The position numbers were made by a program, and so were the translations under genes. From Geothrix sp. 21YS21S-2 (GTDB lineage: Bacteria > Acidobacteriota > Holophagae > Holophagales > Holophagaceae), in assembly GCF_030846775.1 (NCBI RefSeq), contig NZ_CP132910.1, forward strand, positions 4,653,001-4,717,000: a DNA stretch of 64,000 nucleotides, given 5' to 3'. The notes below the pieces were generated by a model. That model made no database searches, was not told where the DNA came from, and saw only the letters and a list, made by a program, of their open reading frames with translations. Below, piece after piece: positions 1 through 64,000 of the stretch (its first letter is position 1; every line of letters starts with the position of its first letter).

Positions 1-835
1 GGGGAGCCAGGCCGTGCTTCAGGGCGTTCTCCACCAGGGGCTGCAGGAGGAACTTCGGCACGGGGGCCCGGGCCAGCCCGGGGGGGATGTCCACCTCCAC
101 CTCCAGCCGGTCCTGGAAGCGCACCTTCTCGATGGCCAGGAAGGCGTCCACCAGGGCCATCTCCTTTTCCAGGGGGAGCTCCTGGGAGGCCTCGGCGTCC
201 AGGTTGAGGCGCAGCAGGTCGCCGAGCCTGGCCACCATGCGATCCGCGGCCTGGGGGTCGGTGTGGATGAGGGCGGAGATGGAGTTGAGGGCGTTGAAGA
301 GGAAGTGGGGCTGGAACTGGGCCAGGAGCATCTGGTTCCGGGCCAGGGTGAGCGACGCCTCGAGCTGGGCCGCCTCCAGCTCCCGCGCCTTCATCCCCTT
401 GTAGAGGAGGAACCCGTGGAAGCCGCCCAGGACGGCCCACATGAGGATGAGGGTGGAGTGGAGGTAGGTGAAGAAGAACCGCAGCAGGTTCTTCCAGGGC
501 CACTGGAGGATCTTGGCGCGCATCTCCGGCTCCTGGAAGGCCAGGGAGATGAGCCAGGCGATGCCCAGCCCCAGGCAGGCCAGGACGAAGCCGGTCCCCA
601 GGTTGATGATCCAGGCCGGCAGCCCCTTCAGGGAGAAGGACTGGATGGGGAAGCGCTGGGCGACGCGGAGGATGACGAGGCCTTCCAGGGCCCACACCGC
701 GTTCTGCAGGAGGTTCATGGGCAGGACCGACAGGAAGGGCATGCGGTAGGCCACCATGTCCCAGGTGGTGTAGTAGAGGCCCATGAGGACCCAGATCCCG
801 CCGTACATGATCCAGTGCACAGGCTTCTTGAACAT
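1..835 (-). CDS. LytS/AlgZ-type sensor histidine kinase (partial, C-terminus outside window)
   Basis: The coding strand starts at an ATG at 835 and runs off the left edge after 278 codons. The N-terminal part (about residues 8-145) holds four hydrophobic segments, followed by a short helix and the His_kinase (PF06580-type) domain. The motif FQPHFLFNALNS places the phospho-acceptor His at about residue 177. The N-box PLVENALKHG is the last thing seen, so the rest of the ATPase domain is missing only because of the window edge. In this family the membrane sensor usually phosphorylates a LytTR response regulator encoded next door. The gene lies 61 nt after the lipase gene on the same strand and could be co-transcribed with it, but no promoter evidence decides this. 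Confidence 0.88.
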   Translation of the reverse strand, partial: MFKKPVHWIMYGGIWVLMGLYYTTWDMVAYRMPFLSVLPMNLLQNAVWALEGLVILRVAQRFPIQSFSLKGLPAWIINLGTGFVLACLGLGIAWLISLAFQEPEMRAKILQWPWKNLLRFFFTYLHSTLILMWAVLGGFHGFLLYKGMKARELEAAQLEASLTLARNQMLLAQFQPHFLFNALNSISALIHTDPQAADRMVARLGDLLRLNLDAEASQELPLEKEMALVDAFLAIEKVRFQDRLEVEVDIPPGLARAPVPKFLLQPLVENALKHGLAP

Positions 836-896
836 GCCTCCATGGTGGTGGCCAACCCGCGCGCCCACAAGCCCCCGTGGGGCGAAGGAGCCGATT

Positions 897-1997
897 TCAG
901 GGGCGGATTCCATCCAGGAATCCGGCCCAGGCCCGGTAGAGGGGCAGGACCTCGTCCCCGTGCTCGGGGCCCATGCCCAGGATCTCGCTGTGGTCCCACC
1001 CGTCCAGGACCCCCATGTGGCTCCAGACGCCGGGGCGGGGGGTGCCGCCGTAGGGTTCCACGGGGTCGCCGCCGGGTCCGGCCATGCTGACGGTGTTCAC
1101 CACGCCGTCGCTGCGGAACCAGTCGGGGCCGGCGCCCGGGGCCCTTCCGATGTACCGCGCGCCGGAGCGCCAGAGGAGGTTCATGTGCGGGGCGGGGACG
1201 TGGAAGCCGCCGGGGCCGGGCTCGGTCTTGGCGGTGGACCAGGAGAAGGCGTAGACGTCCGCGGGGAGCCGGACCCAGGCGTTGAGGTCCCGGGCGCCCT
1301 CCGGGCTCAGCTCCCGGGCGCTGAAGTCCGCCGTGCCCGCCCACAGCGGCGTGGCCAGGATCCGGTCCCGGTAGGCCTTCCAGCTTTCGAGGGGGAGCCG
1401 CTGCAGGCCCCACTGGTCGAGCTTGAGGTCGTACACGGAGCTGGCGAGGCCCCCCGCCAGGGCCAGGATGCGCTGGGCGACTCCTTCCAGGGCCTCGCGC
1501 TTGCGGGTGAGGGTGGTGCCCAGGTGGGGCGTGGCGAGGGTGGTCAGGCTCAGCACGCCGGGGTGGCCGCCCCGGAACAGGGGGCTCAGGTCGCCCTCCG
1601 GCGTGGCCTGGCGCTCCTCTTCGGAACCCTCGGCCAGGAGGTGGGCCAGGACCCGGATGGTCTGGCCCCCCATGCTGTGGCCGATGAAATGGACGCCCAG
1701 CTCCCAGTCCGGAAGGAGGCCCGGGTAGGTGCGGCCGAACCGGGCGTGGCCGAAGCGCTCCGCGTGGGCCCTGCCGTAGTCGACCGTGCCCCCCCGCAGC
1801 TGCGCGTAGACCTCGGCGGCCCGGTCCCAGTTGCTGGAGAAGGGGCCCGGCGCGGCGGTGACCGCGGGGTGGCCCTTGGCGCGCAGGTCGTCCTGGATGT
1901 CCCGGCCGGGACCGCCCCAGTACTTGATGCCGAAGGCCTCCTCGCGGCCCCACACGGTGAAGCCTCCCACCAGGACGATGGGCGCGCGGCGGATCAT
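897..1997 (-). CDS. Family I.5-type (Geobacillus/Staphylococcus-like) triacylglycerol lipase without signal peptide
   Basis: A 366-residue alpha/beta hydrolase resembling thermoalkalophilic lipases of family I.5 along its whole length. The start of the mature Geobacillus enzyme (PIVL..GFT.WGREE.FG.KYWGG) is matched directly after the Met. The nucleophile elbow is GHSMGGQT with Ser108, the acid is Asp297 in SDGVVNTVSM, and the base is His336 in WDHSEI. The family's structural zinc ligands appear conserved: Asp58 (SSNWDRA), His78 and His84 (AHAERFGHARFG), and an Asp near 194 (VYDLKLDQWGL). The start at 1997 is chosen because it overlaps the stop of the upstream gene as ATGA and because homology begins there. 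Neither this start nor the in-frame upstream extension encodes a signal peptide. This is odd, since the relatives are secreted, so the enzyme is either cytosolic or exported by another route. Confidence 0.9.
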   Translation of the reverse strand: MIRRAPIVLVGGFTVWGREEAFGIKYWGGPGRDIQDDLRAKGHPAVTAAPGPFSSNWDRAAEVYAQLRGGTVDYGRAHAERFGHARFGRTYPGLLPDWELGVHFIGHSMGGQTIRVLAHLLAEGSEEERQATPEGDLSPLFRGGHPGVLSLTTLATPHLGTTLTRKREALEGVAQRILALAGGLASSVYDLKLDQWGLQRLPLESWKAYRDRILATPLWAGTADFSARELSPEGARDLNAWVRLPADVYAFSWSTAKTEPGPGGFHVPAPHMNLLWRSGARYIGRAPGAGPDWFRSDGVVNTVSMAGPGGDPVEPYGGTPRPGVWSHMGVLDGWDHSEILGMGPEHGDEVLPLYRAWAGFLDGIRP

Positions 1998-2245
1998 TCC
2001 CTTGGGAGCCTCTTCCCCATGGCTTCCAGCATATCCAGTACGACCTTGCACTGGTCGCAGTCGGCTCCGGGATCCTCGCAGGGGACCCCGTCGGACTGCA
2101 TCTCGTGGCACCTGGGGTTCCGGGCGAAGGCCAGGAGGTCCTCCAGGAGCTTCTCCACCCGAGTGCGCAGGGGGCTCTCGGGCATGTCCCGGAGGGTGGT
2201 GATCATGCGGAGTTCGGAGGCGGTGAGGCTGATGGGTTCGAACAC
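1994..2245 (-). CDS. Small cysteine-containing protein of unknown function
   Basis: An 83-residue acidic/helical protein starting with GTG, supported by a GGAGAG ribosome-binding site 7 nt upstream. Four cysteines lie in the second half (RCHEM, VPCED, ADCDQC), the last pair as CDQC. They could bind a metal or form disulfides, but no known motif is matched. The stop codon overlaps the lipase start (ATGA), so the lipase is probably translationally coupled to it. This suggests a functional link such as an adaptor or regulator, which is inference only. I do not recognise a family. Confidence 0.6.
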   Translation of the reverse strand: MFEPISLTASELRMITTLRDMPESPLRTRVEKLLEDLLAFARNPRCHEMQSDGVPCEDPGADCDQCKVVLDMLEAMGKRLPRE

Positions 2246-2265
2246 GGGGCTCTCCGGAAAGGGAC

Positions 2266-2300
2266 GGGGGGCGCGGGCGGGGATTCCGGCCGCGCCCCCC
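2266..2300 (-). terminator. GC-rich hairpin after the oxidoreductase operon
   Basis: GGGGGGCGCG (2266-2275) and CGCGCCCCCC (2291-2300) form a perfect 10-bp stem with a 15-nt loop in the 70-nt gap below the oxidoreductase operon. On the minus strand no U-run follows, only CCCUUUCC, so a factor-independent terminator is possible but weak. It may instead attenuate read-through into the small protein and lipase genes. Confidence 0.35.
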
Positions 2301-2315
2301 GGAGGTGCTGAAGGG

Positions 2316-3740
2316 CTATTTGCCCAGTTCTTCCACGGCCTTGACGCCCCAGGCGAAGGCCTCCTCGTTGAGGGGGATGAGGGCGCACTTGTCCTTGAGC
2401 ATCTGCCCGATGGCGGCCGTGAGGGTGGCCTTGGGGAAGATGCCGGTGGCCGCCTGGAGGGCGCCCAGGGCCACGATGTTCTTGACCACGGCCTTGCCCA
2501 GGTCCACGGCGATCTCGGTGAAGGGCACGCCCACCACCCTGACGCCGGGGTCGATGCCCGGGGGGACGTCCTTGACGATCGAGCTGTCGTAGATGATGGT
2601 GCCGCCCTTGACGACGGTCGGGCCGAACTTGGCCAGGCTGGGGGCGTTGAAGGCGATCAGGACGTCGGGGTGCGGGCTGGCGGGGTTGAGCACCTCGTCC
2701 TTGGCCACGTGCACGTCGGCGTAGGACGTGCCGCCTCGGCTCTCGGGGCCGTAGCTGGGGATGTGGGTGGCGTCGTAGCCCTCGTTGATGGCGGCGCGGG
2801 CGATGAGCATGGCCGCGGTCTGGGCGCCGTCGCCGCCGGAACCGGCCAGCTTCAGGGAGATGTCGGCGGGGTTCAGGTGGACGGGGAAGGCGTCGCAGTG
2901 GCGCACGGTGGTGTCGCTGGAGGCGCCCACGGCGTGGAGGAAGTGGTCGGCCTCGAAGTTCGGGGCGGGGCGCTTCCACCAGGATTCGGTGGCCAGGTCC
3001 TTCTTCACGCCCAGGGGGTAGATGGGGACCATGCACTCCTTGACCCACTTCTCGGTGTCCTCGGGGCTCATCTTGAGGTGGGTGGGGCACTCGGCCAGCA
3101 CTTCCACGAAGGCGTAGCCGCGGCCCTCGACCTGGCACTGAACGGCCTTCTTGATGGCCTTCTTGGCCAGCCGCCGGTTCTTGGCGTCGAACAGGGCCAC
3201 GCGCTCCACGTACACCGGGCCGTCCAGGCCCGCGATGACTTCGGCCATGCGCATGGGCTGGCCGTTGTACATGCTCCGCCCGTCGGGGCTGGTGGCGGTG
3301 GACTGGCCCATGAGGCTCGTGGGGGCCATCTGGCCGCCGGTCATGCCGTAGATGGCGTTGTTGATGAAGATGACGGTGATCGGGGCCCCGAGCTGCGCGG
3401 CCGAGACCGTCTCGGCCAGGCCGATGGAGGCCAGGTCGCCGTCGCCCTGGTAGCTGATGACGTTGGCCTCGGGGTTGCTGAGCTTGTGGCCCAGGGCCAC
3501 CGCGGCGGCGCGCCCGTGGGCGGCCTGGGTGTTGCCCACGTCGAAGTAGTAGTAGGCGAACACCGAGCACCCCACGGGCGACACCAGCACGGTGTTCTCC
3601 TGGATGCCCAGCTCCTCGATGGCTTCTGCGAGATACTTGTGGGCCAGCCCGTGGCCGCAGCCGGGGCAGTAGTGGGTGGAGTTGCCCTTGAGGCCCGCGC
3701 CCTGGGAATGGCGCTCGAACTTGTCATAGAAGACGGACAT
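2316..3740 (-). CDS. 2-oxoacid:ferredoxin oxidoreductase, fused beta (TPP) and gamma subunits
   Basis: A 474-residue protein whose N-terminal half is the thiamine-pyrophosphate-binding beta subunit. It shows YCPGCGHG near residue 24, then GDGDLASIGLAE and NNAIYGMTGGQ, the TPP/Mg region. The C-terminal part (from about residue 290) is the gamma domain (GSGGDGAQTAA, SYGPESRGG). Its ATG overlaps the stop of the upstream alpha gene by one base (TGATG) and has GGAGG upstream. The enzyme oxidatively decarboxylates a 2-oxoacid to an acyl-CoA and reduces ferredoxin in the cytoplasm. Sequence alone does not settle whether the substrate is a branched-chain 2-oxoacid (VOR), 2-oxoglutarate (KOR) or an aryl-pyruvate. 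The layout, two chains instead of four subunits, resembles enzymes annotated VorB-like. Confidence 0.88.
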   Translation of the reverse strand: MSVFYDKFERHSQGAGLKGNSTHYCPGCGHGLAHKYLAEAIEELGIQENTVLVSPVGCSVFAYYYFDVGNTQAAHGRAAAVALGHKLSNPEANVISYQGDGDLASIGLAETVSAAQLGAPITVIFINNAIYGMTGGQMAPTSLMGQSTATSPDGRSMYNGQPMRMAEVIAGLDGPVYVERVALFDAKNRRLAKKAIKKAVQCQVEGRGYAFVEVLAECPTHLKMSPEDTEKWVKECMVPIYPLGVKKDLATESWWKRPAPNFEADHFLHAVGASSDTTVRHCDAFPVHLNPADISLKLAGSGGDGAQTAAMLIARAAINEGYDATHIPSYGPESRGGTSYADVHVAKDEVLNPASPHPDVLIAFNAPSLAKFGPTVVKGGTIIYDSSIVKDVPPGIDPGVRVVGVPFTEIAVDLGKAVVKNIVALGALQAATGIFPKATLTAAIGQMLKDKCALIPLNEEAFAWGVKAVEELGK

Positions 3741-5140
3741 CAGCGGACCTCCTTCGCCAGGATGGCTTTGACGTGGGCAAGGACCTCGGTCTGCTGGGGC
3801 AGCATGCCCCCGAAGTGCCGGACGTGGGACATGACGGGGAGCTGGGTGACGCCGGCCTTGGAGAGCGCCAGGCGGATCTCGTCCTCGAGCTGGCCGTTGC
3901 TGGCCTCCACGACGACCATGTGCTTGACGTGGGCCAGGTCCTTCATGAGCTGGTTGACCGGGAAGGGCCACACGGTGATGGGCCTGAAGAGGCCGGCCTT
4001 GATCCCCTGCCGGCGCAGGTCCTGCACGGCGCCCTTGGAGGCGCGGGCGGGGGTGTTGGTGGCGACGATGAGGATCTCGGCGTCGGCGGTCATGAAGGAC
4101 TCGCTGCGGGTCTCGTTCTCCTCCATCTGCCGGTACTTGTCGTTCAGGTAGATGTTGTGCATCTCCAGATCGTGCTCGCTGAGGTAGATGGAGCTGATCA
4201 GGTTGCCGCGGTGGTCCGCGTCGCCGTTCACGGCCCAGGTGGGGATGCCGGGCTTGATCATGGCGGCGGGCAGGTTGACCTTGCCGGTCATCTGGCCCAG
4301 GTAGCCGTCGCCCAGGATGACCACGGGGTTGCGGTACTTGAAGGTGAGCTCGAAGGCCAGCATGGTCAGGTCGAGCATCTCCTGGGGGGTGCTGGGCATG
4401 AGGGTGATGGCGTGGGTGTTGCCGTGGCCGAGGCCGCGGCAGGCCAGCTTCACGTCGGACTGCTCGGGGGCGATGTTGCCCAGGCCCGGGCCGCCGCGCA
4501 TGATGTTCACGAAGACCCCGGGGACCTCCGCGCCGATCATGTAGGAGACGCCCTCGAGCATGAGGCTGAAGCCCGGGGACGAGGTGAAGGTCATGCAGGG
4601 GTAGCCCGCGCCGCCGGAGCCGTACATGTGGTTGACGGCGGCCACTTCGCTCACGGCCTGCAGGAAGGTGCCGTCCAGCTTGGGCAGGAGCTTGGCCATC
4701 AGTTCGGCGCCTTCGGTGGAGGGGGTGATGGGGTAGCCGAAGACGTGGCGGCAGCCCGCGAGCAGGGCGCCCAGGGCCGAGGCGTAGTTGCCCTTGATGA
4801 CCAGGGGCTCGGTCTTCGGCAGGGGGATCAGGGTGTTGGGGACGACCTTGGGCTCGGGGCGGGGGGTCTTGCTGCCGAAGAGCTTGGCGGGGTCCTGCAG
4901 CTCGAAGTCCACGTCCTGGGGGGTCTCGCGCAGGCCGTAGGGCTCGGGGCACGCGTCCATGCAGAGGCCGCAGGCGTTGCACGCGTCCAGGTCGATGACG
5001 ACCGGCACGTAGCCCGTGGCGGCGTCGATCTCCTTGTCGAACGTGATGCAGTGCTTGGCGCAGGCGCTGATGCACCTGCCGCAGCCCTTGCAGTAGTCCG
5101 GCAAGAGGAACGGTTTGGGTCTTTCCTTCAGCTGAGCCAT
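3740..5140 (-). CDS. 2-oxoacid:ferredoxin oxidoreductase, ferredoxin-alpha fusion subunit
   Basis: A 466-residue protein starting at the ATG at 5140, preceded by GAGGAGAG. An 18-residue longer in-frame reading has no ribosome-binding site and no homology. The N-terminus carries two [4Fe-4S] ferredoxin motifs, CKGCGRCISAC (about residues 17-27) and CNACGLCMDAC (about 51-61), equivalent to the delta subunit. The rest is the alpha subunit (PORN/domain II fold) with GNYASALGALLAGC, YPITPSTE and PGLGNIAPEQSD. Electrons from TPP in the partner subunit pass through these clusters to ferredoxin. The downstream beta-gamma gene overlaps by one base, which ensures stoichiometric synthesis. The 139-nt divergent gap to the GNAT gene must hold the promoter. 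TTGATA-17-CTAGAC is a weak candidate. Confidence 0.88.
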   Translation of the reverse strand: MAQLKERPKPFLLPDYCKGCGRCISACAKHCITFDKEIDAATGYVPVVIDLDACNACGLCMDACPEPYGLRETPQDVDFELQDPAKLFGSKTPRPEPKVVPNTLIPLPKTEPLVIKGNYASALGALLAGCRHVFGYPITPSTEGAELMAKLLPKLDGTFLQAVSEVAAVNHMYGSGGAGYPCMTFTSSPGFSLMLEGVSYMIGAEVPGVFVNIMRGGPGLGNIAPEQSDVKLACRGLGHGNTHAITLMPSTPQEMLDLTMLAFELTFKYRNPVVILGDGYLGQMTGKVNLPAAMIKPGIPTWAVNGDADHRGNLISSIYLSEHDLEMHNIYLNDKYRQMEENETRSESFMTADAEILIVATNTPARASKGAVQDLRRQGIKAGLFRPITVWPFPVNQLMKDLAHVKHMVVVEASNGQLEDEIRLALSKAGVTQLPVMSHVRHFGGMLPQQTEVLAHVKAILAKEVR

Positions 5141-5279
5141 TTGCACTCTCCTCAGGGCAGGGTGGACGTATTGAAAATTAAGGGGTCTAGCCAACTCGAC
5201 GCTGAAGTATCAAGCGGCGTCCCAGTGCAGGGGGTCACATTTGGACGCCACCTTTGTCATGATGTAGACCGGAGCCGCC

Positions 5280-5780
5280 ATGAATTCGAATTCCGTGATC
5301 CGACCCATCTGCGCGGCCGACGACGGGGCCGTGGCGGCCATCATCCGCGCCGTGATGCCCGAATTCGGCGCAGACGGCCCCGGTTTCGCCATCCACGATC
5401 CGGAAGTCGATCACATGTCCGCCGCCTACGGCGGGCCCCGGGCGGCCTACTTCGTCCTGGAGGAGGGCGGAACGGTCGTCGGCGGGGCCGGGGTGGCCCC
5501 CCTGGAAGCCGGTCCCCCGGACATCTGCGAACTCCGGAAGATGTATTTCCTGCCCTCGGCACGGGGCCGGGGCCAGGGGGAGCGCATGATGCGGACCTGC
5601 CTGGACAGGGCCCGGGAGCTGGGGTTCCGCTCCTGCTACCTGGAGACCCTCACGGGCATGGACGCGGCCATGAGGCTCTATTCCCGCGTCGGGTTCCGGC
5701 CCATCTGCGCCCCCATGGGGGCCACGGGGCACCATGGGTGTGATAAGTGGTTTATGCTTGATCTGGAGGCGACCCCATGA
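5280..5780 (+). CDS. GNAT-family N-acetyltransferase
   Basis: A 166-residue single-domain GNAT protein. The acetyl-CoA P-loop region appears as ARGRGQGERMM (about residues 99-109, the Q/RxxGxG/A motif), preceded by the strand ELRKMYFLPSA and followed by the GF.SCYLET strand and MRLYSRVGFRP. It transfers an acetyl group from acetyl-CoA to an unidentified amine. The closest general resemblance is to small-molecule/amino-acid acetyltransferases, but the substrate is unknown. The ATG has CCGGAG upstream. The stop overlaps the AcpS start as ATGA, so the two are translationally coupled. Confidence 0.85.
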   Translation: MNSNSVIRPICAADDGAVAAIIRAVMPEFGADGPGFAIHDPEVDHMSAAYGGPRAAYFVLEEGGTVVGGAGVAPLEAGPPDICELRKMYFLPSARGRGQGERMMRTCLDRARELGFRSCYLETLTGMDAAMRLYSRVGFRPICAPMGATGHHGCDKWFMLDLEATP

Positions 5781-6157
5781 TCCTGGGGATGGGCACCGAC
5801 ATCTGCCCTGCCGCCCGGTGGGCCCACCTCCTGGACCGCTTCGGGGAGAAGGCCCTCCGGCGGGTCCTCTGCCAGGAGGAGGCCGATTACCTCCTGGGGG
5901 GGAACCGCCAGCGGCTTCCGGAGCGGGCCGCCGGCAGGTGGGCCCTGCGGGAGGCCTTCGGCAAGGCCCTGGGGATCGGCCTGGACGGCTGGTCCTGGAA
6001 GCAGCTCAGGTTCCTGGACGGGAAGCTGTGGGCTGAGGGAGAATTGGCCCGGATGATCCAGGACAGGGGGGTGGGCCCCATGCACGGCAGCGTCACCCAT
6101 GACGGGGGAATCTCGTTCGCCGTGGTCATCCTCGAGAAGAAAGGTGACCGCGATTAA
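5777..6157 (+). CDS. acpS: Holo-[acyl-carrier-protein] synthase
   Basis: A 126-residue AcpS-type phosphopantetheinyl transferase. The Mg-binding motif is GMGTDIC (Asp8), followed by WALREAFGKALG with the conserved Glu/Lys (canonical WAaKEAfaKALGtG; here the first Lys is Arg). The C-terminal SVTHDGGISFAVVI matches the S-H-x-x-x-x-A-x-A strand. It loads the phosphopantetheine arm from CoA onto acyl carrier protein for fatty-acid synthesis. It overlaps the GNAT gene by four bases. A second, Sfp-type enzyme at 54415-54963 probably serves the peptide synthetase there, leaving this one for ACP. Confidence 0.93.
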   Translation: MILGMGTDICPAARWAHLLDRFGEKALRRVLCQEEADYLLGGNRQRLPERAAGRWALREAFGKALGIGLDGWSWKQLRFLDGKLWAEGELARMIQDRGVGPMHGSVTHDGGISFAVVILEKKGDRD

Positions 6158-6224
6158 TGCCTTTTGCCAATCCCGCCGATCCCGCATGATAAGAGACCGT
6201 CCAACCCCCACCCGGAACGCGTAG

Positions 6225-7079
6225 ATGACCGCTCTCCCCACCAATCAGCAGATGAGCGTCCAGGACTTCCTGGCGATCCGGGAGTTCATCTACGCCAAGA
6301 CGGGAATCTTCTTCAACGAATCCAAGCAGTATTTCCTGGAGAACCGGCTGAACCGGCGGATCCAGGAACTGAACATGAGCAGCCACCGGGACTACCTGGG
6401 GCACCTGCAGGGGCACGCCGGCCGGGAGGAGCTCAAGCAGCTCTTCAACGAGATCACCACCAACGAGACCAGCTTCTGGCGGAACCCCCCCCAGATCGAG
6501 GCCTTCCAGAAGATCGTCCTGCCCGACGCGGTGTCGCTGGCCAAGGCGCGCGGGGCCAACCGGCTCCGGCTCTGGTCCGCGGCCTGCTCCTCGGGGGAAG
6601 AGCCTTACACCCTGGCCATGATCTGCGCCGAGGCCAGGGACACGCTCCTGCGGGGCATGCAGGTGGAGATCGTCGCCACGGACATCTCCGAGAAGGTGCT
6701 GGCCATGGCCCGGGAGGGGAACTACGGCAGCTACACCCTGCGCAACCTCACGCCCGTCCAGATCAAGCAGCACTTCAACCAGCAGGGGCCGGACAGCTTC
6801 CTCGTCAAGCCCGAGCTCCAGCAGCTCATCAGCTTCCGGAACTTCAACCTGGTGGACTACGCCAACTACAAGAGCCTGGGCTCGTTCGACATCATCTTCT
6901 GCCGGAACGTCCTCATCTACTTCGACGAGGCGGTCAAGGGCAAGGTGATCAAGGGGTTCCACGAGGTCCTGCAGCCCAAGTCTTTTCTCCTTGTGGGGCA
7001 CAGCGAATCCATCCACTCTTTCAACGTCGGCTTCGAGCTGCTTCACTTCAGCAAGGCCATGGGCTACCGGAAGCGCTGA
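6225..7079 (+). CDS. cheR: Chemotaxis protein methyltransferase CheR
   Basis: A 284-residue CheR. The N-terminal all-alpha domain (residues about 10-80) has FIYAKTGIFF and ENRLNRRI. The SAM-binding Rossmann domain follows, with NETSFWRNP, LWSAACSSGEEPYTLAM (SAM loop), ATDISEKVLAMAR and IIFCRNVLIYFDE. It methylates glutamates on chemoreceptors, opposing CheB encoded downstream. The gene starts a same-strand block (cheR-HDOD-HDOD-cheB-fliK-like) with gaps of 18, 2, 5 and 5 nt, so a common transcript is likely. No CheA, CheW or receptor gene lies in the window. Confidence 0.95.
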   Translation: MTALPTNQQMSVQDFLAIREFIYAKTGIFFNESKQYFLENRLNRRIQELNMSSHRDYLGHLQGHAGREELKQLFNEITTNETSFWRNPPQIEAFQKIVLPDAVSLAKARGANRLRLWSAACSSGEEPYTLAMICAEARDTLLRGMQVEIVATDISEKVLAMAREGNYGSYTLRNLTPVQIKQHFNQQGPDSFLVKPELQQLISFRNFNLVDYANYKSLGSFDIIFCRNVLIYFDEAVKGKVIKGFHEVLQPKSFLLVGHSESIHSFNVGFELLHFSKAMGYRKR

Positions 7080-7097
7080 CCAGGAGGGTTCAACCAG

Positions 7098-7946
7098 ATG
7101 CCCATCACACCCCAGGAACTGATCTCGAACCTCGGCGACCTGCCCCCGCTTCCGCAGGTGGCGGCCCAGGTTCTTCGCCTGGCCGCGGATCCGGATTCAA
7201 CCACGGATGAGCTCCGGCGGGTCATCTCCTCCGACGTGGCCCTCACGACGCAGATCCTGAAGATCGCCAACTCCGCCATGTTCGGCATGGTGCGCGAGGT
7301 CAAGACCCTCACCCAGGCGATCATGACCCTGGGATTTTCCACCATCAAGAGCGTCGTCATCGCCTCCAGCGCCAAGAACCTCTACAGCCGCGGGGGCACG
7401 GGCCTCCAGGAGCGGGTGCTGTGGGAGCACGCGCTGGTCACGGCCCTCTCGGGACGCGCCTACGCCAAGGCCTTCCGGAGCCCCCGGGTGGAGGAGGTCT
7501 TCCTGGGCGGGCTCATGCACGACATCGGCAAGTCCGTCATGGGCATCAAGTTCACCGACCGCTACTCCGCGCTCGTGCGGAGCATCTACAACGGCGAGGC
7601 GGACTGCCTGGAATCCGAGCTCGACCTCTTCGGCTTCGACCACACCATGGTGGGCGAGGCCCTCCTGATCTCCTGGAACCTGCCCGCGAGCATGGTGCAC
7701 GCGGTGCGCTGGCACCACGATCCCGGCCATGCGCCGGCCGAGGACCAGGCCCTCACGGCCTTCGTCGCCCTGGGCAACCAGATGGCCCTGGACCGCAAGG
7801 TCGGCCTCGGACGCCCCGAATCCCTCGCCCGCAGCACCCGTCAGGCCGTCGAACTCCTGGGCATCGCCCCCGAGGACCTGGAGGGCTACCAGCTGCAGGT
7901 CGTGGAGGCCCTCGAGACCGACAAGAACCTCATCCGGGACTTCTGA
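7098..7946 (+). CDS. HDOD-domain signalling protein (copy 1)
   Basis: A 282-residue protein made almost entirely of one HDOD domain (about residues 12-210), with LPPLPQVAAQVLRLA, ISSDVALTTQILKIANSA and LGGLMHDIGKSVMG. The HD-like dyad is retained, but HDOD proteins generally lack the phosphodiesterase signature and are thought to act as signalling scaffolds. GGAGGG precedes the ATG. It lies between cheR and cheB and is followed after 2 nt by a second HDOD protein of identical length, so the pair probably arose by duplication. A role in motility or c-di-GMP signalling is inferred from context only. Confidence 0.88.
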   Translation: MPITPQELISNLGDLPPLPQVAAQVLRLAADPDSTTDELRRVISSDVALTTQILKIANSAMFGMVREVKTLTQAIMTLGFSTIKSVVIASSAKNLYSRGGTGLQERVLWEHALVTALSGRAYAKAFRSPRVEEVFLGGLMHDIGKSVMGIKFTDRYSALVRSIYNGEADCLESELDLFGFDHTMVGEALLISWNLPASMVHAVRWHHDPGHAPAEDQALTAFVALGNQMALDRKVGLGRPESLARSTRQAVELLGIAPEDLEGYQLQVVEALETDKNLIRDF

Positions 7947-7948
7947 CC

Positions 7949-8797
7949 ATGATCACTTCCGAGCTCGTCCGCACGAGGGTGAGAACCCTCCCCAGCCTCC
8001 CCACCACGGTGGTGTCGCTGGGCCAGGCGGTCGCGGACGACCGGTGCAGCGTGGACCGGATCCTGAACATCCTGGCCAAGGACCCGGCCCTGTCGGCCAC
8101 CATGCTGCGCCTGGCCAACTCGGTCATGTACGCCGGCGACCAGCGGGTCATGGACCTGCGCACCGCCGTGATGCGCCTGGGCTTCGAGGCCCTGCTGAAC
8201 CTGGGCCGCACCGCCGCCATCATCCGCAGCTTCCGGGGCTCCAACCACATGGACCCCTTCCGGCTCTGGCAGCACTCCGTGGCGGTGGGCCTGGTGTCCA
8301 AGGGCATCTGCCGGCTCATCAAGATGAACCACATGGACGAGTCCGCCTACCTCGCGGGCCTCCTGCACGACATCGGCAAGATCGCCCTGGACCGCTGCTT
8401 CACTGAGGAATACGGCCCCGTGGTCCTGGCCATCGAGCGCGGCGACGCCTGCCTCGACGCGGAGTTCGGCAACCTGGGCATCACCCACGCCGAGGTGGGG
8501 GCCATGGTCGCCGAGCACTGGAGCTTCCCCGCGCCCATGGTCACCGCCATCCGCGACCACCACCAGGACCACCCGAAGGAGTTCCTTCCCGCGCTGGTGC
8601 AGATCGCCGATCTCCTGGTGCGCACCCGCATCCCCAACGGTCCCGCCGACGAGACCTTGATGTTCGCCCTGGAGGAGCAGCCCGCCTACCCCGTGGTCTT
8701 CGGCGGCGGGGACTTCGACGCCGAGCGCCTCACCTTCAGCATCGACGACGAGCTCGAGCACGCCGTCACCTTCGTGAAACTAGCCTTCCAGGATTGA
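7949..8797 (+). CDS. HDOD-domain signalling protein (copy 2)
   Basis: A 282-residue HDOD protein (LPSLPTTVVSLGQAV, LAKDPALSATMLRLANSV, LAGLLHDIGKIALD) with the same layout as the preceding gene but clearly diverged. The C-terminal third (DLLVRTRIPNG onward) differs most between copies and may bind different partners. The ATG at 7949 follows the previous stop by two bases. Equal length and adjacency suggest duplication followed by specialisation. It may form heteromers with copy 1, which is inference. The downstream cheB ATG is 5 nt away. Confidence 0.88.
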   Translation: MITSELVRTRVRTLPSLPTTVVSLGQAVADDRCSVDRILNILAKDPALSATMLRLANSVMYAGDQRVMDLRTAVMRLGFEALLNLGRTAAIIRSFRGSNHMDPFRLWQHSVAVGLVSKGICRLIKMNHMDESAYLAGLLHDIGKIALDRCFTEEYGPVVLAIERGDACLDAEFGNLGITHAEVGAMVAEHWSFPAPMVTAIRDHHQDHPKEFLPALVQIADLLVRTRIPNGPADETLMFALEEQPAYPVVFGGGDFDAERLTFSIDDELEHAVTFVKLAFQD

Positions 8798-8802
8798 ATG
8801 CC

Positions 8803-9897
8803 ATGGACCCCATCCGCGTCCTGATCGTGGACGACAGCCCCTTCATGCGGAAGGCCCTCGAGCGCATGCTCCAGGCGCCCGACATCGCCGTGGTGGGCTC
8901 GGCCCGGGACGGCCTGGACGCCCTGGAGAAGATCCCCCAGCTCAACCCCGACATCGTCACCCTGGACGTGGAGATGCCCCGCCTGGACGGCCTGGGCTGC
9001 CTCAAGCGGATCATGGCGGAGATGCCGCGGGCCGTGCTCATGGTCTCCAGCCTCACCCAGGAGGGCGCCGCCGCCACCCTGGACGCCCTGGCCTTCGGCG
9101 CCCTGGACTTCATCCCCAAGGAGAGCAGCCTCGCCAGCTCCAGCATCCTCCAGATCCAGCAGGACCTGCAGGAGAAGGTGCGCAAGCTCGCCCGGAGCCC
9201 CCGCTTCCAGAAGGCCCGGCCCGCCGCCCCCGCCCCGCGCCCCGGCTTCCCCGCGCTCCAGGCCCCTCCCGCCCCCGCGGCCCCTCCCGCCCATGTGGGC
9301 CGGGTGGGCGCGCTCGGCGGCCCGATGGCGGAGCTCCTGGCCATCGGGTGCTCCACCGGAGGGCCCAAAGCCCTCCAGGACCTGCTGCCCGGCATCCCCA
9401 GGACGCTCCCCGTCCCCTGCCTCATCGTCCAGCACATGCCCGGCACCTTCACCAAGGCCTTCGCCGAGCGCCTCAACGGCCTGTGCCAGGTGGAGGTCAA
9501 GGAGGCCGAGCACGGCGAGACGGCGCGCCCCGGCGTGGTGTACATCGCCCCCGGCGGCCACCACATGCTCTACCGCCAGCGCGGCCTGGGCGGCTCCATC
9601 GAGCTGAGCGCCGAGCCCGCCTCCAGCCTCCACCGCCCCAGCGTGGACGTCCTCTTCCAGAGCATCGCCGACCAGTGCTCCCGCCAGGTGCTCGCCATGA
9701 TCCTCACCGGCATGGGCAGCGACGGCGCCCGGGGCATGGTGTCCCTCAAGGCCAAGGGCGCCCACACCCTGGCCGAGGCCGAGGAGTCCTGCGTGGTCTA
9801 CGGCATGCCCCGGGCCGCCTTCGAGAAGGGCTGCGTGGACCAGGTGGCTCCCCTCCAGGACATGGCCGGGATCCTGCGCAGGCATTTCCAGATCTAG
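8803..9897 (+). CDS. cheB: Chemotaxis response regulator protein-glutamate methylesterase CheB
   Basis: A 364-residue CheB. The receiver domain (1-125) has the acidic pair Asp10/Asp11 and the phospho-acceptor Asp55 (VTLDVEMP). An Ala/Pro-rich linker (about 130-170) leads to the methylesterase domain with Ser184 (IGCSTGGP), His211 (VQHMPGTF) and Asp307 (GMGSDGA), the classic triad. It demethylates or deamidates receptor glutamates when phosphorylated by CheA. The ATG at 8803 is preferred over a TTG nine bases upstream that overlaps the previous stop. The linker is longer and more Pro/Ala-rich than in enteric CheB. Confidence 0.94.
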   Translation: MDPIRVLIVDDSPFMRKALERMLQAPDIAVVGSARDGLDALEKIPQLNPDIVTLDVEMPRLDGLGCLKRIMAEMPRAVLMVSSLTQEGAAATLDALAFGALDFIPKESSLASSSILQIQQDLQEKVRKLARSPRFQKARPAAPAPRPGFPALQAPPAPAAPPAHVGRVGALGGPMAELLAIGCSTGGPKALQDLLPGIPRTLPVPCLIVQHMPGTFTKAFAERLNGLCQVEVKEAEHGETARPGVVYIAPGGHHMLYRQRGLGGSIELSAEPASSLHRPSVDVLFQSIADQCSRQVLAMILTGMGSDGARGMVSLKAKGAHTLAEAEESCVVYGMPRAAFEKGCVDQVAPLQDMAGILRRHFQI

Positions 9898-9902
9898 CGA
9901 CC

Positions 9903-11894
9903 ATGGACCCCGTCCAGACCGCCGTCACCGCCTTCCTGAACGCCGTCCAGGCGGCACAGCCCCTGCCGGAGCTCCCGGCGGCCCCGCAGGCGGTCCTCAA
10001 CGCCCTCCTGGGCCAGGACGTGAACCTGCGGTTCCAGGGACAGACCGCCGCAGGCCTCCAGTTCACGCTGCCGTCCGGCCAGATCCTCACCGCCCAGGGC
10101 GACTTCCCCTACCCCGAGGGCACTCAGCTCCTGGTGCGGGTCGCGGCCTCCGACGGCGGCACCATCCGGCTCCAGACCCTCCAGGCCCTGCCCCCCTCCC
10201 CCCCCGCCATCCTGGCCCCCCTGCTCCAGGGCGAGGCCCAGCTCCTCCAGAACCGCCTCACCCAGCCCGCCCCGCCCCCGGAGCTGGAGCCCCTGGTGCA
10301 GCTCTTCCGCCTCCTGGGCGGCGCCCTGCCCGCCGAGACGGGCCCGCAGCCTTCCGCAAACGCGTCAGGGCAGGCTCCAAACCAGGCGACCGCGCAAGGA
10401 ACAGGGCAATCCGCTCAGCAAACAAGCGGCCAACCTGCGCCGACCCCAGGAACCGCATCGGAATTGCCGTCCGGAGCGCAGCCGGGGGGACAGCCTGGAG
10501 CCCAACCGGCGGGACCCTCAGGCACCCAGCTGGGGACCCAGCCACCGGGGCCACTGGGGGTTCAGCCGGGAGCGCAACCGCCAGGACAGCTTGCGGGGCA
10601 ACCGGCAGGGCAGGGGGAAGGACAACCTGCAGGACAACCAACAAAGCAAGCAATCGAGCAACCGATCGCACCTTCGACGACCCTGGCACCCAATCAGCCA
10701 GCTCCTCAGCCAGCCACCCAAGCAACCACCCAAGGAACCACCCAAGGGACCACCCAAGGGACCACCCAAGCAACCACCCAAGCAACCACCCAAGGGACCA
10801 CCCAAGCAACCACCCAAGGGACCACCCCAGGAACCACCCAAGCAACCACCCAAGGGACCACTCAAACAACCACTCAAGCAACCACACAAGCGACCGGTTC
10901 ACTCCCGACCAACCCACCGGTATCTCAACCGGCCAACCCAACCGACCTCCCACCCGGGACCCAGACCCCAGGTCAGCCTGCTGGATCCACAGAAGCCCAA
11001 CCCTTCCTTTCACCTACGCAGACGGCTGACCAGCCTTCCGGCCTCCCTTCCCTCGAACAGGCATCCCAGGGCTCCGGATCCCTGGGGCTGACCCGGCCGG
11101 CTGAAGGCCTGGCCCATTCCGGAAGCCCCGCGCCGCCGTCCCAGGCGGTGGAGGATCTCATCGCCCTGGTGCAGGCCAGGCTGCCCGGCTCCCAGGAGGC
11201 GCTCCGGGCGGTCCTCAGGGACCTGCCCGAACCGCAGGCCCTGGCCCTGCGGGCCCTGCTGCGGGGCGGCGCCCCGGATCCCGCGGTGGTCCAGGAGGCC
11301 TCGGTCCGGGTGCAGACGGCCCTGGCGCGCAGGGCGGATGCGCCCCAGGGGCAGGCCGACGCGGTCTCCCAGCTGCTGCGCGGGCTGGTGCGGGCCCAGG
11401 CGTCCACGGCCGCCCTGCCCGGGGCGCCGGAGACCTGGGAATCCTGGATCAAGGCGGGAGTGAAGGCCCTTTCCGACCCGGGCGTCTCGCCCCGGGAGGC
11501 GCCGTTCCACGCGGCCCAGGCCAAGGAGGGGACCGCCTTCTACGAGCTGCCGCTGCCGTGGGCGCCCCAGGCCCCGCTGCAGATGTGGGTGGAGTCGGAC
11601 GCCGGGGGCAAGGGCCGCGGGAATCCGGAAGGCGCCACCACCCGGGTGCTCCTGGGCCTGAACTTCACCCGGCTCGGGGAGACCCGGCTGGGCATCGCCA
11701 AGGGGGCCGGAGGGCTCCAGGTCCGGGTCTGGGCACAGCACCCCGAGGCGCTCCTGGCCGCCCAGGCCGGAATGGAGGACGAGCTCAAGGCCCTGGGCGT
11801 GCCGGTGGACCTGCGGATCCAGGGGCTGGAGCCGGGGCCCGTGCCCAGCATCCGGAGCCTCACGGGGGGCGCCGGCTTCCAGGTCCTGGGGTGA
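9903..11894 (+). CDS. FliK-like flagellar hook-length control protein with Thr/Gln repeat linker
   Basis: A 663-residue protein starting 5 nt after cheB. Residues 1-140 form a compact N-terminal region. Residues 145-390 are a disordered Gln/Pro/Thr/Ala/Gly-rich linker, including 15 tandem tetrapeptides of the TTQ(A/G) type (271-330). The C-terminal 100 residues resemble the FliK hook domain, with LGLNFTRLGETRLGIA, a following amphipathic helix and LRIQGLEPG. FliK acts as a secreted molecular ruler, so a long unstructured linker fits. The flagellar assignment rests on the weak C-terminal similarity and the chemotaxis context. Another possibility is an unrelated proline-rich secreted protein. 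Confidence 0.62.
   Translation: MDPVQTAVTAFLNAVQAAQPLPELPAAPQAVLNALLGQDVNLRFQGQTAAGLQFTLPSGQILTAQGDFPYPEGTQLLVRVAASDGGTIRLQTLQALPPSPPAILAPLLQGEAQLLQNRLTQPAPPPELEPLVQLFRLLGGALPAETGPQPSANASGQAPNQATAQGTGQSAQQTSGQPAPTPGTASELPSGAQPGGQPGAQPAGPSGTQLGTQPPGPLGVQPGAQPPGQLAGQPAGQGEGQPAGQPTKQAIEQPIAPSTTLAPNQPAPQPATQATTQGTTQGTTQGTTQATTQATTQGTTQATTQGTTPGTTQATTQGTTQTTTQATTQATGSLPTNPPVSQPANPTDLPPGTQTPGQPAGSTEAQPFLSPTQTADQPSGLPSLEQASQGSGSLGLTRPAEGLAHSGSPAPPSQAVEDLIALVQARLPGSQEALRAVLRDLPEPQALALRALLRGGAPDPAVVQEASVRVQTALARRADAPQGQADAVSQLLRGLVRAQASTAALPGAPETWESWIKAGVKALSDPGVSPREAPFHAAQAKEGTAFYELPLPWAPQAPLQMWVESDAGGKGRGNPEGATTRVLLGLNFTRLGETRLGIAKGAGGLQVRVWAQHPEALLAAQAGMEDELKALGVPVDLRIQGLEPGPVPSIRSLTGGAGFQVLG
10713..10892 (+). 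repeat. In-frame 12-bp minisatellite (15 units) in the FliK-like gene
   Basis: Fifteen consecutive 12-nt units of the form ACC-ACC-CAA-GSA encode ATQA, then TTQG/TTQA, with one TTPG and one TTQT unit. Units are nearly identical at the DNA level, including the otherwise rare CAA and GGA/GCA codons. The array is therefore young or homogenised and prone to copy-number change by slippage or recombination in steps of four residues. The surrounding linker uses the same codons with decayed periodicity. Confidence 0.92.
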
Positions 11895-11940
11895 ACGGGG
11901 CCGAATGATGGCATGCTGGTAGTTCGATCTTAGGAAACCC

Positions 11941-12381
11941 ATGCCCTCCCTGGAAAACCCACCACCGGACCCCGAGCGTCGCCGCGAAAGGCGATGGGGC
12001 CGGTCCGCCGCCGTCCTGGGGGTCCTGGTCCTGGCCGCTTCCGTTCCGGCGGTGCTCCACCTCCGCAGGCTCGCGGCCCTGCCCCAGGGGCCGGTGGACC
12101 ACGGGCCCCTGCCGGAGGCGGTGAGATCCCGGGCCATGGCGATCCTGGACCGGCACCTGGAAGGCGCGGTCCTGGAGGAGGTGCGCCAGGGGCCAGTGCG
12201 GGAGTTCCACATCCGGGGCCGCTCCCGGGCCCCGCTGGCCCAGGAGTTCTACGCGGGCTTCCGGCCGGCCATCACGGACCGGCTCATGCCGCTCCTGCGG
12301 CCCTACGGTGAGATCATCAGCTTCGACATCGCGGCCCTGGACCTCCCCCCGGCCCGGCTGCGCCCCCTGCCCAAGGACTAA
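11941..12381 (+). CDS. Membrane-anchored protein of unknown function
   Basis: A 146-residue protein with a charged, Pro/Arg-rich N-terminus (1-20), one hydrophobic segment (about 22-40) and a soluble remainder of about 100 residues rich in Leu, Arg and Pro. The type II (N-in) orientation is suggested by the positive residues before the segment. AGGAAA precedes the ATG. It stops one base before the lgt start, so the two are co-transcribed. No family is recognised. A role in envelope biogenesis is only suggested by the neighbour. Confidence 0.65.
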   Translation: MPSLENPPPDPERRRERRWGRSAAVLGVLVLAASVPAVLHLRRLAALPQGPVDHGPLPEAVRSRAMAILDRHLEGAVLEEVRQGPVREFHIRGRSRAPLAQEFYAGFRPAITDRLMPLLRPYGEIISFDIAALDLPPARLRPLPKD

Positions 12382-12382
12382 G

Positions 12383-13180
12383 ATGCACCCAATCCTCTTC
12401 AAGATCGGCAGCTTCCCCGTGGGGACCTACGGGCTCATCCTGACCGTCGGGTTCTTCCTGGCGCTCGCCCTGGCCCAGCGCCTGGGGCGCGGGGACGGCA
12501 TCCCCGCCGAGGGGATCTCGGACCTGGCCATCTCGCTCCTCCTGGGCGGGATCGTCGGCGCCAAGGTCCTGATGATCGTCGTCGACCTGGCCAGCGGCGT
12601 GCCCCCTTCGCAGATCTTGGACCTAGGCTACCTCCGGGCCGGCGGCGCCATCCACGGCGGCGTCATCGGCGGCCTCGCCGTCTTCTTCTGGCGCATGCGC
12701 AAGCTCAAGCTGCCCCTGGCCGGGACCCTGGACGCCCTCACGCCCGCCGTGGCCCTGGGCCAGGCCATCGGGCGCCTGGGATGCTTCTCCGCGGGGTGCT
12801 GCTACGGCACCGAGTGCCACCTCCCCTGGGCCGTGACCTTCACCAGTCCCGACGCGCACTGGCTTTCGGGGACGCCCCTCAACGTGCCGGTGCATCCGGT
12901 GCAGCTGTACACCCTGGCGGCCAACGCCCTCGTCCTGGGGACGCTCCTCCTCACGGGCCGCCGCCGCCGCTTCGCGGGGCAGGTGGGGGCCCTGTATTTC
13001 GTCCTGGAAGGGGTAGGGCGCATCGTGACCGAGATCTGGCGCGCCGACCTGGACCGGGGCTTCCTGCTGGGGATCCCCTGGCTCTCCACCGGCAGGCTTA
13101 CGGCGCTGGCCTTCGTGGCCTTCGGCGCCTTCCTTTGGTTCTGGTATTCGAGGGCCCCGCGGCCCGAGGTTGCATCATGA
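12383..13180 (+). CDS. lgt: Prolipoprotein diacylglyceryl transferase
   Basis: A 265-residue polytopic inner-membrane enzyme with about seven hydrophobic segments. It transfers diacylglycerol from phosphatidylglycerol to the lipobox cysteine of prolipoproteins. Visible family features are GTYGLILTVGFF at the N-terminus, LRAGGAIHGGVIGG (catalytic His region) and the signature region GRLGCFSAGCCYG near residue 131, followed by PVHPVQLY and EGVGRIVTE. The signature is the Cys-rich variant in which the N-F-x-N-x-E core is replaced by C-F-x-A-G-C-C. The stop overlaps the next start (ATGA). At least two lipoprotein substrates lie in this window (17180-17770 and 61168-61713). Confidence 0.9.
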   Translation: MHPILFKIGSFPVGTYGLILTVGFFLALALAQRLGRGDGIPAEGISDLAISLLLGGIVGAKVLMIVVDLASGVPPSQILDLGYLRAGGAIHGGVIGGLAVFFWRMRKLKLPLAGTLDALTPAVALGQAIGRLGCFSAGCCYGTECHLPWAVTFTSPDAHWLSGTPLNVPVHPVQLYTLAANALVLGTLLLTGRRRRFAGQVGALYFVLEGVGRIVTEIWRADLDRGFLLGIPWLSTGRLTALAFVAFGAFLWFWYSRAPRPEVAS

Positions 13181-14169
13181 GCGGTTCCATCTCCCACTTC
13201 CTTCCGACCGGCGCCCCGCGCCTGGACCGGTTCCTCACCGAGATCCACCCCGAGATCGCCCGCTCCCGCTGGGACGCCTGGGTGCGGGGCGGCAACGTCA
13301 CGATCAACGGCGTCGTGGTCACCAAGGGCGGCACCCGCGTGCGCAGCGGCGCGACGGTGGAGACCGTCCTGCCGGATCTCGTGCCCCCCGCGCTCCTCCT
13401 GGAGCCCGAACTCATCGACCTGCCCACCCTGTTCGAGGACGAGCACCTCTGGATCATCGACAAGCCCGCGGGCATGGTGGTGCATCCCGGCCCCGGCCAC
13501 GCCGGAGGCACGGTCCTGAACGCCCTCCTGGGGCGCCTGCGCGCGGCCATCGCCCCGGTCGAGGAACTGCCCGAGGAGGGCGAGGACGAGATCCCCGCGC
13601 CGCTCTGGCCCGGCCTCGTGCACCGACTGGACCGCTACACCACCGGGTGCCTGGCCATGGCCAAGGACCAGCCCACCCAGGCCGCCCTGCAGGCCCAGTT
13701 CAAGGAGCGGACGGTGGAGAAGCGCTACCTGGCCGTGGTGCGCATGAGCCGCAAGCTTCCGGAGGTGGGCAGCATCCTCGTGGACGAGCCCATCGCCCGC
13801 CACCGCGTGGACCGCCTCAAGATGACCGTCAACGCGTCCGGCCGCCCCAGCCAGACCCGCGTGCGGGTGCTGGCCAAGGCCTGCGGGCTGGCCCTGGTGG
13901 AGTGCGAGCTCCTCACGGGGCGGACCCACCAGATCCGCCTGCACCTCTCCCACCTGGGCGCGCCCATCCTTGGGGACCCCGTGTACGGCGGCGCCAGCGC
14001 CTGGCTCGATGCCGACAAGCGCCACTTCGCCTGCCCCCACCCCATGCTCCACGCGTGGAAGCTCTCCCTGGACCACCCGGCGGACGGGAGGCGGCTGGAC
14101 CTGAAGGCGCCCGTGCCCGAGGGGTTCACATCGATCCTGAAGCTTTTGGGGATTGCCACGCCCGCGTAG
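13177..14169 (+). CDS. RluA-family (RluD-type) 23S rRNA pseudouridine synthase
   Basis: A 330-residue protein with an N-terminal S4 RNA-binding domain (about 12-70: RLDRFL, WVRGGNVTINGVVV) and a pseudouridine synthase domain. The catalytic Asp152 sits in HRLDRYTTG, where canonical RluD has HRLDRDTSG. The following KRYLAVV and GRTHQIRLHLSHLGAPILGDPVYG are typical of the family. It isomerises uridines, most likely in 23S rRNA. Which site is modified (RluC- or RluD-like) is not decided. The start overlaps the lgt stop by ATGA. An insertion of acidic residues (EELPEEGEDEIP) before the catalytic loop is unusual. Confidence 0.9.
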   Translation: MSGSISHFLPTGAPRLDRFLTEIHPEIARSRWDAWVRGGNVTINGVVVTKGGTRVRSGATVETVLPDLVPPALLLEPELIDLPTLFEDEHLWIIDKPAGMVVHPGPGHAGGTVLNALLGRLRAAIAPVEELPEEGEDEIPAPLWPGLVHRLDRYTTGCLAMAKDQPTQAALQAQFKERTVEKRYLAVVRMSRKLPEVGSILVDEPIARHRVDRLKMTVNASGRPSQTRVRVLAKACGLALVECELLTGRTHQIRLHLSHLGAPILGDPVYGGASAWLDADKRHFACPHPMLHAWKLSLDHPADGRRLDLKAPVPEGFTSILKLLGIATPA

Positions 14170-14189
14170 GGGACCCACACTGGGTCAGG

Positions 14190-14218
14190 TTGTTTAAGAT
14201 TATTATTTTTAATATTTA
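14190..14218 (+). promoter_or_regulatory. Candidate sigma-70-type promoter in AT-rich island
   Basis: TTGTTT (14190-14195), a 17-nt spacer and TATTTA (14213-14218) lie in a sharply AT-rich stretch (about 14188-14240) between the pseudouridine synthase and the FAD oxidase. TATATG at 14217 is a second possible -10. It would start transcription about 15-20 nt before the oxidase ATG. Confidence 0.45.
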
Positions 14219-14242
14219 TATGTAACTTATCGGATATTGAAG

Positions 14243-15940
14243 ATGAGCAAGGGACGTCCCCTCCCCGGAGTCTGTGCCCCCGGCCTGACCCGCCGCCGCT
14301 TCCTCGGCGCCGCCGGCGCCCTGGCCTTCGGGCCCGCCCTCCTGCACGGCCGGGATGGCGGTCCCGTTCCCGCGGCGCTGCCCGTGTCCGCGCGCCGCGA
14401 GTCCTTCCTCAACTGGAGCGGAGAGATCCGGGTGCCCGACGCCTGGACCGCCGCGCCCCGCACGCCCCAGGAGGTGGCCGGGCTCGCGGACTGGGCCCTG
14501 GACCGCGGGTGGCGCCTGCGGGCCCGGGGCATGGGCCACGGCTGGTCCCCGCTCCTGGCGTCCTCGGGGCGGCCCCTGCCTCCGGCCCTGCTGGTGGACC
14601 TCACGGCCCACCTGGACCAGGTGCGGGTGGAGGGGTCCACCCTCACGGCCCAGGCCGGCGCGAGCCTGGACCGCCTGTGGGAGGCGGCCGGCGCGGCGGG
14701 GCTCGCCGTGGCCTCCACGCCCGCGCCGGGGAACCTGACCCTGGGGGGCGCCCTGGCCATCGGGGCCCACGGCTCCGTGCTACCGGGGCCGCCGGTGCAG
14801 GGCTGGACCTGGGGCTCGCTCAGCAACGCGGTGCTCGCCCTGGAGGCGGTGGTCTGGGATCCGGGGACGGGGCGGCACGTGGTGCGGACCTTCGGGCGGG
14901 CGGATTCGGAAATAGGCCCCCTCCTGGTGCACATGGGCCGGGCCCTGGTCACCTCCGCCACGCTCCAGCTGGGCGCGGACGTGAACCTGCGGTGCCTGAG
15001 CACCACGGACGTCCCCGCCTCCGAGCTCTACGCCCCCCCGGCCCTGGCGGGGCCCCGGAGCTTCCAGGCCCTGGCCATGGGCTCGGGGCGGGTGGAGGCC
15101 ACCTGGTTCCCCTTCACGGAGTGTCCCTGGGTGCGGGTGTGGTCCGCCGAACCGGAGCGGCCCGCGGGTTCGGTGGCCCATGACGGGCCCTATCCCTACA
15201 CCTTCGCCAATTGGGTCGGCCGGGACGACTCGGACGCCGCCGCCGCGTGGCTCCGGGAGTCGCCTTCCCGCACCCCGGCCTTCCTGGGCCTGGAGCGCGC
15301 CCTCGCCCATGCCGGGCTGGACCTCACCGGCACCCGGGACGTGTGGGGTCCCTCCCGGTTCACCACGCTGCACGTCAAGCCCTCCACGCTGCGCTACCAC
15401 GTGAGCGGCCACGCCATCCTGTGCCGCAGGGCGGACCTCCAGCGGGTGGCCAGCGAGTTCCACCGGGCCGTGGAGGATCTGCTGGAGGCCGCCCGGGCCC
15501 GCGGCGCCTTCCCGGTGAACGGCCCCGTGGACCTGCGCGCCACGGGCCTGGACCACGCGGCTCCGGGCCAGGCCGAGGCCCTGCTGTCCCCCATCCGCCC
15601 CCGCCCGGACCATCCGGAGTGGGACTGCGCGGTGTGGGCGGAGGTGCTGACCCTGCCCGGCACGCCCGGAGCCATGCCGTTCTACACGGACCTGGAGGCG
15701 TGGATGCTGGGCAACTACACGGGGGACTACGCCGCGGTGCGGGTGGAGTGGGCCAAGGGCTGGGCCTATTCCCCCGCGGGCCCCTGGACCGGGCCCGGGA
15801 TGCTGGAGGGGCACATCCCGCGGGGGTTCACGGAGGGCTACGGGAGGGGCTGGCGCGAGGCCCTGGAGGGCCTGCGAGCCCTGGACCCGGCGGGGATCTT
15901 CGGCAGCCCCTTCCTGGACCGGCTCACGAAAGCGCGATGA
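14243..15940 (+). CDS. Tat-exported FAD-linked oxidase, cholesterol-oxidase (type II)-like
   Basis: A 565-residue protein beginning with a twin-arginine signal (LTRRRFLGAAGALAFG, about residues 14-30). It is followed by a VAO-type FAD-binding domain: ARGMGHGWSPLL near residue 95, whose His is a candidate for covalent FAD attachment, and NLTLGGALAIGAHGS. The C-terminal half resembles the substrate-binding domain of type II (vanillyl-alcohol-oxidase fold) cholesterol oxidases, e.g. TFANWVGRDDSD and RATGLDHA. A sterol or other bulky alcohol oxidised in the periplasm is plausible but not proven, and a related sugar or polyol oxidase is possible. The ATG at 14243 lacks a good ribosome-binding site. 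Its 3' end overlaps the convergent BrkB-like gene by 17 nt. Confidence 0.72.
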   Translation: MSKGRPLPGVCAPGLTRRRFLGAAGALAFGPALLHGRDGGPVPAALPVSARRESFLNWSGEIRVPDAWTAAPRTPQEVAGLADWALDRGWRLRARGMGHGWSPLLASSGRPLPPALLVDLTAHLDQVRVEGSTLTAQAGASLDRLWEAAGAAGLAVASTPAPGNLTLGGALAIGAHGSVLPGPPVQGWTWGSLSNAVLALEAVVWDPGTGRHVVRTFGRADSEIGPLLVHMGRALVTSATLQLGADVNLRCLSTTDVPASELYAPPALAGPRSFQALAMGSGRVEATWFPFTECPWVRVWSAEPERPAGSVAHDGPYPYTFANWVGRDDSDAAAAWLRESPSRTPAFLGLERALAHAGLDLTGTRDVWGPSRFTTLHVKPSTLRYHVSGHAILCRRADLQRVASEFHRAVEDLLEAARARGAFPVNGPVDLRATGLDHAAPGQAEALLSPIRPRPDHPEWDCAVWAEVLTLPGTPGAMPFYTDLEAWMLGNYTGDYAAVRVEWAKGWAYSPAGPWTGPGMLEGHIPRGFTEGYGRGWREALEGLRALDPAGIFGSPFLDRLTKAR

Positions 15941-17171
15941 CGTCCATGGGGGTCGGGGCCTCCGCGGACTTCTCGCTGGTCGCGCGAAGACGCGAGGCCA
16001 TGCCCACCAGCATCACCCGCACCGTGTCCGGGAACTCCCGCAGGAGCTGGGCGAAGTTGCGGGCGTGGATCACCACGCACTGGCAGGGGCCTTCCGCCAC
16101 GGCGGTGGCGGAGCGGTCCAGGCCCAGCAGGAAGGTCATCTCGCCCAGGAAGCTGCCGGGGCCGATGCGGGCGATCTCCCGGTCCCCCTTGAGGATCCGC
16201 ACGGTGCCCGCGAGCAGGTAGAACATCTCCACGCCGGGCTCGCCCTCCCGGAAGAAGACGTGGCCGTCCGGGGCCTCCAGGAGCAGGTGCCGATGGCCGG
16301 GGTAGCCGCGGCGGGCCTTGCCCTCCATCAGGCGCTTGATGGCCACCGCGTCGCCGCGGTGGCAGGCCGCGGCCACCTCCACCCCCAGGAGGAGCATCGC
16401 CATGGACACGTAGATCCAGATCACGATGAGGAACAGGGACTTGAACGAGCCGAAGGCCACGCCGTAGCTCTGGTCGAGGGTGAGGAACCAGGTGAAGGCG
16501 GGGCGCAGCAGGAACCACAGGACCGTGGTGGTCAGGGCCCCCGCCAGCAGGTGGCCCCGGCTGGCGTCCCGCGGGGCGTACACCGCCATCAGGCCCGTCA
16601 CCAGGGCCGTGCTCACCGTGAAGGGCAGGGCGAGGCCCAGGGACACGCCCCGGGAGCCCAGGAGGGAGGCGTTGAGGAAGTGCAGGAAGACGCCCGCCCC
16701 CGCCAGGGCGGCCAGGGCCGTGAGGGACGCGACGCCCCCGGCCAGGTCCAGCAGCTTGACCAGCCACAGCGAGCGCGTCTCCCGCTCCTTGAAGATGCCC
16801 CGGACGATTTCGCGCAGGGCCGAGACCAGGGGCGACACGGACCAGGCCAGCACCAGGAGGTTGAGGAGACCGGCCGTGCCGGGGTGGCGCGTGAGGGCGG
16901 CCACGTCCTCCAGCACCCGGTCGGCCTGGCCCGGCAGCATGCGGGCCAGGTAGTCCGTGAGCCGCTGGTGGGCGGCTGCCGAACTGCCGGTGATCAGGCC
17001 CAGGATGTAGGTGAGCAGGAGCAGGGCGGGGATGAGGGCCAGCAGCGTGTAGAAGGCGAGGCTGGAGGCCTGCCGGAGGCCCCCGTTGGCCTGGAACCCC
17101 GCCAGGGCTTCCAGCGCCGTCTCCCAGGCGTGGTGGGCCAGGTCCGCGGGTCGGGGCCGGCGCTCCCCCAT
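15924..17171 (-). CDS. YihY/BrkB-family membrane protein fused to a cyclic-nucleotide-binding domain
   Basis: A 415-residue protein. Residues about 15-270 form the YihY/UPF0761 domain: six hydrophobic segments with QASSLAFYTLLALIPALLLL, GTAGLLNLLVLAWSVSPLVSALR, TTTVLWFLLRPAFTWFL and SFKSLFLIVIWIYVSMAMLLLG. Residues about 295-400 form a CRP-type cNMP-binding jelly roll (FFREGEPGVEMFYLLAGTV, IGPGSFLGEMTFLLGLDRSATAVA). The PGSFLGEM-x-LLG.DRSATA stretch matches the phosphate-binding cassette. The membrane part's substrate is unknown in the family, and the cytosolic domain suggests gating by a cyclic nucleotide. It follows the lipoprotein gene after 8 nt. The start at 17171 is supported by GAGG upstream. 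Confidence 0.85.
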   Translation of the reverse strand: MGERRPRPADLAHHAWETALEALAGFQANGGLRQASSLAFYTLLALIPALLLLTYILGLITGSSAAAHQRLTDYLARMLPGQADRVLEDVAALTRHPGTAGLLNLLVLAWSVSPLVSALREIVRGIFKERETRSLWLVKLLDLAGGVASLTALAALAGAGVFLHFLNASLLGSRGVSLGLALPFTVSTALVTGLMAVYAPRDASRGHLLAGALTTTVLWFLLRPAFTWFLTLDQSYGVAFGSFKSLFLIVIWIYVSMAMLLLGVEVAAACHRGDAVAIKRLMEGKARRGYPGHRHLLLEAPDGHVFFREGEPGVEMFYLLAGTVRILKGDREIARIGPGSFLGEMTFLLGLDRSATAVAEGPCQCVVIHARNFAQLLREFPDTVRVMLVGMASRLRATSEKSAEAPTPMDVIALS

Positions 17172-17179
17172 GGGTGGCC

Positions 17180-17770
17180 TCAATCCGTTCCCACGGTGAC
17201 CGTGGCCCGCGCCGAGGCCGACGGGTCCGCCGCGGAGGTGGCGGTGACGTGGTAGACCCCGGGCCTGCGCGGGGCCGTGTACCGGCCGTCCGCGGTGATC
17301 TCGCCGCCTTCGGCCTCGTCCACGGTCCACACCGCGGCGTCCCGGGGCAGGCCGCGCATGCGGACCCGGAAGGCGATGGAGGAGCCCGGCGGGATGCGCG
17401 GCGAATGGGGTTCCAGGACGGGGCTGGGCAGCACCCGCACCTCGAGGGTCTGCTTGTGGCCGGGGGTGCGCAGCACCAGGTGGTAGGTCCCGGCCGCCTC
17501 GGGCGGAACATAGGTGACGCGCGGACCCTGGCTGTTGAGAAGGCCGCCCCCGTACATCTCCTGCACCTCCCACTCCGGGTCCGCCGCAGCGTCGCCCGGG
17601 GTGCGGGCGGAGAGCACGAGGGTCTCGCCCACCATCACGGCGGGGGCCTCGGGTTCGACCACCAGCTGCCTGGGATCCCGGCCTCCCCCGCAGGCGGCCA
17701 GCAGGGCCACGGCGGCGATAAGCACTCCTTTTCCCACTGACGTTGCGGCTTCTTGCATCGGTTCGATCAT
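17180..17770 (-). CDS. Lipoprotein with Ig-like (Big_2-type) repeats
   Basis: A 196-residue protein with a lipoprotein signal (VLIAAVALLAAC, lipobox Cys about residue 27). Two beta-rich segments follow (about 38-110 and 115-193). The second ends in GGEITADGRYTAP..PGVYHVTATSAADPSASA, a pattern typical of bacterial Ig-like domains. It is probably a periplasmic or outer-membrane-anchored adhesive or structural lipoprotein, with no enzymatic motif. A Met at residue 5 is an alternative start. It is co-directional with the BrkB-cNMP gene and probably in one operon. Positions 17771-17866 form the divergent control region toward the rhodanese gene. Confidence 0.75.
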   Translation of the reverse strand: MIEPMQEAATSVGKGVLIAAVALLAACGGGRDPRQLVVEPEAPAVMVGETLVLSARTPGDAAADPEWEVQEMYGGGLLNSQGPRVTYVPPEAAGTYHLVLRTPGHKQTLEVRVLPSPVLEPHSPRIPPGSSIAFRVRMRGLPRDAAVWTVDEAEGGEITADGRYTAPRRPGVYHVTATSAADPSASARATVTVGTD

Positions 17771-17780
17771 CCCACAGGTT

Positions 17781-17786
17781 TATAAT
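17781..17786 (+). promoter_or_regulatory. Consensus -10 hexamer upstream of the rhodanese-MoxR operon
   Basis: A perfect TATAAT at 17781-17786 on the plus strand lies 80 nt before the rhodanese ATG. It stands out in GC-rich DNA. No good -35 is found at the usual spacing (TTGCAT lies 22 nt upstream), so the promoter may depend on an activator. Confidence 0.45.
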
Positions 17787-17866
17787 GGCCTGGATCCCGC
17801 CCTTGGATGGCTCTTCGAGATCACGGTACCTCCAGGGTAGGCAGAAACCAGCACCGGAGGCGAACC

Positions 17867-18382
17867 ATGTTTGATCCCCAAGCCCTGCTCCCGGCACTGA
17901 AGCCAGCGCTCCTGGCCGGGCCGGGGGCCGCGGGAGACTGGCTTTCCCGCCCGGAGGCCATCTATCCCCTGGCAGGCGCGTTCCTGGCGCTGCTGGTGGT
18001 TGTCGTTCTTAAGTGGTCTGATTTCACTAGTTGGAAGCGGGCCCGCCACAAGGAGGTCTTCCGGCCCATCGATCTGGAACAGGTGCTGCACGGCCAGCCG
18101 CCCGTCGTGGTGGACCTGCGGAGGCCCGACGATTTCAACGGGCCCCGGGGGCACATCCGGGGCGCCTACAACCTCCCCGTCAACCACCTGGTGTGGGGTC
18201 TGGCGGACATCGCCAAGGACAAGCGCCAGCTGGTGGTCCTGGTGGACTACGACGACCGGGTCTCCCACGTGGCGGCAGCCGACCTCCAGGCCAACGGCTA
18301 CAGTTGGGTGCGGGTCCTCCGGGGCGGCATGCGGGCCTGGCTGAAAGCGAACCTGCCGGTGTCCGTGAGCGGGCCCCGCTGA
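17867..18382 (+). CDS. Membrane-anchored rhodanese-like protein lacking the catalytic cysteine
   Basis: A 171-residue protein with GGAGG before its ATG. A transmembrane segment (about residues 33-50) precedes a rhodanese fold (about 66-160: PPVVVDLRRPDDFNGPRGHI, GAYNLPV, LRGGMRAWL). At the active-site loop, where rhodaneses have Cys-x5-Arg, the sequence reads VVLVDYDDRVS. The protein contains no cysteine at all, so sulfurtransferase chemistry is impossible. It is probably a binding or structural module. The DUF58 gene follows after 19 nt, placing it at the head of the MoxR-DUF58-transglutaminase operon. Confidence 0.82.
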   Translation: MFDPQALLPALKPALLAGPGAAGDWLSRPEAIYPLAGAFLALLVVVVLKWSDFTSWKRARHKEVFRPIDLEQVLHGQPPVVVDLRRPDDFNGPRGHIRGAYNLPVNHLVWGLADIAKDKRQLVVLVDYDDRVSHVAAADLQANGYSWVRVLRGGMRAWLKANLPVSVSGPR

Positions 18383-18401
18383 CGAAGGAGGGGACCGCGG
18401 G

Positions 18402-19646
18402 ATGAAGCCGCTTGCCGGGCTGAGGGAGGGTTTCCCCGTCACCTTCGCGGGGTGGAGCCTCCTCGCGCTGGCCGGGGCGGCCTTCTGGTTCCAGGGCGTG
18501 GGCAGGCTGGACCTGGTCCTGCTCGCCGCCAGCGTCCTGGCGGCGCTTCTCGTGGCGGGCCTCTGCGTGGCCACCGTGGCCGCGGCGCTCGTGCTGCGCA
18601 GGCGCGCCGGGGGCGGCCAGGGGCGCATGAGCCTCGAATGCGGAGCCTGGAATGCCACGGGCTTCCGGGTGCCCCTTTCGCGGTGGCTGCCCTTCCTGCG
18701 GGTGCGCGTGGCCTGGGAGGCCCCCGGGGACATCCAGGCCGACCTGCGCCTGCCCTCGGGCCTGGAGCACGTGCTGCCCCGCCGGCGGGCCCTGGCCCCC
18801 TCCGTCACGCGAACGGTGCGCGTGGGCGACATCCTCGGCCTTACGGAGACCGGCTGGCGCGCTGCGGAGGCCTCGGCCGCCCGCATCCTCCCCGAGCGCG
18901 CCCTCCTGGACCCCGGCGCGGTGTTGAGCGGCCTGGTGCAAGGTGAGGATCAGCCCGATCCCCGGGGCGGCCCCCAGGGCGACCGGGTGGACATCCGCAA
19001 GTACGGCCACGGCGACCCGCTGCGCATGATCCTCTGGAAGGTCTACGCCCGCACCCGCAAGGCCTTCGTGCGCGTCCCCGAGAGGGCTCTGGAGCCCGCG
19101 CCCCGGGTCTGCGCCTACCTTCCCGCCAGCCCCTGGGACGAGCCCCCGGCGCGGCTTGCGCGCACGCTCCTGGAGCGGGGCCTCCTGGGCCCGGGATGGC
19201 GCTTCGGGGCCGACGGGGCCGAGGACGCCGAGGACCTGGACCGGGCCCTGGAAGCCCTGGCGAAGTCCGGTTCCGCGGGCGGGGCAGGGGGCTTCCCGGC
19301 CTTCCTGGAGCGGGCCCGCCGGGACGGGTTCGGCGCCTGCATCCTCCTCCTTCCCGGCAGGGACGGTCCCTGGGTGGCCGCGGCGCAGGCCGCCCTGGCC
19401 GCGGCGCCCCTGCGCATCCACGCCGTCTTCGCCCTGGACGGGTGGCGCGAGCCCGCGCCGTCCCGGTGGCGCCGCGCCTTCCTGCGGCCGGCGCCGTCCG
19501 GAGGGGCCGCCCCGGACGAAGTGCTGGACCTGCTGGGGCGGCTCGTCCTTCCCCACATGGAGGCGACCCTTGTGGACACCCGCAGCGGCGACGTGCTGGT
19601 CCAGCCCCAGGCCTACCTCCGCAAGCTCGCCGGGAGGCCCGCGTGA
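18402..19646 (+). CDS. DUF58-domain protein (MoxR-associated)
   Basis: A 414-residue protein with two N-terminal hydrophobic segments (about 15-65) and the DUF58 core DRVDIRKYGHGDPLRMILWK near residue 190, followed by ARTRKAFVRVPER. The canonical form is R.Y..GD..R.I.WK..AR...L.VR. DUF58 proteins occur with MoxR ATPases and transglutaminase-like proteins and are thought to act in envelope complex assembly via a VWA-like domain. GGAGGGG precedes the ATG. The stop overlaps the GTG start of the next gene (GTGA). The C-terminal 150 residues are Ala/Arg-rich and less conserved. Confidence 0.85.
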   Translation: MKPLAGLREGFPVTFAGWSLLALAGAAFWFQGVGRLDLVLLAASVLAALLVAGLCVATVAAALVLRRRAGGGQGRMSLECGAWNATGFRVPLSRWLPFLRVRVAWEAPGDIQADLRLPSGLEHVLPRRRALAPSVTRTVRVGDILGLTETGWRAAEASAARILPERALLDPGAVLSGLVQGEDQPDPRGGPQGDRVDIRKYGHGDPLRMILWKVYARTRKAFVRVPERALEPAPRVCAYLPASPWDEPPARLARTLLERGLLGPGWRFGADGAEDAEDLDRALEALAKSGSAGGAGGFPAFLERARRDGFGACILLLPGRDGPWVAAAQAALAAAPLRIHAVFALDGWREPAPSRWRRAFLRPAPSGGAAPDEVLDLLGRLVLPHMEATLVDTRSGDVLVQPQAYLRKLAGRPA

Positions 19647-21745
19647 GGCCGCGGCTGTGGACCTGCCTCCACGCCGCCCTCTGGATGGCGGTGGTGGCCC
19701 TGGCCGCGGCCAGCTATGCCTTGACGGCGGGCGTCGCCGCGGCGGCGCTGGGGGCGCTCCTGGGGGTCCTCGCCGGGCCCCGGCTGGCCGCGAGCCGCCT
19801 TCGCACCTGGGCCGTGCCCCTGCCGCCCCTGGCCTTGGCCGCCGCCGCGCTGCTCCTCTCCGCCCTCCTTTCCCGGTGGCCGGGCCCGGCCCGTCTCCTG
19901 GGCCCCCGGGCGCTCTACGCGCTGGCCGAGTGCCTTCCCGCCCTGGCCCTGCCGCTGGCCCTGGTGGGCGCGCAGGAGGCCCTGGCGCGGCGCCACGCCG
20001 CCTGGAGGATCGCGGGGCTCACGCTGCTGGGAGCGCTCTTCGCGTCGCTGTTCGCGGCCCACCGGGAGGGTTTCCTCAACCGGCCCTACTTCCTGGTGGA
20101 CCCCCTCTGGGGCCACGGGCTGGATCCCCTGCCGTGGTTCCTCCTGCTGGGCCTGGCCCTGGCGGCGCTGCTGGCCCTGGTGCTGGCGGGCGCCGACGCC
20201 ACGCGCAGGTCCCTGGCGGGCACGGCGATGCTGGTGGCGGCCCTGGCCGCGGTCTTCCTGGTCCTGCCCCAGCGCCACCTCAAGCAGGTCACCGAGCTCC
20301 ACCGGGTGCTGGGGGACGGGAAACCCCAGGAGGGCGGTGGCGGAGCCTCCACCGGGGGCGAAGGCCAGACCCCGCCCGACAGCTTCGAGAACCAGTCCGA
20401 CCAGCCCTCCGACGCGCCCCTGGCGGTCGTCGTCTTCCACAACGACTACACGCCCCCCATGGGCGCCTGCTACTTCCGGGAGACCGCCTTCAGCGCCTTC
20501 AACGGCCTCCGGGTGGTGCAGGACGCCGGCGGGCGCTTCGACACGGATCTGCCCGCCCTGGGCGCCAAGGCCGATCCCGCCTTGCGGGGCCGGGAGGTGC
20601 GCACCACCGTCGCCGTCATGGCCGCCCACGCCAGGCCCTTCGGCCTGGTGGGCCCGGTGTCCTTCCGGGAGACGGGGAACCCCGACCCCAAGCGGTTCTT
20701 CCAGGCCTACGACGTCGTCTCGAAGGTCTGCACCCTCCACCCGAAGGATCTGGTGGGGACGCCCGTGGGGGACCCCGCCTGGACCCCCGAAACCCTCGCC
20801 CACTACCTCGAGGGTCCGGCGGATCCCCGCTACCGGCAGCTGGCGGACCGGATCCTGGAGACCCTGCGCGACGACCTCCGGGAGGACCGCTTCGCCCAGG
20901 CCCTGGCCGTCAAGCTGTGGCTGGACGCCAACACCACCTACAGCCTGGACACCACCCACGGCGCCAGCCCCGACCCGCTGGCCGACTTCCTCTTCGGGGA
21001 CCTGCGCGGGCACTGCGTGTACCTCGCCCACGCGGCCTGCCTGCTGTACCGCGCCGCGGGCGTCCCGGCCCGGGTGGCCGCGGGCTATGCGGCGGATCCC
21101 TCGTTCCGGTTCGGCGGCGCCTCGCTCATGCTGCGGGCCTCCAATGCCCACGCCTGGCCCGAGGTGCGCCTCCAGGGTTACGGCTGGACGCCCCTGGACA
21201 TCACCCCGGCCAGGAGCGAGGTGATGCCCCAGCAGGCCCCGGACAAGGACCTCCAGCAGATGCTGGGCGAGATGGCCATGTCCGAGAAGCCCCCGCCGCC
21301 GCCTCCCCCCGGCCTGGAGCGGCCCCCCTTCGAACCCGCCGCCCTGGCAAGGATCCTGGGTCTGGCCCTGCTGGCCGCCGCGGCCCTGGCGCTCCCGGCG
21401 GCCTACGCCGTCAAGCTCTGGCGCCGCTTCGCGCCGGCCTTCTGCGGCCCCGGGAACGTGCCACGCCTGGCCTACCGGGCCGCCCTGGACGCCGCGAGCG
21501 CCTCGGGCCTCGCCCGGGCCCGTGGAGAGAGCCGGGAGGCCTTCGCGGCCCGGGCCGCCAGCCCCGCCTTCTCGGCCCTCACGGCGCTCCACCTGCGCTG
21601 GGCCCTGGGGCCTCCGGGCGCACCGCCCGCGGCGGAGTGCCTCCGCCTGGCCCGGGAGGCCCGGGGCCAGTTCCGCGCCGCCGCCCATCCCGCGCTTCGC
21701 GTCCTCGCGTTCCTGAACCCCCTGGCCTGGGCCCGGGTCCACTGA
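19643..21745 (+). CDS. TgpA-like membrane transglutaminase-family protein
   Basis: A 700-residue protein starting at a GTG that overlaps the DUF58 stop. The N-terminal 220 residues carry about seven membrane helices. A periplasmic transglutaminase-like domain follows with a complete triad: Cys458 (RGHCVYLAHA), His503 (NAHAWPEV) and Asp519 (TPLDITP). After a poly-Pro stretch (PPPPPPP, about residue 553) comes a last transmembrane segment (about 570-595) and a cytosolic tail of about 105 residues (DUF4129-like position). Family members are peptidases or acyltransferases of unknown substrate, always near MoxR/DUF58. The long upstream in-frame reading is an artefact of the high GC content. Confidence 0.87.
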   Translation: MRPRLWTCLHAALWMAVVALAAASYALTAGVAAAALGALLGVLAGPRLAASRLRTWAVPLPPLALAAAALLLSALLSRWPGPARLLGPRALYALAECLPALALPLALVGAQEALARRHAAWRIAGLTLLGALFASLFAAHREGFLNRPYFLVDPLWGHGLDPLPWFLLLGLALAALLALVLAGADATRRSLAGTAMLVAALAAVFLVLPQRHLKQVTELHRVLGDGKPQEGGGGASTGGEGQTPPDSFENQSDQPSDAPLAVVVFHNDYTPPMGACYFRETAFSAFNGLRVVQDAGGRFDTDLPALGAKADPALRGREVRTTVAVMAAHARPFGLVGPVSFRETGNPDPKRFFQAYDVVSKVCTLHPKDLVGTPVGDPAWTPETLAHYLEGPADPRYRQLADRILETLRDDLREDRFAQALAVKLWLDANTTYSLDTTHGASPDPLADFLFGDLRGHCVYLAHAACLLYRAAGVPARVAAGYAADPSFRFGGASLMLRASNAHAWPEVRLQGYGWTPLDITPARSEVMPQQAPDKDLQQMLGEMAMSEKPPPPPPPGLERPPFEPAALARILGLALLAAAALALPAAYAVKLWRRFAPAFCGPGNVPRLAYRAALDAASASGLARARGESREAFAARAASPAFSALTALHLRWALGPPGAPPAAECLRLAREARGQFRAAAHPALRVLAFLNPLAWARVH

Positions 21746-22755
21746 TGAAAGGTGCCGCCATGCTCCCACCCGATCCCGCAGGCCTCGAACGCGCCCGGTC
21801 CGTCCTGGCCCGCCTGGGGGAGCGGATCCGCTTCCAGGTGCTGGGCCGGGACGAGGTTGTGGACCTGGTCATGGTGGCGCTCCTGGCCGACGGCCACGTG
21901 CTCCTGGAGGACTACCCGGGCTCGGGCAAGACCACGCTCGCCAAGGCCCTGGGCGAGGCCCTGGAGGACGGCGACGGCCGGGACCTGCCGCCCTTCCGGC
22001 GCATCCAGTTCACCCCCGACCTGCTGCCCTCGGACATCACCGGCGTCTCGGTGTTCGAGCCGCAGACCGGGGACTTCGCCTTCCGCCCGGGGCCCCTCTT
22101 CGCCCACGTCGTGCTGGCCGACGAGATCAACCGCACCTCCCCCAAGGTGCAGGCGGCGATGCTGGAGGCCATGGCCGAAAAGCAGGTGACCGTGGACAAC
22201 GTCACGCGGCCCCTGGACACGCTGTTCTTCGTCATCGCCACCCAGAACCCCCGGGACGTGGCCGGCACCTACCCCCTGCCGCTGCCCCAGCTGGACCGCT
22301 TCCTCTTCAAGATCCGCATGGACCACATCTCGCGGGACGCCGAGCTGGCGGTACTCGCCACGCGCCTGGCCCGCAGGGCCGAACCCGCGAGCCCCCCCGT
22401 CACCCGCGCCGAGCTCCTGGACGCGCGGGAGCAGGTGGAGGCCGGCGTCTTCGTGGCGGATCCGGTGAACCACTGCCTGGTGGACCTGGCCCGGGCGCTG
22501 CGGAGCCATCCCCAGGTGGTGCAGGGCGTCTCCACCCGCAGCCTGGTGCTGCTGGTGCCCGCGCTCAAGGCCGCCGCGGCGCTGCGCGGAAGGGACTTCG
22601 TCTCCGGCGAGGACGTGGCGTGGCTGGCGCCCCTGGTCTTCGGGCACCGCATGGAGCTGGGCCCGGGAGCTCCCGCCGCCGCCGAGGTGGTGCGGGCCTG
22701 CCTGGCTGAACCCATGGAGGCGCTGAGCCGCGCGACGCTGCGGGGGAGGGCCTGA
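21745..22755 (+). CDS. MoxR-family AAA+ ATPase
   Basis: A 336-residue MoxR ATPase. Walker A is DYPGSGKTTLAKAL (about residues 53-66), Walker B is VVLADEINRTSPKVQAAML, sensor 1 is VIATQNPRDVAGTYPLP, and the lid domain carries GVSTRSLVLLVPALKAAA. It overlaps both neighbours by one base (TGATG at 21743-21747 and at 22753-22757). A downstream ATG at 21760 is an alternative start. MoxR proteins act as chaperones that remodel or insert cofactors into partner complexes containing VWA or DUF58 proteins. Here the partners are presumably the DUF58 and transglutaminase proteins of the same operon. Confidence 0.93.
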   Translation: MKGAAMLPPDPAGLERARSVLARLGERIRFQVLGRDEVVDLVMVALLADGHVLLEDYPGSGKTTLAKALGEALEDGDGRDLPPFRRIQFTPDLLPSDITGVSVFEPQTGDFAFRPGPLFAHVVLADEINRTSPKVQAAMLEAMAEKQVTVDNVTRPLDTLFFVIATQNPRDVAGTYPLPLPQLDRFLFKIRMDHISRDAELAVLATRLARRAEPASPPVTRAELLDAREQVEAGVFVADPVNHCLVDLARALRSHPQVVQGVSTRSLVLLVPALKAAAALRGRDFVSGEDVAWLAPLVFGHRMELGPGAPAAAEVVRACLAEPMEALSRATLRGRA

Positions 22756-24689
22756 TGCTCCGCTCCCTGGCGGCGGTCCTGGTGGCGTGCGCGGCCTTCG
22801 CCGCGCCGTACCGGCCCGCCCCCGGGGAGGCGCGCTTCGCGGAGATGCTGGACAGGGAGCGCCACCCCCTGGAGGCCCGGGAGGCCGCCAAGGCCTACCT
22901 GGCCGCGCATCCGGATTCCTGGCTGGCCTGCGAGGTCATCGGCATGGTCAGCCTCAACACCGACGGGGACCTGCCCCGGGCGCTGTACTGGTTCACCCGG
23001 GCCCGCAAGCTCCTGGAAGCCCGCTACGGAGGCGCCTGGGGGCCCGAGGCGCCCACGGGCTACTACAGCTCCGTGCTGGGCTTCCAGGCCTCCGCCCAGT
23101 ACCGCATGGAGCGCTACGAGGACGCCCTGCGCACCCTCGACGCCCACGACCGGCTCTTCCTCAAGCAGCGCCCGGTGGACCACGCCTGGCCCCTCATGAA
23201 GCTGGGCCGCTTCCGGGAGGCCCGCCGCAAGATCGACGAGGCCGTGGCCGGGGGCGATCCGCGCGACGCCGCCACGGCGCTCAACACGCTCGCGGCCATG
23301 GAGGCCGAGTCGGACCGCCCCGAGGAGGCCTTCGCCACCCAGATGCGCGTGTACGCGCTGGATCTCCTCCGGGGGAAGGACCGGGACTGCACCCTCATCC
23401 GCAACGCGGCCGACGGGGCCTGGCACCTGGGCCTCCTGGCCCGGGCCGAGCAGCTCCTCCTGGAGGCCGCGGAGCACTTCCAGCCCGGGAGCGTCACCAA
23501 CCCCTGGGGCGACCTGGCCTTCCTCTACCTTCAGGAGCAGCGGCTCCCCGAGGCCATGGACGCCGTCAAGCGCATGCACCAGTGGGCCTTCCGCACCCTG
23601 CCGCTGCCCGCCGAGACCCACTGGAACACCCGCCAGACCCTCACCGGCGGCCTCCTGCTCTCCTGCGGGGCCACCGACGAGGCCCTGGCCATCGCGCGGC
23701 GCGTGCGGGAACGCCCCGACCGCCACGCCACGGGTTCGGCCCGGGACGGCCAGCGGGAGGCGGGCACCCAGGTGTTCCTCTACCAGGCCCTCCTCGACGC
23801 CCTTGCGCGGGACGGGGAGGAGCTCAGCTTCGCCCCCTGGAAGCGCCGCCCCGCCATCCTCCTGCGCATGGCCCGCCACCAGGTGGAGGCCGCCCTGGCC
23901 CGCCGGCGGGCCGGGACCCTCCTGATGGGGAACCGGGAGCGCCTGGGGCAGTCCCTTCGCGTGCTGGCCCCCCAGGCCGTTGCCGAGCTGCCCGGCTCCG
24001 AGGTGCTCCTGCCGCGCATCGCCGGAGCCGGCGTCGCCGAGGCCGAGGCCCTGCGGCTCCTGGCCCGCACCGGCCCCGCCGCGGACCGGGAACGTGGCTT
24101 CCTCCTCCTGGGCCTGGGGGCCGCGCGCCTGGAGCGGGGCGACGCGGGGAGCGCCCTCGAGGCCCTGGCCGCGGCCGAGCCCGTCCTGCCCGCCGAGTTC
24201 GCCGTGCTCCACACCCAGCTCCTGGCCCTGCGGGCCAAGGCCCAGGCCGCCCGGGGGGACCGGGCGGGGGCCCTGGCCTCCCTGGCCGCCGTCCTGCAGC
24301 GGGACGGCGGAGAACTCCGGCGGGCGGGCCTGCGAATCCCCTGCCGCATCCAGACGTCCGGCCCCATGGCCGCCGAAGCCGCCGGCCTCCTGGCCTCGTC
24401 CCCGCGCCTGGAACCGGACCCCCGCGGGTTCCGGGTGGTGGTGGAGCAGACCGGGGCCGGGGGGCTCCAGGGGGGCCTGGACGGCCCCCAGGGCACCGTC
24501 CTGTGCCGGTTCCAGGTGGCGCCGGGCGCCGACCGGGACGCCACCGTGCGGGAGTTCTGCCGGCAGTTCCACCGCAAGGCCTTCGGGCCCCGCATCGATC
24601 TGTCCCAGCAGCAGATCCGGTCCCTCGAAGGCAGCACCCTCTCCTCCCAGAGCGCGGAGGAGCAGCTCAAGGGAATCCTGGGCAATTGA
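22755..24689 (+). CDS. Secreted TPR-like repeat protein
   Basis: A 644-residue protein with a short signal peptide (LRSLAAVLVACAAFAAP). It consists almost wholly of helical hairpins resembling divergent TPRs (e.g. AKAYLAAHPDSWLACEVIGM, ALYWFTRARKLLEARY, RYEDALRTLDAHDRLF). The C-terminal 110 residues are a separate beta-containing region (GFRVVVEQTGAGG...RFQVAPGAD) ending in a helix with EEQLKGILG. It is the last gene of the MoxR operon and starts within the MoxR stop (TGATG). It is likely a periplasmic scaffold for the transglutaminase complex (inference). No enzymatic motif is seen. A 253-nt gap with an inverted repeat follows. Confidence 0.8.
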   Translation: MLRSLAAVLVACAAFAAPYRPAPGEARFAEMLDRERHPLEAREAAKAYLAAHPDSWLACEVIGMVSLNTDGDLPRALYWFTRARKLLEARYGGAWGPEAPTGYYSSVLGFQASAQYRMERYEDALRTLDAHDRLFLKQRPVDHAWPLMKLGRFREARRKIDEAVAGGDPRDAATALNTLAAMEAESDRPEEAFATQMRVYALDLLRGKDRDCTLIRNAADGAWHLGLLARAEQLLLEAAEHFQPGSVTNPWGDLAFLYLQEQRLPEAMDAVKRMHQWAFRTLPLPAETHWNTRQTLTGGLLLSCGATDEALAIARRVRERPDRHATGSARDGQREAGTQVFLYQALLDALARDGEELSFAPWKRRPAILLRMARHQVEAALARRRAGTLLMGNRERLGQSLRVLAPQAVAELPGSEVLLPRIAGAGVAEAEALRLLARTGPAADRERGFLLLGLGAARLERGDAGSALEALAAAEPVLPAEFAVLHTQLLALRAKAQAARGDRAGALASLAAVLQRDGGELRRAGLRIPCRIQTSGPMAAEAAGLLASSPRLEPDPRGFRVVVEQTGAGGLQGGLDGPQGTVLCRFQVAPGADRDATVREFCRQFHRKAFGPRIDLSQQQIRSLEGSTLSSQSAEEQLKGILGN

Positions 24690-24694
24690 CTTTG

Positions 24695-24743
24695 AGACTA
24701 GGTAATCCAGCGTACGGACAGCTACCGGCCGATGGCCTAGTCT
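24695..24743. repeat. Inverted repeat in the 253-nt gap before the NHL/Ig gene
   Basis: AGACTAGG (24695-24702) and CCTAGTCT (24736-24743) are perfect inverted copies around a 33-nt loop, just after the TPR gene stop. No T-run follows on either strand, so a simple terminator is unlikely. The rest of the gap (24744-24942) turns AT-rich around 24780-24840 and ends in the strong GAAAGGAG ribosome-binding site. It has no riboswitch core I could recognise. Confidence 0.5.
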
Positions 24744-24942
24744 TGGATGCAAGGGTTTCTTCGGGAACACCTAAGATGATCTGGTTGTAGTAAATGAGTT
24801 GTTAATTGAGCTTTTCAAGTCCCCTCCGAATCTTGTAATGCTCAATAGACCGCCACCCGATGGATGGTCTGCAACCCGCCTTTCCTGGACCTGGGCCCGC
24901 TGGCCGCAGGCCTGTCCTCTGCTGCGTTCTGAAAGGAGCCAC

Positions 24943-27900
24943 ATGCCCAACCTCGCCAGAATCGCCTCCGCCTCCCCGGGCCGGCCTCCCTTCCGGTGGC
25001 TGCTCCTCCTCTGCCTGACCCTGGCGGGCGCCTCGCCCGTTCTGGCGGGGCCGGCCCCCACCTTGAAGTTCAAGGGGATGGCCCAGGCGACCCCCACCGG
25101 TTCCCTCACCCTCAACGGCCCGGCGGGCCTGGCCGTGGCGCCCAACGGCACGACCTTCATCGCCGACACCGCCAACGGGCGGATCATCAAGGTCGATCCC
25201 ACGGGGGCCGCCTCCGTCCTGGGCGTCAGCGGCCTGGGCACCGCCCTGGCAGGTCCCACCGCCCTGGCCCTGGACGTCCCGGGCAACCTCTACATCGCCG
25301 ACACCGGCAACGCACGGGTGGTGAAGGTCGCCACGAACGGGACCGCCACCGTCGTCGGCACGGGGTCCGTGACCCTCGCTTCGCCCCAGGGCGTGGCGGT
25401 GGACGCCTCCGGCAACCTCTTCATCGCCGACGCGGGCGCCAACGCCATCGTCGAAGTGACCACGGGCGGATCGGCCGCCGGCCTCGCCATCAACGTCTCT
25501 CCAGGGGCGCCGAACCTGGCTTCGCCCAAGGGCCTCGCCTTCGACGCCGCCGGGAAGCTCCACATCGCCGACGCGGGCAACAACCGCATCGTCGCCGTGG
25601 CCGCCGGCTCCACCACGGGTGGGGTGGTCGCCCCGACCTGGGCCGGGAGTCCCGCCTCCTTCTCCGGCCCCAGCGCCGTCGCCTTCGACCGGGTGGGCAA
25701 CCTGTTCGTCGCCGACACGGGCAACAACCGGATCGTCGTGATGGATACCGCCCTCAACGCGCAGAACCTGAACACCGGCAACTGGGGCCTGCCCTCGGCC
25801 GCGCCCGCCGGCGTGGCGGTGGACATCTTCGGAACCGTCCACATCGCCGACACCGGGAACAGCCAGGTGGTGGAGGCGACGCTGCCCCTGACCGCCAATT
25901 CCGCCGACTCCACCTACAGCAGCTCCTTCAACCGCACCGCCGTCAATTTCGGCCACGCGACCCTGGGCGCCGCTGCGCCGGTCACCCTGACCCTCCCGGT
26001 CCAGACCATGGCCAGCCCCGCTTACGGATCACTCAAGGTCCTCACCGCCGGCGTCCAGAACCTCGACTTCACGCTCGGCGCCGGCACCACCATCGCCGCC
26101 GGCGTCCCCGGGTCCGCGGTCATCGAGGTCAAGTTCCTCCCCACGGCCTCCGGCCAGCGCACCGGCGCCGTCGTGCTCTACGACGACGCGACCCCCGCCA
26201 ACATCATCATGACCATCCCCCTCGTGGGCTTCGCCGACGCCCCTGTGGCCGCCGTGTCCCCCAACGTGGGCACGGTCGTCGCCACCGGCGGCCTGCCCAT
26301 GGCCAACCCCTACCAGGTGGCCCTGGACGGCGCGGGCAACCTCTACTGCGGCGTCTACAGCAGCAGCGTCGTCCGCATCCCCGCGGGCGGCGGCAGCGCC
26401 GCGGCGGTGCCCCTGGGCACCCCCGGCGGCCTCGCCAACCTGAACATCACCGGCGTGGCCCTGGACGGGGCCGGCAACCTCTTCGTCGGCGACCACCAGC
26501 GCAGCCGCATCCTCGTGGTCACGCCCGACGGCGTGGTCTCGGTGCTGGCCATCAGCGGCCTTCCCACCGCCCTGGGCTTCCCCACCGCCCTCGCCTTCGA
26601 CGGCGCCGGCAACCTCCTGATCGCGGACTTCACCAACGGGCGGATCCTCCGGGTGTCCAGCCTGAAGGTCACCGGCAGCACCGCCTCGGGCCTGGGCGCG
26701 GTGCTCGGCACCGGCGCCTTCACGTTCGCCGGCAGCACCGTCACCGGCATGACCGTGGACCCGTTCGGATCCTGCTACATCGCCGCCCGCACCCAGAACA
26801 GCAGCTCCATCGTCAAGGTCACGGCCGCGGGGGCCGCGTCCGCGCTGGCCCTGCCCGGCATCACCATCAGCAATCCCCAGGGCGTGTCCTCCGACGCCTT
26901 CGGCAACATCTACGTGGTGGACACAGGCAACAGCCGGATCGTCAAGGTCACCACCGCCGGCCTCGCTTCGGCCGTGGCCCTCTCCGGCCTGCCCGCGCCG
27001 GCGACCCTGGGCTCCCTGCTCTTCGGCGTCACCGCGGATCCCGCCGGCAACCTCTACATCCCCGACTGGACCAACGGCCGCATCGTCTACGCCAACGTCT
27101 CCGGCGGGGCGCTGTCCTTCGCCGCGACCAAGCAGGGCTTCACCTCCACCGACAGCCCGAAGACGGCCACGGTGGCGAACCTGGGCAACCAGGACCTGGC
27201 CTTCAGCGCCGACCCCACCTTCACGGGCGACTTCAGCGGCAACCCCGCCGGCACGAACCCCGTCACCTCCGCCACGGTCCTGGCTCCGGGCACCAGCGCC
27301 AACGTCTCGGTGATGTTCACGCCCCAGTCCGTGGGCAGCCTCAGCGCCGCCATCACCCTCACCGACAACTCCCTCAACGTGGCAGGCACCACCCAGGCGT
27401 TCGCCGCCACCGGCACCGGCACCAACCCGGGCGACACCACCAGCACCACCGTCACCCTCGCGCCCTCCTCCCTCACCAACGGCCAGGCCGTGACCCTCAC
27501 CGCCACCCTGGCCGACACCACCGCCGGCCACACCGCCACCCTTCCCACCGGCACGGTGACCTTCACGGACACCGTGGGCGGCACCACCACCAGCCTCAAC
27601 AACGGCGCCTCCGTCACCGTCAGCGCCGGCAAGGCCGTCCTCTCCGGCGTCGTCCTCACGGGGATCGGTTCGCACACCATCACCGCCTCCTACGCCGGCG
27701 TCACGGGCGCCTTCCTCGCCAGCTCGGGCACCTCGACCGTGGCCCTGGCCAAGGCCCCCGTGGCCCTGCTCGGACCCGCGACCACCCCCACCGCCACGCT
27801 GTTCGACACCGCCGCCCTCACCGCGACGGCCACCGGCCCCTACACGACCATCGCCCGTCCCACGGGCACCCTCGCCTGGTCCATCCTGAACGCCTCCAGC

Positions 27901-29178
27901 ACCAGCGTGGCCTCCGGGACCGCGGCCCTGACGGCCGGCTCCACCTCGAGCTCCGCCGCCTGGAGCGTCTCCGCCGCGACCCTGGGCGTGGGCACCTACA
28001 CCGTCAGCTTCACCTACGGCGGCGACGCCAACTACCTGCCCGTCGCCACCGCCGCCACCTACCCGCTGGTGATCGCCAAGGCGGCCCCCGCGGTGGCCCT
28101 GGCCTCCTCCGCCACTCCCTCCCTCGGCCTGGCGCCGGTCACCTTCACGGCCACCGCCACCGGCACGGGCGGCACGCCCACCGGCAGCGTCGGCTTCTAT
28201 GACGGCGCGACCCTCCTGGGCACGGCCACCCTCGCTTCCGGCACCGCCTCCTACACCACCTCGGCCCTGGCGCCCGGCACCCATGCCGTCACCGCCGTCT
28301 ACGCCGGCGACGGGAACTTCGCCGCCATCACCAGCGCCGCCCTGTCCCAGGTGGTCCAGCAGCTCGCCTCCACCGTGACCCTGACCCGCTCCAGCACCAC
28401 GGGCTCGGATCCCTTCGGCGTCTCCGTGACCTTCACCGCCGCCGTCGCCAACGCCGGCGGCATCACCCCCACCGGCACGGTCACGTTCCTGGACGGCACC
28501 ACGGCCCTGGCCACGGTGGCCCTCTCGGGCGGGACGGCCTCCTACGCCACGTCCGCCCTGGCCCTGGGCACCCACAGCATCACGGCCTCCTACGCCGGCG
28601 ACGGCGCGAACACGGCCGGCGTCTCCTCCGCGGTGACCGAAACCACCACCACCCCCTCGGTCGTCATCCCCACGCCGCCGGCGCCCGTCACCGTCGCCGA
28701 CGGCGGCACCGCCACCACCCAGCTCACCCTGGCCAGCATGGGCGCACTCGGCGCGCCGGTCACCCTGGCCGTCACCGGCCTGCCCGCGGGCGCCGCCTGC
28801 ACCTTCGACCATCCCAGCTTCGCCGTCACCGGCACCCCCGTGGTCGTCACCGCCACCTTCACGACCACCCCCAGGCTCCAGATCATCGGCAGCGTCCGGG
28901 ACCACCTGCCCCTGGGCGGCGTGGGCGCGGGCGCCCTGCTCCTGGGCGGCCTCTTCGCGGTGCCTTCCCGGCGCCGCAAGCGGGCGGGGCTCGTCCTGTC
29001 GACCCTGGCGCTGCTCCTCGTGGGCGGCCTGACGGCCTGCGGCGGCGGCACCAGCTCCGCCAAGGGCATCACCACCGGCACGTCCGGCACCCCCGCGGGC
29101 TCCTACGCCGTCACGATCACCGCCAGCTCCCAGGGCGCGGTCCAGGCGACGTCCACCTTCACCCTGACCGTCAACTGA
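24943..29178 (+). CDS. Giant secreted NHL-repeat / ASH / Ig-like-domain protein
   Basis: A 1411-residue protein starting at the ATG at 24943 (GAAAGGAG upstream) with a signal peptide ending near residue 38 (LAG). Two blocks of NHL beta-propeller repeats (about 45-320 and 440-720) carry motifs such as LYIADTGNARVVKV. Each is followed by an ASH/HYDIN-like beta domain (about 325-430 and 725-830). Then come about four Big_3-type Ig-like repeats (about 840-1240), marked by T..ASYAGDG or FTYGGDANY. The C-terminal region has two hydrophobic segments separated by SRRRKR (about 1322-1362), the lipobox-like LTACGGG (about 1365) and a last Ig strand pair (PAGSYAVTITA...FTLTVN). It is likely a cell-surface adhesion or scaffold protein. 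Thr/Ala/Gly richness and NHL/Ig mixing are typical of Acidobacteriota. Confidence 0.85.
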   Translation: MPNLARIASASPGRPPFRWLLLLCLTLAGASPVLAGPAPTLKFKGMAQATPTGSLTLNGPAGLAVAPNGTTFIADTANGRIIKVDPTGAASVLGVSGLGTALAGPTALALDVPGNLYIADTGNARVVKVATNGTATVVGTGSVTLASPQGVAVDASGNLFIADAGANAIVEVTTGGSAAGLAINVSPGAPNLASPKGLAFDAAGKLHIADAGNNRIVAVAAGSTTGGVVAPTWAGSPASFSGPSAVAFDRVGNLFVADTGNNRIVVMDTALNAQNLNTGNWGLPSAAPAGVAVDIFGTVHIADTGNSQVVEATLPLTANSADSTYSSSFNRTAVNFGHATLGAAAPVTLTLPVQTMASPAYGSLKVLTAGVQNLDFTLGAGTTIAAGVPGSAVIEVKFLPTASGQRTGAVVLYDDATPANIIMTIPLVGFADAPVAAVSPNVGTVVATGGLPMANPYQVALDGAGNLYCGVYSSSVVRIPAGGGSAAAVPLGTPGGLANLNITGVALDGAGNLFVGDHQRSRILVVTPDGVVSVLAISGLPTALGFPTALAFDGAGNLLIADFTNGRILRVSSLKVTGSTASGLGAVLGTGAFTFAGSTVTGMTVDPFGSCYIAARTQNSSSIVKVTAAGAASALALPGITISNPQGVSSDAFGNIYVVDTGNSRIVKVTTAGLASAVALSGLPAPATLGSLLFGVTADPAGNLYIPDWTNGRIVYANVSGGALSFAATKQGFTSTDSPKTATVANLGNQDLAFSADPTFTGDFSGNPAGTNPVTSATVLAPGTSANVSVMFTPQSVGSLSAAITLTDNSLNVAGTTQAFAATGTGTNPGDTTSTTVTLAPSSLTNGQAVTLTATLADTTAGHTATLPTGTVTFTDTVGGTTTSLNNGASVTVSAGKAVLSGVVLTGIGSHTITASYAGVTGAFLASSGTSTVALAKAPVALLGPATTPTATLFDTAALTATATGPYTTIARPTGTLAWSILNASSTSVASGTAALTAGSTSSSAAWSVSAATLGVGTYTVSFTYGGDANYLPVATAATYPLVIAKAAPAVALASSATPSLGLAPVTFTATATGTGGTPTGSVGFYDGATLLGTATLASGTASYTTSALAPGTHAVTAVYAGDGNFAAITSAALSQVVQQLASTVTLTRSSTTGSDPFGVSVTFTAAVANAGGITPTGTVTFLDGTTALATVALSGGTASYATSALALGTHSITASYAGDGANTAGVSSAVTETTTTPSVVIPTPPAPVTVADGGTATTQLTLASMGALGAPVTLAVTGLPAGAACTFDHPSFAVTGTPVVVTATFTTTPRLQIIGSVRDHLPLGGVGAGALLLGGLFAVPSRRRKRAGLVLSTLALLLVGGLTACGGGTSSAKGITTGTSGTPAGSYAVTITASSQGAVQATSTFTLTVN

Positions 29179-29189
29179 GCGAGGCACGC

Positions 29190-29720
29190 ATGCATCGGGA
29201 ATTCCTGCACCGACTCTTCACCGCGGCCGCCCTGCTCTGCGCCCTGCCGGCCCTGGCCCAGGCCCCCGCGCCGGAAGCGACGCTCGGCTACTCCGCCTTC
29301 CACGAGCGTCCTTCCTCGGGCCTCGACCAGCGGCTCAACGGTTTCTCCCTGGGCTTCCGGCACAGCTTCGACCGCACCTGGAGCCTGGAGGCGGCCTTCA
29401 ACCGCCAGACCGGCACCGAAGGCGGCTCCGTGAGCATGCGCCAGCTGGGCCTCATGGCCGGGCCGCGCTACTCCCGCACCCTCGCCCCCCGTTGGCAGGC
29501 CTTCGCCCACGTCCTGGCCGGCTTCCAGCAACTGTCGGCCTGGGAGGGCGCCGCCTCCGACAAGAAGAACTCCCTGGCCCTCGCGCCGGGCGCGGGGGTG
29601 GACTTCGCCCTCAACCGCAACGTCTCGCTGCGGGCCCAGGAGGAGTTCGTGTTCACGCGGTTCGCGGGCAAGGGGCAGAACAACGTGGCCTTCTACCTGG
29701 GCGTGGTCCTCCGGAAATAG
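29190..29720 (+). CDS. Outer-membrane beta-barrel protein (OmpA/OmpW-like)
   Basis: A 176-residue protein with a signal peptide cleaved near ALAQAPA (about residue 25) and an eight-stranded-barrel pattern of alternating residues: ATLGYSAFHERPSS, LNGFSLGFRHSF, WSLEAAFNRQTG, SMRQLGLMAGPRYSR. It ends in NVAFYLGVVLRK rather than a C-terminal aromatic, so BAM recognition would be atypical. It follows the NHL/Ig gene after 11 nt and may share its transcript, perhaps as its outer-membrane partner (inference). A strong bidirectional terminator follows. Confidence 0.78.
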   Translation: MHREFLHRLFTAAALLCALPALAQAPAPEATLGYSAFHERPSSGLDQRLNGFSLGFRHSFDRTWSLEAAFNRQTGTEGGSVSMRQLGLMAGPRYSRTLAPRWQAFAHVLAGFQQLSAWEGAASDKKNSLALAPGAGVDFALNRNVSLRAQEEFVFTRFAGKGQNNVAFYLGVVLRK

Positions 29721-29734
29721 CTGAACGTCAACCG

Positions 29735-29764
29735 GGCAAGGCCCCCCGCCCGGGGGGCCTTGCC
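29735..29764. terminator. Bidirectional intrinsic terminator between convergent genes
   Basis: A perfect 13-bp stem GGCAAGGCCCCCC (29735-29747) / GGGGGGCCTTGCC (29752-29764) with a 4-nt loop lies between the barrel gene and the convergent nagE-like gene, touching the latter's TAG. A short T-containing tail follows on the plus side (TATTTC) and a weaker one on the minus side. Confidence 0.85.
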
Positions 29765-31437
29765 TATTTCAGGGCCTCGGCGAGCGCCCCGGCCTCCATG
29801 CCCACGATGAGGTCCCGCTCGCCGCCGGGCAGGTCCATGACGGCCCTCACGCCTGCGGCCTCCAGGGCTTTGGGGTCCAGGTCCGGGTCAGCCAGGCGCA
29901 CCCGCAGGCGCGTTGCCGCCACCGGGTCCAGGGCGAGGATGTTCCCGGGGCCCTTGAGGGCCTCCAGGAGCCGCAGGGCCCGGCCTTCGGGGCGGGCGCC
30001 GCCCCTGAGGTGCAGCTCCATGTCGGTCTTCAGGTTCTCCGACAGGGGCCCGAAGATGGCCTGGACGCTCTTGCCCACGTGCACCACGCCCGAGGCGCCC
30101 AGGGCCTTGAGGGCGGCGTCGTCCACCCGGGCCGCGTCGCGCACCGCCACCCGCAGGCGGGTGATGCAGGCGTCGAGGCTGGCGATGTTCTCCCGCCCCC
30201 CGAAGGCCGCCACCAGGTCCCCGGCGCGCCCGCCGGCGCCGAGGCCGGCCCGGGCAGGGGCCGCCTCGTCCTCCCGGCCCGGCGTCCGGAGGTCGAAGCG
30301 CAGGATCACCCAGCGGAAGATCCCGTAGTAGGCCAGGCCGTACGCGGGGCCGAGCAGGAGCACCAGCCACCAGTTCTGGGCGAAACGGCCCAGCGCGTTG
30401 AACATGAGGAAGTCGATGCCGCCCTGGGAGAAGGTGAAGCCCATGTGCATGCCCAGGGTGTTGGCCACGAACTGGGTGGAGGCCGCCAGCACGGCGTGGA
30501 CCAGGTACAGCGCCGGCGCCACGAACATGAAGGCGAACTCGATGGGTTCGGTGATGCCCGTGAGGAACGAGGTGAGCGCGGCCGACACCATGATGCCGCC
30601 CACCTTCACGCGGTTCTCGGGCCGGGCCGTGTGCCAGATGGCGATGGCCGCCCCGGGCAGGCCGAACATCTTGAAGAGGAAGGCGCCGGAAAGGATCCCG
30701 GCGGTGGGGTCGCCCGCGAAGAAGCGGTTGATGTCCCCGCTCACGGCCTTGCCCGCGGCGTCGGTGTAGGATCCCATCTCGAAGAAGAAGGGCACGTTCC
30801 AGATGTGGTGGAGGCCGAAGGGCAGCAGCAGCCGCTCCACGAGGCCATAGAGGGTGGCGGCGGTGCGGGGGCTGCCCACGGCGGCCCAGTGGGAGAGGCC
30901 GTTGATCCCGCCCTGCACCGGCGGCCAGATGACGGAGAGCAGGACGCCCAGGAGGATCGCCCCCAGGGCGGTGATGATGGGCACGAAGCGCTTGCCGCCG
31001 AAGAACCCCAGGTAGTCCGGCAGCGAGATGCGATAGAAGCGGTTGAACATGAAGGCCGCGAGGCCCCCCGCAAGGATGCCGCCGAAGACGCCGGTCTGCA
31101 TGGAGGGGATGCCCATGACGGTCTTCGGGGGCACGTGGAAGAGGCCGGCCATGACGCCCAGGGTGGCCGTCATCACCAGGAAGCCGATGGCCGCGGCGAC
31201 GGCGGAGACGCCGTCGTTGTCCGTGAAGCCCAGCGCCACGCCGATGGCGAAGATGAGCGGCAGGCTGCCGAAGATGACGTCGCCCGACTCCTTCATGATG
31301 ATGGAGGCCGGGGCGGGGATGAAGGAGAAGTGGGCCGCGCCGATGCCCAGGAGCAGCCCCGCCACGGGCAGCACGGCAACGGGGAGCATCAGGGCCTTGC
31401 CGACCTTCTGGAGGAAACCGAACGGATTGAGGTTCAT
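29764..31437 (-). CDS. nagE: PTS N-acetylglucosamine-type permease IIC-IIB with a degenerate second IIB
   Basis: A 557-residue membrane transporter closely resembling NagE: IIC domain 1-375 ([27 protein letters not shown]-like [48 protein letters not shown]), then IIB at about 400-480 with the phosphorylated Cys424 ([10 protein letters not shown]). Residues about 493-557 form a second IIB-like copy in which the Cys is replaced ([10 protein letters not shown]), so it cannot carry phosphate. It imports and phosphorylates GlcNAc or glucose. The IIA domain is supplied by the upstream fusion protein, whose stop lies 12 nt before this ATG. CCGGAG precedes the start. Confidence 0.9.
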
Positions 31438-31449
31438 GGCGGACTCCGG

Positions 31450-33954
31450 TCAGTCGGCCATGGAGGCCAGGCGCGCCCGGACCTCCATCGCGGTGGGAAG
31501 GGTGAGCATCTCCCGTGCCAGGGCCTCGCACTCGGTGCGGGCCAGCCGCGAGAGCCGGCACTTGACGGCCCCGATGGAGGGGACGTCCACGCTCAGCTCG
31601 TCGACCCCCAGACCCAGGAGGGCGGGCAGGGCGAGCAGGTCGGAGGCGAGTCCGCCGCAGACGCCCACCCACTTGCCGTGGCGGTGCGCGGCCTCCACGG
31701 TGAGGGCGATGAGCCGGAGCACCGCGGGGTGCAGGGCGTCGGCCTGCCGCGCCAGCCTGGGGTGGCCGCGGTCCATGGCCAGGCAGTACTGGGTGAGGTC
31801 GTTGGTGCCGATGGAGAAGAAGTCCACCTCCCGGGCCAGGGCGTCGGCGATGAGCGCGGCGGAGGGAACCTCGATCATCACGCCCACCTTCACGGCGGGG
31901 TACTGGGTCCCCGCCTCCTCCGCGAGGATGGCCTTGGCGGCCCGCAGCTCCTCCAGGGTGGCCACCATGGGGAACATGATGTGGAGGTCGCCCAGGTGCG
32001 CCGCCCGCAGCAGGGACCGCAGCTGGGCGCGGAAGAGCCCGGGCCGGTCCAGGCTCACGCGGATGCCGCGCAGGCCCAGGAAGGGGTTGTCCTCCCGGGG
32101 CAGGGGCTGGTAGGCCAGGGGCTTGTCCCCGCCCACGTCCAGGGTGCGCACCACGAGCCTGCGGCCCGGGCCCAGGGCCGCCGCGCAGGCGCCGTACTCC
32201 TCGGCCTGGGCGTCCTCGGTCGGAGCTTCGGGCCGGTCGTGGAAGAGGAACTCGCTGCGCAGGAGGCCCACCGCCTGGGCCCCCGCGGCCACGGCCTCCC
32301 GGGCGTCGGCGGCGTTGCGGATGTTGGCGGCGACCTCCACCGGGAAGCCGTCGGCGGTGACGGCCGGTTTCTGCGCCGCCTCGCGCTCCAGGGCCCGCTG
32401 GGAGGCCTGGCGGTCGATGCGGGCCAGGGCCTGCACCAGGTCGGCCTCGCCCAGGTCCGGGCGCAGGACCCCCAGGGTGCCGTCCAGCACCGCCAGGGTG
32501 CCGCCGGCCAGGTCCAGGACGGCCTCGTCGATGCCGCAGACGGCCGGGATCCCCAGGGACCGCGCCAGGATCGCCACGTGGCCCGTGGGCCCGCCGGTGG
32601 TGGTGCACAGGCCCAGCACCCTCGTGCGGTCCAGCTGGGCCGCCTCGGAGGGCGAGAGCTCCTCCGCCACGAGGATGGTGTCCTCCGGCGCCTCCAGCCG
32701 GCCCGGGCCGGCGCCGGCGAGCAGGGCCAGCACCCGGCGACCCACGTCCCGGATGTCGCCGGCCCGCTCCCTCAGCAGGGGCGAGTCCAGGCCCGCCAGG
32801 AGCGTCGCGTGGCGGGTGAAGGCGGCGCGCCATGCGTAGGCCGCGCTCCGGCCGGCGGCGATGCCCTCGAGGGCAAGGTCCGCCAGGTCGGGGTCCGCCA
32901 GGAGCTCCCGGTGGGCCGACAGGATCTCCCGGCGGGGCGAGCCCGGGGCCGCGCCGGCGACGATGGCGTCCAGCGCGAGTCCCGCCTCCCCCAGGGCGGC
33001 CTCCAGGCGGGAGCGCTCCAGGGCTGGGCCCCGGCCCTCCTCGGCCACCGGAGGCGGCTCCGGCCGGTATTGGAAGATGCGCCCCACCGCGAAGCCCGGC
33101 GAGGCCGGCACCCCTGCCAGTTCTCCCGAGCCCGCCGAGGCCCGCGGCGCCGCCGCGGGGCTCTCCACGGAAGCGTCGCCGCAGCCCGCGGCCAGGAGCG
33201 CGGCCAGGGCCGCCGCGGCTTCGGCGGCGCCTGCCCCGGTGGCGCGCACGCGCAGGGCGTCCCCGCCCTTGGCGCCCAGGCCCAGGATGGCCACCACGGA
33301 CTTGGCGTTCACCTCCGTGCCGCCCTTCACGAGCCGGACGGCGGCCCCGAAGCGCTTGGCCTCGGCCGCGAGGAGCGCTGCGGGGCGGGCGTGCAGCCCC
33401 GCGGGGTTGGGCAGGACGACCGCATCCGATTCCACCGTGACCCCCGCGTTCCCCGCGGCGCCGTCCTGCTGCTCCCGCAGGGTGAGCGCGAAGGCCAGGT
33501 CCCGCCCGGCCACCACCAGGCCCGAGGCCGGACGCAGGGAGGCCACCCGGGCGCCGTCCGGGATGACCATCAGGGTGAGGAGGCTCCGGGCCCTGCGGCC
33601 CACCAGGGCCGCGTCGAAGGCGACGAGGGGCTGGCCCGCGGCCACCCGGTCCCCCATGCGCACCTTGGCCTGGAAGCCCTCGCCCTTGAGTTCCACCGTG
33701 TCGAGCCCGATGTGCAGGAGCACCTCCACCCCCGAGGCGGAGGTGATGGCCAGGGCGTGGTGGGCGGCGTGCAGCTGGGTGACGGTGCCCGCCAGCGGGG
33801 CCACCAGGACGGAGGAGGTGGGGTCGATGGCGATCCCGTCCCCCACCAGCCTCCCGGCGAAGACGGGATCGGGCACCTCGTCCAGGGGGACCAGGATGCC
33901 AGAAAGGGGAGCGCGCAGCTCCAGTTGGACGGCCGCGGGCGTGGATACGACCAT
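31450..33954 (-). CDS. PTS IIA-HPr-enzyme I fusion protein
   Basis: An 834-residue cytosolic phosphotransfer chain. The glucose-type IIA domain (1-150) has the active His81 (VLLHIGLDTV). The HPr domain (about 172-258) has His188 (NPAGLHARPAA). Enzyme I (about 278-834) has the phospho-His459 in GGPTGHVAILAR, where the usual Ser/Thr before His is Gly. It continues with LRSEFLF, GTNDLTQY and the C-terminal VGVCGGLA Cys motif. It passes phosphate from PEP to IIB of the downstream NagE-like permease, so the complete PTS is two polypeptides. GGAAGGAG precedes the ATG. Such fusions are known as FPr-like or multiphosphoryl transfer proteins. Confidence 0.93.
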   Translation of the reverse strand: MVVSTPAAVQLELRAPLSGILVPLDEVPDPVFAGRLVGDGIAIDPTSSVLVAPLAGTVTQLHAAHHALAITSASGVEVLLHIGLDTVELKGEGFQAKVRMGDRVAAGQPLVAFDAALVGRRARSLLTLMVIPDGARVASLRPASGLVVAGRDLAFALTLREQQDGAAGNAGVTVESDAVVLPNPAGLHARPAALLAAEAKRFGAAVRLVKGGTEVNAKSVVAILGLGAKGGDALRVRATGAGAAEAAAALAALLAAGCGDASVESPAAAPRASAGSGELAGVPASPGFAVGRIFQYRPEPPPVAEEGRGPALERSRLEAALGEAGLALDAIVAGAAPGSPRREILSAHRELLADPDLADLALEGIAAGRSAAYAWRAAFTRHATLLAGLDSPLLRERAGDIRDVGRRVLALLAGAGPGRLEAPEDTILVAEELSPSEAAQLDRTRVLGLCTTTGGPTGHVAILARSLGIPAVCGIDEAVLDLAGGTLAVLDGTLGVLRPDLGEADLVQALARIDRQASQRALEREAAQKPAVTADGFPVEVAANIRNAADAREAVAAGAQAVGLLRSEFLFHDRPEAPTEDAQAEEYGACAAALGPGRRLVVRTLDVGGDKPLAYQPLPREDNPFLGLRGIRVSLDRPGLFRAQLRSLLRAAHLGDLHIMFPMVATLEELRAAKAILAEEAGTQYPAVKVGVMIEVPSAALIADALAREVDFFSIGTNDLTQYCLAMDRGHPRLARQADALHPAVLRLIALTVEAAHRHGKWVGVCGGLASDLLALPALLGLGVDELSVDVPSIGAVKCRLSRLARTECEALAREMLTLPTAMEVRARLASMAD

Positions 33955-34041
33955 GGGGACTCCTTCCGGGGATTGTGCCGTCAGTGTGGCACCTCGGCCC
34001 GGGAATAGGAAAAAACAATTAATAGTGGGCGATCGGCCGAC

Positions 34042-34986
34042 TCAGGCCTGCGGCATCAGCCAGTGTCCCCGCGTGGCCGCCACGGGCCGCTGGGGGTCCT
34101 CCTGCCAGAGGTTGGCCTGGACCAGGGAGACGCGGTTGCCCAGGCGGATCGTGATGCCCTGCCCGTAGGTGTCCACCGGACGGGCCGGCCGCAGGTAGTC
34201 GATGGAGAAGTCCACCGCCTTGGGAATGGCCGGGGTCATGGGCGCGTTGGTGGCGACCAGGTGCATGAACATCACCGTCTCCGCGAAGCCCGCGAGCACG
34301 CCGCCGTGGATGGCCGGCAGCCGGGGGTTGCCGATGAGCTCGCCGCGGTAGGGCAGGCGGAGGATGGGGCCGGCCTCCACCTGGGGGTGCATCACCACCC
34401 CCAGGAAGTCCACGTAGGGCGACCGGCCTTCGGGGATGGCGGGGTGGGTGGCCTGGGACGCGGCCTCGTGGGCCTCGGGCGACACCTGGTGCAGGGCGGG
34501 GTCCGGGATGAGCGCCTTGCGCGGCCCGCTCCCGGAGGTTCCCGCCGTGCGCATGAAGGTGGCGTTCACCAGCGCGATCACCTCGCCGCTGCCCGGCTGC
34601 CGGACCTCCCCGGTCACGAAGGCCACGCTGCGGGACACCCGGTGGCAGTGCGCGTGGGCCGTGAGGTCCCCGCCCGCGTCCGCGGAGCGCAGGTAGTCCA
34701 TGCGCAGGTCCAGCGTCGCGAAGTTCCCGGCCTCGCCGATGGCCGCCCCCACCGCGAACCCGCACGCCGTGTCCGCCAGCGCGCAGATGCACCCCGTGTG
34801 GATGCGGTTGCGCGTCACGTCTCCGCTCCATTCGGGCCGGACCGGCTGGTGGAGGGTCACGCCGTCCGCGTCCACGCCGGCGATGGTCATGCCCGCCATG
34901 CGGGAGTAGGGGATGATGGCCATGCGCTGGTCGAACCGCTGGCGGAGGTCGGGGGCGGGGCTTGGGGGCTTCGTCATCAGAAACAT
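34042..34986 (-). CDS. Double-hotdog PaaI/YbgC-type acyl-CoA thioesterase
   Basis: A 314-residue protein made of two tandem hotdog domains. The first (about 20-150) has IHTGCICALADTACGFAVG, the second (about 180-310) has IHGGVLAGFAETVMFMH; both are the helix-capping HGG/HxG motif of PaaI-type thioesterases. The first copy has H-T-G instead of H-G-G. Fused double-hotdog enzymes hydrolyse medium- or long-chain acyl-CoAs. The substrate is not known here. The start may be the Met at 34986 or the one three codons later (34977); neither has a clear ribosome-binding site. It is isolated between the PTS and clpA genes on the same strand, after a 194-nt gap. Confidence 0.82.
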   Translation of the reverse strand: MFLMTKPPSPAPDLRQRFDQRMAIIPYSRMAGMTIAGVDADGVTLHQPVRPEWSGDVTRNRIHTGCICALADTACGFAVGAAIGEAGNFATLDLRMDYLRSADAGGDLTAHAHCHRVSRSVAFVTGEVRQPGSGEVIALVNATFMRTAGTSGSGPRKALIPDPALHQVSPEAHEAASQATHPAIPEGRSPYVDFLGVVMHPQVEAGPILRLPYRGELIGNPRLPAIHGGVLAGFAETVMFMHLVATNAPMTPAIPKAVDFSIDYLRPARPVDTYGQGITIRLGNRVSLVQANLWQEDPQRPVAATRGHWLMPQA

Positions 34987-35180
34987 TCTAGGCTGGCTTC
35001 CGCGGCAGGACTGATTTCTTCATCGCAGGAACGCCCATGACCGGGCGTATCCCCTCAGCCACCCCCATCCATCCGAAAATGCTGATCCGCAAAAAGTGCA
35101 TTGACCCAAGTGCTCTCCATGCAGGAGTGGCGGGAATCCTGAAGATTCCAACGGTTCGTGATGGCCTCCGGCCCGGCGCC

Positions 35181-37433
<2,253 letters not shown>

Positions 37434-37434
37434 G

Positions 37435-37776
37435 TCAGGCCTCCGGTTCGAGGGTGCACAGCAGCGGGAACTCCTTCTCCTCGGCCAGGGCGCGCACCTG
37501 GGCCACCTTCGTGTCGGCCACGTCGAAGGGATACACGCCCGCCACGCCCGTGCCCCGGCGGTGGACGTCCAGCATGATGCGCACGGCCTCGGCCTCCGGC
37601 TTGCGGAAGACCGTCTCCAGGATCATCACCACGAATTCCCGGGTGGTGAAGTCGTCGTTGTGGAGGATGACCTTCCACAGCACCGGGGGGGTGAGCTTGA
37701 GGCGCGTGCGGGGGGCGGTGCGGGTGCCCGCACCGCCTTGGCTGTCCCTGGAATCGTCTGAGAAAGGTTTGGCCAT
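37435..37776 (-). CDS. clpS: ATP-dependent Clp protease adaptor ClpS
   Basis: A 113-residue ClpS. After a flexible Arg/Thr-rich N-terminus comes the core WKVILHNDDFTTREFVVMIL with the substrate-binding NDD/T motif, then the conserved MLDVHRRGTGVAGVYPFDVAD. It delivers N-degron substrates to ClpA. The ATG at 37776 is chosen over one eight codons upstream because it fits family length better, but neither has a convincing ribosome-binding site. It forms an operon with clpA. Confidence 0.94.
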   Translation of the reverse strand: MAKPFSDDSRDSQGGAGTRTAPRTRLKLTPPVLWKVILHNDDFTTREFVVMILETVFRKPEAEAVRIMLDVHRRGTGVAGVYPFDVADTKVAQVRALAEEKEFPLLCTLEPEA

Positions 37777-37801
37777 GTCGCGGAGGTTTCCCAGGACCAT
37801 T

Positions 37802-38437
37802 CTAGGGCATAACCCGCTCGCTGTCCCAGGAACCCCGCGGCTGGGCGTGGAGCTCCCAGAAGCACGCGGCGACGGCCTCAGGGCTCAGCTCCGTCCCCGC
37901 CCGCACGAAGCCGCGAACCGTCACGATGGCCGCGTGGACGCCCTCGGGCTCCAGCTCCTCGGCGAAGCTGAGGGCCAGGCTGCGCAGGGCGGCCTTGCCC
38001 AGGGACCCCGAGGCAAGGCCCCGCTGGGGCTTGAGGCCGATGCCGCCGCCGGTGAAGAGCAGGGTGCCTTTCCCCTCGGCCCGCATGGAGGGCAGGGCCC
38101 ACCGTGCCCCGGCCAGGGCCGCGGCCACGTTCACCCGGAGGTCGGCCAGGGCCTGTTCGGGCGTCAGTTCCGCCGCAGGTCCCGCGGCGCCCGCGGAGGC
38201 GTTGTACAGCAGCACCCGGGGGAAGCCCCCCCAGGCCTCGATGGCGGCCGTGGGGACGCCTCCGGCCAGGTCCGCGCCCAGGACGAGGCCCCCGTCCAGG
38301 GCCTTCCCGAAACCCTCCAGGTCGTCGCCGGGCCGGGCCACCATGGCCACCCGGAAGCCCTCCCGCCGGAAGCGGAGGGCGGCGGCGAGGCCGATGCCCG
38401 GCCCGGCCCCAAGGATCACTGCAAGTGGATTCGCCAT
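37802..38437 (-). CDS. Short-chain dehydrogenase/reductase-like protein lacking the catalytic Tyr
   Basis: A 211-residue Rossmann-fold protein with the SDR cofactor loop GAGPGIGLAAA (about residues 10-20), LYNASAGA in place of NNAG, and the active-site helix. Where classical SDRs have Tyr-x3-Lys, the sequence reads ASGSLGKAAL: the Lys is kept but the Tyr position is Gly. The Ser of the triad is also unclear (LFTGGGIG). It probably binds NAD(P) but may not be a dehydrogenase. It ends 25 nt before the chosen clpS start. Confidence 0.75.
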   Translation of the reverse strand: MANPLAVILGAGPGIGLAAALRFRREGFRVAMVARPGDDLEGFGKALDGGLVLGADLAGGVPTAAIEAWGGFPRVLLYNASAGAAGPAAELTPEQALADLRVNVAAALAGARWALPSMRAEGKGTLLFTGGGIGLKPQRGLASGSLGKAALRSLALSFAEELEPEGVHAAIVTVRGFVRAGTELSPEAVAACFWELHAQPRGSWDSERVMP

Positions 38438-38541
38438 GGCTCCATCCTACCGGATGATGGGGGTCACAACGCCCCGGGGCCGCCGGAGGGCCGTTGTACA
38501 CTTGCCGCGAAGCCATGAACGCAACGACACCGGAGGTCCCG

Positions 38542-39447
38542 ATGCCCATCACCCGTCTCGAACAGATGCTCGAAGCCGTCAAGTCCAGGCCCCGCAGGCG
38601 CCTGGTGGCCGCCTACGCCAACGACGCCCACACCATCGAGGCGGTGCACGACGCGGTGGAGCGCGGCATCGTCGAGGCCACGCTGGTGGGCGACGAGGCC
38701 GTGATGCGCCAGGTGTGCGCCGACCACGGCTTCGACCCCGCCCGGTTCACCTTCGTGCACGAGCCCGTGGACACCCGGGCCGCCGCCAAGGCCGTGGCCC
38801 TGGTGAAGAGCGCCGGCGGCCAGATCCTCATGAAGGGCCTGGTGAGCACGGACAAGTACATGCGCGCGATCCTCAACAAGGAGACGGGCCTCATGGATTC
38901 CGGCGCCATCCTCTCCCACGTCTCGGTGATCGAGTACGCGAGCTACCCCAAGCTCATCGTCTGCGGCGACGTGGCCGTTCTGCCCTATCCGGACCTCCGG
39001 GAGAAGGTGGCCATCACGAACTACGTCATCGGCGTGGCCCAGGCCCTGGGCATCGCCAGGCCCAAGGTGGCCCTCATCGCCGCCTCCGAGCAGGTGCTGC
39101 CCAAGGTGCAGGCCACCATGGACGCGGCGGTCATCGCCAAGATGGCGGAGCGGGGGCAGATCAAGGGCGCCTTCGTGGACGGCCCCATGGCCCTGGACGT
39201 GGCCGTGGACGCGGAGTCCGCCGCCACCAAGGGCATCGCCGGGGACGTGGCCGGGGACGCGGACTGCCTGGTGTTCCCCAACATCGACGCCGGCAACGTG
39301 TTCTACAAGACCAGCAGCAAGCTCGCCGGGTGCGAACTGGCGGCCATGGTGGCGGGGGCCCAGGCGCCCTGCATCCTCAGCTCCCGGGGCGACAGCGTCC
39401 TGACCAAGCTCTACTCCATCACCCTGGCGGCGCTCACCGCCAAGTGA
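38542..39447 (+). CDS. ptb: Phosphate butyryltransferase (stand-alone)
   Basis: A 301-residue PTA_PTB-family enzyme starting at the ATG at 38542 with CGGAGG upstream; 16 extra in-frame codons upstream have no support. Features include LMKGLVSTDKYMRAILNKETGL and the C-terminal FPNIDAGNVFYKTSSKLAG with PCILSSRGDS, close to clostridial Ptb. It converts butyryl- or branched acyl-CoA plus phosphate to acyl phosphate and CoA. An acyl-phosphate-consuming butyrate kinase domain is encoded convergently 0.5 kb away in the fusion gene. GGGGCCGGC (39460-39468) pairs with GCCGGCCCC (39492-39500) downstream and may help termination. Confidence 0.92.
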   Translation: MPITRLEQMLEAVKSRPRRRLVAAYANDAHTIEAVHDAVERGIVEATLVGDEAVMRQVCADHGFDPARFTFVHEPVDTRAAAKAVALVKSAGGQILMKGLVSTDKYMRAILNKETGLMDSGAILSHVSVIEYASYPKLIVCGDVAVLPYPDLREKVAITNYVIGVAQALGIARPKVALIAASEQVLPKVQATMDAAVIAKMAERGQIKGAFVDGPMALDVAVDAESAATKGIAGDVAGDADCLVFPNIDAGNVFYKTSSKLAGCELAAMVAGAQAPCILSSRGDSVLTKLYSITLAALTAK

Positions 39448-39482
39448 CCCTTCCCCCGCGGGGCCGGCAGCACAATCCCCCC

Positions 39483-39764
39483 TCAGGAGCCGCCGGCCCC
39501 GAAACTCAGATCCACCAGGGTCCCGTCCACCGCCGCATGAACCAGCAGGCGATGGAGCCGGACCCAGGTATCCCCGAACCGGGCATCCGCCAGCCAGCCG
39601 ATCGAATCATCGATCTCCTGGGGCAGTTGCAGGTTGGGAATGCCACGGGTGATTTCGAACCCCTCCTTCATGAGAACGGTCAGGAAGTCCTGCTGGAACG
39701 GAGGAGCGATGCCCTGGAGCAACGTCTCCAGGCCCAGCACGTTCATCGTGGTTCCATCGGACAC
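39483..39764 (-). CDS. Small hypothetical protein
   Basis: A 93-residue protein with a GTG start at 39764 chosen for the GGAGG five bases upstream; reading further upstream gives only a TTG with no site. The sequence is amphipathic with helices (LGLETLLQGIAPPFQQDFLTVLMKE split by Pro) and WLADARFGDTWVRLHRLLVHAAVDG. No family is recognised. Its 3' end faces the ptb gene. Its 203-nt upstream gap (39765-39967) is AT-rich. Confidence 0.5.
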   Translation of the reverse strand: MSDGTTMNVLGLETLLQGIAPPFQQDFLTVLMKEGFEITRGIPNLQLPQEIDDSIGWLADARFGDTWVRLHRLLVHAAVDGTLVDLSFGAGGS

Positions 39765-39967
39765 GGCCACCTCCCGCCACGCGGGTCCCGTCTCGACCGG
39801 GGATATCAAGATAGGGTGATCCCCGGAATTAGCAACCTGCTGGCGGAAGCTTAATCCCGGGGCAAGAACTATCAATATTTAATTTGAGCCGAACAAGATA
39901 TGCCTATTTTTTGGGCAAATATTAATTCATTGAATTGGAGGCGGCGCATGCATGCCGATGGGGGATT
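39765..39967. other. AT-rich intergenic island
   Basis: This 203-nt gap becomes strikingly AT-rich from about 39850 to 39945 (runs such as CTATTTTTTGGGCAAATATTAATTC). It separates the butyrate-kinase fusion from the small hypothetical gene on the same strand. It contains GCATGCATGC near 39945 and probably the promoter for the small gene. No RNA element could be recognised. Confidence 0.5.
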
Positions 39968-42181
39968 TTAGGCTCGCCCGGTATAAGTTTTCGCGGTTTC
40001 CTTCCCGGCCAGGACCCGGAGGGCCCCCTTGGCAAGGGCGGCCATTTCATTTTCTCCGGGGTAGACGGTGACACCGCAGCCCAGGGCCGCGATGGCCTTG
40101 CGGATGTAGTCCACGGTGGGCCGGCAGCGGGCCATGCCGCCGGTGAGGAGCACCCGGTCCACCGGCTGGCCCTTGAACGCCGGCAGGAGGGAGGTGATCC
40201 ACTTGGCGATCTGGTAGGCCATGGCGTCCATCACCAGCACCACCTCGGCCTCCCCGGCCAGGTAGCGGGCCTCCAGGGCCCTCAGGTCGGCGGTGCCCAG
40301 GAGGTCGATGAGGCCGCCCCGGCCCTTGTTGAGGCGCTTGAGCTCGTCCCGGGTGAGCTCTCCCGAGAAGCACAGGTCGATGAGCTGGCCCACGGGCAGG
40401 GACCCCGAGCGCTGGGGGGTGAAGGGGCCCTCCCCGTCCAGGGCGTTGTTCACGTCCACATAGCGGCCCTTGCAGTGGGCGCCCACGGAAATGCCGCCGC
40501 CCAGGTGGGCCACGACGACGTTGATGCGCTCGTAGAAGGTCTCCTGCTCCTCCGCATAGCGGCGGGCCGTGGCGATCTGGTTCAGGGCGTGGCTGATGAC
40601 GACCCGGCGGATGCGCTTGACGCCGGTGATCCGGGCGACCTCGTCCACTTCGTCCACCACCACGGGGTCCACGATGAAGGCGGGCCGGGCGGAGCCGGCC
40701 ACCAGCTCCCGGGCGATGAGGCCGCCGAGGTTGGAGGCGTGGTCGCCCTGGACGCCGTCCAGGAGGTCCCGGGCCATGGCCTCGTTGACGGTGAAGGTGC
40801 CGTGGGACATGGGCCACAGGAGCCCGCCCCGGCCCGCCACGGCGTCCAGGCCGTCCACCGTCAGGCCGCTGTCGGCCAGGAACTTCAGGATGGCCTCCTT
40901 GCGGAAGGCGAACTGGGCCGTGATGCTCATGCCGTCGAAGGGCGCCAGCTCCTCGGCGGTATGCTGCAGCTCCTGGGTGAAGCGCTCCGTGTCCCCCTCG
41001 AAGAAGGCGATCTTGGTGGAGGTGGAGCCGGGGTTGATGGCCAGCACCCGGTAGCGGCGGAAGAAGGTGTCCTTCGGCGTCTCGTCCCAGACGCCGTACT
41101 TGAGCATGCGCAGCACGGAGGCCTTGACCGCGAGGCGGATGTCCTCGGGCGTGCAGTCCATGGCCAGGTCCACGCCCTTGAAGCGCAGGCCGAAGAGGAC
41201 GGGGAACTTCTTGGCGTCGGGAAAGCGGGTGGCGTAGAGGTGGTAGAGCAGGTTGCCCATGTCGAGGTTGGGGCAGATGATCACGTTGGCCGAGCCCGGC
41301 CATTTCACGTCCTTGCCGCCCTGGTAGTAGGTGGCCGAACGCTGGGAGAGGGCCACGCTCACCTTCACCTCGCCCTCGATCCGGATGGACCGGTAGCGCT
41401 CGCCGCGCTGGACGCGCTGTTCCAGCAGGGCCGGCACCAGGGCGGTGGCCTGGCGCACCAGGTCGGGGCCGGGGCCCTCGTCGGAGCCGCGGTTGGAGTA
41501 GGAGACGATGGCGCCGTGGATCACGGGGAGCACGGACTCGGGGATGAGGTCGCGGGCGATGGCGCAGGTGCCCACGGCCGCGGCCGCCAGGGCCTCGGGG
41601 GTCATGACGGCGTTGACGCCCACGTCCCCGAACACGACGATATTCTCGTTCATGATGTCCCTGGGATGCTCGTCGGGAAGGACGAAGATCCCCGCCTCGC
41701 AGCAGTGCTCCTGGGCCCGGAGCGCCTTGAGCATGGGCCGGAAGAACTGCTTCTCCCCGGTGGCCACGCCTCCCACCACGGTGTCCGCGTGGCCCTGGGC
41801 CACGGCGCAGATGCCGAAGTTCACGGGCACCGAGGCCCAGCACATGGCGTCGAAGAGGTTCACCTCCCGGCCCTCGGCGCGCTGCTCCTCCTGGTGGAGC
41901 CGCGCGAACTCCCCGACCAGGTCGGGGCGCTTGCCGATGTCCACGAAGGCGCTCTCGGAGAGGGCGAACGCCACCCGGGTGGGATCCAGGTGCGCCAGGT
42001 CCTTCGCGATGACCTCCCGCACCTCGCCCTCGGTGGCCAGGAAAACGGGCCGGGCGAAGCGGGTGAGGTTGCAGGCCGCCTCGATGATCCGCGGATCCAG
42101 GGCCTCGGGGAAGATCACGGCCGGCCGCGTCCGGCCCTCGGCGAGGATCTGCTGGTCCATGGACCCTTCGATGTCGAACAT
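39968..42181 (-). CDS. Phosphate acyltransferase-butyrate kinase fusion protein
   Basis: A 737-residue bifunctional protein. Residues about 10-350 are a phosphate acetyl/butyryltransferase domain of the PTA_PTB family, resembling the Pta part of malic-enzyme fusions (IIEAACNLTRFARPVFLA, GHADTVVGG, SYSNRGSDEGPGP, NVIICPNLDMGNLLYHL). Residues about 376-737 are a complete butyrate kinase of the ASKHA fold: NPGSTSTKIAFF, VAHLGGGISVGAH, TPQRSGSLP and LLTGGMA. Together they would convert acyl-CoA + Pi + ADP to the free acid, CoA and ATP. The start at 42181 has GGAGG; longer readings run into the divergent ferritin promoter. The 103-nt divergent gap to the ferritin-like gene holds both promoters. 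Confidence 0.9.
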   Translation of the reverse strand: MFDIEGSMDQQILAEGRTRPAVIFPEALDPRIIEAACNLTRFARPVFLATEGEVREVIAKDLAHLDPTRVAFALSESAFVDIGKRPDLVGEFARLHQEEQRAEGREVNLFDAMCWASVPVNFGICAVAQGHADTVVGGVATGEKQFFRPMLKALRAQEHCCEAGIFVLPDEHPRDIMNENIVVFGDVGVNAVMTPEALAAAAVGTCAIARDLIPESVLPVIHGAIVSYSNRGSDEGPGPDLVRQATALVPALLEQRVQRGERYRSIRIEGEVKVSVALSQRSATYYQGGKDVKWPGSANVIICPNLDMGNLLYHLYATRFPDAKKFPVLFGLRFKGVDLAMDCTPEDIRLAVKASVLRMLKYGVWDETPKDTFFRRYRVLAINPGSTSTKIAFFEGDTERFTQELQHTAEELAPFDGMSITAQFAFRKEAILKFLADSGLTVDGLDAVAGRGGLLWPMSHGTFTVNEAMARDLLDGVQGDHASNLGGLIARELVAGSARPAFIVDPVVVDEVDEVARITGVKRIRRVVISHALNQIATARRYAEEQETFYERINVVVAHLGGGISVGAHCKGRYVDVNNALDGEGPFTPQRSGSLPVGQLIDLCFSGELTRDELKRLNKGRGGLIDLLGTADLRALEARYLAGEAEVVLVMDAMAYQIAKWITSLLPAFKGQPVDRVLLTGGMARCRPTVDYIRKAIAALGCGVTVYPGENEMAALAKGALRVLAGKETAKTYTGRA

Positions 42182-42284
42182 GCGAGCCTCCGGCGATTCC
42201 AACCATTCAGGACAGTGGATTGTAGCGAGGGGGCCATGCAAGTCGATCACAACTGGGGTATCCTGGGCGGCAAAGGAGACTCCC

Positions 42285-42782
42285 ATGGGAACGCGCGGAA
42301 CCTCGATCGTCGGCATGGACGTCAACGAACTTCTGAAGCTCCTCAATGCCGCCTACGCCAGCGAGTGGCTGGCCTACTACCAGTACTGGCTGGGCGCCAA
42401 GCTCATCAAGGGCCCCATGAAGGACGCGGTGGCCGCCGAGCTGAACCTCCACGCCACCGAGGAGCTGGGCCACGCCCTGCTGCTGAGCAACCGCATCATC
42501 CAGCTGGGCGGCACGCCGGTCCTGGCCCCCTCCCAGTGGGCCGAGTTCAGCCCCTGCGCCTACGACGCCCCGGCGGACCCCTACGTGGGCACGCTGCTGG
42601 ACCAGAACATCGCCGGGGAGCAGTGCGCCATCTCGGTCTACAAGAACCTGATGGACATCACCCGCGAGGCCGACCCCGTCACCTACAACATCGCCCTGAC
42701 CATCCTCACCCAGGAGGTCGAGCACGAGGAGGATCTCCAGGGTCTCAAGGAGGACCTGGACCTCATGTTCCGGACGCGATGA
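42285..42782 (+). CDS. Ferritin-like / Dps-like (DPSL-type) protein
   Basis: A 165-residue four-helix-bundle protein. Candidate iron ligands are SEWLAYYQY (helix A Glu), ATEELGHALL (E..H, helix B), AGEQCAISVY (helix C Glu) and TQEVEHEEDL (E..H, helix D), a complete diiron set. The two cysteines (SPCAYD and GEQC) recall the Cys pair of DPSL proteins, which lie between Dps and bacterioferritin. It probably oxidises and stores iron and limits peroxide damage. AAAGGAG precedes the ATG. Its last 20 nt overlap the convergent gene at 42763-43173. It is divergent from the Ptb-Buk fusion. Confidence 0.85.
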   Translation: MGTRGTSIVGMDVNELLKLLNAAYASEWLAYYQYWLGAKLIKGPMKDAVAAELNLHATEELGHALLLSNRIIQLGGTPVLAPSQWAEFSPCAYDAPADPYVGTLLDQNIAGEQCAISVYKNLMDITREADPVTYNIALTILTQEVEHEEDLQGLKEDLDLMFRTR

Positions 42783-43173
42783 CCGATACCTCCCGGGTGG
42801 CGGAGGAGACCACGTAGCACCGTTCGTTGTTGCTGCGCTGGTCCGCCGGCAGGATGAAGAAGCCCTTGCGCTCGGGGTGGTAGCCCTGGGCATGCCCCAG
42901 GAGAACTTCCCCGTCCTTGAACACCACCCGGATCTTCTTGCCTGGCGTCAGGTTGGTGGGCTCGAAGATGTTGCGCTTCACATGGGCGGGATTGCCCTGC
43001 AGGTTCTTGACGAAGAAGATGCCCTTGAGATCGTGCACGTCGATCTCGAGAGGCCGGGAACCGGGGTACGATCCGGCCGGGAAGAGGTGGAAGCGGTCGC
43101 TGGTGGGGAGGAAATCGACCGTGTGGCCCTTGAGGAGGTGGCCATCCAGGTACCGGGCGACGACTTGGTTCAT
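42763..43173 (-). CDS. Conserved-looking hypothetical protein
   Basis: A 136-residue protein with a strong AGGAGG before the ATG at 43173. It is rich in short beta strands (KGHTVDFLPTSDRFHLFP, GIFFVKNLQGNP, KKIRVVFKDGEVLLGHAQGY, GFFILPADQ), suggesting a PilZ-like or small beta-barrel fold. I recall similar proteins in Geothrix/Deltaproteobacteria of unknown function (DUF6982-like), not verified. It overlaps the ferritin-like gene tail-to-tail by 20 nt. The promoter probably lies in the AT-rich gap 43174-43376. Confidence 0.7.
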   Translation of the reverse strand: MNQVVARYLDGHLLKGHTVDFLPTSDRFHLFPAGSYPGSRPLEIDVHDLKGIFFVKNLQGNPAHVKRNIFEPTNLTPGKKIRVVFKDGEVLLGHAQGYHPERKGFFILPADQRSNNERCYVVSSATREVSVIASGT

Positions 43174-43376
43174 TTCTTCCTCCTGATCCCCACTGTCCGT
43201 CCGGTCGGGCAGAATAGTGGACCTCATGGGAAAGATAAGCCTATATATGGATTTTGGAAGCACTTATTTCAGGGGGTTAAAATAATACAAGCTTATATAA
43301 CTCCTTTGGGTTCAAGACTAAAATTCAATCAATTCAGTATTTCAATTTTTAATGCCAAGGTGAATTTCCAAGGCGC
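43174..43376. other. AT-rich intergenic island
   Basis: A 203-nt gap between the PRTase gene stop and the hypothetical gene, unusually AT-rich from about 43235 to 43365 (CTATATATGG, GCTTATATAACTCC, TTCAATTTTTAATG). CCAAGG occurs twice 13 nt apart (43356 and 43369). Several -10-like hexamers are visible on the minus strand, but no single promoter is convincing. No RNA gene is recognised. Confidence 0.5.
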
Positions 43377-43892
43377 TCAGGCTCCCGCCCGGCGGGAATG
43401 GTCGTCGATGTCCTCGGCGTCCCAGGGGTAGACCACCCAGATGTCCTCCAGGTGCTGTCCGGCCCAGTAGCGGGTCACCTGGGGCGGGATCTGGTCCAGC
43501 TTCGCCTTGTCCTTGCAGTGCAGCACGGCCACGGCGATCTCCGCGGGCTGGTGGGAGAGGAGCTCGCGCAGGCAGTAGGCCAGGGTGGTGCGCGTGTCGT
43601 CCACCTCGTCGATGAGCAGGACCCTGCGGCCCTTCAGCTTGCGCTCCACCTCGTCGATCCACTGGACCTTGGAGGGGCCGCCCTCGATGGTGTTGTCGTC
43701 CCCGTAGAGCTTCACGCCCACCGTGAGGATGGGCTTCTTCAGATAGGTCTTGAGGATGCGGGCGGGAATGAAGCCGCCGGTGCCGATGGCCACGGTGACG
43801 TCGGGGTCGAAGCCGCTGGCCAGGATCTCCCTGGACAGGTCGGCCACGGTGCGGTGGATCTCGTTGTAGCTGAAATAGCGCTTCTCGGCCAT
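43377..43892 (-). CDS. Xanthine/hypoxanthine phosphoribosyltransferase (XPT1/HPT1-like)
   Basis: A 171-residue type I PRTase. It carries AIGTGGFIPARILKTYL, the PRPP-binding VLLIDEVDDTRTTLAYCL (about residues 92-109) and the C-terminal WVVYPWDAED. It resembles yeast-type Xpt1/Hpt1 more than E. coli Hpt. It converts xanthine, hypoxanthine or guanine plus PRPP to the nucleotide. The gene follows GMP reductase after 9 nt and forms a purine-salvage operon with it. Confidence 0.87.
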   Translation of the reverse strand: MAEKRYFSYNEIHRTVADLSREILASGFDPDVTVAIGTGGFIPARILKTYLKKPILTVGVKLYGDDNTIEGGPSKVQWIDEVERKLKGRRVLLIDEVDDTRTTLAYCLRELLSHQPAEIAVAVLHCKDKAKLDQIPPQVTRYWAGQHLEDIWVVYPWDAEDIDDHSRRAGA

Positions 43893-43901
43893 GTCCGTCC
43901 C

Positions 43902-44915
43902 CTACTGGAGCAGTTTGTGGGGAAGGCTCTCCACGCGCGAGGCGGGGGAGACGACCATGTAGTTGAGCTTGCGCTGCAGTTCCCGGATGGTGTTGGCGCC
44001 GGCGTAGGTGAGGCCGGAGCGGAGGCCGCCGACGATGTCGGCGATGATCTCCTCCTCGTCCTCCCGGTAGGGGACCTTGGTGGCCACCCCTTCGGCGGTC
44101 TTCCAGCCGGTCAGGCCGCCCAGGTGGTCATCGGCCGCTTCCTTGCTGGCCATGCCCCGGTAGCTCTTGTGGGTGGGCTCGCCCTTGTCGTTGAGGATGG
44201 GGTCGCCGGGGGTGGGCCGGGTGCCGGCCAGCATGCCGCCCACCATGACGAAGTCGGCGCCGAAGGCCAGGGCCTTGACGATGTCGCCGGGGTAGCGGAT
44301 GCCGCCGTCGGCCACGATGGACCGGTCGGCCCGGGCGCACTCCTGGATGGCGGTGACCTGGGGGACGCCGAAGCCGGTCTTGATGCGGGTGGTGCAGACG
44401 CTGCCCGGCCCGATGCCCACCTTGATGATGTCGGCCTTCACCGAGGCCAGGTAGTCGGCGCCGGCGTAGGTGGCCACGTTGCCCGCCATGATGCACTCAT
44501 TCGGAAGCATCTGGCGCATGCGCTTGATCATCTTGCCCACGTACTTGGCGTGCCCGTGGGCCACGTCCACGCAGAAGTACTGGGCCCCCGCGTCCTTGAG
44601 GGCCTCCACCCGCTCCATCTCCTTTTCCGAGGTGCCCACCGAGCAGAACACCTTGGTCTTGCAGCGCAGGAACATGGCCACGTTCTCCTCGACCGTGCAG
44701 AACCGGTGGAGGGTGCCGATGCCGCCCCGCCCGCCGATGAAGTCGGCCATGGCGTCCTCGGTGATGGTGTCCATATTGGCCGTCATGATGGGGAGTTCCA
44801 GCGTCAGCTTGCCGCTCTTGTCGGTCATGCTGATGTCCACGATCCTGCGGGACTCGTGGTGGTTGTACGCCGGTATCATCAGGACGTCGTCGAACGTAAT
44901 GGCGGTTTCGGGCAT
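43902..44915 (-). CDS. guaC: GMP reductase
   Basis: A 337-residue TIM-barrel enzyme of the IMPDH/GMPR family without CBS domains. The catalytic loop is [20 protein letters not shown] with Cys174, and [12 protein letters not shown] plus [10 protein letters not shown] match GuaC rather than IMP dehydrogenase. It deaminates GMP to IMP with NADPH. GGAGAGG precedes the ATG. The 86-nt divergent gap to the photolyase gene holds both promoters. Confidence 0.92.
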
Positions 44916-45001
44916 GGGCCTCTCCGTTTCATCTCCAGATTATCCGAAAAGGACGGACCTCACCCGGCAGCGGGATCGTTAGCAAAATCAAGGAGAAACG
45001 G

Positions 45002-46255
45002 TTGACCAACCTGGTCTGGTTCAGGGAGAAGGACCTGCGCGTGGCGGACCACGGGCCCCTGGCGGAGGCGGGCGGCGGGGCCGTTCCGGTCTTCCTGGGC
45101 CCGGTTTCGGAGCGGCTCGCCCCCCGCCTGGGGGATCTTGCCGCCCGGCTGGAGGCCCTGGGGTCCGGCCTCGCGTGGGTGCCCGGGGACCCCCTGGAGG
45201 AGCTGCCGCGCCTGGCCGCAATGCTGGGCGCGGAGGCCGTGCTGGCCCACGGCTTCACGGAACCCGCCGCCCGGCTGTTGGAAACCCGCATGGCCGGGGC
45301 GCTCCCGTGCCCCCTGCGGCTCTTTTCCGGGGAAACCCTCGCCGGCCCCCTGGGCCGCCACCGGGTCTTCTCGGCCTTCTACCGCTCCTTTCAGCAGGAA
45401 GCCCGCCTGGAGGCCCCCTCGGCGACGCCGCAACGTCTGCCCGCCCTGCCCGAACTGCCCCGCTGGCCCGCCGGGCCCCTGCTTCCGGACCTGCTGGCGC
45501 CCTTCCTGGAGAACCGCCTGGCGGATTATGCCCAGGGCCGGGACCGCATGGACCGGGACGGCACCTCCCTGCTTTCCGCGGACCTCCACTTCGGCCGGGT
45601 GAGCGCCGCCTCCTGCTGGGCCGCGGCGTCCGGCCGCCCCGGTGCCGAAGCCTGGCAGCGGCAGCTGGTCTGGCGGGACTTCGCCCATCACCTCCTGCGG
45701 GAGTGGCCCGCCGTCCTGGAGGGCCCCTTCCAGGCCGGCTTCCGGGACTTCCCCTGGCGCAGCGACCCGGCCCTGCTCGAGGCCTGGGTGGAGGGCCGCA
45801 CGGGCTACCCCCTCGTGGACGCCGCCGCCCGGCAGCTGATGGCCACGGGCTATGTGCACAACCGCGCCCGCATGGTGGCCGCCAGCTTCCTGGCCAAGCA
45901 CCTGCTCCTGGACTACCGCCTGGGCGAGGCCCACTACCTGGCCCGCCTCCAGGACGCGGACCTGGCCAACAACTCCATGGGCTGGCAGTGGAGCGCCGGC
46001 TGCGGCTGCGACGCCCAGCCCTGGTTCCGGGTGTTCAACCCGGTGCTCCAGGGCCGGCGCTTCGACCCGGACGGCGCCTACGTGCGCGCCTGGGTCCCCG
46101 AGCTGGCGGCGGTGCCCGCGAGGACCATCCACAGCCCCTGGGAGGGGAGCCTGCCGGCGGGCTACCCGCCGCCCATCGTGGACCACGCCCAGGCCCGGGA
46201 GCGGTTCCTGAGCCTGGCCAAGGCCCACCTCAGGCGAAGTTCCTCGGGCTCGTGA
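45002..46255 (+). CDS. phr: Deoxyribodipyrimidine photolyase (cryptochrome/photolyase family)
   Basis: A 417-residue photolyase starting with TTG, supported by AAGGAG seven bases upstream and by the N-terminal LVWFREKDLRVADH motif. The C-terminal FAD domain has QLVWRDFAHHLL, VDAAARQLMATGYVHNRARM and the FAD/electron-transfer region DLANNSMGWQWSAGCGCDA, followed by WFRVFNPVLQG. It repairs cyclobutane pyrimidine dimers with blue light. It is shorter than E. coli Phr (472 residues), mainly in the antenna domain, so the antenna chromophore is uncertain. Its stop lies inside the convergent hypothetical gene (26-nt overlap). Confidence 0.9.
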   Translation: MTNLVWFREKDLRVADHGPLAEAGGGAVPVFLGPVSERLAPRLGDLAARLEALGSGLAWVPGDPLEELPRLAAMLGAEAVLAHGFTEPAARLLETRMAGALPCPLRLFSGETLAGPLGRHRVFSAFYRSFQQEARLEAPSATPQRLPALPELPRWPAGPLLPDLLAPFLENRLADYAQGRDRMDRDGTSLLSADLHFGRVSAASCWAAASGRPGAEAWQRQLVWRDFAHHLLREWPAVLEGPFQAGFRDFPWRSDPALLEAWVEGRTGYPLVDAAARQLMATGYVHNRARMVAASFLAKHLLLDYRLGEAHYLARLQDADLANNSMGWQWSAGCGCDAQPWFRVFNPVLQGRRFDPDGAYVRAWVPELAAVPARTIHSPWEGSLPAGYPPPIVDHAQARERFLSLAKAHLRRSSSGS

Positions 46256-46637
46256 GCCGGTCCAGGACCTGGGAAGAAAGGCCTTCCAGCGCCCCCAGGA
46301 ACCAGTCCTCGGACACGTCGGCGGCGGCGGCCTTCTTGGCCAGGGGGGCGAACCGCAGATCCACGTGGCGCAGTTCCACCTCCACCCGGTTCACCCCCTG
46401 GATGGCGGTGAGGACGAGGTGGTAGTCCCCGCCGCGGTAGGCGAAACGGCGCACGGCCGAGGTGTGGTTCACCTCCCAGCCCGCCGTGCCGCCGGGGTCG
46501 ATGGCCTCCACCACCCGGGGGCCCAGGGCGGCGTCGGCCTTGCCGGCCATGGCCAGCGTGTAGGCGCGCTGCTCTTCGTCCCGCTCCCGCTTCCGGAGGC
46601 TGATCAGCTCGTCGAGGTTCGAAACGGTCACGACCAT
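46230..46637 (-). CDS. Hypothetical protein
   Basis: A 135-residue protein starting at the ATG at 46637 (GGAG about 10 nt upstream). An N-terminal charged helix (ISLRKRERDEEQRAYTLAM) is followed by beta-rich segments (EVNHTSAVRRFAYRGGDYHLVL, VNRVEVELRHVDLRF) and a C-terminal helix. No family is recognised. It overlaps the photolyase gene tail-to-tail by 26 nt. Its 5' side faces the tRNA-Arg terminator. Confidence 0.6.
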   Translation of the reverse strand: MVVTVSNLDELISLRKRERDEEQRAYTLAMAGKADAALGPRVVEAIDPGGTAGWEVNHTSAVRRFAYRGGDYHLVLTAIQGVNRVEVELRHVDLRFAPLAKKAAAADVSEDWFLGALEGLSSQVLDRLTSPRNFA

Positions 46638-46690
46638 GGGCGGCTCCCGTGGTGAAAGGCCCATGATGTCACGGATGGGCAGAAAATATA

Positions 46691-46719
46691 CAACCCCCAT
46701 CCAGGGCGGATGGGGGTTG
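46691..46719 (-). terminator. Intrinsic terminator of tRNA-Arg
   Basis: CAACCCCCATCC (46691-46702) and GGATGGGGGTTG (46708-46719) form a perfect 12-bp stem with a 5-nt loop. It lies 4 nt beyond the CCA end of the minus-strand tRNA and is followed on that strand by TATATTTTC. Confidence 0.9.
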
Positions 46720-46723
46720 CTTT

Positions 46724-46800
46724 TGGTGCAGCCGGCGCGACTCGAACGCGCGACCCTTGGCTTCGGAGGCCAATACTCTATCCAACTGAGCTACGGCTGC
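46724..46800 (-). tRNA. tRNA-Arg (anticodon CCG)
   Basis: On the minus strand the sequence folds as a complete cloverleaf. The acceptor stem is GCAGCCG/CGGCTGC with discriminator A and an encoded CCA. The D-arm is GCTCAGTTGGATAGAGT, the anticodon stem TTGGC/GCCAA surrounds the loop CTCCGAA (anticodon CCG, reading CGG), and the T-arm is CGCGCGTTCGAGTCGCGC. CGG is a common Arg codon in this GC-rich genome. No integrase or duplicated 3' end is seen nearby, so it is not an occupied attachment site here. Confidence 0.97.
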
Positions 46801-46810
46801 CAGAACGTCC

Positions 46811-46839
46811 ATCATGACGCCCCCCGGGGCCTGGCGCAA
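46811..46839 (-). promoter_or_regulatory. Candidate promoter of tRNA-Arg
   Basis: On the minus strand TTGCGC (46834-46839), a 17-nt GC-rich spacer and CATGAT (46811-46816) end 10 nt before the mature tRNA 5' end. The spacing is ideal, though both hexamers deviate from consensus. Confidence 0.45.
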
Positions 46840-46893
46840 GGGCCGGGCAATTTGGGATAGCCTTGCCGGGGGATTTATGGTGAATTGGGGTGT

Positions 46894-48318
46894 ATGGATA
46901 CCCAAGAGTTTCGACGCTTAGGCCATGAGATGGTCGAGTGGATTGCGGCCTACCGGGAGCGGATGCCGGAGCTTCCCGTGATGAGCCCCCTGGGTCCCGG
47001 AGACGTCAAGCGCCTCCTTCCCGCCACGCCTCCCCAGAAGGGCGGAGGGCTCGACGCCGTCACGGGGGACCTGGACCGCATCGTCCTGCCGGGCATCACC
47101 CACTGGAACCACCCGGGATTCTTCGCCTACTTCCCCTCCAATTCCGACCTGGCCTCGGTGCTGGCCGACATGGCCTGCGCGGGCCTGGGGGCCCAGGGCA
47201 TGAGCTGGCAGACCAGCCCCGCCGCCACGGAGGTGGAGGAAGTGGTCATGGACTGGCTCCGGCAGATGCTGGGGCTCGGGCCCGAGTTCACCGGGGTCAT
47301 CCAGGACACGGCCTCGACGGCCACCTTCTGCGCGCTGCTGTGCGCCCGGGAATGGTCCTGCGCCTTCGGCCAGAGCCGGGGCGGGTTCCAGGCCGAGGAG
47401 GCGCCCCTGGTGGTGTACGCCTCCGACCAGGCCCACAGCTCCATCGAGAAGGCCGCGCTTCTGGCGGGCTTCGGCCGGGACAACCTGCGGCTGATTCCCA
47501 CGGACGCCAATCACGCCCTGCGCCTGGACCTTCTGGAGAAGGCCATTCTCGAGGACCTGGCCGCGGGGCGCCGGCCCTGCGCCATGGTGGCGGCCATCGG
47601 CACCACCGCCACCACGGCCGTGGACCCGCTCGCGGGCATGGCCAGGCTTTCGGCCCGCCACGGCATCTGGCTCCACGTGGACGCGGCCATGGCCGGCACG
47701 GCCATGATCTGCCCCGAGTGCCGGGTCATGTGGGAGGGCATCGAGAGCGCGGACTCCCTCGTGCTGAACCCCCACAAGTGGATGGGCACCGGCTTCGACC
47801 TCTCCGCCTACTTCGTCAAGGACCCCGAGCACCTCATCCGGGTCATGAGCACCAACCCCAGCTACCTGCACACCGACCAGGACGGCCAGGTGAAGAACCT
47901 GCGCGACTGGGGCATCCCCCTGGGCCGGCGCTTCCGGGCCCTGAAGCTGTGGTTCCTGGTGCGCTCCCAGGGCGTCGAGGGCCTCCAGGCCCGGGTGCGC
48001 CGGGACCTGGCCAACGCCCAGTGGCTCAAGGCCCAGGTGCAGGCCACCGGCGGCTGGGAGCTCATGGCCCCCGTGAGCCTCCAGACCGTGTGCGTGCGCC
48101 ACGTCCCCGAGGGCATGACGGACGAGGCCGAGCTGCGGGCCCACAACCTCGCCCTTCTCGGGGCGGTCAACAAGTCGGGGAAGTACTACCTCACGCCCTC
48201 CGTCCTGAAGGGCCGCCAGATCATCCGGGTCTCCATCGGCAGTTCGGCCACGGAGCTCGCCGACGTGGAGGGGCTCTGGGAGGCGCTCATCGAGGCTTCC
48301 ATGCGCGCCGCGGGGTGA
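46894..48318 (+). CDS. PLP-dependent group II (aromatic-L-amino-acid-type) decarboxylase
   Basis: A 474-residue fold-type I PLP enzyme. The PLP lysine lies in LVLNPHKWMGTGFDLSAYFV. The N-terminal MVEWIAAYRERMPELPVM, HPGFFAYFPSNSDLASVLADM and WQTSPAATEVEEVVMDWL are typical of aromatic amino-acid decarboxylases (Dopa/Trp/Tyr), and AAIGTTATTAVDPL and HVDAAMAGTA complete the PLP site. It would produce an arylamine such as tryptamine or tyramine plus CO2. The exact substrate is unknown. The start at 46894 is preferred over a TTG nine bases earlier. The xseA start follows its stop by 3 nt. Confidence 0.9.
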   Translation: MDTQEFRRLGHEMVEWIAAYRERMPELPVMSPLGPGDVKRLLPATPPQKGGGLDAVTGDLDRIVLPGITHWNHPGFFAYFPSNSDLASVLADMACAGLGAQGMSWQTSPAATEVEEVVMDWLRQMLGLGPEFTGVIQDTASTATFCALLCAREWSCAFGQSRGGFQAEEAPLVVYASDQAHSSIEKAALLAGFGRDNLRLIPTDANHALRLDLLEKAILEDLAAGRRPCAMVAAIGTTATTAVDPLAGMARLSARHGIWLHVDAAMAGTAMICPECRVMWEGIESADSLVLNPHKWMGTGFDLSAYFVKDPEHLIRVMSTNPSYLHTDQDGQVKNLRDWGIPLGRRFRALKLWFLVRSQGVEGLQARVRRDLANAQWLKAQVQATGGWELMAPVSLQTVCVRHVPEGMTDEAELRAHNLALLGAVNKSGKYYLTPSVLKGRQIIRVSIGSSATELADVEGLWEALIEASMRAAG

Positions 48319-48321
48319 CCC

Positions 48322-49632
48322 TTGGACGCGCCGCTCTCCGTCAAACGGCTGCTTGAGCAGATCAAGACGCGGATCGAGCCCCCCTTCGCCGCCGTGTGCG
48401 TGGCCGGGGAGGTCTCCAACGCCCGCACCTCGGGGCGCCACTGGTACTTCACCCTCAAGGAGGAGGGCGCGGCGCTCTCCTGCGCGGTGTGGGCCAGCCA
48501 GCAGCGCTTCCTGAAGGCCGCGCCCAGGGACGGCGACCGCGTGGTGGTCAAGGGCTCCCTGAACCTCTACGTGGCCGGGGGCACCCTCTCCCTGGCCGTC
48601 ACCCACTGCGAGCCCGCCGGCAAGGGCGACCTCCAGGCCCGGCTGCGCCAGCTGGAGGCCGACCTGCGCGCCCAGGGCGTCTTCGACCGGCCCCGGCGCC
48701 CCCTGCCGGCCTCCCCCCGGAAGCTGGGCATCGTGGCCGCCCTGGGCGGCGCGGCCCTGCGGGACGTCCTGGAGGTGACCCTGCGCCGGGCCCCCGGGGT
48801 GGACCTGCTCATCGCCCCCGCCGCGGCCCAGGGGGACCGCTCGGTGCCGGAGAACCTCCTCGCCCTGCAGGAGATCCAGGACGCCTTCTGGGGCTGCGAC
48901 GCCATCCTCATGGTGCGGGGCGGCGGCAGCCTGGAGGACCTTTGGTCCTTCAACGACCCAGACCTGGTGAAGGCCGTGGCCGCGTGCCGGCTGCCCATCG
49001 TCACCGGCGTGGGGCACGAGATCGACACCACCCTGGTGGACCTGGCCGCGGACCGCCGCGCCGCCACGCCCAGCCAGGCCGCGGAATTGGCAACTCCCGA
49101 CCGCGCGGCGCTGGCCAGCGAGCTGCGCCGACGCACCGAGGCCCTGGTGGCGCGCATGGCCTGGCGCCTGCGGGGCCTGGAGAGCACCCTGAACCTCCTC
49201 TCGGACAGCCGGGGCATGCATGCGGTTCCGGATCGCCTCCAGCGCGCCGGGGAACGCCTCGCGGCCCTCCACCACCGCCTCCAGCTGGCCGGCACCGGCG
49301 CCTTCCCCCGGTTCCAGGCCCTGGTCCAGCGCCTCCACCTGGCCCATCCCCAGCGGCGCCTGGACAAGGCCGGGGCCCGCCTGGACCTCCTGCGCCAGCG
49401 CCTCGCCCCCGCCGCCGACGGCGGCCTGCGCCGGCGCGCCCACCGCCTGGAGGTCCTGGGGGCCCGGCTCGGGCCCATGGATCCCCGGGGGCCCCTGGAG
49501 CGGGGCTTCGTGCTGGTCAAGGATGCCCGGGGGCGGGTCGTCACCCGCGCCGCCCAGGCCGGGCCGAAGGCCCAGGTGGAGCTGCAGTGGCAGGACGGGG
49601 TGCGGGGGGCGGAACTGGACCCTGGCCCTTGA
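48322..49632 (+). CDS. xseA: Exodeoxyribonuclease VII large subunit
   Basis: A 436-residue XseA starting with TTG. An N-terminal OB-fold (about 20-100; GEVSNARTSGRHWYFTLK, VVVKGSLNLY) precedes the nuclease domain with VRGGGSLEDLWSFNDPDL, TGVGHEIDTTLVDLAADRRAATPSQAAELA, and a long helical C-terminal region ending in the GFVLVKDARGRVV module. With XseB it degrades single-stranded DNA in both directions. No xseB is adjacent. The ten bases before the TTG (GGGGTGACCC) give only a weak ribosome-binding site, so translation may depend on coupling to the decarboxylase gene. Confidence 0.92.
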   Translation: MDAPLSVKRLLEQIKTRIEPPFAAVCVAGEVSNARTSGRHWYFTLKEEGAALSCAVWASQQRFLKAAPRDGDRVVVKGSLNLYVAGGTLSLAVTHCEPAGKGDLQARLRQLEADLRAQGVFDRPRRPLPASPRKLGIVAALGGAALRDVLEVTLRRAPGVDLLIAPAAAQGDRSVPENLLALQEIQDAFWGCDAILMVRGGGSLEDLWSFNDPDLVKAVAACRLPIVTGVGHEIDTTLVDLAADRRAATPSQAAELATPDRAALASELRRRTEALVARMAWRLRGLESTLNLLSDSRGMHAVPDRLQRAGERLAALHHRLQLAGTGAFPRFQALVQRLHLAHPQRRLDKAGARLDLLRQRLAPAADGGLRRRAHRLEVLGARLGPMDPRGPLERGFVLVKDARGRVVTRAAQAGPKAQVELQWQDGVRGAELDPGP

Positions 49633-49680
49633 CAACTTGATCGGATGGTTTAACCATATGGTTTAACTTTTTGGTTAACC
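49629..49680 (+). promoter_or_regulatory. Promoter with TetR operator-like repeats
   Basis: A perfect -35 TTGACA (49629-49634) is followed by three near-identical copies of TGGTT(T)AAC at 49646, 49659 and 49672. The first two create the 12-bp palindrome AACCATATGGTT (49652-49663), at the position expected for the -10. The repeats run right up to the TetR ATG at 49682, so binding would block its own promoter. There is no Shine-Dalgarno, so the message has a very short leader or none. Confidence 0.7.
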
Positions 49681-49681
49681 C

Positions 49682-50365
49682 ATGTCCGCCCCCCGTACCG
49701 ATGCCACCCGCAGCGCCATCCTGAAGGCCGCCATGGCGGAATTCGCCCGGGAAGGGGAGGCCGGGGCCCGCACCGAGGCCATCGCCAAGGCCGCCGGCTT
49801 GAACAAGGCCTTGATCCACTATTATTTTGGAACCAAGGAAGGACTCTACGGCGCCGTGCTGGACGAGGTCTTCACCGGGCTGGTGGAGAGCTTCCTCAGG
49901 AACCTCCAGGGGCCGGGGACCCCGGGGGAGCGGCTGCTGCGGCACTTCCTGGCCCACTTCGACCACCTGGCTTCGGCGGGGGCCTTCACGCGGCTCCTGG
50001 GGCACGAGATGATGCGGGCCCGGTCGGGCCAGGCCACCCGGATCTCGCGCATCGTCGACATCGCCTTCCGGCCCCTGCACGCCGCCCTGGCCGCGGTGCT
50101 GGACGAGGGCGCCCGCAGCGGCGAGCTGCGGCCCCTGGACCCGGAGCCCGTCCTCGTCTCCCTCACGGGGGCGAACACGTTCTACTTCATTTCCGCGCCC
50201 ATCTACCGGGAGATCACCGGGGAGGACCCGCGGGACCCGGCGCGGCTGGCCCGGCAGCGGGAAGCGCTGCTGGACTTCGCCGCGAGCATCCTCTTCTCCG
50301 AACCCTCCCAGGGCCGCCTCGCGGCCGCCCGGATCCTGTCCGAACCTCGAGGTGAACAGCCGTGA
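49682..50365 (+). CDS. TetR-family transcriptional regulator (CecR/YbiH-like)
   Basis: A 227-residue repressor. The helix-turn-helix lies at about residues 27-48 (RTEAIAKAAGLNKALIHYYFGTK), followed by the family-typical LYGAVLDEVF. The ligand-binding domain resembles YbiH/CecR (DUF1956-like C-terminus). Palindromic and direct repeats immediately upstream suggest autoregulation, and it heads an operon with GTGA/ATGA overlaps through the HlyD, ATPase and permease genes. E. coli CecR likewise controls ybhGFSR. The inducer is unknown. Confidence 0.88.
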   Translation: MSAPRTDATRSAILKAAMAEFAREGEAGARTEAIAKAAGLNKALIHYYFGTKEGLYGAVLDEVFTGLVESFLRNLQGPGTPGERLLRHFLAHFDHLASAGAFTRLLGHEMMRARSGQATRISRIVDIAFRPLHAALAAVLDEGARSGELRPLDPEPVLVSLTGANTFYFISAPIYREITGEDPRDPARLARQREALLDFAASILFSEPSQGRLAAARILSEPRGEQP

Positions 50366-51384
50366 ATCCCCGCTACCGCATCTTCGCGCTCCTGGGAGCG
50401 CTCCTCCTGGTGGCCCTGGGCTACTTCTACGCCACCACCGACCACTCCCCGGACCTGGCGCTCATGGGCACCGTGGACGCCAACCAGGTGGTGGTCAGCG
50501 CCCAGATCCTGGGCCGCATCGAGAAGCTGGCCGTCACCGAGGGCCAGGACGTCAAGGCCGGCGACCTCGTCGCCCTCCTCGACCCGGGCGAGCTGGCAGC
50601 GGCCAAGGGCGCCTCCGAGGCCCAGTACGGCGCCATGAAGGCCACGGCCGAGAGCACCCGGGGGGATACGGACCAGGCTGTGGCCAGCGCCCGCGCCTCG
50701 CGCAGCGCCGCCGCCGCCAGCCTCGCCGAGGCTGCGGCCAACCGCGAGAACCAGGAGAACCTGACCCGGCGCACCGTGGCCCTGGCCGGCCAGGGGATCC
50801 TCAGCGCGCAGGACCGGGACTCGGCCGTGCAGGCCCTCAAGGCCGCCCTGGCCCGGGAGCATGCGGCCCGCGAACAGGCCGCGGCCGCCGAGGCCGCCCT
50901 CGGGGCCGCCCAGGCCCGCACCCGCCAGGCGGTGGCGGCCGCGGAGAACGCGGCCTCCGCCCGTGCCCAGGATTCCCTGGCCGGGGCGCGCCTGGGCTAC
51001 ACCCGCATCGTGGCCCCCGTGTCCGGGAAGGTGGGGATCTGGGCGGCCCGGCAGGGCGAAGTGGTCGCCGCGGGCGCGCCCATCGTGACCATCGTGGACC
51101 TGGGTCAGACCTGGGTCTACGCGGCCGTGGCCGAGACCGAGGCCGACGCCGTGCAGCTGGGGGACGCCCTGAAGGTGCGCATGCCGGGCGGGGCCCTGGT
51201 GCAGGGGACCGTGCTCCTGAAGGCCGCCGAGGGCGACTTCGCCACCCAGCGGGACGTGAGCCGGCGCAAGCGCGACATCAAGACCATCCGCATCAAGCTC
51301 CTCATTCCCAACCCCGGGGAGCGCTACGTGCCCGGCATGACCGCCGAGGTGCTGGTTCCCAAGGCCAGGCTGGTGCGCCGGTGA
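50362..51384 (+). CDS. HlyD/YbhG-like periplasmic adaptor (membrane fusion) protein
   Basis: A 340-residue adaptor starting at a GTG inside the tetR stop. One N-terminal transmembrane helix (about 7-24) is followed by a split biotinyl-lipoyl domain (GTVDANQVVVSAQILGRI and APVSGKVGIWAARQGEVVAAGAPI). Between the halves is an Ala-rich coiled-coil hairpin (about 75-205), and a beta-barrel domain (TWVYAAVAETEADAVQLGD) completes the protein. It links the inner-membrane exporter encoded next to an outer-membrane channel not encoded here. The hairpin is almost pure Ala/Glu/Arg, consistent with TolC-type docking. Confidence 0.9.
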   Translation: MNPRYRIFALLGALLLVALGYFYATTDHSPDLALMGTVDANQVVVSAQILGRIEKLAVTEGQDVKAGDLVALLDPGELAAAKGASEAQYGAMKATAESTRGDTDQAVASARASRSAAAASLAEAAANRENQENLTRRTVALAGQGILSAQDRDSAVQALKAALAREHAAREQAAAAEAALGAAQARTRQAVAAAENAASARAQDSLAGARLGYTRIVAPVSGKVGIWAARQGEVVAAGAPIVTIVDLGQTWVYAAVAETEADAVQLGDALKVRMPGGALVQGTVLLKAAEGDFATQRDVSRRKRDIKTIRIKLLIPNPGERYVPGMTAEVLVPKARLVRR

Positions 51385-52406
51385 AGCCGAATCCCGACAA
51401 GGACCTGTCCGGGGCGGCCATCCGGGTGGAGAACGTCGTCAAGCGCTTCGGCGACTTCGAGGCCGTCAGGGGCATCAGCCTGGACGTGCGCCCCGGCGAG
51501 ACCTTCGGGCTCCTGGGCCCCAACGGGGCCGGGAAGAGCACCCTCATCCGCATGATGACGACCCTCATCCCCATCACCTCGGGCCGCGCCTGGATCGAGG
51601 GCCACGACGTGGCCGGGGAGGCCGACGCCGCGCGGCACTGCATGGGCGTCATCCCCCAGGCCCTCACCAGCGACATCAACCTGACCGTGGAGGAGAACCT
51701 CTCCATCTACGCCAAGCTCTACAACGTGCCCCGGGCCGAGCGGCGCGCCAACATCGAGGAGCTCCTGGAGGCGGTGGACCTGGTGAAGTGGCGGGACGCC
51801 GAGACCAAGACGCTTTCCGGAGGCATGCGCCGGCGCCTGGAGATCGCCCGCGGCCTGGTGCACAACCCCCGCATCTTCTTCCTCGACGAGCCCACCACCG
51901 GCCTCGACCCCGTGTCCCGGGTGGCGGTGTGGGAGATGCTCAACAAGCTCAAGGCCCGCAAGCAGCTCACCATCCTCATCACCACCCACTACATGGACGA
52001 GGCGGACCGCCTCTGCGACCGCATCGCCATCGTGGACCACGGAAGGCTCGTGGCCCTGGACACGCCGGCGAAGCTCAAGCAGAGCGTGCCCGGGAACAAC
52101 GTGATCGAGGCCCAGTTCCAGGAGCCGCCGGAGGACTGGGAGGCCCGGCTGGGCGCCCTCGGGGAGGTCACCAGCGTCCAGGCCGAGGGCGCCGGGATGT
52201 TCCGGGTGCTCACCACCAACGGCTCCCGCACCACCACCGAACTGGTGGAGCTGGCCGTGCGCAACGGCATCGCCATCCGCACCCTCACGGTGCAGAACAC
52301 CACCCTGGACGACGTCTTCGTGCACTACACGGGCCGCCAGCTGCGGGACACCCAGGTCAAGACCTACACGGCCTTCCTGCCGCCCAGGCCGGGGATGCAG
52401 CCATGA
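51381..52406 (+). CDS. ABC-2-type exporter ATPase (YbhF-like)
   Basis: A 341-residue ATPase starting at a GTG overlapping the adaptor stop. It carries Walker A GPNGAGKST (about residues 50-58), signature LSGGMRRRLEIARGL, Walker B IFFLDEPTTGLD and switch His in TTHYMDEADRL. The C-terminal extension (about 245-341) has the DUF4162-like fold seen in drug and polyketide exporters. It is a single NBD, whereas E. coli YbhF is a tandem of two. It powers the permease encoded downstream. Confidence 0.92.
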   Translation: MKPNPDKDLSGAAIRVENVVKRFGDFEAVRGISLDVRPGETFGLLGPNGAGKSTLIRMMTTLIPITSGRAWIEGHDVAGEADAARHCMGVIPQALTSDINLTVEENLSIYAKLYNVPRAERRANIEELLEAVDLVKWRDAETKTLSGGMRRRLEIARGLVHNPRIFFLDEPTTGLDPVSRVAVWEMLNKLKARKQLTILITTHYMDEADRLCDRIAIVDHGRLVALDTPAKLKQSVPGNNVIEAQFQEPPEDWEARLGALGEVTSVQAEGAGMFRVLTTNGSRTTTELVELAVRNGIAIRTLTVQNTTLDDVFVHYTGRQLRDTQVKTYTAFLPPRPGMQP

Positions 52407-53515
52407 CGCGCCTGCTCGCAATCGTCGAACGGGAGCTGCGCAAGTTCTTCCGCTCCCCCTCGCTCATGCTCACCGCCATGGTGTTCCCCCTCATCCAGCT
52501 GGTGATCCTCGGCAACGCCTTCGGCGGCAAGATCACCGACGCCCGGGTGGGCGTGGTGGACTACGACGGCGGCCCCCAGGCCCTGCGGGTCCACGAGGCC
52601 TTCGATTCCGTGGCCGCCAACATCCGCACCTTCCGCACCATCCCCTACGACAGCGACAAGCGGGCCCAGGAGGACGTGCGCTCCGGGCGCCTGGACGCGG
52701 CCGTGGTCATCCCCCCGCAGTACTCGCGCAGGGTGCTCAACGGGGAGAACCCCGCCATCGGGTTCGTGGTGGACAACTCAGACCAGTTCCTCAGCGGGAG
52801 CCTCACCGCGGAGATGCAGGCCCTGACCGAATCGCTGAACCGTCCCAGGGTGGACCAGCGGGTGGTGAACTCCGTGGCGCTTCGCATCGTGGAGCTGTAT
52901 CCCTTCGTCGAGTACATGAAATACCTGCTCCCGGGCTCGATCACCCTGGCCATGTTCGTCTCCGTCATGATCGGCGGCGGCATGCTCTACATCGACGACA
53001 AGGCCCGGGGCGTGCACGAGGGCTTCCTGGTCACGCCGATCACCAAGCTGGAACTGGTCCTGGGCCTGGTGGCCTCGGGGGCGATCAAGGCGATCCTGGC
53101 GGGGTTCGTGCTGACCATCCTGGGCAGCCTCATCGCGGGGATGGACGTCATCTTCCACCCCGCGCTCCTGCTGCAGCTGCTGCTGATGATCGTGGCGACG
53201 TCCTTCGCCTTCAACGCCCTGATGTTCCTCCTGATGGTGCGGGTGGAGGACCCCCTGGTGCCCCGGGCGATGTTCGGCATCCTGAACACGCTCCTCTACT
53301 TCCCCAGCGGCGCCATCTACCCCATCGCGGCCTTCCCCGCCTGGCTGCGGGCCATCGCCAGGGTGGATCCCTTCACCTACGCGGTGCACGGGTTCAAGGC
53401 CGTGCTCCTGAAGGACGCGGGCTTCGCGGCGCTGGCGCCGGACCTGGCCTACCTGGGCCTCATCGGAACGCTGGCGCTGGTGCTCGCGACCCGGCTCTTC
53501 AAGCGGACCCTCTAG
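52403..53515 (+). CDS. ABC-2-type permease (YbhS/YbhR-like)
   Basis: A 370-residue permease with one N-terminal helix (about 22-42), a large extracytoplasmic domain (about 45-170, GGKITDARVGVVDYDGG), and five C-terminal membrane segments with GARGVHEGFLVTPI-like ARGVHEGFLVTPITK, the cytosolic coupling motif. It starts in the ATPase stop (ATGA). Only one permease is present, so it probably homodimerises, unlike the E. coli YbhS/YbhR pair. The transported compound is unknown. Confidence 0.9.
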   Translation: MTRLLAIVERELRKFFRSPSLMLTAMVFPLIQLVILGNAFGGKITDARVGVVDYDGGPQALRVHEAFDSVAANIRTFRTIPYDSDKRAQEDVRSGRLDAAVVIPPQYSRRVLNGENPAIGFVVDNSDQFLSGSLTAEMQALTESLNRPRVDQRVVNSVALRIVELYPFVEYMKYLLPGSITLAMFVSVMIGGGMLYIDDKARGVHEGFLVTPITKLELVLGLVASGAIKAILAGFVLTILGSLIAGMDVIFHPALLLQLLLMIVATSFAFNALMFLLMVRVEDPLVPRAMFGILNTLLYFPSGAIYPIAAFPAWLRAIARVDPFTYAVHGFKAVLLKDAGFAALAPDLAYLGLIGTLALVLATRLFKRTL

Positions 53516-53593
53516 CCGGTTCCTCACGGATCAGTGTGAAGACCTCGAACCACCCTCACGATGACACCGCCAACGCCCCTGCCCGGAGTCCCC

Positions 53594-54370
53594 ATGCCGA
53601 ACTGGCGTACCCTCACGTGCCTGGCCGCCCTCGCGGCCCCCTCCCTCTCCGGCCAGGCGCCTCCCCCGGACCCCGCCGACACCCTGGCCACGGCGAGACG
53701 CCACCTCCAGGAATGGCGCAGGTCCATCCAGGCCGAGCTGATGGATGACTGGGGCCAGCTGGCGCGCTACCGGGACGCCAACGCCAGGCTCAAGGCGCCC
53801 CGCCCCGGGGAGGACCGCGTGGTGTTCCTGGGCGACTCCATCACGGACATATGGGACCTGGCGGCGAGCTTTCCAGGGCGGCCCTACGTGAACCGCGGCA
53901 TCAGCGGACAGACCACGGGCCAGATGCTCCTGCGCTTTCGCCAGGACGTGGTGGCCCTGCACCCCCGTGCGGTCGTCATCCTCGCGGGGACCAACGACAT
54001 CGCCGGAAACACGGGTCCCATCGCCCTCGAGGACATCGAGGCCAATCTCGCCTCCATGGCCGACCTGGCCGTGGCCAACGGGATCCGCCCCGTCCTTTGC
54101 ACCGTCCTGCCCGTCCACAACGACACCGAGGCCTCCCGGGACTACTTCGTCACGCGGCCCCTGGACCGCATCCAGGCCCTGGACCGGTGGATCCGGTCCC
54201 ACTGCGAGCACAAGCACCTGGAGCTGGCGGATCTCCATGCGGCCACCGTGGACGGCCGCGGCCAGCTCAAGCGCGCCCTGGCCGACGACGGGCTCCACCC
54301 GAACGCCGCGGGCTACGCCGTCGTGGCGCCCCTGGTGGAAGCCGCCCTGCGCAGGGCCCTGGCCCGCTGA
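53594..54370 (+). CDS. Secreted SGNH/GDSL-family hydrolase
   Basis: A 258-residue protein with a signal peptide (cleavage near SLSGQA, about residue 20; start at 53594 with CGGAG). All SGNH blocks are present: VFLGDSITD (Ser, about residue 80), GISGQTT (Gly), ILAGTNDI (Asn) and DGLHPNAAGY (Asp/His). It resembles platelet-activating-factor-acetylhydrolase-like and carbohydrate esterases. The likely role is deacylation of a lipid or polysaccharide in the periplasm or outside. It follows the exporter operon after 78 nt and may be independent. Confidence 0.88.
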   Translation: MPNWRTLTCLAALAAPSLSGQAPPPDPADTLATARRHLQEWRRSIQAELMDDWGQLARYRDANARLKAPRPGEDRVVFLGDSITDIWDLAASFPGRPYVNRGISGQTTGQMLLRFRQDVVALHPRAVVILAGTNDIAGNTGPIALEDIEANLASMADLAVANGIRPVLCTVLPVHNDTEASRDYFVTRPLDRIQALDRWIRSHCEHKHLELADLHAATVDGRGQLKRALADDGLHPNAAGYAVVAPLVEAALRRALAR

Positions 54371-54380
54371 GGGGACAGGG

Positions 54381-54411
54381 CGCCGGCGGCCGGTGCATCC
54401 GCGCGCCGGCG
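54381..54411. terminator. Palindromic hairpin between convergent genes
   Basis: CGCCGGCG occurs at 54381-54388 and again at 54404-54411. The motif is its own reverse complement, so the two copies form an 8-bp stem around a 15-nt loop in the 44-nt gap between the SGNH hydrolase and the convergent PPTase gene. Neither side has a clear U-run. Confidence 0.4.
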
Positions 54412-54414
54412 AAG

Positions 54415-54963
54415 TCACTCTCCCCACGCGAGGGCAAGGATCAGCCCTTCCGCCAGCCCCCCTCCGTCCGACACGTGCACGTGCCAGCCCTCCGGCGGGG
54501 ATGGGCACCCCAGGACGCGGGACGGCCTGAGGCCCTCCCCGTCGGGCTCCAGCTCCACCGCCCCGGGATCCAGGGAGAGGCCCATGCCCAGGGCCTTCAG
54601 GAGCGCCTCCCGGCAGGCCCACACCTGGAAGAGCCGCCGGCGCCTGGACGCCTCGGGCACGCTTTCCAGCCAGGCCCGCTCCCCGGGGGACGCGAGATCC
54701 AGGAGGCCCCGGGTGGGGATCCCGGAGCGGGGATCCACCAGGTCCACCCCCACCCGCCCCGTGAGCCGCAGGGCCACGGCGGCCACCGCGCCGCAGCGGC
54801 CGAGGCTGACCTGCACCGGGACCCCGCCGGCCTCGGCCCGGGGCCGGCCGTGGGCGTCGTGGCCGGAGAAGGCCGCGGGGACGGCCAGACCCAGCTCCCG
54901 GGCGAGCCCGGGCAGGGCGGCGGCCTCGGAAAAGGCGGGGGTGCACGCGAAGGCGGGCCTCAC
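54415..54963 (-). CDS. Sfp-type 4'-phosphopantetheinyl transferase
   Basis: A 182-residue protein starting at a GTG inside the synthetase stop (GTGA). The Mg-binding motif GVDLVDP (about residue 75) and WACREALLKALG (about 118-129; canonical W..KEA..K) identify the family. The stretch PVQVSLGRCGAVAAVAL corresponds to the CoA-contact S-H-s region, in which His is replaced by Gly. At 182 residues it is shorter than Sfp (about 224). Overlap with the Pls-like gene makes it the probable activator of that enzyme's carrier domain. Confidence 0.86.
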   Translation of the reverse strand: MRPAFACTPAFSEAAALPGLARELGLAVPAAFSGHDAHGRPRAEAGGVPVQVSLGRCGAVAAVALRLTGRVGVDLVDPRSGIPTRGLLDLASPGERAWLESVPEASRRRRLFQVWACREALLKALGMGLSLDPGAVELEPDGEGLRPSRVLGCPSPPEGWHVHVSDGGGLAEGLILALAWGE

Positions 54964-57900
54964 CCGACCCTCCGCGCGGGGCTGCCGTGCCAGCGGCTGC
55001 CCGCGGGCAGGACCTCGCCCTTCATCAGAAGGGAGAGATCCCCCAGGTGCGAGCCGGGCTCCATGCGGGTGCCGTAGAGGACCACGGCGTCGGTGCCCAC
55101 GGAACAGCCCGCGCCCAGGTCGATGGTGGACATCTTCATGACCCGGTCCTCGAAGAGGTGGGTCTGGATGGTGCAGTCCGGGCCCAGGCAGGCGCCGTCG
55201 CCGATGCGCACCAGGTCGAACTCCGTCATCCAGATGCTCTCCATGTGCACGCCCCGGCCGATGCGGGCGCCCAGGAGGCGGAAATAGAGGGGCAGAAGGG
55301 CGGTGCCCTGGCAGAGGTTCAGCAGCCAGGAGGCGGCCAGGTTCTCGTGGAGCGCCGACACCAGCTCGGTGCGCCACACGAAGCCGCACCAGAGGGGTTT
55401 CTCGCAGGGGCGGTAGCGGCCGATGAGGAGCCATTTCATGCCCACGGCGAACGCGCACGCCGCCACGCCCGCGGCGAAGTACAGGAACGGGAAGAGGAGG
55501 ATCGCGGCCGCGATGCCGAAGCCCTCCTCCAGGAGGGTCAGCGTGGTGAGCATCAGGCAGGTGAGGAGGGCATAGGCCATGGCGGGCAGCGTCACCCGGA
55601 AGAACTCGATGCAGAGGCGCAGGGCCACCAGCCTCCGGCCGGGGGTGAAGGTCCGGTCGTCGCCGAACCCCTCGGCGTGGTGGCGCCTGGGGAGGTAGAT
55701 GGCGGGGGAGCCCAGCCAGGAGGCGTCGACCCGCGCGGCCTCGGCGGGGTCCAGGGGCGGAACGGACAGGACGCCCACCAGGGCGAGGTCGCCCAGCGCC
55801 GTGCCCCCGGGCACGGCGGAACTGTTGCCCACGAAGGCGCGCCGGCCCACCCGGGTCGGCGCCAGGGTGACGCGGCCCAGGTCGTAGCGGGGCGTGCCCA
55901 GGGAGGCGGCGTCGGCGATGAAGGTCTCCTCCCCGATGTCCAGGAGGTCCGGCGTGGCCGCGCCCGCGGTGGAGATCTCGGCGCGCCGGCCGATCCTCGC
56001 GCCCAGGGCCCGGAACCAGGGGTTCAGGTAGAGGGTGGCGTAGAGGGGTCCCAGCAGGTCCAGGGAGACTTCCATCAGCTGGTCGACGAACCACTTCCGG
56101 AGGTAGTAGGCGGAGGTGAGGTCGTAGGTGCCGGCCCGCACCCTGCCGATGACCAGGCGCTTGACGCCGATGATGATCAGGGCCAGGAGCAGCACGTAGG
56201 AGATGGCCGCCAGGGGGACCGCCCACAGGTAGCCGAAGTACCCGGGGATGTCGACCCACAGCTCGTTCAGGAGCATCATGCCGGGAAGGATGGAGCACAG
56301 GAAGACCACCGGCACCATGAAGGCCGCCAGGCCCTGGGCCACCGCCATGGCCAGGATGCGGGGGCGCCCCGGCCGGGACGGGGCCAGGCCGGCGCGGTCG
56401 GGCCCCGGCAGGGGCAGGGCGGGGGAGCCCACCCAGTGCCGGTCGGCGGGGATGCGGCCGCCTTCGGGGAGCATGCTCAGGTCGCCCAGCTCCGAGCCGT
56501 CCTCCATGACCGTGCCCGGGGCCAGCACGGCCCGGGCGCCCACGCAGCAGCGGGAGCCGACCTTGATGGGGCCCAGGCGCAGGGCGCCGTCCTCGATGAC
56601 GTAGGCTTCCAGCCGGGCCTCCACGCCGATGCAGGTGTCCGAGCCCACCTCGAGGAGGTCGAAGCCCCGGACGCAGTCCGTGGCGAAGTGGGTGTGCCGG
56701 CCCACCCGGGCCCCCATGAGGCGCAGGTAGGCGCGCATCCACGGCGTGCCCACCAGGTAGCCCGTGGGGGTCGCGGCCTGGATGCGGGTCGCCAGCCACC
56801 AGCGCAGGTGGTAGGCGCCCCAGAGCGGGTGGGTTCCCGCCCGCACCCGGCCCAGGAGGAGCCACTTGGCGGCGATGGACAGGAGGAACATGGCGGGGTT
56901 CAGGAGCAGGATGACTCCGGTGGCCGCGGCCAGGGCCGGGCCCCGGTCGTGGTCGTGGTCGATGAGCCAGCTGTAGGTGAGGTAGGGAGCCAGCCACTGG
57001 AGTCCGAAGTAGCCCAGGAGGGGGAAGAGCCCGGCGGCCTGGGCCCCCTGGCAGAGCCACCTTGCGAAGCGGGGCCTCGGGGCGGTCACGGCCGCCGGCG
57101 CCTGGGGTCCGGGGCTGCGGGCGTCCATTTCCCTCGCCAGGAGGCGCACCGTGGGGAAGGCGTACACGTCGGGCACGGAGAGCCCCAGGAAGTCGCCGGC
57201 CCTGCGCAGCTCGGAGACCATGACGGCCGCCAGCAGGGAGTGGCCCCCCAGGTCCGTGAAGAAGTCCTGGTCCAGGCCCACCGCGTCCAGCTGGAAGAGC
57301 CGGCCCCAGGCTTCGGCCAGGGCCCGCTCCCGGCTCGAGCCGGGGGCCTCCGGTGCCCGGGCGGCGGCGGCCCGGGGCGGGGGCGCCGGCAGGGCCTTGC
57401 GGTCGAGCTTGCCGCTGGGCAGGGTGGGCAGGGCCTCCAGGGCGACGATGCGGGCCGGGATCATGTAGGGGGGGAGGGTCCTGCGCAGGGCGGCCCGGAG
57501 CCCGTCCTCGTCGGCCGGGCCCGGGACCACGTAGCCCACGAGCTGGTCGGGCCCGTCCCCGCCCAGCACCGCCGCGGCCGCCGCCAGCACGCCGGGCGCG
57601 GCGCGCAGGGCGGCCTCGATCTCGCCCAGCTCAACCCGGAAGCCGCGGAGCTTGACCTGGTCGTCGAAGCGCCCCAGGAACACCAGGTCGCCGTTGGCGT
57701 CCAGGCGCACCCTGTCGCCGGTGCGGTAGAGGCGCTCCGTGCCGGGGCCGTCCGCATAGGGGTTGGGCGGGAAGCGCTCCGCGGTGAGGTCCGGCAGGCC
57801 CAGGTAGCCGATGGCCAGGCCGATGCCCGAGAGGCACAGCTCCCCTTCGTCCGCGGGGCCCAGCTCCCCGTCCAGGACGTAGGTCCGCATGTTGGGGATG

Positions 57901-58871
57901 GCCTTGCCGATGGTGACGGGCCGGTCCGGGGACAGATCGGTCCAGGTGGCGATGACGCAGGCCTCCGTGGGTCCGTAGGTGTTCACCATGCGCCGCGAGG
58001 TCGCCCAGCGCCGCACCAGGTCCCGGGGGCAGGCCTCGCCGCCCAGGATGAGGAGCCGCAGGGAAGGCACATCCTCGTCGAAGGTGCCCAGGAGGGTGGG
58101 GACGGTGGAGACCACCGTGACGCCCCGCTCCCTCAGCCAGGAGGGAAGGGCGGGGCCGCTCTTGACCACCGCGGCGCCCGCGGCCACCAGGGCCGCGCCC
58201 GCGTGCCAGGCCAGCCAGACCTCCTCCACCGAGGCGTCGAAGGCCAGGGAGAAGCCCTGGAAGACCCGGTCCTCGGCGGTCACCCCGAAGATCCGGCCTT
58301 CGGCGCGCACCAGGTTGCACACGGCGCGGTGCGCCACGGCCACACCCTTGGGGCGGCCCGTGGACCCGCTGGTGAAGATGGCGTAGCAGGGATCGGAGGG
58401 CCGCGCCCTCCGGGGGGGCCGGGTGGAGGGCAGCGCCGCCAGGGCCCCGGCCTCCTCCTCCAGGAGGACCGGCGTCCAGGGCCCTTCGGCGATCTGGGCG
58501 GCGGGGCCCATGGAGGTCACCAGGAGGCGGGCCCCGGAATCCAGGAGGATGGCCCGCACGCGGTCGGGGGGATAGTCCGGGTCCAGGGGCACGTAGGCCG
58601 CCCCGGCCTTGAGAACGGCCAGCAGGGCGGTGAGGGCCTCGGCTCCCCGGGGCAGGAGGAGGGCCACGTAGGTCCCGGGCCCCGCCCCCCGCTCCATGAG
58701 GAGGCGGGCGAGGCGGTTGGCCCGGGCGTCCAGCTCCCGGTAGGAGAGGCTGCGGCCCTCGAACTCCACGGCCGTGCGATCCCCCCACCGGTCCGCGGTG
58801 GCTTCGAAGAGTTCCGGGAGCAGCTCGTCCCTCACGAGATCCGGGGCGGCTGGCATCTGGGGGGTTGGCAC
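54960..58871 (-). CDS. Pls/PosA-family non-ribosomal peptide synthetase (poly-amino-acid synthetase-like)
   Basis: A 1303-residue membrane-bound NRPS with GTG start (AGGTCC upstream; ATG at 58856 possible). The adenylation domain (15-500) has YAIFTSGSTGRPKG (A3), NTYGPTE (A5), YRTGD (A7) and PSGKLDRKAL (A10 Lys488). The carrier domain (515-585) has Ser545 in LGGHSLL. Then come three tandem modules of about 150-160 residues, each preceded by two membrane helices (helices near 613-632/645-673, 840-865/878-905, 1088-1110/1117-1148) and each opening with GR(V/Y)R(A/P). This is the layout of epsilon-poly-L-lysine synthetase (Pls, 1319 residues in Streptomyces), where the three modules join monomers iteratively. 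By-eye pocket residues are D212, A213, E216, S255, I275, G277, T298, V306, I307, K488; the acidic E216 would suit a basic amino acid. The substrate is unproven. Confidence 0.9.
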   Translation of the reverse strand: MPTPQMPAAPDLVRDELLPELFEATADRWGDRTAVEFEGRSLSYRELDARANRLARLLMERGAGPGTYVALLLPRGAEALTALLAVLKAGAAYVPLDPDYPPDRVRAILLDSGARLLVTSMGPAAQIAEGPWTPVLLEEEAGALAALPSTRPPRRARPSDPCYAIFTSGSTGRPKGVAVAHRAVCNLVRAEGRIFGVTAEDRVFQGFSLAFDASVEEVWLAWHAGAALVAAGAAVVKSGPALPSWLRERGVTVVSTVPTLLGTFDEDVPSLRLLILGGEACPRDLVRRWATSRRMVNTYGPTEACVIATWTDLSPDRPVTIGKAIPNMRTYVLDGELGPADEGELCLSGIGLAIGYLGLPDLTAERFPPNPYADGPGTERLYRTGDRVRLDANGDLVFLGRFDDQVKLRGFRVELGEIEAALRAAPGVLAAAAAVLGGDGPDQLVGYVVPGPADEDGLRAALRRTLPPYMIPARIVALEALPTLPSGKLDRKALPAPPPRAAAARAPEAPGSSRERALAEAWGRLFQLDAVGLDQDFFTDLGGHSLLAAVMVSELRRAGDFLGLSVPDVYAFPTVRLLAREMDARSPGPQAPAAVTAPRPRFARWLCQGAQAAGLFPLLGYFGLQWLAPYLTYSWLIDHDHDRGPALAAATGVILLLNPAMFLLSIAAKWLLLGRVRAGTHPLWGAYHLRWWLATRIQAATPTGYLVGTPWMRAYLRLMGARVGRHTHFATDCVRGFDLLEVGSDTCIGVEARLEAYVIEDGALRLGPIKVGSRCCVGARAVLAPGTVMEDGSELGDLSMLPEGGRIPADRHWVGSPALPLPGPDRAGLAPSRPGRPRILAMAVAQGLAAFMVPVVFLCSILPGMMLLNELWVDIPGYFGYLWAVPLAAISYVLLLALIIIGVKRLVIGRVRAGTYDLTSAYYLRKWFVDQLMEVSLDLLGPLYATLYLNPWFRALGARIGRRAEISTAGAATPDLLDIGEETFIADAASLGTPRYDLGRVTLAPTRVGRRAFVGNSSAVPGGTALGDLALVGVLSVPPLDPAEAARVDASWLGSPAIYLPRRHHAEGFGDDRTFTPGRRLVALRLCIEFFRVTLPAMAYALLTCLMLTTLTLLEEGFGIAAAILLFPFLYFAAGVAACAFAVGMKWLLIGRYRPCEKPLWCGFVWRTELVSALHENLAASWLLNLCQGTALLPLYFRLLGARIGRGVHMESIWMTEFDLVRIGDGACLGPDCTIQTHLFEDRVMKMSTIDLGAGCSVGTDAVVLYGTRMEPGSHLGDLSLLMKGEVLPAGSRWHGSPARRVG

Positions 58872-58934
58872 AGCGGACCTCGGGGGCTGGGGGGCGTCCC
58901 TGGAGTGACCCGGCGAACCCTCCGGGCGTTTAGG

Positions 58935-59687
58935 CTAGGGCATCAACATGCCGCCGTTCACGCTGAGCACCTGGCCGGTCATGTACTCCGCCTCGTCGGA
59001 AGCCAGGAAGGAGACGGCGTTCGCGATGTCGGCGGGGGTGCCCATGCGGCCCAGGGGGATCTGGCGGTTGAACTCGGCCTTCACGTCCTCGGGGAGCTTG
59101 TCGGTCATGGCGGTGGCGATGTAGCCGGGGGCCACGGCGTTGCAGGTGATGTTGCGGCTCGCGAACTCCCGGGCCACGGTCTTGGTGAGGCCGATCAGGC
59201 CCGCCTTGGAGGCCACGTAGTTGCTCTGGCCGGCGTTGCCCATCTGGCCCACCACGGAGACGATGTTGATGATCCGGCCCCAGCGCTGCTTCATCATCGC
59301 CTTGGCCACGGCCTGGGTGGCCAGCCAGGAGCCCTTGAGGTTGATGTCGAGCACCAGCTCGAACTCCTCCTCCTTCATCTGGATCATCAGCTTGTCCTTG
59401 GTGATGCCGGCGTTGTTCACCAGGATGTGGAGGGCGCCGTGGCGCTCGAGGACGGTGGCGACGGCGGCGCGGATGCTCTCCCCGTCCCGCATGTCCAGGA
59501 GGACGTAGTCGGCCTGGCCGCCCTGGGCCTGGATGCCGGCGACGACCTGCTTGAGGTCCTCCTCGGTGGAGGGCAGGCTGGCGCACACGGCGAAGGCGCC
59601 CTGGCGGGCCAGATTCCGGGCGATGGTCTCGCCGATGCCCTGGCTGGCGCCGGTGATGAGGGCGATCTTGCCTTTGAGTTCGAACAT
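58935..59687 (-). CDS. fabG: 3-oxoacyl-[acyl-carrier-protein] reductase
   Basis: A 250-residue classical SDR. The cofactor loop is GASQGIGE (about residues 13-20), then NNAGITKDKLMIQM (FabG-typical), Ser in NIVSVVGQMGN, the catalytic Tyr-Lys in SNYVASKAGLIGLTK, and IATAMTDKLP with the C-terminal GGMLM. It reduces 3-oxoacyl-ACP with NADPH. CGGAG precedes the ATG. It lies 63 nt upstream of the Pls-like gene on the same strand. No other fab gene is near, so it may serve general fatty-acid synthesis or supply the cluster. Confidence 0.92.
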   Translation of the reverse strand: MFELKGKIALITGASQGIGETIARNLARQGAFAVCASLPSTEEDLKQVVAGIQAQGGQADYVLLDMRDGESIRAAVATVLERHGALHILVNNAGITKDKLMIQMKEEEFELVLDINLKGSWLATQAVAKAMMKQRWGRIINIVSVVGQMGNAGQSNYVASKAGLIGLTKTVAREFASRNITCNAVAPGYIATAMTDKLPEDVKAEFNRQIPLGRMGTPADIANAVSFLASDEAEYMTGQVLSVNGGMLMP

Positions 59688-59778
59688 GGGGACTCCGTAA
59701 ACGATAGTTGGAAAGTCTAGCACCCGGGACCGGCCTTTGCTCAGAAGGCGTAGGATGGGAGGGACACCCGGAGCCCCC

Positions 59779-61110
59779 ATGCGCCTCGCCCTGTATCTGC
59801 CCCTCGCCCTGGCCCTGGGCGCCCAGGTCCCGACCCCCCCCACGGCCAAGGACATGGCGGGCCACGTGGAGTCGGCCCGCCTGCGCCGGACCGTGGAACG
59901 GCTGGCGGCCTTCGGCACCCGGCATTCCCTCTCGAAGAGCTCCACCGAGGCCCATGGCATCGTCGCGGCCCGGAACTGGCTCATCGGCGAGACCCGGAAC
60001 CTCGCCATGCTGCCGGGCTCCCGCCTCATCCCCTTCGAGGACCGCTTCGTCCAGGAGCCCGGGCCCCGGGTCCCCAAGGCCACCGAGATGGTCAACGTCG
60101 GGGTCCTGTTGCCGGCCCTGGATCCCTCCCGGGTGAAGGACGCCCTGGTGGTGTGCGGCCACTACGACAGCCGCGCCTCGGACGTCATGGACGCCGAGAC
60201 CGACGCCCCCGGGGCCGTGGACAACGCCAGCGGCGTGGCGCTGACCCTGGAGATGGCCTACGTCATGGCCGCCGACCGCACCGCCATCAACATCTACTTC
60301 GTGGCCACCGCCGGCGAGGAGCAGGGCCTGCTGGGCGCGGCCCACCTGGCGAAACGGCTCAAGGCCGAGGGCGTCAACGTCATCGCCATGCTGGCCGCGG
60401 ACACCGTGGGCAACACCTCCGGTCCCGGTGGCGCCAAGATCAACACCACCGTCCGCGTCTTCTCCGAGGGCGTGCCCACCGCGGAGACCGAGGCCCAGAA
60501 GCAGGCCCGGGAGTCCCTGGGCGGCGAGAACGACTCCCCGAGCCGGGAGTTCGCGCGGTACCTCAAACGGTTCGGGGAGCGCTTCGCGGACCAGCTGGAG
60601 ATGAAGGTGATGCTGAGGCGGGACCGGGTGGGCCGGGGCGGCGACCATCTCGCCTTCAACCGGGAAGGGTTCCCCGCGGCCCGGGTCACCGAGACCCAGG
60701 AGAACTTCGACCGCCAGCACCAGAACCCCCGCATCGAGGGCGGGCGCACCTACGGGGACTCCCCGGCCTTTTTCGACCCGGGCTACTGCGCCAAGATCAC
60801 CCGCGAGATGGTGGGCGCCTTCCACGGGCTGGCCCTGGCTCCCGAGGCACCGCGGGACGTCGTCCTCTCCGGCGCGGCGACGAACGACGCCCGGCTGAGC
60901 TGGGCCCCCGTCACCGACCCCCGCGTGGCCTCCATCGTGGTCTACCGGCGCAACGCCGACGGCGTGGTCTGGCAGGAAGGCATGCCCGTGCCCATCGGGA
61001 ACAGCACGGTCCTGCCCGGCGTGGGCACGGACAACTACTTTTTCGCCGTGGCCACCCGGGACCGGGACGGCAACGAATCCCTGCCCGTCGCGCCTTCCCG
61101 GGCGCAGTGA
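59779..61110 (+). CDS. Secreted M28-family zinc aminopeptidase
   Basis: A 443-residue protein with a signal peptide (LALYLPLALALGAQ). The binuclear zinc site is complete: His128 (CGHYDSR), Asp148 (GAVDNASG), the catalytic Glu180 and ligand Glu181 (TAGEEQG), Asp208 (AADTVGN) and His290 (GGDHLAF). A C-terminal fibronectin-III-like module (about 360-443: RLSWAPVTDPRVASIVVYRR) ends the protein. It removes N-terminal residues from peptides outside the cytoplasm. It is divergent from fabG with a 91-nt gap. Confidence 0.9.
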   Translation: MRLALYLPLALALGAQVPTPPTAKDMAGHVESARLRRTVERLAAFGTRHSLSKSSTEAHGIVAARNWLIGETRNLAMLPGSRLIPFEDRFVQEPGPRVPKATEMVNVGVLLPALDPSRVKDALVVCGHYDSRASDVMDAETDAPGAVDNASGVALTLEMAYVMAADRTAINIYFVATAGEEQGLLGAAHLAKRLKAEGVNVIAMLAADTVGNTSGPGGAKINTTVRVFSEGVPTAETEAQKQARESLGGENDSPSREFARYLKRFGERFADQLEMKVMLRRDRVGRGGDHLAFNREGFPAARVTETQENFDRQHQNPRIEGGRTYGDSPAFFDPGYCAKITREMVGAFHGLALAPEAPRDVVLSGAATNDARLSWAPVTDPRVASIVVYRRNADGVVWQEGMPVPIGNSTVLPGVGTDNYFFAVATRDRDGNESLPVAPSRAQ

Positions 61111-61167
61111 ATCAACGTTCAACCCGGGCCCCGCTCGCCTGGTCAAAGGCTCAACGAAAGGGATACC

Positions 61168-61713
61168 ATGCGCGTCCTCCTTCCCTGCCTCGCGATCCTG
61201 GCCCTGTCCCTGGGGTGCGCGGGCCCCGAGCTTCACTTCGACTACGACGTCAAGGCCAACTACCAGGCCTATCACGCCTACGACTGGTACGCCGCCTCCA
61301 AGGCCGCCCCGGGGAACCCCCTCCTGGACAACCGGGTGCGGCGGGCCGTGGAGGCCGAACTGGCCCTGCGCGGCTTCAAGCGCGAGACCACGGCCGATCC
61401 CGAGTTCCTGGTCACCTACTACCCCGTCCTCACCGCCCGCGGGCGGTCCAGGGGCGCCTTCAGCATCGGCCTGGGCATGGGCGGGCCCGTGGGCCTGGGG
61501 CTGGGCCTCGCAGCTCCCCTGACGGCCCGGCCGTCCGGCCAGATCACGTCCATCGTATTGGAAATCAAAGACTTCAAGACCCAGCAGCTGGTCTGGAAGG
61601 CGGCTGCCGGGGAGGTCCTGGACGGATCCGAGACCCCCGAGGAAGCCGATGCCGCCGTCACGGACGCCGTGAAGAAGCTGCTGAAGCGCTTCCCCCCTAC
61701 TTCAAACTCCTGA
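61168..61713 (+). CDS. DUF4136-type lipoprotein
   Basis: A 181-residue lipoprotein with lipobox LSLGC (Cys17). The mature part follows the DUF4136 pattern: DYDVKANYQAYHAYDW, then NRVRRAVEAELALRGF, DPEFLVTYY and the C-terminal AVTDAVKKLLKRFPP. It has a Gly-rich loop (GLGMGGPVGLGLGLA, about 103-117). The family's function is unknown; it is periplasmic-facing and often in outer membranes. Its last 17 nt overlap the convergent hydrolase-like gene. Confidence 0.85.
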   Translation: MRVLLPCLAILALSLGCAGPELHFDYDVKANYQAYHAYDWYAASKAAPGNPLLDNRVRRAVEAELALRGFKRETTADPEFLVTYYPVLTARGRSRGAFSIGLGMGGPVGLGLGLAAPLTARPSGQITSIVLEIKDFKTQQLVWKAAAGEVLDGSETPEEADAAVTDAVKKLLKRFPPTSNS

Positions 61714-62632
61714 TCCAGGCCGAGATGGGGGACAGGTCGGCCAGTGGCCTGTCGTCCCGGTAGCCCTCCAGGGCGCTGGCGCCGTCCAGCTCGGCCCGGG
61801 GACGGGGCTCAAGGCGGAAGGCGTGGTTCGCGTCGGGCACCTCGAGCACCGTCCCCTTGTAGGGGGCGGGGATCTGGGCCGGCTTCCAGGTCTGGACATC
61901 CTTCCCGCCCCAGGCCACCGCCACGGGAACCGCCACACGAGCGGCCATGGTCCAGGGGTCCAGGTCAAGGGTATCTCTGACAAAGGAAAGGGTTTCAGGG
62001 GCCATGAGGCCCTTGGCCAGCTGGGCCAGGGCGGGCAGGACGTCGGGGCCGGGAGCCGGGGTGGGGCGGCCGGTTCGGATGGCCTGGAAGACGGCCTGGA
62101 GGTAGGCGCGGTTGGGCGCGGCCTGGCTGGCCGGCAATTGGAGGGCGATCTGTTCGGCGAGGGCCTTGCCCATGGGCAGGCTCGGCATGGCCAGGAGGAG
62201 CAGGGCGTCGGCTTGCCGGGCCACCAGGAGGCTCAGGAGGGCGCCTTCCCCATGGCCCACCAGCAGGATCCGCCGGTTCCGGGCCTCGGGCAGGGCCCGG
62301 GCGGCGGCCACGGCGGCCTCGATGTCTCCGGACTGGGCGTCCAGGGAGGCGTTCAGCTTGGGGTCCCGGCTGAGGGCGATGCGCTTGTCGAAACGCAGGG
62401 AGCCCACCCCCTGGCCCTGGAGCCACTCCGCCAGGGCCCGGCCCGTGTGGGCGGGCAGCCGGGGCTGGCTCCAGTCCCGGTCCAGGGGGCCCGAATCGCC
62501 CACCAGCACCGCGAACCAGGGGCCTTCGGCCGGCAGGACGCTCCCCTTCAGGGGGAGCCCGTTGAATCCGGCGAAGGCCGCCTCCCGGGGGGCGGGGGCC
62601 TCCTGGACCTGGGCGGGGGGGAAAGGGATCAT
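61697..62632 (-). CDS. Alpha/beta-hydrolase-fold protein with altered nucleophile elbow
   Basis: A 311-residue alpha/beta-hydrolase of the dienelactone-hydrolase/BAAT-like type: FRFDKR-like SLRFDKRIALSRD, LLVGHGEGALLSLL, AVAWGGKDVQTW (acid) and VPDANHAFR (base). The nucleophile elbow normally G-x-S-x-G reads G-H-G-E-G (residues 126-130), so the catalytic Ser is Gly128. The Asp and His positions remain, so it is probably an inactive or repurposed hydrolase. A Ser elsewhere taking over cannot be excluded. No signal peptide is seen. It overlaps the DUF4136 gene tail-to-tail. Confidence 0.78.
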   Translation of the reverse strand: MIPFPPAQVQEAPAPREAAFAGFNGLPLKGSVLPAEGPWFAVLVGDSGPLDRDWSQPRLPAHTGRALAEWLQGQGVGSLRFDKRIALSRDPKLNASLDAQSGDIEAAVAAARALPEARNRRILLVGHGEGALLSLLVARQADALLLLAMPSLPMGKALAEQIALQLPASQAAPNRAYLQAVFQAIRTGRPTPAPGPDVLPALAQLAKGLMAPETLSFVRDTLDLDPWTMAARVAVPVAVAWGGKDVQTWKPAQIPAPYKGTVLEVPDANHAFRLEPRPRAELDGASALEGYRDDRPLADLSPISAWIRSLK

Positions 62633-62715
62633 GGGCGCTCCTGGAACTTCAGTGCTAGCAGGGGTGTGATGGTTTCAACAAGCCGGAGGACATGCCTCGC
62701 TTTGTGATGCGGCAT

Positions 62716-62724
62716 TGATATGAT
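62716..62724 (+). promoter_or_regulatory. Extended -10 promoter of the C69 peptidase gene
   Basis: TGATATGAT (TGn-TATGAT, -10 at 62719-62724) forms an extended -10 element 30 nt before the peptidase ATG. The -35 region (62696-62701) is poor, as is usual for extended -10 promoters. Confidence 0.5.
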
Positions 62725-62754
62725 GGGGGCTTGTTCCCAACCGAAAGGACGCCC

Positions 62755-64000
62755 ATGAAGTCCCTGTTCCGAACCCTGACGGCCGCTTCGGTGGTCCTGG
62801 TCTCCAGCCTCGCACAGCCCCTGGCGGCCTGCACCAACATCCTGGTCACCAAGGGGGCCAGCAAGGACGGCTCCACCATGATCACGTACGCCGCCGACAG
62901 CCACACCCTCTACGGCGAGCTGTACTTCAAGGCCGGCGCCCAGCACCTCCCCACCGAGCAGCGGGACATCGTGGAGTGGGACACGGGCAAGTTCCTGGGC
63001 CGCATCAAGGAGGCCCCCGTCACCTACAGCCGCGTGGGCAACATGAACGAGTTCCAGGTGGTCATCGGCGAGACCACCTTCGGCGGCCGCCAGGAGCTGC
63101 AGGTGCCCGCGGGCGTCGTGGACTACGGCAGCCTGATGTACATCGCCCTTGAGCGCTCGAAGACGGCCCGGGAGGCCGTGCAGGTCATGGGCGACCTGGT
63201 GGCCCAGTACGGCTACGCCAGCGAGGGCGAGTCCATCTCCGTGGGCGACCCCAACGAGGCCTGGATCTTCGAGATCATCGGCAAGGGCAAGGGCCAGAAG
63301 GGCGCCGTGTGGGTGGCCGTGAAGGTTCCCGACGGCACGATCTCGGCCCACGCCAACCACGCCCGAATCAGCCGCTTCCCCCTGAACGACCCCAGGACCT
63401 GCGTCTATTCCAAGGACGTCATCTCCTTCGCCCGGGACAAGGGCTACTTCAAGGGCGAGGACAAGGACTTCAGCTTCACCGACGTCTACGCCCCCGCCGA
63501 TTTCGGCGCCCTGCGCTTCTGCGAGGCGCGGGTGTGGAGCGTCTTCAACCGCGCCGCCCCCTCCCTCAAGATCCCCATCGACATCGCCAAGGGCACCCCC
63601 GGCGCCAGGCCCATGCCCCTGTGCATCACCCCCGACCACAAGCTGAGCGTGCGCGACGTCATGGAGCTCATGCGGGACCACTACGAGGGCACCGAGCTGG
63701 ACATGACCAAGGACGTGGGCGCGGGCCCCTACCACACCCCCTACCGCTGGCGGCCCATGGAGTGGAAGGTGGACGGCAAGCAGTACCTGCACGAGCGCGC
63801 CATCTCCACCCAGCAGACCGGCTGGTCCTACGTGAGCCAGTCCCGGTCCTGGCTGCCCGACGCCATCGGCGGCGTGCTGTGGTTCGGCATGGACGACACC
63901 TACTCCACCGTCTACGTGCCCATGTACTGCGCCATCAAGGCCGTGCCCAGGAGCTTCGCCGAGGGCACCGGGTCCTGGAACGAGTTCAGCTGGGACAGCG
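62755..64000 (+). CDS. C69-family dipeptidase (partial, C-terminus outside window)
   Basis: 415 codons are visible of a secreted N-terminal-nucleophile peptidase. A signal-like segment (about 1-25) leads directly to Cys26 in LAACTNILVTKGAS, the residue that becomes the N-terminal nucleophile of PepD/C69 enzymes. SVGDPNEAWIFEII, AHANHARISRFP and GGVLWFGMDDTYSTVYVPMY are typical downstream motifs. It hydrolyses dipeptides. GAAAGGACG precedes the ATG, and an extended -10 promoter lies upstream. The reading frame continues past the window edge. Confidence 0.92.
   Translation, partial: MKSLFRTLTAASVVLVSSLAQPLAACTNILVTKGASKDGSTMITYAADSHTLYGELYFKAGAQHLPTEQRDIVEWDTGKFLGRIKEAPVTYSRVGNMNEFQVVIGETTFGGRQELQVPAGVVDYGSLMYIALERSKTAREAVQVMGDLVAQYGYASEGESISVGDPNEAWIFEIIGKGKGQKGAVWVAVKVPDGTISAHANHARISRFPLNDPRTCVYSKDVISFARDKGYFKGEDKDFSFTDVYAPADFGALRFCEARVWSVFNRAAPSLKIPIDIAKGTPGARPMPLCITPDHKLSVRDVMELMRDHYEGTELDMTKDVGAGPYHTPYRWRPMEWKVDGKQYLHERAISTQQTGWSYVSQSRSWLPDAIGGVLWFGMDDTYSTVYVPMYCAIKAVPRSFAEGTGSWNEFSWDS

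Follow-up and report, generated by a model that had tools for sequence, protein, structure and literature searches.

The gene directly downstream of cheB in the analysed stretch of DNA (the window, 64,000 nucleotides from Geothrix sp. 21YS21S-2), named FliK2 here, very probably encodes a second FliK-like flagellar protein and not the hook-length ruler, because a canonical FliK is encoded elsewhere in the same genome and because orthologues without the linker occur among its relatives. The initial annotation had placed a 12-bp minisatellite of this gene in a linker that would determine hook length if the protein is FliK. Reading FliK2 as a non-ruler takes away what looked like an attractive, though probably mistaken, model system for the evolution of hook length. 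It also presents the linker as a compact natural example of what may be the birth and decay of a minisatellite inside a disordered protein segment.

Gene context and the 12-bp array of FliK2

The start codon of FliK2 was located 5 bases past the stop codon of cheB. The neighboring genes and the parts of FliK2 are as follows.

6225..7079, + strand: cheR (PF01739 and PF03705)
7098..7946, + strand: HDOD gene (PF08668)
7949..8797, + strand: second HDOD-like gene (similarity to the first HDOD gene; syntenic in relatives)
8794..9897, + strand: cheB (PF01339 and PF00072)
9903..11894, + strand: FliK2, FliK-like gene of 663 aa (open reading frame and translation)
10008..10196, + strand: N-terminal beta-barrel, OB-like, aa 36-98 (AlphaFold2 model)
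10338..11126, + strand: predicted disordered linker, aa 146-408 (pLDDT <50 in AlphaFold2; lag-12 periodicity)
10713..10892, + strand: minisatellite of 15 units x 12 bp, TTQ(A/G), in frame with the gene 9903-11894
11142..11408, + strand: helical segment, aa 414-502 (AlphaFold2), inside the region missing from linkerless orthologues
11415..11891, + strand: conserved C-domain, aa 505-663 (alignment of 22 orthologues; mixed alpha/beta in AlphaFold2)

The gene order cheR-HDOD-HDOD-cheB-FliK2 was retained in 21 of 24 orthologue loci, the contig ending first in the other three, and an acpS match was found upstream of cheR in 16 of these loci. Comparison of the window with the congeners G002 and G005 by the NG86 method gave dN/dS values of 0.18-0.31 for both the N and C domains, which indicates that selection keeps the FliK2 protein; the YN00 method returned 0.034, a value from one of four comparisons only. 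The best VIA-align rows for the N-terminal barrel were EF-P and eIF5A, with a middling score (Z 6.1-6.3 over 55-57 residues). Two further genes of the window may be recorded here: a cholesterol-oxidase-type FAD enzyme (14237-15940; PF09129 at 327 bits, plus PF01565), present in this member of the Holophagaceae, and a fusion of a BrkB-family membrane domain with a cyclic-nucleotide-binding domain (15927-17897, - strand; PF03631 and PF00027).

Tandem Repeats Finder called the array at 10714-10895 with a period of 12, 15.2 copies and 86% matches, and called it also with a period of 36 and 5.0 copies. Twelve of the 15 units translated as TTQA or TTQG, the remaining three being ATQA, TTPG and TTQT. 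Eight distinct units were present, with altered units at the edges and a mean pairwise identity of 0.85, and the longest exact repeat within the array was 34 bp. The 180 bp of the linker that matched best at a lag of 12 did so at 145 of 168 positions; when the codon order of this linker was shuffled 1000 times, the count never exceeded 84. CAA encodes all 14 Gln residues of the array, whereas outside the array it accounts for 13 of 32 Gln codons within the linker (codons 146-400) and for none of the 36 found elsewhere in the gene. The GC content was 0.61 in the array and 0.75-0.77 at the two gene ends. The sole match to the array elsewhere in the own genome was 27 bp long (E 0.24). When the linker upstream of the array was taken alone, periodicity at lags of 12, 24, 36 and 48 persisted, which points to 12-bp expansion having gone on over a longer time, with the array as its most recent product. 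What the initial annotation had said of the repeat itself was thus largely upheld: the fifteen units at 10713-10892 are exactly placed, in frame and far above the codon-shuffle null, the near-identical codons are seen in the uniform Gln codons, the decayed flanking copies are recognizable on the upstream side as the residual periodicity, and adding or removing entire units would change the protein in steps of four residues without breaking the frame.

The C-domain and the canonical FliK of the same genome

FliK2 scored below the cut-off of the Pfam family Flg_hook (PF02120), with 21.2 bits as a protein and 24.6 bits in the genome search against a cut-off of 29.8, and the sub-threshold match covered aa 576-635. 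Flg_hook was matched at E 0.1 or better by 16 of 26 orthologues, the best value being 1.5e-5, and the best NCBIfam match of the window protein had an E value of 0.25. Alignment of the FliK2 C-domain with the C-domain of canonical FliK by hhalign gave E 7.9e-6 and a probability of 83.8. A search of PDB sequences with the C-domain profile returned 9 rows, led by uS3 (E 0.14), with no PscP, FliK or other T3S4 protein among them, and the relation of FliK2 to T3S4 proteins is therefore a remote one.

Structural comparison was made with the window protein and with a linkerless orthologue from Geothrix limicola (L079), which had no Pfam match at E 0.1 and whose model reached a mean pLDDT of 74.5. The first-ranked Foldseek match of the L079 model was 5cuk, the substrate-switch domain of PscP (E 3.9e-3, probability 1.00), and VIA aligned the two with a Z score of 8.0 over 71 residues, the next row scoring 6.0. 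For the window model, 5cuk ranked second in Foldseek (E 0.018, probability 1.00), with a Z score of 5.5 that was tied with unrelated rows. No Foldseek match of either model had an E value of 0.001 or better. Foldseek and VIA together provide moderate evidence for a T3S4-type fold of the C-domain, with the fold alignment in FliK2 spanning aa 561-642. The designation of the protein as FliK-like in the initial annotation accordingly received support on two sides, from the T3S4-type fold and from the profile match to the FliK C-domain. The FliK core motif, PE-x-LG, has P19, E20 and G23 invariant in the canonical FliK alignment. This core was not found in FliK2, where the corresponding position carries an FxxLGE-type sequence that aligns with the G of the motif and not with its PE.

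The own genome consists of one contig of 5.25 Mb, and its only over-cut-off Flg_hook match was found at 5121951-5122184, about 457 kb from FliK2. This canonical FliK scored 66.3 bits in the genome search and 62.1 bits as a protein, and matched no NCBIfam family at E 0.001. Its gene is followed downstream by flgD and flgE and preceded upstream by fliF, fliG, fliH, fliI and fliJ on the same strand, these names being taken from Pfam and NCBIfam matches. FliK2 in turn follows cheB and is not located with the hook genes flgD and flgE. The canonical FliK C-domain was confirmed in 16 of 16 relatives fetched, loci that had been picked because a Flg_hook match was already found there, and the length of the protein ranged from 465 to 797 aa over the 16 genomes.

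Repeats were observed in this region as well. The canonical fliK carries a small array of 18 bp x 4.3 (L064:8843-8920). Directly upstream of it, a KGG stress-repeat protein (PF10685) with a tandem array of 54 bp x 6.7 is encoded (L064:9632-10096; G000:C1 about 5123.6-5124.1 kb). This gene is situated between the canonical fliK and a coiled-coil-like gene after fliJ, and is an unexpected member of a flagellar operon.

Distribution of FliK2 and variation of its linker

The presence of the FliK2 C-domain, searched by profile, was compared with that of the FlhB family (PF01312) in 77 genomes of the family. The former was found in 55 and the latter in 57 genomes: 53 had both, two had only the FliK2 C-domain, four had only the FlhB-family match and 18 had neither. 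FliK2 therefore tracks flagella (53 of 57 genomes with an FlhB-family match vs 2 of 20 without), and nothing was found to contradict the flagellar nature of the protein assumed in the initial annotation. Both genomes with only the FliK2 C-domain are partial assemblies (G078 and G093, 58% and 71% complete). Those with only the FlhB-family match were G006, G011, G029 and G031, and a FliK2 N-domain was found in G006 and G031; the PF01312 match of G007 and G031 was to an FhlB-type tail only. A matching CheB was not found in 11 FlhB-less genomes of the family, the best hit (E 4.5e-20) covering part of the protein, compared with 70% identity across almost the full length for the cheB match of G008. 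Because no comparable cheB match was seen in these 11 genomes, the module as a whole appears to accompany motility. Across a draw of 247 genomes from the phylum, 14 matched the C-domain profile, of which 13 belonged to the family and one, G100, lay outside it (E 2.3e-5).

Linker length, taken between the positions equivalent to 145 and 500, was determined in two samples that overlap in species. The first comprised 25 copies (the window and 24 loci), and 19 single-frame two-domain copies, the window included, were kept after L040, L041, L042, L047, L061 and L063 were dropped. Their linkers ranged from -10 to +635 residues. Five genomes in this sample were linkerless; all five belonged to one genus and had a full-length FlhB. 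The second sample comprised 38 loci, from which L066, L067 and L072 were dropped as not having both domains in one frame; 27 of the 35 two-domain loci kept had no linker and eight had linkers of 114-617 residues, with L078, L088 and L100 incomplete at the N side and the C-domain only partly matched in L102 and L103. The region equivalent to aa 145-500 is missing from the linkerless orthologues. Judged from these copies, the linker is dispensable and ranges from none to about 635 residues. In G005 (L040), the frame break was traced to a 108-base N run inside the linker and was set aside. In G002 (L041; G002:C1:3703000-3716000, a single contig), FliK2 was found in two frames with no N. The break, which could be either a sequencing error or a genuine frameshift, falls in a part of the linker that is rich in C and has C homopolymers up to 7 bases long.

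The coefficient of variation of length was 0.35 for FliK2 vs 0.15 for canonical FliK, and the two lengths were not correlated (Spearman 0.28, p 0.30, 16 genomes), in a comparison that used approximate starts and non-independent species and omitted G002 with its two-frame FliK2. Since canonical FliK varies in length as well, such variation is not in itself enough to exclude a ruler.

Strong arrays were detected by Tandem Repeats Finder, with periods up to 100 only, in 2 of the 19 copies: that of the window and that of the congener G001, which has a different unit (30 bp x10). Only weak repeats were found in G002 and G005, the best being 24 bp in 2-3.5 copies or G+C-rich units, and in a DNA alignment of these two with the window the C-terminal part aligned well and the linker did not. 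A two-unit array pattern gave three matches in 149 fetched loci, all covering the window's own gene, with the linkers of G003 (contig end) and G005 (N run) not fully readable for the array; no stretch of the viral contigs exactly matched a longer array pattern. Because the array was unseen in the relatives fetched and G001 has a different 30-bp array, the linker, as far as its sequence tells, turns over between species. The term hypervariable used in the initial annotation consequently stands for the comparison between species only, since the comparison covered one genome per species. The linkers of L048 and L050 appear by eye to consist of about three and two tandem copies, respectively, of a segment of ~100-130 residues, a pattern of segment duplication rather than of a minisatellite.

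Possible role of FliK2 and comparison with known systems

A candidate partner of FliK2 is FhlB, a free paralogue of the FlhB tail (PF01312 positions 258-334), which is encoded in the own genome at G000:C1:330037, unlinked to FliK2 at 4662903. FhlB was found in 53 of the 77 family genomes, 50 of them with the FliK2 C-domain, a co-occurrence that is confounded with having a flagellum. A FliK-like gene was located directly beside FhlB in three contigs, from G100, G057 and G003 (C240, possibly a contaminant), and the FliK2 C-domain profile matched the encoded proteins with E values of 2.9e-7 for G100, 5.9e-5 for G003:C240 and 0.0028 for G057; for the latter, hhalign against the FliK2 C-domain gave E 7e-4 and a probability of 26.6. 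This adjacency thus held in three of six other genomes examined, the two genes being apart in G042, G044 and G050, where the profile also matched proteins not adjacent to FhlB (E 0.0034, 1.9e-6 and 9.6e-5, respectively). YlqG-YlqH of B. subtilis is a pair of this kind, a FliK-like protein encoded beside FhlB, and a pylori protein is reportedly a known FhlB. No description of FliK2 was found in a limited literature collection searched for FliK repeats, FhlB, YlqG/YlqH and Geothrix/Mesoterricola flagella, and if FliK2 acts on FhlB, a testable role would be given to a pair on which little literature was found.

A hook-length ruler, or a second ruler whose array copy number tunes hook length, would fit the FliK-like C-domain and the predicted disordered in-frame linker. 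In Salmonella, the FliK C-domain binds FlhB and thereby switches export, changes of ruler or linker length alter hook length, and a 60-residue linker of FliK influences the binding of FlhB as well as the length of the hook (PMC6972891, PMC13344023). A role as hook ruler is nevertheless judged highly unlikely, given that this genome has a canonical fliK adjoining flgD and flgE and that flagellated relatives carry linkerless orthologues. The absence of a length correlation with canonical FliK can be added to this; the proposal of the initial annotation that the linker sets hook length was given up on these grounds. The array could also be a contingency (phase-variation-like) locus selected for rapid change of copy number, as its 34-bp internal exact repeat and the different arrays of the window and G001 might suggest. 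This is considered very unlikely for units that have diverged in sequence, with altered units at the edges, and in a gene that would not be switched off by whole-unit changes, which stay in frame.

The position behind the cheR-HDOD-HDOD-cheB genes, seen in 21 of 24 loci with the remaining three contigs ending first, and the failure to find a matching CheB in the 11 FlhB-less relatives would be in keeping with a protein of chemotaxis or gene regulation rather than export, its T3S4-like C-domain being a relic. However, the C-domain is well conserved and similar proteins adjoin FhlB in three contigs, which makes such a role improbable. We consider it probable instead that FliK2 is a second, non-ruler T3S4-type protein that perhaps acts on FlhB or FhlB and has a weakly constrained linker. 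Under the preferred non-ruler reading, FliK2 would be made up of an OB-like N-domain, a linker and a C-terminal T3S4-type domain, and the last of these may act on an FlhB-type cytoplasmic tail, of either FlhB or FhlB, adjusting export without measuring length. Its nearest analogue would be Xanthomonas HpaC, which is a T3S4 protein with a tail of this type as its binding partner and is not known to act as a ruler. Because its length appears to matter little, the linker would behave as a weakly constrained disordered spacer, in which short in-frame repeats could appear, multiply through slippage or unequal exchange, and later degenerate; the most recent such expansion in this lineage would be the TTQ(A/G) array. 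The FliK-like protein of the flagellated Holophagaceae keeps a switch-type domain, and many of its copies lack a linker or ruler segment. A bolder and more doubtful proposal, offered tentatively, is that flagellated Holophagaceae possess a second, length-independent export switch, in which an OB-plus-T3S4 FliK2 cognate to FhlB is encoded with the chemotaxis methylation genes and has a linker free to be deleted, rebuilt by segment duplication or filled with minisatellites.

Among known systems, bacterial coding minisatellites (VNTRs) have the in-frame 12-bp tandem array in common with FliK2. FliK shares a related C-domain as seen by profile, a T3S4-like fold and a disordered linker, whereas FliK2 falls below the Pfam cut-off, has no PE-x-LG core, lies outside the flagellar operon, coexists with an over-cut-off FliK and has no linker in many relatives. 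The FhlB-adjacent FliK-like proteins resemble FliK2 by profile, as in G100, but the FhlB of the own genome is unlinked to FliK2. The T3S4 substrate-switch proteins PscP, YscP and HpaC have the fold of the switch domain in common with FliK2 (5cuk), which differs from them in its flagellar context, its OB-like N-domain and its place after cheB. HpaC of Xanthomonas has been described as likely being a T3S4 protein of the cytoplasm, with the tail of an FlhB-family member as its binding partner (PMC3040844).

Follow-up and report, generated by a model that had tools for sequence, protein, structure and literature searches.

The window analysed here, a 64,000-nucleotide stretch of the Geothrix sp. 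21YS21S-2 genome, carries one long gene whose product resembles the homopolymer-forming synthetases Pls and PosA, and raises the question of whether the likeness is one of true family membership and, if so, which amino acid is joined, and how. The gene (pls; 54960..58871, minus strand) begins with GTG at 58871, ends with a stop at 54960 and specifies a protein of 1303 residues; a preliminary description had given this extent and length correctly, with the strand absent. Comparison with Pls/PosA family profiles, which that description had called for, gave 669 bits against TIGR02353 (Pls/PosA family non-ribosomal peptide synthetase, NCBIfam) over residues 611-1299 and profile positions 3-695 of 695, a score that excludes a chance match, the curated cut-off being 423.1 bits. 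The Pls-type architecture that had been proposed is thus backed by a curated equivalog-level model, as well as by structure prediction and alignment. The pls gene is an authentic, though unremarkable, representative of a known group of membrane enzymes, the Pls/PosA family, which link basic amino acids into chains with antimicrobial activity; NCBI assigns the family name automatically. The family is widespread in bacterial phyla, fungi and archaea, with members outside the actinobacteria already published (PMC10522769); a non-exhaustive literature search turned up no report of an enzyme of this type from Acidobacteria.

The N-terminal part of the synthetase comprises one adenylation (A) domain and one carrier (PCP) domain, as had been suggested from the sequence. 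TIGR01733 (amino-acid adenylation, NCBIfam) matches residues 43-432 with 418.9 bits, and Pfam reports AMP-binding, AMP-binding_C, PP-binding (PF00550, residues 517-580) and a hexapeptide repeat (PF00132, residues 769-797). The carrier domain (residues 515-582; 57126..57329, minus strand) matches PCP structures with Z about 14 in VIA-align and contains the phosphopantetheine serine, Ser545 (codon 57237-57239, minus strand), which is kept in 90 of the 91 homologues having a residue at that position in the alignment.

The identity of the monomer was approached through the A domain (residues 16-494; 57390..58826, minus strand), whose ten-residue code was read from an alignment of 93 sequences calibrated on Acinetobacter baumannii PosA, the delta-poly-L-ornithine synthetase, and on 7WEW, the solved A domain of Streptomyces Pls. 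The calibration returned DMEHNGTVSK for the A. baumannii locus, identical to the published PosA code (PMC10522769). For the Geothrix enzyme the code is DAESIGTVIK (D212, A213, E216, S255, I275, G277, T298, V306, I307 and K488), with Ser255 at position 4 (GrsA 278), and it equals that of 7WEW (DAESIGTVVK) at nine of ten positions, valine being replaced by isoleucine at position 9. Two Streptomyces loci (L122 and L123) likewise have DAESIGTVVK, and L123 aligns with 7WEW end to end (E = 3.5e-293). Against this reading, in a pairwise search with the A domain alone 7WEW (320 bits) was no better a match than gramicidin and fuscachelin A domains (322 bits). Asp212 and Glu216, at code positions 1 and 3, correspond to Asp217 and Glu221 of PosA, both of which are essential, the glutamate serving the side-chain amine (PMC10522769) and the aspartate the alpha-amine; the acidic Glu216 to which the preliminary description had drawn attention thus occupies the PosA Glu221 position. 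Ala213 takes the place of PosA Met218, a chain-length position at which lysine-activating members have alanine (PMC10522769), so that the lysine code DAESIGTV(V/I)K, with alanine at position 2, is present. On the evidence of this pocket, L-lysine is the best-supported substrate, which narrows the earlier proposal of a basic amino acid. That the enzyme is a homopolymer synthetase of this family but uses another basic amino acid, namely ornithine, beta-lysine, Dab, Dap or arginine, appears rather unlikely: it is the code alone that points to lysine, codes being imperfect predictors, and PosA accepts several diamino acids (PMC10522769), but in this alignment the codes of the ornithine (DMEHNGTVSK), Dab-cluster (DFECLSAVTK), beta-lysine-like (DGESVSAVNK) and arginine-active (DSECYGGVTK) classes are plainly different.

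The next gene downstream of pls encodes an Sfp-type 4'-phosphopantetheinyl transferase (PPTase; 54415..54963, minus strand; PF01648), the GTG start of which lies in a 4-nt overlap (GTGA) with the pls stop codon. The product of this overlapping gene would prime Ser545, probably switching the synthetase on. In the Holophagaceae sister clade, the PPTase is fused to the synthetase in every member examined: in G033 the two form a single 1555-residue reading frame, a C-terminal PPTase fusion is likewise present in L041-L043, L057 and L060, and PPTase sequence likewise follows the synthetase in G245, G276, G284, G338, G374 and G412, in open frames of 1494-1677 residues (some species occur in both collections, with zero branch length, L043 being G033 and L057 being G276). 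This fusion clade has the same code as the Geothrix enzyme and 57-62% identity to it over the aligned synthetase, but its PPTase is appended at the C-terminus whereas that of Geothrix is a separate overlapping gene. Among the 82 loci with enough flank, the PPTase is fused or adjacent in 37 (5 fused, 32 adjacent on the same strand); the PPTase-adjacent loci span several phyla, with Sphingomonadales over-represented, and G001, of the same genus as the source genome, is without an adjacent PPTase. The overlapping or fused arrangement suggests a self-contained expression unit. By comparison, an M1 peptidase gene that neighbours a Streptomyces pls is missing here, the overlapping PPTase gene being found instead. 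The whole genome yields three PPTase matches, one of which lies elsewhere in the window (5789-6046, plus strand), in a 131-residue frame that is probably AcpS.

The C-terminal domain, of about 700 residues, consists of three repeats, each made up of two membrane helices and one hexapeptide-type lobe. An AlphaFold2 model of residues 505-1303, built with 56 aligned sequences (mean pLDDT 93.0, pTM 0.92), shows a small helical carrier domain followed by three pairs of long helices, with a beta-helix lobe after each pair. The first helix pair (residues 601-672; 56856..57071) leads into lobe 1, a hexapeptide beta-helix also recognised by Pfam (residues 673-834; 56370..56855), the second (residues 836-907; 56151..56366) into lobe 2 (residues 908-1077; 55641..56150), in which the alignment identifies conserved E965, D987 and N1016, and the third (residues 1079-1149; 55425..55637) into lobe 3 (residues 1150-1303; 54963..55424), with the aligned motif QTHLFEDR, all on the minus strand. 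The model agrees with what had been read from the sequence, namely three modules each preceded by two membrane helices and opening with GR(V/Y)R(A/P); the openings are GRVRA, GRVRA and GRYRP near residues 674, 910 and 1151, and the six long helices form three pairs. The three-lobed arrangement that structure prediction had been expected to reveal is seen, in agreement with the prediction for PosA (PMC10522769).

Among the matches listed, a Foldseek search of the PDB returned single lobes only, e.g. of hexapeptide acetyltransferases and gamma-carbonic anhydrases, with TM-scores by query length of at most 0.14, and the best VIA-align rows are carrier domains; none of the listed matches from either program covers the whole C-terminal domain, which does not imply that the fold is novel. 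The lobes do contain hexapeptide repeats and the left-handed beta-helix (LbH) fold, a likeness of fold and not of function. The preliminary description had regarded a reduction of the modules to mere hexapeptide-repeat acetyltransferases as telling against the assignment, but characterised PosA is likewise predicted to have hexapeptide beta-helix lobes in a three-lobed arrangement (PMC10522769), and the hexapeptide fold therefore does not refute membership of the family.

No canonical condensation domain was found in the genome, which leaves the C-terminal domain as the sole candidate seen for bond formation. Within it, a single histidine reaches a conservation of 97% or more: His1238 (codon 55158..55160, minus strand), in the lobe 3 motif QTHLFEDR, present in 106 of 106 homologues. 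It was first noticed in loci retrieved by a pattern containing QTHLFEDR, but it is also present in all 26 homologues of a re-check set retrieved without that motif, by profile or tblastn. Asp1242 and Arg1243, beside it, and E965, D987 and N1016 of lobe 2 are invariant or nearly so. In the seven members compared, lobes 1 and 2 have residues other than histidine at the positions matching His1238. From this pattern of conservation, His1238 is the likeliest general base and a candidate catalytic residue, in which case catalysis would be confined to one of the three pseudo-symmetric clefts. With just one invariant histidine to alter, a single mutant could test the bond-forming step, which is unsolved for the family.

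Stand-alone relatives of the C-terminal domain, having two TM helices and one hexapeptide lobe (246-290 residues), were also observed (L003 1351-2157, plus strand, corresponding to G000:C1:1928319-1929107; L002 1486-2226, minus strand, corresponding to G000:C1:3669032-3669760). In NCBIfam they match TIGR02353 best, though far under its cut-off; almost every genome of the family of the source organism has them, including those of 1.2 Mb, and they are scattered through other families. The histidine of these relatives aligns with His1238; in the HMMER alignment, however, the histidine of the single-lobe relative is beside a gap and a few residues off, a placement that does not establish exact equivalence of His1238 to the catalytic histidine of LacA-type acetyltransferases. 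A tentative proposal, which we regard as possible rather than probable, is that the polymerase arose when a stand-alone homotrimer of the 2TM-plus-lobe type was fused into a pseudo-trimer, the fusion having allowed two of the three sites to lose their histidine, with the single His1238 site condensing lysine at the membrane. Were this so, it would assign a catalytic residue to the Pls/PosA family and account for how the family arose.

Taken as a whole, the protein is likely a single-module, membrane-anchored Pls/PosA-family NRPS that loads L-lysine and releases epsilon-linked oligo- or poly-L-lysine via His1238 of lobe 3. The A domain would adenylate L-lysine and load the PCP, itself made holo by the PPTase of the overlapping gene, and the three-lobed domain would repeatedly condense the lysyl thioester with the epsilon-amine of a further lysine or of the chain being extended, with release of epsilon-linked oligo- or poly-L-lysine as the likely outcome. 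Such a product might serve in antimicrobial action, surface binding or competition. We consider it improbable that lysine is instead built into a short oligomer attached to the membrane or envelope, or transferred to another acceptor. The synthetase does belong to a Gram-negative clade apart from Streptomyces Pls, PosA products are only 7-12-mers (PMC10522769) and the C-terminal fold is a hexapeptide acyltransferase fold, but for the characterised members that PMC10522769 lists the product is a released homo-oligomer or polymer, and no acceptor-specific gene was found conserved beside pls. With this synthetase, predicted epsilon-polylysine chemistry reaches the Holophagaceae-type Acidobacteriota.

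The closest named contigs are Holophagaceae and Acidobacteria MAGs, with 59-62% identity in the C-terminal domain, in keeping with the acidobacterial origin put forward in the preliminary description. In a FastTree phylogeny of that domain, the synthetase forms a group with its congeners G002 and G001 (support 1.00), and a second Holophagaceae clade joins these (support 1.00). Neighbouring sequences are from Planctomycetota, Verrucomicrobiota, Bacteroidota, Elusimicrobia, Myxococcales and archaea, most of them with DAESIGTVIK; the Gram-negative clade with this identical code (Planctomycetota, Verrucomicrobiota, Bacteroidota and Elusimicrobia) supplies the nearest C-terminal domains, at 38-50% identity, but most of its members have no adjacent PPTase. 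Streptomyces albulus Pls (epsilon-poly-L-lysine synthetase) shares the A-PCP-six-TM three-lobe architecture, but grouping with it was not found in the C-terminal tree, in which Pls forms a very long branch of its own and support is low at several deep nodes. Given a Pls-like pocket outside the Streptomyces Pls lineage, the enzyme is better named a Pls/PosA-family synthetase predicted to use lysine than Pls, and polymer length and linkage cannot be transferred from Pls. As it stands apart from the industrial Streptomyces enzyme, the clade might furnish oligomers of different lengths.

With respect to genomic context, the synthetase is 87% identical to that of G002 and 72% identical to that of G001, with conserved synteny. 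Upstream of pls is a gene for FabG (3-oxoacyl-ACP reductase; 58935..59687, minus strand; TIGR01830), which pls adjoins in the source genome, G001 and G002; in G003 and G005 the start of pls is present there before the contigs end, and in G004, of the same genus, pls is absent from the fabG site. FabG and an M28 peptidase were set aside as pathway partners, both being kept in G004 without pls, and FabG is probably a mere neighbour. In a survey of 396 Acidobacteriota genomes (TIGR02353 at E <= 1e-60), a homologue was present in 17, patchily, 13 of them above the curated cut-off. Such patchiness, together with the absence in G004, might suggest a decayed or inactive gene; this we hold to be very improbable, in that the frame is full length, all code residues, Ser545 and His1238 are retained, and both identity and synteny are preserved in G002 and G001. 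Convergent with pls and kept in G002 are genes for a TetR regulator, an HlyD-type protein, an ABC ATPase and an ABC-2 permease (49682-53515 of the window, plus strand). These were considered as an exporter and set aside, as none of them was found within the 19.9 kb surrounding pls in G001.

The Acidobacteriota codes comprise, in addition to the lysine type of the Holophagaceae, the ornithine type DMEHNGTVSK (G106, the same as L128) and the beta-lysine-like DGESVSAVNK (G115, the same as L135). The code DSECYGGVTK, shared with a Bdellovibrionales enzyme whose activity with arginine is modest (PMC10522769), is found in G009, G019, G034, G269, G283, G284 and G312 (one copy reading DSECYGSVTK), in homologues under the curated cut-off. 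A deep Pls-like clade with this code (L009/L038, L010/L039, L011/L040 and L136-L140) scores 339-397 bits to TIGR02353, and automatic annotation may therefore miss it. Separately, a Pls/PosA homologue of Streptomyces sp. NBC_01527 (L124 8050-10636) has the code DFECLSAVTK, and genes for diaminobutyrate transaminase and aspartate kinase come immediately after it, an arrangement consistent with a poly-Dab synthetase.
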